From: JAWOFN01 sp046497505 [NCBI: bacterium]
GTDB lineage: Bacteria > Blakebacterota > Blakebacteria > Blakebacterales
NCBI GenBank assembly: GCA_046497505.1
Contig: JAWOFN010000095.1
Span: 1-10,011 of the forward strand
Direction: 5' to 3'
DNA length: 10,011 nucleotides
Shown here: positions 1-10,011 of the stretch, in pieces
Position numbering within the stretch: the first letter of the stretch is position 1
How the letters are laid out: every line of letters begins with the position of its first letter
Notes under the pieces: generated by a model
What the model was told of the DNA's origin: nothing
Seen by the model: only the letters and a program-made list of their open reading frames with translations
The model's database searches: none
Program-made: the position numbers and the translations under genes

Positions 1-50
1 CACATCAGCACGTGGTGGCTCCTGGCGGGCTGATTTCCAAAATGAACACT

Positions 51-138
51 TGGTGCCGGGGGCGGGATTCGAACCCGCACTCCGCGAAGCGGAAGGGGAT
101 TTTAAGTCCCCGGTGTCTGCCAGTTCCACCACCCCGGC
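51..138 (-). tRNA. tRNA-Leu (anticodon UAA)
   Basis: A complete class II tRNA can be folded on the minus strand. The acceptor stem is GCCGGGG paired with CCCCGGC, followed by discriminator A and a genome-encoded CCA (plus-strand TGG at 51-53). The anticodon loop is CUUAAAA between GGGGA and UCCCC, so the anticodon is UAA (plus-strand 102-104), which reads UUA and, by wobble, UUG. The long variable arm (a TCCGC/GCGGA stem with a short loop) and discriminator A are typical of leucine tRNAs. The T arm is GCGGG-TTCGAAT-CCCGC. The gene is unspliced and stands alone. A weak TACGAT box at 145-150 lies 6 bases upstream of its 5' end, but no matching -35 was found. I saw no clear terminator in the 50 bases downstream. 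Confidence 0.97.
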
Positions 139-213
139 ACGGAAATCGTAGTCTGCCCGTTCATCTTGGTCGTCATCAGGACCCTTTGCAATCCCCATCC
201 CTCGACACACAAA

Positions 214-235
214 GGCCCGCCCCGGAAGGCGGGCC
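214..235 (-). terminator. Hairpin terminator after the dodecin gene
   Basis: An 8-bp perfect GC stem (GGCCCGCC at 214-221 with GGCGGGCC at 228-235) encloses a 6-base loop. On the minus strand it is followed by only a short T run (CTTTG), so it is a strong hairpin with a weak U tract. It lies about 37 bases after the dodecin stop, where an intrinsic terminator for that gene would be expected. Confidence 0.6.
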
Positions 236-272
236 CTCGGAAGAAGCAATGGCTGCCGCGCGGGGCTTCCGA

Positions 273-473
273 TCACTCCTCCAGGATGAAGGTCACCTTG
301 GCGGTGATGCGGTACTTGGTGACCGCGTTGTTCTCGACGATGGCCTCCCAGTCCTTCACATAGACGTTCTGGATGTTGCGCACCGTCTTGGAGGCCTGCC
401 GGACCGCATCTTCCACGGCATCTTCCAGATTCGAACCTTCAGCCAGGACCTCGATGACTTTCGCAAGGGCCAT
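273..473 (-). CDS. Dodecin family protein
   Basis: This 66-residue protein (starting MALAKVIEVLAEG) matches the dodecin family in length and order: a beta strand, one helix containing the AVRQASKTVRNI motif, then two long strands ending KYRITAKVTFILEE. Family members form hollow dodecamers that bind flavin, or in some subfamilies other ligands, in the cytoplasm. In classical flavin dodecins a tryptophan follows the RNL/RNI motif and stacks on the isoalloxazine ring. Here that place holds Asn36, and the only Trp is residue 42, so flavin binding should not be assumed; the arrangement looks closer to the SecE2-type (calcium) dodecins. I chose the ATG at 473 because GGAG (480-483) lies 6 bases upstream and the family usually begins at this methionine. 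An in-frame ATG at 485 would add four residues (MERR). The gene is monocistronic, with a hairpin downstream. Confidence 0.9.
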   Translation of the reverse strand: MALAKVIEVLAEGSNLEDAVEDAVRQASKTVRNIQNVYVKDWEAIVENNAVTKYRITAKVTFILEE

Positions 474-479
474 CCTTCG

Positions 480-483
480 CTCC
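480..483 (-). promoter_or_regulatory. Ribosome binding site deciding the dodecin start
   Basis: GGAG on the minus strand lies 6 bases before the ATG at 473, a good Shine-Dalgarno spacing. The competing ATG at 485 overlaps this motif and has no comparable site upstream. Confidence 0.55.
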
Positions 484-527
484 ATTCCACTGGGATGAAC
501 AGCTAATGAACGCCATCTACTACTAAC

Positions 528-556
528 AAGATACGGGGTTGTGCACGGAGGACCAA
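528..556 (-). promoter_or_regulatory. Candidate sigma-70-type promoter for the dodecin
   Basis: On the minus strand TTGGTC (551-556) and TATCTT (528-533) are separated by exactly 17 bases. They match 3 of 6 and 4 of 6 consensus positions. Transcription would start near 521, giving a leader of about 48 bases before the dodecin ATG. The same TTGG...17...TA pattern occurs before the symporter gene. This is pattern recognition only. Confidence 0.35.
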
Positions 557-699
557 CAGGTGCCTGTCCGCTGCCGCTCCGCGCCTCTGCCTCCGCAGCG
601 GTCTCCGCCCCGTATGGCGCGACGTATGGTCTGGCATGCGCCCCTCACCCTGCTGTACTCATGGTAGAGATGGAACGAACGTCTCTTCCCTGGAGCATC

Positions 700-705
700 G
701 AGAGG
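700..705 (+). promoter_or_regulatory. Ribosome binding site deciding the DUF2891 start
   Basis: GAGAGG lies 6 bases before the ATG at 712. It supports this start over in-frame upstream candidates at 541 (GTG) and 661 (ATG), which would bury the lipoprotein signal inside the protein. Confidence 0.5.
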
Positions 706-711
706 CACACC

Positions 712-1845
712 ATGGAATATCGCAGCGCCCCTCTTCACCTGCTTCTGCTTATCTTCCTCGTCTCCTGTGAAGGGGGGCAGGGGGCCGGGCCACCTTCCGA
801 AGACTTCCCTCTGCTCACGGTGGAGGACGCTTCTCTCTTCGCCGGTCTGGCGCTGGAGAGCATCCAGCGGGAGTACCCCAACAAGCTCGAGCATGTGATG
901 AACGGGCCGGAGGGTGTGGAGAGCCCCTCCGAGCTGCACCCGATCTTCTACGGGAGCTTCGACTGGCACTCCAGCGTGCACGGCCACTGGATGCTGGTGC
1001 GGCTGATGCGGGCCTTCCCCGACCTGCCGGAGGCGGATGAGATCCGCAGGGTGCTCGGTGTGCACTTCACCCCGGAACATGTGGCGACGGAGGTGGCCTA
1101 TCTGGGGCAGCCGAACCGCGCATCCTTCGAGCGGACCTATGGGTGGGCGTGGCTGCTGAAGCTGGCCGAGGAACTGCGGGTCTGGGACGACCCGGACGGA
1201 GACAGGTGGGCCGAGACCCTACAGCCCCTGGCGGACGCCTTCGTGGGTCGGTACATGGACTTCCTGCCCAAGCAGCAGTATCCGATCCGCCGGGGCGTGC
1301 ACCCCAACACGGCCTTCGGGATCGCCTTCGCGCTGGATTACGCCCGGGCGGCCGGGGAATCGGAGTTCGAGACACTCCTGCTCCAGCGTGCACGGGACTA
1401 CTTCGATTCCGAGGTGGACTATCCTGCCCGCTGGGAGCCGGACGGCGATGACTTCTTCTCGCGCTCCCTCGTCGAGGCGGACCTGATGCGGAGGGTCCTG
1501 CGACCGGTGGGCTTCGCGGAGTGGTTCGGGGCGTTCCTCCCGGGCATCCCGGACGGCGAGCCGGCCTCGCTGCTGGAGCCCGCGGATGTCTCCGACCGCT
1601 CCGACCCGAAGATCGTGCACCTGGATGGGCTGAACCTGAGCAGGGCGTGGTGCATGCGGGGAATCGCCGGGGCGCTGCCTGCCGGTGATCCGGCCGTCCC
1701 GGTCCTGGAGGCCTCGGCCGCCCGGCACGCCCGGGCCACGCTCCCCCACATCGCTAGCGGAAACTACGAGGGGGAGCACTGGCTGGCCTCGTTCGCCGTC
1801 TACATGCTGACCGAGGGAACAGGGACCGGAGGGATGGACCGATGA
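712..1845 (+). CDS. DUF2891 family lipoprotein
   Basis: This 377-residue protein begins with a lipoprotein signal: a hydrophobic run at residues 8-18 and the lipobox LVSC with Cys19, followed by a short Gly-rich linker. Glu20 after the cysteine suggests it is not an Asp+2 Lol-avoidance type, so outer-membrane attachment is plausible. The rest matches DUF2891, a family of unknown function with an all-helical, toroid-like composition. Visible family features are DWHSSVHGHW (residues 84-93, three closely spaced histidines), a YGWAWLLKL segment, a YPIRRGVHPNTAFG segment, an R/E-rich FFSRSLVEADLMRRVL helix, and the C-terminal NYEGEHWLASFAVYMLT. No reaction is established for the family; the conserved histidines and aromatics hint at a ligand or sugar-like substrate, which is inference. 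The start is set by the lipobox and the RBS at 700-705. The stop overlaps the next start (ATGA), so this gene and the methyltransferase are probably co-translated. Confidence 0.85.
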   Translation: MEYRSAPLHLLLLIFLVSCEGGQGAGPPSEDFPLLTVEDASLFAGLALESIQREYPNKLEHVMNGPEGVESPSELHPIFYGSFDWHSSVHGHWMLVRLMRAFPDLPEADEIRRVLGVHFTPEHVATEVAYLGQPNRASFERTYGWAWLLKLAEELRVWDDPDGDRWAETLQPLADAFVGRYMDFLPKQQYPIRRGVHPNTAFGIAFALDYARAAGESEFETLLLQRARDYFDSEVDYPARWEPDGDDFFSRSLVEADLMRRVLRPVGFAEWFGAFLPGIPDGEPASLLEPADVSDRSDPKIVHLDGLNLSRAWCMRGIAGALPAGDPAVPVLEASAARHARATLPHIASGNYEGEHWLASFAVYMLTEGTGTGGMDR

Positions 1846-2432
1846 GCGAAGAAGACGGTAACGGGGAGAAGAAGCGTCATCGCCACCACGGGAAGTCGAG
1901 CCGCTCCTTCCTGGACGCCGGGGCGATCCTGGATGGGTTCGGGCTGGGTCCCGACGAGACGGTCCTCGACCTGGGATGTGGGGACGGGCACTTCGCCATC
2001 GAGGCCGCGGAACGGGTGGACTTCGACACGGCGGTCTATGCCCTGGATCTCTGGCCCGATTCCATCGAGGGACTGCGAGAGGAACTGGAGGACCTGGGAC
2101 TCCGCAAGGTGAAGCCCATCCTGGCCGACGCCACCGAGGAGATCCCCCTGCCCGCCGACACCGTGCGGGTCTGCATCATGGTGAACGTGCTTCACGGGTT
2201 CGTACACAACGGGGAGTTCGACGACCTGATGGAGCAGCTGGTGCCGGTGCTGCACACCAGGTGCCGGATCCTGATCGTGGACTACCGCAGGGTGGAGGAT
2301 GAGCACGGCCCGCCCCTGGAGGTGCGGGTGGACCCGGAAGAGGCCCTCAGCCTGTTCGAGCCGTACGGGTTCAGCATGGGGAAGGAAGTCGAGGTGGAGA
2401 AGAACCGCTACGCGGTGGAGCTGGTGCGCTGA
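1842..2432 (+). CDS. Class I SAM-dependent methyltransferase with His/Lys-rich N-terminus
   Basis: This 196-residue cytoplasmic protein has the Rossmann methyltransferase core. Motif I is VLDLGCGDGHF (residues 41-51), and an acidic strand-2 residue, Asp69 in YALDLWP, would bind the ribose of S-adenosylmethionine. It continues with ADATEEIPLP (motif II region), VNVLHGF, a RILIVDYRR strand, and a C-terminal PYGFSMGKEVEVEKNRYAVEL substrate-side region. It resembles the UbiE/type-11-like small methyltransferases common in methanogens and anaerobic bacteria, whose substrates are mostly unknown. Residues 9-21 form a basic, histidine-rich tail (KKRHRHH then GKSSR) before the fold, which may bind metal or nucleic acid (inference). 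The start ATG overlaps the DUF2891 stop, and GGAGGG lies about 8 bases upstream inside that gene. The pair shares a transcript, but one product is lipid-anchored outside the cytoplasm and the other is not. Confidence 0.88.
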   Translation: MSEEDGNGEKKRHRHHGKSSRSFLDAGAILDGFGLGPDETVLDLGCGDGHFAIEAAERVDFDTAVYALDLWPDSIEGLREELEDLGLRKVKPILADATEEIPLPADTVRVCIMVNVLHGFVHNGEFDDLMEQLVPVLHTRCRILIVDYRRVEDEHGPPLEVRVDPEEALSLFEPYGFSMGKEVEVEKNRYAVELVR

Positions 2433-2465
2433 CCTTCCGTCTCGCGCAGGCGGGCGTTCTTCTCC

Positions 2466-3824
2466 TCAGACGGGCGAGGTCTCCATCCGGTCCAGGTATT
2501 TTTTCACGGCGCTGGCGGCGATGCCGGCCAACCCCAGGATCCCGATGAGGTTGGCGAAGGCCATCATGCCGTTGAAGACATCGCCGATGGACCATGCCAC
2601 CTCCACCCGCAGGACCGAGCCGAGGAAGATCATACCGCAGAAGATCCACCGGAAGGGGCGCCGGATCCGGAAGCCCAGCAGGTAGGCATAGGAGATCTCG
2701 CCGTAGTAGGGGTTGGCGATGAGGCTGGAGATGCCGAAGAGGAGGGAGGAGGCGGCCACGATCAGCCCGCCGATGCCCGGGAGGGCGGCGTTGAACGCCC
2801 GTACCGTCATCTCGGTGCTGGTCCCCTCGGTCCAGGCCCCCGTGACGAGCACGACCAGGGCGGTGAGGGTGCAGACCACGAAGGTGTCGATGAACACATC
2901 CAGCGAGGCGATGAGTCCCTGCCGAACCGGCTCGCTGGTCTTCGCCGCCGCGTGGAAGACCGCCGCGGTCCCGGTGCCTGCCTCGTTAGAATAGGCTCCC
3001 CGGGCCAGCCCGTACCGCATGGCCCGTGCCACCGTGGCCCCGGCGATCCCCCCGCCCAGGGCACTGGGTTTGAAGGCCCCCACGAAGATCAGCCCCAGCG
3101 CCTCTGGGATGCGCCCGGCGAAGAGGATGAGGGTGAGCAGGCCCCCGCCGATGTAGAGCACGACCATGAAGGGGCTCAGGAACTCGGTCACCCGGGCGAT
3201 GCTCTTGATGCCCCCGATGATCACCGCCCAGACGATGAGGGCCAGCAGGAAGCCGGAGACCACCGGCTCGATCCCCAGCTGGGCCTCCAGGGCCAGGGCG
3301 ATGGAGTTGCTCTGCACCGTGGTGGTGGCGAAGAGGGCCTTCCCCCCCATGAAGAAGGCGAAGATCCCCGCCAGCCACGGCAGGCCCAGGCCGCGGCTGA
3401 TATAGTACATCGGGCCCCCCGCCACCGTGCCGTCGGGTGCGAAGGTCTTGAAGTGCTGGCCGAGGATCGCTTCCACGATCTTGGTGGCCATGCCGAAGAG
3501 GGCGGAGAGCCACATCCAGAAGATGGCACCCGGTCCCCCCATGGCGATGGCGGTGGCCACACCGGCGATGTTGCCGTTCCCGATGGTGGCGGCCAGGCTG
3601 GTGGTCAGAGCCTGGAAGGGGGAGATGTCTCCCCCCCGCTCATCGCTCGTCTCCCCGTAGTCCCCCCGGCCCAGTCCGAAGCGGAAGGAGAGGCCGAGGC
3701 GGCGGAGCTGGACGAACCGCAGGCGGATGGTGAGATAGAAGCCCACCCCCAGCAGGAGGACCACCATCTGGGGGCCCCATACGACGGCACCCATGGACTG
3801 GAGGATTCGTTCTGCGGCATCCAT
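2466..3824 (-). CDS. AGCS family sodium/alanine (glycine) symporter
   Basis: This 452-residue inner-membrane protein is the usual length for the alanine/glycine:cation symporter family, which imports small neutral amino acids with Na+ (or H+) through a LeuT-like fold of about 11 membrane segments. Diagnostic stretches are the N-terminal GDISPFQALTTSLAATIGNG followed by NIAGVATAIAMGGPG (about residues 66-105), WLSALFGMATKIVEA, GGPMYYISRGLG, and the signature SNEAGTGTAAVFHAAAKT (Asn280 begins NEAGTG) followed by PVRQG and VFIDTFVVCTLTALV. The start at 3824 (MDAAERILQ) is the usual short N-terminus just before the first hydrophobic segment. An in-frame open stretch extends upstream to 4769, but it lies antisense to the beta-barrel gene and has no family similarity. 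There is no Shine-Dalgarno sequence; instead a -10 box ends 8 bases before the ATG. The gene is convergent with the methyltransferase across a 33-base gap. Substrate choice between Ala and Gly cannot be read from sequence. Confidence 0.96.
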   Translation of the reverse strand: MDAAERILQSMGAVVWGPQMVVLLLGVGFYLTIRLRFVQLRRLGLSFRFGLGRGDYGETSDERGGDISPFQALTTSLAATIGNGNIAGVATAIAMGGPGAIFWMWLSALFGMATKIVEAILGQHFKTFAPDGTVAGGPMYYISRGLGLPWLAGIFAFFMGGKALFATTTVQSNSIALALEAQLGIEPVVSGFLLALIVWAVIIGGIKSIARVTEFLSPFMVVLYIGGGLLTLILFAGRIPEALGLIFVGAFKPSALGGGIAGATVARAMRYGLARGAYSNEAGTGTAAVFHAAAKTSEPVRQGLIASLDVFIDTFVVCTLTALVVLVTGAWTEGTSTEMTVRAFNAALPGIGGLIVAASSLLFGISSLIANPYYGEISYAYLLGFRIRRPFRWIFCGMIFLGSVLRVEVAWSIGDVFNGMMAFANLIGILGLAGIAASAVKKYLDRMETSPV

Positions 3825-3832
3825 GGTGCGGC

Positions 3833-3861
3833 ATTGTAATAGGAGGTGCCCCTCGGCCCAA
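3833..3861 (-). promoter_or_regulatory. Candidate promoter of the AGCS gene (possible leaderless start)
   Basis: On the minus strand TTGGGC (3856-3861) and TACAAT (3833-3838) are separated by 17 bases. The -10 matches 5 of 6 consensus positions and the -35 only 3 of 6. Only 8 bases separate the -10 from the ATG at 3824, so transcription would begin at or within a base or two of the start codon. The missing Shine-Dalgarno fits this reading. Confidence 0.45.
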
Positions 3862-3951
3862 GTCTCTCCACGTCGCGGGGGCGGGAGGGCTGGATTCGGG
3901 CTGCAGAGCGCATCATACTGCGGATACCCTCTGGAACCCCGACCGGAAGGG

Positions 3952-3957
3952 AAGGAG
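3952..3957 (+). promoter_or_regulatory. Ribosome binding site deciding the beta-barrel gene start
   Basis: AAGGAG lies 5 bases before the GTG at 3963. It supports the GTG start, which gives a compact signal peptide, over the in-frame upstream ATG at 3846 or the downstream ATG at 3981. Confidence 0.6.
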
Positions 3958-3962
3958 CCGCC

Positions 3963-4760
3963 GTGAACCGACCCCGGAGTATGTCCCTGTGTATCGCCAC
4001 CCTCGCGTGCGTGTTGACAGCAGCGGTGTTGCTGCCGCAGCAGGCCCGCGCCCAGGTCTCTGTGGACATCGAGAGCGGGCTTGCGTTCAGCGGATACAAC
4101 GATGTGCAGGTGCCCCGGGAGACAGGGACGCGCTTCAGCCTCTCCGAGGACCTGGAGGTGGACCGCAGCCCCTTCCTGCGCCTGAGGATGGAGTGGGACC
4201 TGAACGAGAGGCATACCCTGGGACTGCTCTACGCCCCGCTGACCCTGGACGCCTCGGGCTCGGTACCTTCGCCGCTGGTCTTCGAGGGGGTGACCTTCCC
4301 CGCCAGCTCCCCGCTGGATGCCTTTTACACTTTCAACAGTTACCGGCTGACATGGCGCTACAACCTGCGGACCCACGAGGGGTTCCGTGCCGGGATGGGG
4401 CTCACCGCCAAGATCCGGGATGCCGCGATCCGCATCGAGGGGGGCGGACTGGAATCGGAGAAGACCAATGTGGGCTTCGTGCCGCTGCTGCACTTCCTTG
4501 CGGCGTGGGAGCTCGCCGACACGCTGGACCTGCTGCTGACCGGGGATGCCCTGGCCGCACCGCAGGGTCGGGCGGAGGATGTGTTCGCCGGCATCAAGAT
4601 CCGTTCCGGCGGAGGTCCGTTCAAAACACTGCTTGCGGATTCCGGCACGGTGGAATACCGGCTCGGCTACCGGATCGTGGAGGGGGGCGCGAACGTGGCC
4701 GAGGTCTACAACTTCGCACTCATCCACTATGTCAGCCTGGGTGTCCGGGTGAGCTTCTGA
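3963..4760 (+). CDS. Predicted outer-membrane beta-barrel protein, function unknown
   Basis: The product is 265 residues from a GTG start with a good RBS. Residues 1-30 form a Sec signal peptide: basic NRPR, a hydrophobic core at about 8-24, and an ARA|QV cleavage site after residue 30. The mature part of about 235 residues alternates polar and hydrophobic residues (for example FLRLRMEWDL, TLGLLYAPLTL, SYRLTWRYNL, VEYRLGYRI) and ends VSLGVRVSF. The terminal Phe with alternating hydrophobics is the beta-signal recognised by the BAM complex. This points to a small barrel of roughly 8-12 strands in the outer membrane. I do not recognise the family; a generic porin-like or OmpW-like barrel is possible. 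It is too short for a FadL-type fatty acid channel. It is the first gene of a plus-strand run, divergent from the symporter, with the DUF1295 gene only 10 bases downstream. Confidence 0.75.
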   Translation: MNRPRSMSLCIATLACVLTAAVLLPQQARAQVSVDIESGLAFSGYNDVQVPRETGTRFSLSEDLEVDRSPFLRLRMEWDLNERHTLGLLYAPLTLDASGSVPSPLVFEGVTFPASSPLDAFYTFNSYRLTWRYNLRTHEGFRAGMGLTAKIRDAAIRIEGGGLESEKTNVGFVPLLHFLAAWELADTLDLLLTGDALAAPQGRAEDVFAGIKIRSGGGPFKTLLADSGTVEYRLGYRIVEGGANVAEVYNFALIHYVSLGVRVSF

Positions 4761-4770
4761 GGAGGGCATC

Positions 4771-5559
4771 GTGGGACTGATCCCCGAACTGGCGCTGGTG
4801 GTCTTCCTCTACATGACGGCGCTCTTCCTGCTGGCCTGGGCCGTGGAGGACAACTCCATCGTGGATATCGCGTGGGGGCCGGGGTTCATCCTTATCGCCT
4901 GGCTGTCGATGCTCTGGGGCAGCGGGCCCCTGACACGTCCGCTCCTGGCCACCGGGATGGTCACGATCTGGGGCTCCCGACTGGCCGCCCACATCTATTT
5001 CCGCAACAGGGGACAGGGGGAAGACCGCCGCTACGCGGCCTGGCGCCGGCAGTGGGGCCGCTGGTTTCGGCTGCGCAGCTTCTTCCAGATCTTCATGCTC
5101 CAGGGGTCGCTGATGCTGGTGATCGCCTGGGAGGTGGTGCTCATCAACACCCGTTCAGGGAGCGGGCTGGGCTGGCTGGACGGCATCGGCGCGCTGGTCT
5201 GGTTGACCGGCTTCTGTTTCCAGGTGGTGGGTGATGCGCAGCTGGCCCGTTTCAAGCGGGATCCCTCCAACCAGGGCGACGTGCTCGACACAGGGCTCTG
5301 GCGGTATACCCGCCACCCGAACTATTTCGGAGAGGCCGTCATGTGGTGGGGTATATTCCTGGTGGCCCTGAACGTGTCCGGCGGCTGGATGGGGGTCGTG
5401 AGCCCGCTGGTCATCACAGGACTCTTGCTCCGGGTCTCCGGAGTGCCCATGCTGGAAAGGGACATGGCGGAACGACGGCCGGGCTACCGTGAGTATGTGA
5501 GTCGTACCAGCTCGTTCTTCCCCATGCCTCCCAAGCGGGATGGAGCCGAAGAGGCATGA
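4771..5559 (+). CDS. DUF1295 integral membrane protein (steroid 5-alpha-reductase-like fold)
   Basis: This 262-residue polytopic protein starts at GTG, 4 bases after GGAGGG (4761-4766). It matches the DUF1295 family throughout: an early DNSIVDIAWGPGF segment, WGSRLAAHIYFRNRGQGEDRRY on the cytoplasmic side, LWRYTRHPNYFGE (residues 176-188), and a C-terminal MLERDMAERRPGYREYVSRTSSFFP. The R-Y-x-R-H-P-N-Y-F-G-E motif is shared with the C-terminal catalytic region of steroid 5-alpha reductases, sterol C14 reductases and isoprenylcysteine methyltransferases, where it lines the cofactor site. Six to seven hydrophobic segments are visible. A reductase or transferase acting on a lipid in the inner membrane, probably using NADPH or SAM, is the likely role, but the substrate of DUF1295 proteins is not established. 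Tight spacing to the barrel gene (10 bases) and 48 bases to the kinase fusion suggest one operon. Confidence 0.9.
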   Translation: MGLIPELALVVFLYMTALFLLAWAVEDNSIVDIAWGPGFILIAWLSMLWGSGPLTRPLLATGMVTIWGSRLAAHIYFRNRGQGEDRRYAAWRRQWGRWFRLRSFFQIFMLQGSLMLVIAWEVVLINTRSGSGLGWLDGIGALVWLTGFCFQVVGDAQLARFKRDPSNQGDVLDTGLWRYTRHPNYFGEAVMWWGIFLVALNVSGGWMGVVSPLVITGLLLRVSGVPMLERDMAERRPGYREYVSRTSSFFPMPPKRDGAEEA

Positions 5560-5607
5560 ACGGGCCCTCCCGAAAGAGGAACGATTTTCCGTGGAAGTGA
5601 TGCGAAC

Positions 5608-7389
5608 GTGAAGATCTCCTACCTGGACGGTCCCCGATACTACCGTGCCTTCGTGGCAGGTGCCCACGAACTGGCCCGACAGCAGGCCGAACTGAACCGG
5701 ATCAACGTCTTCCCGGTGGCCGACGGGGACACCGGAAGCAACATGGCGGCCACCGCCCGTGCCGTGGTGACGGGCAGCGTGGTCAGCTCCTCGCTGAAGG
5801 AGACCGCGGCCAGCATGGCCGACGCGGCCATGATGGGCGCGCGGGGGAACAGCGGTCTGATCTTCGCCCAGTACCTGTACGGATTCAGTCGGGAGGTGGG
5901 CGACCGGGCATCGGTGGCGGGGACCGCCGCCGCCGAGCTCTTCGCCCGTGCCGCCTCCCACGCCCGGGAGGCGGTGAGTGAGCCGGTGGAAGGCACCATG
6001 CTCACCGTGATGCGGGAATGGGGCGAGGCTCTGGAGGGCCTGAAGCAGCGTGTCCACGACCTCGCAGAACTCATCCCCGCCTCGCTCCACAGGGCGCGCG
6101 AGTCGCTCAGGGGCACCACCGAGAAGCTGGAGGTCCTGGCCCGGAACGGCGTGGTGGATGCGGGGGCGAAGGGGTTTGTGACCTTCCTGGAGGGGGTGGA
6201 ATCCTTCCTCCAGGGGGGCAGTCTGCGGGAGGGGGTGATGAAGGACCTGGTCGTGGAGAGTGCGGGACACGCCGCAGCGGACCTCTCTGAGGAAGTCACC
6301 TTCCGCTTCTGTACCGAAGCGGTGCTGGAGGGGGAGGACATCACCCCCGAAGGACTGCGGAGCGAGCTGAAGGCCTGGGGGGACTCGGTGGTCACGGTGG
6401 GGCGCCCCGGCAAGGTACACATCCACGTGCACACCAGCCGCCCTGCCGATCTCTTCCAGTCCGTCGAGGAACGCGCCGCGATCCTCCAGCCCAAGTGCGA
6501 GGATATGCTGCGCCAGGTCCAGGCGGCCGGACATCGGCGTTCGGAGGTCGCCCTCGTGGTGGATTCCGCGTGCGACCTGCCGCCGGAACTGTTCGAAGAA
6601 CACCGGATCCACATGCTCCCCCTCCACCTGGCCTTCGGCGAGTCGGTATACCTGGACAAGCGTACCATCGACCAGGGCCGGTTCTACGAGAAGCTGGATG
6701 AGAGCGGCCCCTATCCGACCACCAGCCAGATCCCCACGGGCGATTTCGAGCAGCTCTTCCGCTCGCTGGGCGAGCAGTACGGGTCGATCGTGGCCATCAC
6801 CCTCTCCTCGGGGTTGAGCGGGACCTGGAACGCGGCGCGCATCGCCGCCGGGCGCCTCCCGGGCCGGCGGATCGAGGTCATCGACAGCCGTCACCTCTCG
6901 GGCAGCATGGGCCTGGTGGTGCTGGAGGCCGCTGAGGCGATACGAGAGGGATGCTCCCACGACGAAGTAGCTGCCCGGGCGCGGGACGCGGTGGAGCGTG
7001 CCGAGATCCTGGTGGGGGCGAAGACCATGAAGTACCTGGTCCGGAGCGGGCGGGTCAGCGCCGTGAAGGGGCTCGTGGGCAGGTTGATGAACATCAAACC
7101 GGTCATCACCCTCGATGAAGAAGGGAAGGCGGCTGCCTTCGGCAGGGCATTCGGCCAGAGGGGCCTGTTGAAGCTCATTCGGAAGAAGGCCTCGGAACTC
7201 TCGCGGACCGAGGGCGTCCGCAGGTACTGCGTGGTCCACGGCCATGACCCCGCCACGGCCCGGGAGTGGGCCCGGGCCATGGAGGAGACCGTGGGGCGCC
7301 CCCCCGAGTTCGTCATGGACATCGCCCCGGTCATCGGCCTCCACGCGGGGAGAGGTGCCGCGGCGGTGTGCCTGCTCACGGGAGACTGA
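5608..7389 (+). CDS. DAK2-DegV fusion: predicted single-chain fatty acid kinase (FakA N/L domains + FakB-like domain)
   Basis: This 593-residue cytoplasmic protein has three parts. Residues 1 to about 200 are a DAK2/FakA kinase domain: LDG at 6-8, NVFPVADGDTGSNM (33-46) with Mg-ATP aspartates Asp39 and Asp41, GARGNSG (77-83), and VVDAGAKGF. Residues about 225-310 match the FakA linker domain, keeping the catalytic Cys (FCTE, Cys235) and HVH pair (His273, His275), equivalent to Cys240, His282 and His284 of S. aureus FakA. Residues 312-593 are a DegV/FakB domain: VVDSACDLP, TTSQIPTGDF (Thr371, Thr372), LSSGLSGTWNAA (399-410), VIDSRHLSGSMG (425-435), NIKPVI, and a final PVIGLHAGRGA. FakA phosphorylates a fatty acid held by FakB to give acyl-phosphate for PlsX/PlsY phospholipid synthesis. 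Here the FakB-like domain sits where FakA normally has its FakB-docking domain. The GTG start has only a weak GGAAG 10 bases upstream, but no other in-frame start suits the domain. Fatty acid specificity is unknown. Confidence 0.9.
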   Translation: MKISYLDGPRYYRAFVAGAHELARQQAELNRINVFPVADGDTGSNMAATARAVVTGSVVSSSLKETAASMADAAMMGARGNSGLIFAQYLYGFSREVGDRASVAGTAAAELFARAASHAREAVSEPVEGTMLTVMREWGEALEGLKQRVHDLAELIPASLHRARESLRGTTEKLEVLARNGVVDAGAKGFVTFLEGVESFLQGGSLREGVMKDLVVESAGHAAADLSEEVTFRFCTEAVLEGEDITPEGLRSELKAWGDSVVTVGRPGKVHIHVHTSRPADLFQSVEERAAILQPKCEDMLRQVQAAGHRRSEVALVVDSACDLPPELFEEHRIHMLPLHLAFGESVYLDKRTIDQGRFYEKLDESGPYPTTSQIPTGDFEQLFRSLGEQYGSIVAITLSSGLSGTWNAARIAAGRLPGRRIEVIDSRHLSGSMGLVVLEAAEAIREGCSHDEVAARARDAVERAEILVGAKTMKYLVRSGRVSAVKGLVGRLMNIKPVITLDEEGKAAAFGRAFGQRGLLKLIRKKASELSRTEGVRRYCVVHGHDPATAREWARAMEETVGRPPEFVMDIAPVIGLHAGRGAAAVCLLTGD

Positions 7390-7402
7390 CTCTCCGGCGG
7401 AG

Positions 7403-7414
7403 GCCTCCGGAGGC
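7403..7414. repeat. 12-bp GC palindrome in the fusion/bipA gap
   Basis: GCCTCCGGAGGC is a perfect palindrome starting 13 bases after the kinase-fusion stop. It overlaps a second palindrome, GGAGGCCTCC (about 7399-7408), so the segment can pair in two ways. No T tract follows, so it is not a standard terminator. The rest of the 154-base gap (7390-7543) holds a possible -10 box and an otherwise featureless leader. Confidence 0.4.
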
Positions 7415-7453
7415 TGCGGACGCCGCGGCACTCGCTTCTCCGCCGCGCCTGTG

Positions 7454-7459
7454 TATATT
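7454..7459 (+). promoter_or_regulatory. Possible -10 box of a bipA promoter
   Basis: TATATT is the only AT-rich hexamer in this GC-rich gap and matches 5 of 6 positions of the -10 consensus. I could not find an acceptable -35 at 16-18 bases. If used, it would give bipA a leader of about 80 bases, separating it from the upstream operon. Confidence 0.3.
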
Positions 7460-7543
7460 GTCCCTTCCGGCAGACCCGGAGTGTCCATCCCGCGGGACCC
7501 ATCCGAACCATCCGAAGGACCGAACCGAGGCAGGTGCAGGACT

Positions 7544-9394
7544 GTGCCCATCCGCAACATCGCCATCATCGCCCACGTGGATCACGGCAAGACCACGCTG
7601 GTGGACCAGATGCTCCGCCAGGCCGGGGTGTTCCGTGCGGACCAGCAGGTGCAGGACCGCATCATGGACTCCAACCCGCTGGAGCGGGAGCGGGGCATCA
7701 CGATCCTATCGAAGAACACCTCCATCCGCTGGGAGGGCACCAAGATCAACCTGGTGGACACGCCCGGGCACGCTGATTTCGGCGGTGAGGTGGAGCGGAT
7801 CCTGCGCATGGTGGACGGCGTGCTCCTGCTGGTGGACGCAGCCGAAGGGCCGATGCCCCAGACCCGTTTCGTGACCCGCAAGGCCCTCGGCCTGGGGCTG
7901 AAGCCGATCGTGGTCATCAACAAGGTGGACCGCAAGGACGCCCGTCCCGTGGAGGTCCACGACGAGGTGCTCGAACTATTCCTGGAACTGGACGCCACAG
8001 AGGAGCAGATCTACTGCCCCTTCCTCTACGCCTCGGGCAGAGAAGGGTGGACCTCACCGGAGCCGGACGTGCGGGGTGGGGACCTGGGGGCCCTCTTCGG
8101 CGCGATCACCCGGCATGTGCCTTCCCCGGAGGGCGACCCGGGCGGCTCCTTCCAGATGCTGGTCTCCACCCTGGACCACAGTCCCTATGTGGGCAGGATC
8201 GGCATCGGCCGCATCGAACGGGGCCGGGTGGAGGTGGGGCAGGCCGTGCGGGTGCTCCCCCTGGGCGAACCGGGCATGGTGGAAGACGAGGAGGTGGGGA
8301 GCCGAGCCCGTGTGGTGCAGCTCTACGGGTTCAAGGACCTTGAGCGGGTGGCCATCCAGGAGGCCGGGGCAGGCGACATCGTGGCCCTCGCCGGGCTGGA
8401 GGGAATGGAGATCGGGACCACCCTCACCGATCCCGCCCATCCTCAGCGTCTCCGGGGGATCGCGGTGGAAGAACCCACCATGTCGGTAGACTTCAGTGTG
8501 AACACCTCGCCCCTCTCCGGCCGGTCCGGCAGGTACGTGACCAGCCGTCAGCTCCGGGAGCGGCTCTTCCGCGAGCTGGAGGGGAACGTGGCCCTGCGGG
8601 TGGAGCAGACCGACTCCCCCGACACCCTCACCGTCTCGGGTCGGGGGGAGCTGCACCTGGCCATCCTCATGGAGACCATGCGCCGGGAGGGGTACGAGTT
8701 CCAGGTGGGCAGACCCCGGGTGGTGGAGCGGACCGGGTCGGGAGGGGAGCGGATGGAACCGTACGAAGAACTGCTCGTCGAGATCCCGGACGGGATGATG
8801 GGTACGGTCATGGAGGGGCTGGGTCCCCGAAAGTCCGAACTCATCGAGATGCGCGCGACCGACCGTGGGACCCTCCGGATGCGTTTCAAGATCCCGGCGC
8901 GGGGTCTCTTCGGCTACCGTTCTGAGTTCCTGACCGAGACCCGGGGTGAGGGCATCATGCATCACCGTTTCCTGGAGTACGGTCCCTGGGTGGGGGAGCT
9001 GGAGGGGCGGCGGAACGGCGTGCTGGTGGCGGACCGGCTCGGTGAGGTGGTGGGGTACGCGCTCGACAACCTCCAGGAGCGGGCCACCCTCTTCGTGCGA
9101 CCCGGGGATGTGGTCTACCAGGGGATGATCGTGGGGGAGCATGTACGTCCCGGCGATCTGGACGTGAACGTGCTGAAGGAGAAGAAGCTCAGCAACATCC
9201 GCACCCATGCCTCGGACGAGGCCATACGGCTCGAACCGGGCCGGGAGGTGACGCTGGAGACCGGCCTCGAGTTCATCGAACCGGACGAGCTCATGGAGGT
9301 CACACCTGGAGCGGTCCGGCTCAGGAAGCGCCATCTGCATCCTGAAGACCGGAAGCGGGCCGCCAAAAAGGCTGGGTCCCGCGCCGGGGTCTGA
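7544..9394 (+). CDS. bipA: Ribosome-associated translational GTPase BipA/TypA
   Basis: This 616-residue protein is full length for BipA, a GTPase of the elongation-factor family that binds the 70S ribosome, assists 50S assembly and supports growth under stress or at low temperature. The G domain shows G1 AHVDHGKTT (residues 10-18), switch I ending RERGITI, G3 DTPGHADF (from Asp72), G4 NKVD (126-129) and a G5 region YASGREGW. Domain II follows ([19 protein letters not shown]), then the domain III and V EF-G-like folds ([50 protein letters not shown]). The BipA-specific C-terminus ([33 protein letters not shown]) ends in a basic tail. EF-G and LepA are excluded by this C-terminus and by the lack of domain IV. 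The GTG start gives [15 protein letters not shown], the family N-terminus; the Shine-Dalgarno is weak (GAGG about 13 bases upstream). The 154-base gap before it argues for its own promoter. Confidence 0.97.
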
Positions 9395-9454
9395 AGTGGG
9401 CCGGTCCCCTCCTCCCGGGTTGTTGGCCCCCATGCCATGTACTAGCATCGAGAC

Positions 9455-10011
9455 GTGAGCGACCGACTGCGGAGCATACCCCTCATCGAGGACCACGACC
9501 CGGATGCCGCGCAGGCGTCCCCCGACGACCTGTGGGGGCGGCCGGTCCCGCGTCTGAACGAGGAGACCTGGCGTCGCGTACTCCAGGTGTGCGCAGGGGC
9601 CCTCGTCGTCTGGGTCGCGGATCTGCTCTTCCCCTCACCGGGATGGGTCCGATGGTGGGCACTGGCCCTGGCGGCGGGCTGGACCTGGTGGACGGCGGTC
9701 CGGATGCTGCTGCTGGATACGAAGTCCCCCCGTTTCTGGGCGTGGTGGCTCGGACTGAGTGCCGCTGCCCTGCTCCCCTCGGCACAAGGTCCCGCCGGGT
9801 TCATCATCGCCGTCGTCGGCTCCAGCCTCTTCCTGGTGTTCCGGACGTATCAGCCCTACGGGCATCTGGCCGGCTCGCGCAGGGCGGGCATGGCCTTTCT
9901 CTTCCTCGTCGCCCTGTTCCTCATACCGTGGGGACCCGGGGGGGAGGTGACGGACGCCCCCCTCGCAGGTCTGGGACATCACGCCGCCCTCTACGGCCTG
10001 GTCAGCCTGAG
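9455..10011 (+). CDS. Tryptophan-rich multi-pass membrane protein, 3' end outside window
   Basis: An uninterrupted frame runs from a GTG at 9455 to the window edge (185 codons, no stop), so the gene is partial. The first 38 or so residues are acidic and soluble (SDRLRSIPLIEDHDPDAAQ onward). About five hydrophobic segments follow, near residues 43-60, 65-86, 95-111, 115-131 and 144-158, separated by short loops. Tryptophan is strikingly common (13 in 185), in clusters such as GWVRWW, GWTWW and FWAWW. I do not recognise the family. It may be the membrane sensor part of a larger signalling protein (histidine kinase, cyclase or SpoIIE-type phosphatase) whose catalytic domain lies beyond the window, but nothing visible proves this. 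There is no good Shine-Dalgarno; TACTAG at 9440-9445 sits 9 bases before the GTG. It follows bipA by 60 bases. Confidence 0.65.
   Translation, partial: MSDRLRSIPLIEDHDPDAAQASPDDLWGRPVPRLNEETWRRVLQVCAGALVVWVADLLFPSPGWVRWWALALAAGWTWWTAVRMLLLDTKSPRFWAWWLGLSAAALLPSAQGPAGFIIAVVGSSLFLVFRTYQPYGHLAGSRRAGMAFLFLVALFLIPWGPGGEVTDAPLAGLGHHAALYGLVSL

Follow-up and report, generated by a model that had tools for sequence, protein, structure and literature searches.

The 10,011-nucleotide stretch of DNA analyzed here (the window) carries a gene (5608..7389, + strand) that joins a FakA kinase domain, a FakA middle domain and a complete FakB/DegV domain on one chain of 593 aa. Taken together, its domain content, residue conservation and predicted structure make it likely that the product is a single-chain, probably dimeric, fatty acid kinase that phosphorylates the fatty acid bound in its own DegV domain. 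The FakA + FakB systems of S. aureus, S. suis and B. subtilis (YloV/DegV) have the same kinase domain, Cys/His-x-His middle domain, carrier fold and pocket residues, but they use two chains instead of one, and the fusion lacks the FakA docking domain (FakA_C), has mostly replaced FakB Arg205 and ties one fixed carrier to each kinase, whereas the two-chain systems employ several FakBs. With its docking domain absent, the fusion is a variant fatty acid kinase and not a member of FakA in the strict sense; it very probably works like FakA + FakB. The open-access literature searched yielded no published work on the fusion or on its pairing with the DUF1295 gene described below; an earlier note on this DNA knew of no biochemical description.

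Architecture and catalytic residues of the fusion

The frame runs without a stop through all 593 aa, and its GTG start agrees with close relatives (MKIRYL...). Pfam places Dak2 at residues 36-197 (112 bits), FakA-like_M (PF21645) at 232-305 (57 bits) and DegV at 314-590 (245.5 bits), the last match spanning positions 2-278 of a 280-position profile. Among NCBIfam models, DegV TIGR00762 reaches 264 bits, with a cut-off of 99.7; YloV scores 260.8 bits against a full-length cut-off of 396.1, its alignment confined to residues 13-310, and FakA (FakA_VfrB) 156.6 bits against a cut-off of 975, confined to residues 6-304. These matches bear out the earlier reading of the frame as FakA kinase, linker and FakB/DegV on one chain, and they fit the accompanying guess that similar fusions sit in databases as DAK2/DegV proteins. 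The motifs and residues then listed (TSQ at 372-374, SSGLSGT at 400-406, DSRHLSGSMG at 426-435, Cys235, His273 and His275) all lie where they had been placed. The same architecture recurs in unbroken frames of 38 further proteins, which rules out chance as well as an assembly error confined to one contig.

An AlphaFold2 model of the window protein, built from 39 fusion sequences, has a mean pLDDT of 90.7 and a pTM of 0.88. Its FakA_N or DhaL-type ATP domain, to which the Dak2 match belongs (residues 1-213; 5608..6246, + strand), superposes on six S. aureus FakA_N entries with Z 33.8-34.1 and rmsd 1.1-1.3. Between kinase and middle domain lies a flexible tether of low pLDDT (residues ~205-232; 6220..6303, + strand), with ten-residue means of 70, 46 and 50 across residues 201-230 and values below 50 at 215-225. 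The middle domain (PF21645; residues 232-308; 6301..6531, + strand) ends in a helix at 300-308 and is separated by a gap of only ~5 residues from the DegV strand that starts at 314, within the predicted fatty-acid-binding FakB/DegV domain (residues 312-593; 6541..7386, + strand).

The ATP/Mg residues of the kinase domain (N33, D39, D41, T42, N81 and D184) are invariant in 39/39 fusions; paired by motif and spacing, their S. aureus FakA counterparts are N32, D38, D40, T41, N82 and D185 (PMC9136124). Equally invariant are C235, H273 and H275 of the middle domain. In S. aureus, C240/H282/H284 are required for activity (PMC9136124) and needed for zinc binding (PMC11617999), and the role of this Cys/His site is disputed, being catalytic in the former source and that of a structural zinc site in the latter.

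A FakB carrier domain in place of the FakA docking domain

Residues 310-593 of the model match FakB/DegV structures, several of them solved with bound fatty acid, at Z 28.7-33.4. Ranked by E-value, Foldseek puts the full-length FakA of S. suis first (7w7h_A; 612 columns, TM 0.34-0.37, rmsd 25 A), because FakA_C has the same fold as the last domain of the fusion; FakB2 and other DegV chains follow with a target TM of ~0.9, and 6w6b, in which FakA_C is a separate entry, is not among the best 50 structure matches listed. With Staphylococcus-type FakB1 proteins (L096-L098, above the NF038249 cut-off) as the reference for numbering, T372, S404, R482 and H579 of the window protein align to FakB1 T62, S95, R173 and H270, and F515 aligns to R205. 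T62, S95 and H270 of FakB1 hold the carboxylate, and Arg173 is required for catalysis (PMC9136124 and PMC8892158). The lipid tunnel is formed by FakB1 segments 27-62, 164-185 and 264-273, to which FakA_C has no counterpart (PMC9136124). All three align in the DegV domain of the window protein, from which a fatty acid bound in a closed tunnel of that domain is predicted.

Given that FakA_C and FakB have a common fold (PMC9136124), the C-terminal domain could be read as merely a DegV-like docking domain serving a separate FakB, and relatives L001, L002 and L004 do show PF13684 matches of 19-20 bits, which fall short of the cut-off of 23. We give this reading almost no credence. PF13684, the FakB-docking domain, has no match in the window protein at E 0.001 in Pfam, and a profile built from the C-terminal domains of 13 FakA proteins gives the window DegV domain only -1.8 bits, as against 245.5 bits on DegV. 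On the same FakA_C profile the fused DegV domains (n=39) score below the stand-alone ones (n=70), with medians of 0.45 and 2.6 bits respectively. The tunnel-forming segments are, moreover, all there, and a second DegV match is lacking in 22 of 25 carriers (see below). The last domain is thus a FakB, and the FakA docking domain is absent, as had been proposed when the earlier note described the docking domain as replaced by the substrate carrier. That note had named, as evidence that would count against it, a C-terminus closer to FakA docking domains together with separate FakB genes; what we find is a FakB/DegV fold and, in those 22 carriers, no other DegV.

Conservation in the carrier half is uneven. 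R482, the catalytic Arg of FakB, is invariant in 39/39 fusions, and the T62 and S95 positions hold T or S and S or T, respectively, in all 39. The His270 position, on the other hand, is Asn, Ser or Leu in 10/11 Bacillota fusions (L051, L055-L060, L076-L078) and is likewise replaced in L021, a change that may alter the carboxylate network or the substrate. FakB1 Arg205 contacts the FakA docking domain (PMC9136124) and phospholipid/membrane (PMC8892158). Excluding two identical stand-alone rows, which were left out of the FakB-residue comparison, its position is basic in 69/70 stand-alone DegV domains (the exception being L035) versus 3/39 fusions (L019, L049 and L056), and non-basic or gapped in the other 36, with Phe commonest (27). 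Because the fusions form one clade, this change counts as few events. It fits docking loss, though a different way of contacting the membrane may explain it just as well. Nor does it mark lost docking cleanly: where a genome has no Dak2 match, the aligned DegV domains all retain the Arg (6/6), L035 is without it, and the residue also takes part in membrane binding.

Distribution and ancestry of the family

Including the window protein, 39 fusion proteins were recovered, 11 of them from the Bacillota sample. Among the relatives found in a genome scan, three are full-length (44-46% identity), one is cut by a contig end and one matches the kinase half only. The phylum samples comprised 247 genomes of the Aminicenantes phylum (that of G001) and 398 of Bacillota (that of Sporosarcina G251), and the fusion counts in both are lower bounds, only a few candidates per genome having been scored, from lists of limited length. 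We take the phylum of G001, titled Ca. Aminicenantes, to be Acidobacteriota in GTDB. L002, titled Clostridiales, groups with the Aminicenantes rows and was counted there.

The earlier note had asked which phyla carry the fusion. In the Aminicenantes phylum, 33/247 genomes have a DegV match and at least 25/247 a full-length fusion. For 22 of these 25 carriers the sole DegV match of the genome sits in the fusion (the exceptions, G082, G097 and G202, each contain one more), and 24 have one Dak2 match (G097 has two). Eight DegV genomes of the phylum lack the fusion, seven of them also lacking a Dak2 match; in the eighth, G064, an ordinary fakA that encodes the docking domain lies next to an ordinary fakB. 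In Bacillota the fusion occurs in at least 11/398 genomes, all 11 of which hold 2-7 other DegV matches, a few of them fragments. The earlier note described FakA and FakB as separate proteins in characterised Firmicutes systems; in these Bacillota genomes the fusion occurs as well, beside other DegV matches. The window TypA is only ~51-58% identical to Aminicenantes-phylum matches, among the matches listed; because of this low identity the window lineage probably lies outside that phylum, and the window probably represents a third lineage carrying the fusion.

Quick tree searches, assessed by SH-aLRT only and of moderate support, separate the 39 fused from the 70 stand-alone rows (which include several paralogues from the same genomes) by a single change of label in a tree of 109 DegV domains (SH-aLRT 94). 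The 39 fused kinases also fall together in a kinase tree of 53 rows (support 84), the reverse-order L036 excepted, and a smaller DegV tree of 39 rows gives the same grouping (support 94). Left out of trees and counts as duplicates or partial copies were L003, L006-L010, L020, L022, L023, L029, L045, L050 and L052-L054; L036 was left out of the 39-fusion set, the residue comparison and the 109-domain tree and kept in the kinase and smaller DegV trees. Since the trees of both halves group the fusions against stand-alone FakA or FakB, one old fusion event fits as the origin of the family.

Two further evolutionary scenarios were considered, and neither is supported. The fusion as ancestor of FakA, with its DegV domain decayed into the docking domain, would place the fused domains nearer to FakA_C, but the 39 fused domains are not closer to it than the 70 stand-alone ones; profile-profile probabilities against FakA_C are 34% for fused and 94% for stand-alone DegV. 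No conclusion is drawn on loss of PlsX with ensuing dependence on the fusion, PlsX-present and PlsX-absent genomes being found among close relatives (G001 vs G003; G190 vs G228). PlsX was not found in 9/35 genomes with PF02504, nor in the same 9 with TIGR00182, and 8 of these 9 carry the fusion, but the completeness of the 35 assemblies is not stated and the absence is not interpretable; PlsY was found in 35/35.

Other arrangements of DegV were also seen. L036 (2369-4720, - strand) of G097 is a 784-aa frame of reverse order, with DegV (16-312) before Dak2 (351-513); both its halves branch outside the main fusion group, on very long branches, and G097 also carries the normal-order fusion L011. 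In L037, L038, L039, L042 and L043 (G082, G211, G250, G242 and G148) DegV ends a 633-887 aa frame after another module. DegV is thus the last domain of a longer chain, as in the fusion, but the N-terminal module is no kinase domain. DUF4388, scanned in three of these frames, is above cut-off in L039, just below it in L037 and absent in L042. Because four of the five genomes have no Dak2 match, DegV occurs there without FakA.

Neighbouring genes and proposed reaction

In the window, 48 bp upstream of the fusion, lies a DUF1295 gene (Pfam PF06966; 4771..5559, + strand) with a predicted fold like that of sterol C14-reductases and steroid 5-alpha-reductases. DUF1295 directly adjoins the fusion on the same strand in 21/39 loci: upstream in the window, downstream within ~260 bp in nine loci of the Aminicenantes phylum, and downstream with abutting or overlapping frames in 11/11 Bacillota loci (neighbour frames were read stop-to-stop, and overlapping neighbours assigned downstream by coordinates). 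Six other loci (G202, G036, G006, G113, G022 and G062) have PlsY directly downstream, two have DUF1295 on the opposite strand, and ten have neither gene within the flanks examined, some of them short. Where DUF1295 adjoins the fusion (21 loci), the flanks examined contain no PlsY, and the acceptor there may therefore be something other than PlsY. Neither gene occurs at 20 stand-alone FakA or FakB control loci with flanks of up to ~5 kb (L189 and L191 are cut downstream, and others have a short flank on one side). Among 39 shorter loci, mostly stand-alone, DUF1295 is found in none and PlsY at the unfused L035 only; this set overlaps in genes with the 20 wider controls, and the two are not independent. 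Distant DUF1295 genes could be missed, because the profile came from four fusion-adjacent copies. The recurrent DUF1295/PlsY neighbourhood is new here and absent from the earlier note. The L035 cluster of G064 (1028-7571, - strand), with two PlsY-like genes, a fakA with docking domain and an unfused fakB, and a PGK gene further on, is the split counterpart of the fusion-PlsY pairs.

Compared with 4quv, 7c83 and 7bw1, structures of sterol C14- and steroid 5-alpha-reductases, the DUF1295 model reaches Z 15.4, 14.6 and 13.3. Its resemblance to ICMT methyltransferases is somewhat lower (Z 10.6-12.1), and all these values are near those reachable by unrelated helical models. A profile of 23 DUF1295 copies matches two steroid 5-alpha-reductase structures with E 3e-5 and 6e-5. 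In the profile alignment, counted by hand, SRD5A2 D164, N193 and E197 correspond to D155, N184 and E188 of the DUF1295 protein, but N160 corresponds to E151; SRD5A2 R227, H231 and Y235 (PMC7815742) fall outside it. Since Foldseek alone gives an E of only 0.04, a reductase-like DUF1295 protein is a lead and not a finding. The other neighbours in the window look ordinary: tRNA-Leu (51-138, - strand), dodecin (273-485, - strand), DUF2891 (541-1845, + strand), a methyltransferase (1842-2432, + strand) and TypA/BipA (7532-9394, + strand). A 304-aa frame with no Pfam match (3846-4760, + strand) overlaps the upstream part of a long reverse-strand AgcS-type symporter frame.

In the reaction we propose, the DegV domain would take up a fatty acid, with T372, S404 and H579 holding its carboxylate and R482 placed over it. 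The middle domain would dimerise the chain and carry the Cys/His (zinc) site required for activity, and the tethered kinase domain would fold down on a DegV domain, either that of the same chain or, with greater likelihood, that of the partner chain, and transfer the gamma-phosphate of ATP. The acyl-phosphate product would then pass to PlsY or to the neighbouring membrane enzyme. In the simplest picture, the middle and DegV domains would form a core and the kinase, on its tether, would close on it. Because FakA dimerises through this same middle domain (PMC9136124), which also binds zinc (PMC11617999), the fusion too is probably dimeric. When the docking domain is removed from S. aureus FakA, the remaining FakA_NL is still active, with a KM for FakB1 ~ten-fold higher (PMC9136124), and hence covalent linkage of the carrier could stand in for docking; under our proposal, the docking domain would be dispensable and absent, and Arg205 mostly Phe, because carrier and kinase are joined. 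Transfer between chains is the better guess by analogy with the fused dihydroxyacetone (DHA) kinase of Citrobacter, whose two chains intertwine and form the active sites between them (PMC6429413), and with an AlphaFold trans model of S. aureus Fak (PMC11617999). As the earlier note suggested, joining the two may also lock the enzyme to one acyl specificity and make transfer intramolecular. ATP-dependent DHA kinases (Citrobacter DHAK, human TKFC), set against split DhaK + DhaL, offer a precedent in which a kinase of the DhaL type exists both fused to its substrate domain and separate from it. They differ in that the K domain precedes L and the substrate is covalently His-bound, whereas here the kinase comes first and the carrier is DegV, and their description in the available part of PMC6429413 includes no FakA middle domain. 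The DegV half of the fusion matches the DhaK fold at a Z of only ~17.5, and no DhaK domain is matched by Pfam in the window protein at E 0.001.

The one-chain kinase is supported by full domain matches, tunnel segments and fold matches to FakA_N and FakB/DegV, by the invariance of the ATP/Mg residues, C235/H273/H275 and R482, by the fusion being the only DegV in 22/25 and the only Dak2 in 24/25 carriers, and by the presence of PlsY, an acyl-phosphate user, directly downstream in 6/39 loci. It is weakened by the replacement of His270 in 10/11 Bacillota fusions and one other, by Arg205 loss being an unclean mark, by the lack of PlsY at DUF1295 loci, by the disputed role of the Cys/His site and by full-length FakA as the top Foldseek match. 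A rival reading, which we deem unlikely, is a kinase for another carboxylate or lipid, whose DegV ligand is not a common membrane fatty acid and whose product goes to the DUF1295 enzyme and not to PlsY. In its favour are the DUF1295 genes at 21 of 39 fusion loci, including every Bacillota locus, in genomes with 2-7 other DegV matches, versus none at the 20 stand-alone controls, as well as the resemblance of the DUF1295 model to sterol C14- and steroid 5-alpha-reductases (Z 13.3-15.4) and the loss of His270 in most Bacillota fusions. Six fusions, however, have PlsY instead of DUF1295 beside them, and the remaining FakB pocket positions (T62, S95 and R173) are kept in 39/39. Far less probable still is a regulator that has lost turnover and whose DegV domain senses lipid on behalf of the kinase half. 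In its favour are the five other loci of the Aminicenantes-phylum sample where DegV ends a longer chain after an N-terminal module, with DUF4388 in some. Against it, all 39 proteins, although diverged, share the same ATP/Mg residues, Cys/His site and FakB Arg, and such conservation is not expected of a dead kinase.

A broader and rather doubtful possibility is that the fusion and DUF1295 constitute an undescribed two-enzyme lipid pathway. A carboxylic lipid enclosed in the DegV domain of the fusion would be turned into its acyl-phosphate there, and DUF1295, as a reductase-like membrane protein, would modify either this chain or the lipid made from it; the Bacillota version would operate beside ordinary Fak, and in the PlsY-linked branch the same kinase would feed ordinary phospholipid synthesis.

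For FakA-FakB, it is disputed whether the kinase acts directly on FakB-bound fatty acid or first receives the acid from FakB, and the active Fak complex has not been solved with fatty acid loaded (PMC11617999). The fusion favours direct phosphorylation within the carrier and, as a natural one-chain protein without docking domain, provides a ready-made fixed complex for structural work. More generally, it amounts to a one-gene Fak system, the sole DegV-bearing gene found in 22/25 carriers of a phylum outside the usual model organisms, and it points to the DUF1295 membrane family as a possible partner in a lipid pathway.
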